6,442 nt of DNA, taken from positions 1 through 6,442 of the forward strand of contig CAMOZF010000108.1 of NCBI GenBank assembly GCA_946630765.1. The letters run 5' to 3'. How positions within the stretch are numbered: the stretch's first letter is position 1; the number at the start of each line of letters is the position of its first letter. A program made the translations under genes and the position numbers. Below are positions 1 through 6,442 of this stretch, one piece after another. Below the pieces are notes generated by a model. It ran no database searches. It saw nothing but the letters and a program-made list of their open reading frames with translations, and had not been told where the DNA came from. The stretch is from an uncultured Lachnospiraceae bacterium (GTDB lineage: Bacteria > Bacillota_A > Clostridia > Lachnospirales > Lachnospiraceae).

Positions 1-285
1 CTGAAGATCAACAAGAAGACACAGATCGTCACGCCCGAGCTTCAGGGCGAGCTGGTTTACAATGTCGTGGAGGCCTCGATGCCGCAGCTTCTGAACCCGG
101 ATCTGACGGCTTCCTGGGAAAAGGGCCTTTCCTATGTCTCCGAGGGGACGATCAGCTCCGAGGAGTATATGCAGAAGCTTTCCGGCTTCGTCGCGAGAAG
201 AACGGACTTCGTCAAGAGCATCGGAAACCCGGAGGGGATCCGTAGAAGCTTTGAATCCGTGCTTCCGTACTATTCGGTTAAATAA
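1..285 (+). CDS. topB: DNA topoisomerase III (type IA), C-terminal fragment
   Basis: This is the 3' end of a gene that enters from the left edge; 94 codons and the TAA stop are visible in frame 1. Type IA topoisomerases relax or decatenate DNA by cutting and passing single strands through a covalent tyrosine intermediate. The visible part matches the end of the topoisomerase fold in TopB-like proteins: an INKKTQIVTPELQGELVY segment (residues 3-20), then LLNPDLTASWEKGLSYVSEG (29-48), where the LT-x-x-WE core is typical, then the helix EEYMQKLSGFVARRTDFVK (52-70). The catalytic tyrosine and Toprim domain lie outside the window. The protein ends soon after this helix, with no cysteine-rich zinc ribbon, as in shorter TopB forms. 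An internal ATG at 79 (or 67 by GTG) is not the true start, because the homologous reading continues upstream to base 1. A plasmid or conjugative-element type IA enzyme cannot be excluded, but the housekeeping neighbours favour the chromosomal one. Confidence 0.82.
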   Translation: MKINKKTQIVTPELQGELVYNVVEASMPQLLNPDLTASWEKGLSYVSEGTISSEEYMQKLSGFVARRTDFVKSIGNPEGIRRSFESVLPYYSVK

Positions 286-306
286 TGCAGGCATTTTGGA
301 GAAAAC

Positions 307-708
307 ATGGAAATTATCGATGAAGAGCAGCCCCTCGGGCACGTCAAAGGGTCGCACCGCCGGATCATCATTTCCCGGCGGGACACGATCCTGAACGATC
401 TGAAAAACAGCACAGTGCAGGGACTTCTGTCATTTATCGCGTCCATTCTTTCGGTACTGACGGTGCTTTCCGGCTTTCTTCTGAGCTTTCGCGAGGCAGG
501 GGATTCCGGGTATTATCTCGGACTGATCATGATCCTGGCCCTGCTTCTTGCGGTATTCTCCCTGATCATGGGGATCCTCGGACTGAAAAACCGTAAGAAA
601 ATCCGTCACTATATGGAGAAGCGCGGACTGGTGATCTCCATCATCTGCATTCTCTCACTGATCGCTTTATATGTATACGGGATTCTCCGTTATCTGGAGG
701 TTCTGTGA
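307..708 (+). CDS. Small three-helix membrane protein, DUF6142-like, function unknown
   Basis: This 133-residue protein has no enzymatic motif that I recognise. About 38 hydrophilic residues, including HRR and RR pairs, come first. Three hydrophobic stretches follow at roughly residues 39-60, 70-93 and 108-127. The loop between helices 1 and 2 (FREAGDSGYY) carries little net charge, while the loop between helices 2 and 3 (KNRKKIRHYMEKR) is strongly basic. By the positive-inside rule the N-terminus and the basic loop face the cytoplasm, and the very short C-terminus faces out. There is no cleavable signal peptide. The start is supported by GGAGA at 298-302, four bases before the ATG. It begins 21 bases after the topoisomerase stop and ends 31 bases before the giant gene, which suggests cotranscription. 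Length and layout recall the DUF6142 family of Clostridia, an assignment made from memory. It could be the membrane anchor for the large cytoplasmic proteins encoded downstream; that is inference from position only. Confidence 0.85.
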   Translation: MEIIDEEQPLGHVKGSHRRIIISRRDTILNDLKNSTVQGLLSFIASILSVLTVLSGFLLSFREAGDSGYYLGLIMILALLLAVFSLIMGILGLKNRKKIRHYMEKRGLVISIICILSLIALYVYGILRYLEVL

Positions 709-739
709 GTAAAAAAATATTCCGGCTGGAAGGATTAAT

Positions 740-3700
740 ATGAAGAGTCGTCTGATTCAATTGTCAAAAGGAAATATTGAATACAAGGTGCCGAAGGTGG
801 TTTTTGGCGTTTCCGAGCTTCAGGGAATCCTTCTGCCGGACAGAAAGACACTGTATGAAGTAAATGTGACCTCGGAAAATAACGTTCCGATGCATCTTTT
901 TTTCTATGCGCAGAATCCGCGGATCCGCGTCTCGCAGCCGCTTCAGATCGGAAGATCCGGAAAATTCACCGTCGAGATCAGCACCTACGGGCTTTCCGTC
1001 GGCGACCGGCTGCAGGGCAGGATCGATATCGTCTATAACGGCGGAGAGACCTCCCTTCCTTACCATTTCCTGATGGGTGTTTCCTATCTGGACCAGGCAA
1101 GAAAGAGCTATATGACGCTTCACGAATTCGCCGAGTCCGCAAGACAGAATCCCCGGGAAGCCGCGCAGCTTTTCGCCTGGAGAGATTTTGCCGATATGCC
1201 CTTTATGAACGATCTTCATATGCAGGGGCTGTATCACACCTATATGACCGGCACCGGAGAGGACAACGGCCTCCGGGAGTTCCTGAAGGCGGCGGGAGAG
1301 CCGCTTCCGGAGCGGGAAAGATCCGAGGGCAGCAGACTGGTCCGCAAAAAAGAAAAGGATCCCGCGGCCGGCATCTACATGCGGGATCAGGAGAGAAAGA
1401 TCCGCGTCCAGCGATTAATTGCCCGCTATGAGATTCTCAAGAACCGCGGAAGGAATCCGAAACCGATCGATTTTGATCAGGAATTTGCCGGCCTGATTGC
1501 CGATTATCCGGCCGATACCGACACCTATCTCGCCTACGCCTTCTATCTGACGATGGAGGGGCGCTTTGACGAGGCACGGACGGAGCTTCTGAAGATTCAG
1601 GACGCCGTACAGAAGGACCGGCTTGCGAAAAAGGACCATTACTGCCTGTTTATGTGGCTGGTGTCCGTAATTCAGGGAGATGAGAACCATAAGGCGCAGT
1701 GCCGCGAGCTCACCCACCGCTTCTTCATCGAGGGCGCGCGCTCCGGGCTGATGTTCGATCTCGAGTACCGGCTGAATCCAGAAATCTCGGAGAATCACGA
1801 GAAGGCCGCACCGCTTCTTCTGCAGTACTACACAATCGCGAGCCGCGATCCGATGGTTTTCCTGGAGACCTGCCTTCTGTGGGAAAAGGACACCTCGGCC
1901 GTCTCGGTGCTTACCGAATACGAGCTTCGCTGCACGCTTTTCGGCCTCAGAAACAACCTGATCTCCGAAAAGACGCTGTTCCGCGTGCTTTCACATGAGC
2001 TGAAAAACCCGAAGCTTCTGAATCTCTACATGCTGATTCTGAAGCTTGCCTATAAAAAATACAGAAACCAGGAATTCCTGCAGGCGATCTGCAATGTCTA
2101 TCTGCAGAAGCGCAATGTCGGCCCGCGGTATTTCCGCTGGTACAGGGACGCGGTCAATCTGAACCTTGCGATGCCCGGACTGTACGAGCATTACATGGCG
2201 AGCCTTCCGAAGGATTTCTCGGAGAAGCTTCCGATGAACCTCGTGCTGTATTTCGGCTACGGAAGGGAGAGCAGCAGTGTACCTCTGGATCTTCTGTATT
2301 CCAATATTCTCACCTATTATGCCGATGACGAGAAGGTCATGGACATTTACCAGGAGAAGATCGACGCCTATGCCGACCGGAAGCTTCGCTCGGAGGAGTA
2401 TTCCGAAAGCAGCATTCCCGTTCTGCAGAGTGTTCTGAGAAAGGACCACCTGAATGCCGAAAACGCACAGGGCGTCATGAGTCTTCTGCGGCTTCAGAAG
2501 ATTGAAACCGGTCTTCAGGGAATCCGGCGGGTTGTGATCCACTATCCGCAGCTTCGCCAGGAGGTTTCCTATGCGATCAACGAAGGAAGCGCGCTCGCGC
2601 CGGTCTATTCGAATCAGGCGATCATTGCCTTTGAGGACCGCACAGGCAGCAGGCATTATGATCCGGAATGCAGGATTTCGCCGGTTTTCGAGGATCCCGA
2701 GCTGATCTCAGAATGTGCCTCGCTTCTTCCGGACCGGCTGCTTCTTCAGCTTCGGGAAGCGGATGAGATCCGCCCCGAAACCCTGCGGGAAAAGGACCTG
2801 TTCCTTGTCACCTCGCTGATCAAAAACCGGAAAATCGACGCCTTCTACAGGGCAAAGCTCTATGAAGCGCTGACTGAGCTTTCGATGGGCCCCGGCATGC
2901 AGCATGTGAACTGCTGCGAATTCCTTCTGGAGGCGGATTACCGGTCGCTTCGGCCCGATTACAGGAAAAAGCTTCTTCAGGCGCTGATCGACCGCGGATA
3001 TTACGAGGAAGCCTTTACCCGGATCATCGACAACGGCTATGAGCATCTGGATGACGATCATCTGCAGCTGGTCACTGAAGAAATGATGGATGTGCCGCTT
3101 TTCAGGGGCAATCCCGCGGTGACCGCCATCTGCTGGCAGCTTTTCCGAAACCGGCATGCCGGAACGAAGATCTACGACGAGCTGTCCTCGTATTTCGAAG
3201 GCAGTACGCGCGACATGCTGCAGCTTCTTCGAAAGCTCCGGCAGAAGCATCAGCCCACAAAGGACCTTGTCGTCAAGACCTTTACCAAGTGCATGTATGT
3301 GGACAACAACCGGGACCTTGACGCGCTTTACGACTGGTATATGGCCGAAAACAGTCAGGAACCGCTTCTGGAATCCGCGTATCTCGTGCTCCGCTCGCAC
3401 ATGTATTTCATGGGAGAACGGAATCTGACGGACGCGGCGGTGGACGGCCTGAAGAAGAAGGTCCACAACCTCCCGAAGGTCGCCATGCTCGCGCTTCTTA
3501 AGTGGTTTGCCGAGGAAAGCAGCCTGATGAGCGATCAGGACCGCGCGCTTGCCGAGGAGCTGACGAAGGCGGCAGCCAGCGAAAACATTGTTCTTTCCTG
3601 CTTTTCGAAGCTGGAGAAGAAGATTAAGATGCCTGTGGAGCTGGAAGGCCGGGTCTATGTGGAATACCGGGATCCCGAGGCGATGGACGTCGCCGTGATC

Positions 3701-4027
3701 GGTCAGATATTCCCGGGAAGACATTATTTCCACCGGATGCTTCACCGGATCTACCCGGGCGTATTTGTGCGTTCATTTATCCTTTACAAAAGGGAGTGGA
3801 TCCAGTATTATTATTCCGTGCATCAGAAGGATGGAAGCTCTGTGGAGCGCGAGGGAGACGTCGTGGCGCAGGAAAGTGACCCCGGTCACAGAAACAGCCG
3901 CTACAGCGACGTCGCGCGGCTCGAGCAGAAGATCCGGAAAAATGACACGCGGGAGACGGCGGAGCTTCTTCGGGCACAGCTTCTGAAGGAAGCGATGATA
4001 GAGAATATTTTTTCGGACAAAGAGTAG
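740..4027 (+). CDS. Giant helical-repeat protein with beta-rich ends, DUF5717-like, function unknown
   Basis: The product has 1095 residues, no signal peptide and no membrane segment, so it is probably cytoplasmic. Residues 1 to about 112 alternate short hydrophobic strands (for example YEVNVTSENNVPMHLFFYA and GRIDIVYNG) in an Ig-like beta-sandwich pattern. A charged linker at about 185-215 (PERERSEG, RKKEKD) follows. From about 215 to 960 the protein is a long run of amphipathic helices; some are TPR-like, such as DTYLAYAFYLTMEGRFDEA near 258 and RGYYEEAFTRIIDNGYEHL near 753. A second beta-rich domain lies at about 968-1045 (VYVEYRDPEAMDVAVIGQIF, FVRSFILYKREWIQYYYSV), and a charged helix closes the protein (about 1060-1090). 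No catalytic motif is visible. The overall form is that of a scaffold. Size, order and the downstream partner fit the DUF5717 family that I recall from Lachnospiraceae, where it sits next to DUF5716. The start is backed by GGAAGGA at 728-734. The frame is intact throughout, with no frameshift. Confidence 0.88.
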   Translation: MKSRLIQLSKGNIEYKVPKVVFGVSELQGILLPDRKTLYEVNVTSENNVPMHLFFYAQNPRIRVSQPLQIGRSGKFTVEISTYGLSVGDRLQGRIDIVYNGGETSLPYHFLMGVSYLDQARKSYMTLHEFAESARQNPREAAQLFAWRDFADMPFMNDLHMQGLYHTYMTGTGEDNGLREFLKAAGEPLPERERSEGSRLVRKKEKDPAAGIYMRDQERKIRVQRLIARYEILKNRGRNPKPIDFDQEFAGLIADYPADTDTYLAYAFYLTMEGRFDEARTELLKIQDAVQKDRLAKKDHYCLFMWLVSVIQGDENHKAQCRELTHRFFIEGARSGLMFDLEYRLNPEISENHEKAAPLLLQYYTIASRDPMVFLETCLLWEKDTSAVSVLTEYELRCTLFGLRNNLISEKTLFRVLSHELKNPKLLNLYMLILKLAYKKYRNQEFLQAICNVYLQKRNVGPRYFRWYRDAVNLNLAMPGLYEHYMASLPKDFSEKLPMNLVLYFGYGRESSSVPLDLLYSNILTYYADDEKVMDIYQEKIDAYADRKLRSEEYSESSIPVLQSVLRKDHLNAENAQGVMSLLRLQKIETGLQGIRRVVIHYPQLRQEVSYAINEGSALAPVYSNQAIIAFEDRTGSRHYDPECRISPVFEDPELISECASLLPDRLLLQLREADEIRPETLREKDLFLVTSLIKNRKIDAFYRAKLYEALTELSMGPGMQHVNCCEFLLEADYRSLRPDYRKKLLQALIDRGYYEEAFTRIIDNGYEHLDDDHLQLVTEEMMDVPLFRGNPAVTAICWQLFRNRHAGTKIYDELSSYFEGSTRDMLQLLRKLRQKHQPTKDLVVKTFTKCMYVDNNRDLDALYDWYMAENSQEPLLESAYLVLRSHMYFMGERNLTDAAVDGLKKKVHNLPKVAMLALLKWFAEESSLMSDQDRALAEELTKAAASENIVLSCFSKLEKKIKMPVELEGRVYVEYRDPEAMDVAVIGQIFPGRHYFHRMLHRIYPGVFVRSFILYKREWIQYYYSVHQKDGSSVEREGDVVAQESDPGHRNSRYSDVARLEQKIRKNDTRETAELLRAQLLKEAMIENIFSDKE

Positions 4028-4033
4028 AAGAGG
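4028..4033 (+). promoter_or_regulatory. Ribosome binding site that fixes a GTG start
   Basis: AAGAGG lies directly after the TAG stop of the giant gene (4025-4027) and six bases before the GTG at 4040. No in-frame ATG lies near by, and the Hsp70-like first strand (residues 5-10) begins just after this GTG, so both the signal and the homology select it. The closeness of stop and start suggests that translation of the two genes is coupled. Confidence 0.7.
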
Positions 4034-4039
4034 CGGATT

Positions 4040-5320
4040 GTGGAAGACGGACTGATTATCGGTTTTGATCTTTGCAAGGATTTCTGCAGGATCAGTTATT
4101 TTGTAAGCGGCGACAAGGAACCCGCCGATCTTGTGTTTTCAGAAGAAGAAAATCCCTATGTCGTTCAGAATTCCATCTGTAAGAAAAAGGGGGAGGACAG
4201 CTGGCTGATCGGCCAGGAAGCCTACGAAACCGCGCTTCTTGGCGGCGGCAGCATCGTCGACAAGCTGCTGCGGCTTGTCGCGCGCTCCGGCTATGCGACC
4301 TTTGAAGGCGTGCAGTACTCCGCGGAAGATCTTCTGCAGCATTTCCTTCAGGAAACACTGAATGTCCTTTTTAAAGAGAAGAAAACGACGAAGGTTCTCG
4401 GCATCATGTATTCGGTGCAGGAGCTGAATACGACTGTGCTGGATACCGTGATCCGCTGTACGAGAAAGCTTGGCATCGAAAGAGAACGGATCCACATCAT
4501 CAGCCATACCGAGAGCTGGCTTTACTATGTGCTGAGCCAGAAAAGGGAGCTGTGGTCCAATATTTCCGTGCTTTACGACCTTTCCGGCGACGGCCTGAAC
4601 TATTATGAGATGGAGGTGCTGCGCGGAATGCAGCCCAATGTTGCCCAGGCCAGAAGGACCTTCCTGGAGGAGGGCTTCTCGCTGGAGATTCTGGACAGCG
4701 CTTCGGGTCGGAAGATGGCCGACAACATCATGTCGAACTGCGTCGACCGCATGCTCAAGAAAAAGCTGATTTCGAGCGCCTATCTTTCCGGCGTCGGCAT
4801 GGATTCCTGCCAGAAGTGGGGCGAGAACTTCCTTCGCGTTCTCTGCCAGAGAAGAAGAGTTTTCTTTATCGAGAACATTTTTGCAAAGGGCGCGGTATAC
4901 GCGGCCTGTGAATACTTAAGAGAGAGCTCGGTCTACCCCTTCAGCATCATGTGCGAGGGCCGGATCGATGTGGATATCAGCATGGAAATCACCCAGGGGA
5001 ATCTCCAGAAGACCCTGAGCCTCGCATCGGTCGGCAATAACTGGTACGAGACCCGGGAATCCTTCGACCTGATCCCGGATCAGGAGACCTCGGTGCGGAT
5101 GAAGGTCAAACGCCTCGGAGAACGCGTGCCGATCATGATCGACATTCCCTTTACGGATTTCCCGGAACGGCCGCAGAAAACGAGCAGAATCAATGTGGCG
5201 CTGTCGTTTATCTCGGAAAATATCTTTACGGTCACGCTGACCGACCGCGGCTTCGGCGAATTCTTCCCGGGTACGGATAAGTCGGTGCAGAAGACCTTTA
5301 CGATCGGAAACGGAAATTAG
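4040..5320 (+). CDS. Divergent Hsp70/actin-fold protein, DUF5716-like, function unknown
   Basis: This 426-residue cytoplasmic protein follows the Hsp70 plan by eye. GLIIGFDLCKDFCRISYF (4-21) stands where phosphate loop 1 (GIDLGTTNS) would be. NPYVVQNSI (38-46) and WLIGQEAYETA (55-65) follow, then SIVDKLLRLV (71-80), whose Lys75 may match the catalytic lysine of DnaK. KVLGIMYSVQELN to IHIISHTESWLYYVLSQ (118-167) parallels the DnaK stretch ITVPAYF to NEPTAAALAY. VLYDLSGDGLNYYEM (177-191) is phosphate loop 2, AYLSGVGM (247-254) is the adenosine loop and NIFAKGAVYAACEYL (279-293) is the connect-2 helix. Residues 305-426 resemble the substrate-binding beta domain, ending TSRINVALSF..IFTVTLTDRGFGEFF..FTI. 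Conserved Gly/Thr residues of loop 1 are replaced by Cys-Lys-Asp, so ATP hydrolysis is doubtful. Loops 2 and adenosine are about 65 residues apart, against about 140 in DnaK, so subdomain IIB is largely missing, and there is no alpha-helical lid. From memory this matches DUF5716. An actin/MreB-type or exopolyphosphatase-like relative is the alternative. Confidence 0.87.
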   Translation: MEDGLIIGFDLCKDFCRISYFVSGDKEPADLVFSEEENPYVVQNSICKKKGEDSWLIGQEAYETALLGGGSIVDKLLRLVARSGYATFEGVQYSAEDLLQHFLQETLNVLFKEKKTTKVLGIMYSVQELNTTVLDTVIRCTRKLGIERERIHIISHTESWLYYVLSQKRELWSNISVLYDLSGDGLNYYEMEVLRGMQPNVAQARRTFLEEGFSLEILDSASGRKMADNIMSNCVDRMLKKKLISSAYLSGVGMDSCQKWGENFLRVLCQRRRVFFIENIFAKGAVYAACEYLRESSVYPFSIMCEGRIDVDISMEITQGNLQKTLSLASVGNNWYETRESFDLIPDQETSVRMKVKRLGERVPIMIDIPFTDFPERPQKTSRINVALSFISENIFTVTLTDRGFGEFFPGTDKSVQKTFTIGNGN

Positions 5321-5324
5321 GAGG
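5319..5324 (+). promoter_or_regulatory. Consensus ribosome binding site overlapping the upstream stop codon
   Basis: A perfect AGGAGG begins inside the TAG stop of the Hsp70-like gene (5318-5320) and lies nine bases before the ATG at 5334. It is the strongest ribosome binding site in the block, so the TPR-like protein may be made at least as abundantly as its upstream neighbours. The overlap allows translational coupling. Confidence 0.7.
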
Positions 5325-5333
5325 AGACACTTT

Positions 5334-6146
5334 ATGGGACGATACATTCTGTGCGGTAAAGAAGCCGAAGTTCCTTACGAAGTGGATGAACTGGATATCC
5401 GTATTTACACGATCGAGGAACTCTGCTATTATATCTACAATTATCTGCCGCTCATCGGCGACGACTTCATCGATGACCGGCTGCTGCTCTTTATCCGCCA
5501 CGAGCTGGAGCTTCCGGAGATCGCCGACAAGATCGAGCGCTTCTACAGCGCCCGTTCCGAACAGGACGCGACGCTTCTGATGCTGCTGTCGGATGTTGGC
5601 TACTATTCGGATCAGGAGCTTCAGGAGTTCCAGAACCGGCTGGTATACAGGAAACGGAAGAGCAGTCAGGAACGCGTCAAGGGACGCGCGGACAGTCTTC
5701 TGCGGTTGAAGCGCTATCAGAGCGCCGTACGAACCTATAAAACGCTTGCGGGATCGAGTTCGGACAACCGAAATTCCCGGGAATTCTACTATGACGTGCT
5801 GGAATCCCTGGCCAATGCCTACGGAAAGCTCTGCGAATTCGACTATGCGCTGGACTGCCTTTTCGGCATCTACGATCTGAACCATTCGGAGCGGATCCTG
5901 AAAAAGGCCTACGACGTCTGTGTGCTTTCGGGAACGGAGCTTCCGTCCCGGTACTTCTCCAAGGTGCCGGATCAGGTGCTTTCCTCCTGGCAGCAGGACT
6001 ACTGGAACCGGGAGACCATTGAGAAGCAGAAGCTCGATGAAAGCAGCATTATGCAGAGCTTCCTGAAGGATCCCGAAACCGCCAAAATGGAGCTTCAGAA
6101 CTATCTGGACAACAAGAAAAGCGCCTGCCGGGGCATGCTTGAATAA
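5334..6146 (+). CDS. TPR-like helical protein of unknown function
   Basis: The product has 270 residues, without signal peptide or membrane helices. The first 20 residues (MGRYILCGKEAEVPYEVDEL) look like a short beta hairpin, followed by an acidic helical region (about 27-105) rich in aromatic and acidic residues (IEELCYYIYNYLPL, IGDDFIDDRLLLFI). Two TPR-like helical hairpins come next: about 112-143 (KGRADSLLRLKRYQSAVRTY) and about 153-186 (SLANAYGKLCEFDYALDCLF), the second with the expected Leu-Ala-Tyr...Tyr-Ala-Leu spacing. A charged C-terminal helical tail completes it (225-262). No catalytic motif is visible. TPR units usually mediate protein-protein contacts, and the gene sits 13 bases after an Hsp70-like gene, so a role as partner or adaptor of that protein is plausible but unproven. 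I recall similar uncharacterised proteins in Lachnospiraceae beside the same neighbours. It ends 33 bases before valS. Confidence 0.85.
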   Translation: MGRYILCGKEAEVPYEVDELDIRIYTIEELCYYIYNYLPLIGDDFIDDRLLLFIRHELELPEIADKIERFYSARSEQDATLLMLLSDVGYYSDQELQEFQNRLVYRKRKSSQERVKGRADSLLRLKRYQSAVRTYKTLAGSSSDNRNSREFYYDVLESLANAYGKLCEFDYALDCLFGIYDLNHSERILKKAYDVCVLSGTELPSRYFSKVPDQVLSSWQQDYWNRETIEKQKLDESSIMQSFLKDPETAKMELQNYLDNKKSACRGMLE

Positions 6147-6179
6147 AATACCGGCTTTTTGACAGACAGGGGAGTGAAT
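6147..6179 (+). other. Short intergenic gap before valS, without T-box or terminator
   Basis: Only 33 bases separate the TPR-like gene from valS. They hold the valS ribosome binding site AGGGGAG (6168-6174, five bases before the ATG) and a TTGACA string at 6159-6164. No hairpin followed by a T-run is present, and there is no room for the leader and antiterminator of a T-box riboswitch, which often controls valS in Firmicutes. Confidence 0.65.
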
Positions 6180-6442
6180 ATGAAGGAATTATCCAAGACC
6201 TACGATCCGTCGGCGATCGAAAGAAGAATTTACGAAAACTGGGAGAATAAGGGCTATTTCAAGGCTTCTCCGAACAGTAAGAAGAAGCCCTATACGATTG
6301 TGATGCCGCCGCCGAATATCACGGGCCAGCTGCACATGGGCCATGCGATGGACAACACGCTTCAGGACATCCTGATCCGTTACAGAAGAATGCAGGGCTA
6401 TGAAGCACTGTGGCAGCCCGGAACCGACCACGCGTCGATTGC
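6180..6442 (+). CDS. valS: Valine--tRNA ligase, N-terminal fragment
   Basis: This is the 5' end of valS, cut by the right edge of the window; 87 full codons are visible from about 880 in the family. The enzyme charges tRNA-Val with valine using ATP in the cytoplasm and edits misactivated threonine. The start region [20 protein letters not shown] (residues 4-23) is the usual ValRS opening. [13 protein letters not shown] (43-55) contains the class I HIGH signature as HMGH (52-55). [15 protein letters not shown] (74-88) is the characteristic segment that follows in ValRS; IleRS and LeuRS differ here. The KMSKS motif, editing domain and C-terminal coiled coil lie beyond the window. The ATG at 6180 is placed by AGGGGAG five bases upstream. 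The gene probably relies on a transcript that starts upstream, since no own promoter or leader is visible in the gap. Confidence 0.96.

What the first reader, a model, noticed from the sequence alone, without database searches (positions are those of the whole stretch)
740..6146. Possible undescribed chaperone-like or scaffold complex: giant solenoid, Hsp70-like and TPR-like proteins
Three tightly spaced genes encode a 1095-residue helical-repeat protein with beta-rich ends, a divergent Hsp70-like protein and a TPR-like protein. TPR proteins are known partners of Hsp70s in other systems, and large helical solenoids are typical scaffolds. The spacing of 12 and 13 bases suggests matched production. 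I know of no described function for these families together. The complex is an inference from gene order and fold.
Basis: inference. Interest (0 to 1): 0.75.

Follow-up and report, generated by a model that had tools for sequence, protein, structure and literature searches.

The report
Stripped-down remnant of multi-Hsp70 chaperone machine
Nearly all sampled bacteria of one large gut and rumen family carry this undescribed three-gene unit (a giant scaffold protein, a chaperone-like protein that has lost its ATP-burning residues, and a small repeat protein), and relatives carry a fuller version with three intact Hsp70 chaperones and a recharging-factor domain, so it looks like the retained core of an unknown protein-handling machine.

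Summary
In detail: three co-directional genes (740-4027, 4040-5320, 5334-6146; gaps 12 and 13 bp) encode DUF5717, DUF5716 and a small TPR-type protein. The unit is conserved: of 250 family genomes, DUF5716 is in 247, DUF5717_N in 248, the TPR protein's N-terminus in 247, with coinciding misses; order and strand agree in 81 loci; one genome fuses DUF5716 to the TPR protein. DUF5716 models as an Hsp70 with substrate-binding beta domain, but catalytic Lys and Glu are replaced and about 70 residues are gone: a pseudo-Hsp70. The decisive find lies outside the window: sister lineages (Defluviitalea and others) carry DUF5717 - Hsp70 - GrpE-domain protein - DUF5716-like - Hsp70 - Hsp70-VWA - TPR in fixed order (14 of 20 fetched loci). 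Searches of the held library found no description.

The parts
740..4027 (+). DUF5717 protein (1095 aa): N-terminal MSP/ASH/PapD-like Ig-fold domain (residues about 17-115), helical solenoid (about 127-580), middle beta domain (about 585-648), second solenoid (about 653-958), C-terminal beta domain (about 971-1038) and end helices; proposed scaffold
4040..5320 (+). DUF5716 protein (426 aa): pseudo-Hsp70; nucleotide-binding domain lacking catalytic Lys, Glu and second Asp and about 70 residues read as subdomain IIB, plus substrate-binding beta domain, no lid
5334..6146 (+). small TPR-type protein (270 aa) with a conserved N-terminal domain (about residues 1-110)
4028..4039 (+). 12-bp gap before DUF5716, with ribosome-binding-site-like bases
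5321..5333 (+). 13-bp gap with AGGAGG before the TPR gene
6180..6442 (+). valS (valine-tRNA ligase) 5' part; frequent neighbour (39 of 81 loci) but not part of the unit

Best explanation
The three genes encode the retained, non-ATPase core of a dedicated Hsp70-type protein-handling machine. Shown by sequence comparison and structure prediction: the unit is almost universal in its family and usually single-copy; its Hsp70-fold member keeps the substrate-binding beta domain but has lost catalytic residues, about 70 residues read as subdomain IIB, and the lid; sister lineages carry the same scaffold, pseudo-Hsp70 and TPR genes interleaved in fixed order with three Hsp70s whose catalytic residues are intact and a GrpE-domain protein. 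Inferred: in the fuller version the DUF5717 solenoid is the platform, the active Hsp70s (recharged by the GrpE-domain protein) act on clients, and the pseudo-Hsp70 and TPR protein hold or present clients; in the window's lineage the ATP-driven arms were lost and scaffold, pseudo-Hsp70 and TPR protein remain as a client-holding or assembly platform that hands over to the cell's ordinary DnaK or works without ATP. The client is unknown.
Against: No measured or predicted contact between the products. No J-domain protein among the unit's or sister operon's proteins scanned. TPR repeats in the window protein are weak. Two apparently genuine separations: TPR away from the others in G076, DUF5717 away in G038. 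Asp8 (81 of 81) and Asp194 (71 of 81) are kept, so nucleotide binding is not excluded. Loss of ATPase residues means ancestry does not prove present chaperone activity. Direction (loss rather than gain of the Hsp70s) is inferred from synteny and a quick, midpoint-rooted tree with long-branch warnings, in which the sister DUF5716-like proteins do not form one group. G546 (L159) has DUF5717-DUF5716 without recognised Hsp70A, GrpE, Hsp70B, VWA or TPR genes nearby, so TPR is not always linked.
Confidence: 0.5

Rival explanations
1. The Hsp70 fold was co-opted as a structural part: the unit is a cytosolic scaffold or cytoskeleton-like assembly (for cell shape, division or envelope organisation) with no protein-folding role.
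For: Lost ATPase residues; scaffold-type solenoid with an MSP/ASH/PapD-like domain, matching among others axonemal and centrosomal proteins; no recognised client or J-protein.
Against: The substrate-binding beta domain is kept with invariant residues (R383, F390, D402, G404, F405, G406 in 25 sequences); no transmembrane stretch by hydropathy in any of the three; the fuller operon has three Hsp70s with intact catalytic residues plus a GrpE domain.
Confidence: 0.2
2. It is a ribosome- or translation-linked factor that works like the eukaryotic ribosome-associated complex, with DUF5716 in the part of the non-canonical Hsp70 Ssz1.
Against: No J-domain partner among proteins scanned; Z differences under 1 are ties; valS linkage may only reflect inherited gene order; other neighbours vary.
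Confidence: 0.12
3. It is a conflict or defence system of the GAP1/GTPase-centred type that also uses Hsp70, GrpE, TPR and VWA parts.
For: Published GAP1-N2 neighbourhoods of firmicutes and actinobacteria include HSP70, GrpE and TPR genes (PMC7159879 section 29). Sister Hsp70s and TPR protein have weak hits to PADLOC models.
Against: Nearly universal in the family instead of patchy; no GTPase, tubulin or GAP1 domain in the Pfam scans; PADLOC finds nothing for DUF5716 and the TPR protein and one 19-residue scrap (E 0.0007) for DUF5717; one viral-contig scan confirmed no relative (single-sequence query).
Confidence: 0.05
4. The genes share an operon for joint expression but their products do not form a complex.
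For: No interaction was predicted or measured; two genomes appear to separate one of the genes.
Against: Fixed order in two operon forms, coinciding absence in the same genomes, and a natural gene fusion.
Confidence: 0.13

Closest known systems
Hsp70/DnaK (PF00012)
   Same: Nucleotide-binding-domain fold plus substrate-binding beta domain; phosphate-1 Asp kept
   Different: Catalytic Lys, Glu and (in 71 of 81) second Asp, GGGT loop, about 70 residues and the lid lost; Pfam HSP70 not matched by the window protein; the 8 genomes tested have separate DnaK-type genes, 7 near full length and 1 as a fragment
Ssz1 of the eukaryotic ribosome-associated complex
   Same: Non-canonical Hsp70 (wording of the PMC7083937 abstract), top structural Z though tied
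   Different: No Zuotin-like J-domain partner found; bacterial; giant solenoid neighbour instead
GAP1-N2 GTPase-centred neighbourhoods, HSP70/GrpE theme (PMC7159879)
   Same: HSP70, GrpE and TPR genes together, VWA domains in some
   Different: No GTPase, tubulin, FNIII or GAP1 in the Pfam scans of the window and of L123; near-universal in the family; four Hsp70-fold genes in one operon
Pfam DUF5716 and DUF5717
   Same: Exactly these families (PF18980, PF18983, PF18984)
   Different: Named only as families of unknown function; neither Hsp70 ancestry nor operon is given in the Pfam descriptions returned

Membership tests
Hsp70 (structural superfamily) | Hsp70 nucleotide-binding-domain fold | tested here: met
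   [not shown]
Hsp70 (structural superfamily) | Substrate-binding beta domain after the nucleotide-binding domain | tested here: met
   Model aligned to DnaK 7kru_A over residues 4-423 (388 aligned, 6.2 A); profile alignment runs through the beta domain
Hsp70 (working ATPase chaperone) | Catalytic residues equivalent to DnaK Asp8, Lys70, Glu171, Asp194, Thr199, Asp201 | tested here: not met
   Window: Asp10 and Asp180 kept; Lys70 to Leu77, Glu171 to His156, Thr199 to Gly185, Asp201 to Asn187; same trend in 81 loci. Residue numbers of E. coli DnaK are recalled
Hsp70 (working ATPase chaperone) | Subdomain IIB and helical lid | tested here: not met
   71-72 residues between phosphate-2 and adenosine motifs against 143 in DnaK; median 171 against 311 residues after the adenosine motif; assignment of the gap to IIB is inference
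Hsp70 (Pfam PF00012) | Match to the Pfam model | tested here: not met
   No PF00012 hit at E up to 1 for the window protein; the sister DUF5716-like protein does match, 1.8e-14
DUF5716 / DUF5717 | Match above Pfam gathering score | tested here: met
TPR proteins | Pfam TPR match above cut-off | tested here: not met
   Window protein 17.5 bits against 27.8; its sister-operon homolog passes clearly
Ribosome-associated complex (RAC) | J-domain partner | tested here: not met
   No DnaJ Pfam match in the window proteins or the L123 operon proteins scanned; a partner encoded elsewhere was not looked for
Ribosome-associated complex (RAC) | Ribosome binding | not testable with these tools
   needs co-sedimentation
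GAP1-N2 GTPase-centred systems | GTPase and GAP1 components | tested here: not met
   None in Pfam scans of the window genes and the L123 operon proteins
Anti-phage defence systems (PADLOC) | Match to a PADLOC model | tested here: inconclusive
   None for DUF5716 and TPR protein; weak partial hit for DUF5717; weak hits for sister Hsp70B, Hsp70-VWA and TPR

The most novel reading that the evidence does not exclude
A previously undescribed class of bacterial protein machine built on a giant MSP/ASH-domain solenoid, ancestrally running four Hsp70-fold subunits (three active, one pseudo) with a dedicated GrpE-domain factor and a VWA arm, was pared down in Lachnospiraceae to its non-ATPase client-binding core, which then became a near-universal part of the family's cell biology with its own dedicated client.
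Probability: 0.35. Interest if true: 0.85.

Novelty: new variant of a known kind. Interest (0 to 1): 0.7.

Why it matters
A three-gene unit found in about 99 percent of the sampled genomes of a major gut and rumen family (247 of 250 for DUF5716) has, in the library searched, no described function. The sister operon gives it an ancestry that makes function directly testable: a natural series from a fuller Hsp70/GrpE machine to a core without catalytic residues. It would show that an Hsp70 system can lose its engines and keep its client-binding scaffold, and it offers a bacterial parallel to non-canonical Hsp70s such as Ssz1.

Tried and rejected
Sequence searches of solved structures found no credible relative of DUF5716 or DUF5717 (best E 0.18 to 1.3), so fold comparison was needed. 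A conflict/defence reading was tested with PADLOC and the eLife 2020 paper and rejected on distribution and content. Neighbours other than valS are inconsistent (MgsA-type AAA, DUF4364, a TPR protein, a GHMP kinase, MATE, shikimate kinase, YgbB) and gave no function. Weak genome hits G521, G352 and G662 were taken as spurious because the regions fetched show no operon; G392 was not opened. The Foldseek hits of the DUF5717 solenoid to Ski3, Ctr9, IFT-A and Naa15 entries (TM scores below 0.2) were treated as generic solenoid resemblance. The careful phylogeny did not finish; only the quick tree, with long-branch warnings, is used.

Limits. The 80 genome-contig loci are the best of 108 confirmed, so 28 were not examined, and they lean towards the window's own kin. 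The adjacency counts use only rows printed (150 each of 247, 248 and 247 positive genomes). The split of the order draw into 19 strong and 47 weak was made by me; G539 (197 bits, three matches) was put with the weak, tandem kind. No multimer prediction was possible; the two structure jobs went to DUF5716 and DUF5717, so the TPR protein and the GrpE protein's N-terminal region have no model. Papers: PMC7159879 seen as passages and section 29; the RAC papers as search listing and abstract starts; the hits and PMC7824862 as listings only, with unrelated-looking titles, unopened.

Full report
Observation. The window holds the three genes as described: 740-4027, 4040-5320 and 5334-6146, all on the + strand with gaps of 12 and 13 bp and a purine-rich stretch before each start. 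Around them lie the end of a topoisomerase III-like gene (1-285), a small hydrophobic protein (307-708) and the start of valS. The first gene is DUF5717 (PF18984 and PF18983), the second DUF5716 (PF18980); the third matches TPR models only weakly. The closest relatives are Lachnospiraceae or Clostridiales metagenome genomes, several from rumen by their titles.

Conservation. A genome-contig scan returned 80 loci (best of 108 confirmed). With the window, 81 of 81 carry DUF5716 and the TPR gene and 80 of 81 carry DUF5717, in the same order and strand (in L016 and L053 DUF5717 is read as two frames); the one miss, L012, has DUF5716 beginning at base 217 of its contig. valS is found in 39 of 81, the topB-like/membrane-protein pair in 9 of 81. 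In 250 genomes drawn from the family of Hungatella hathewayi (handle G001 from locus L062; I take this to be Lachnospiraceae), DUF5716 is found in 247, DUF5717_N in 248 and the TPR protein's N-terminal domain in 247. DUF5716 gives one match per genome except two matches in G212, G244 and G252; DUF5717_N gives two or three stretches in some genomes, as in G088 where two lie in frames of the same length side by side. G030 and G082 lack all three; G088 has DUF5717 at a contig end and lacks matches to the other two. PF18980 and PF18984 are in 0 of 14 named control genomes. Of the rows printed, 103 of 105 DUF5716-DUF5717 pairs and 110 of 111 DUF5716-TPR pairs are neighbours. The three exceptions were opened: G015 is broken at contig ends, while G038 (DUF5717 apart) and G076 (TPR apart) look like real separations. 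One genome, G246 (L180), has DUF5716 and the TPR protein as one 725-residue reading frame with a short linker.

The fuller operon. In an order-level draw of 147 genomes, 66 have a DUF5716 match (61 over the cut-off): by my split 19 strong single ones and 47 weaker ones, mostly with two matches in frames of about 520 and 550 residues. Twenty loci from 18 such genomes were fetched. In L123 (contig of 262,338 bases, the same length as the longest contig of the Defluviitalea phaphyphila GrpE protein P0132) the genes are DUF5717, an Hsp70 (PF00012 6.2e-78), a 630-residue protein ending in a GrpE domain (7.1e-11), the DUF5716-like protein (PF18980 2.2e-33, PF00012 1.8e-14), a second Hsp70 (1.6e-63), an Hsp70 with a VWA domain (8.1e-92), and a clear TPR protein. 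This order is complete in 14 of 20 fetched loci; the other six are partial or cut by the stretch fetched, and two genomes (G663, G597) have parts of the set on two contigs. Hsp70A, Hsp70B and Hsp70-VWA keep the catalytic residues; the DUF5716-like member does not (no Lys70 among the 16 of 18 shown, Asp201 to Arg in 16 of 18). The N-terminal region of the GrpE protein occurs in 47 of 147 order genomes: 44 of the 47 with weak DUF5716, 0 of 19 with strong DUF5716, and three others. Of the three weak genomes without it, G539 and G579 have a shorter GrpE-type frame in place (L127, L160) and G546 none found. Of the three others, G573 and G591 have the same operon with a still more divergent protein in the DUF5716 place, and G662 shows none. 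G539 (L127) carries the fuller order and valS two genes on, and its DUF5716-like protein groups with the Lachnospiraceae ones in the quick tree, on a long branch; the other sister DUF5716-like proteins fall in two groups there. G546 (L159) keeps only DUF5717 and DUF5716 nearby. In a class draw of 293 genomes the same 13 pass the cut-off for both DUF5716 and DUF5717_N, all 13 of which also appear in the order draw, and the GrpE region gives one weak hit; so the system appears limited to this order at this sensitivity. Nothing beyond the class was searched except the 14 control genomes.

Mechanism. Shown: conserved unit, pseudo-Hsp70 fold with lost catalytic residues, operon-level link in relatives with Hsp70s and a GrpE domain, one gene fusion. 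Inferred: DUF5717 as platform, pseudo-Hsp70 plus TPR protein as client-holding or presenting parts, active Hsp70 arms lost in Lachnospiraceae, with ordinary DnaK (near full length in 7 of 8 genomes tested, a fragment in the eighth) possibly taking over. The direction of change is the likeliest reading but rests on a quick tree and on synteny. Client and biological process are unknown.

Known or new. The families exist as DUFs. Full-text searches found no paper for DUF5717 or the Pfam accessions, one paper with an unrelated title for DUF5716 (unopened), and none on the operon (one search gave two papers, of which PMC7159879 was read in part). The nearest described thing is the HSP70/GrpE theme of GAP1-N2 neighbourhoods (PMC7159879, section 29), which differs by its GTPase and GAP1 parts and its distribution. 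I file this as a new variant of Hsp70-type systems, with a core lacking catalytic residues as its reduced form.

Noticed in passing
window 6159-6200: The mechanical valS ORF starts at TTG 6159, but an ATG at 6180 with GGGGAG just upstream fits better as the true start, 33 bp after the TPR stop.
   Followed up: partly
window 307-708: Small strongly hydrophobic protein (weak DUF6142 resemblance below cut-off) between a topoisomerase III-like gene and DUF5717; found with topB in 9 of 81 loci including the window.
   Followed up: partly
L123:11127-13019 and L137:10870-12804: GrpE-domain protein with an unknown N-terminal region of about 450 residues, found with the fuller operon.
   Followed up: partly
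L123:5787-7862: Hsp70 fused to a VWA domain with intact catalytic residues; architecture not followed beyond this operon.
   Followed up: partly
L180:6081-8258: Natural fusion of DUF5716 and the TPR protein in one 725-residue frame.
   Followed up: yes
L159:5816-10915: Possibly a second, separate reduction: DUF5717 (two frames) and a DUF5716-like gene without recognised Hsp70A, GrpE, Hsp70B, VWA or TPR genes nearby.
   Followed up: partly
[not shown]
   Followed up: partly
L167:6114-10904: Three extra frames of about 490-526 residues sit inside the fuller operon between the GrpE and DUF5716-like genes in genome G590.
   Followed up: no
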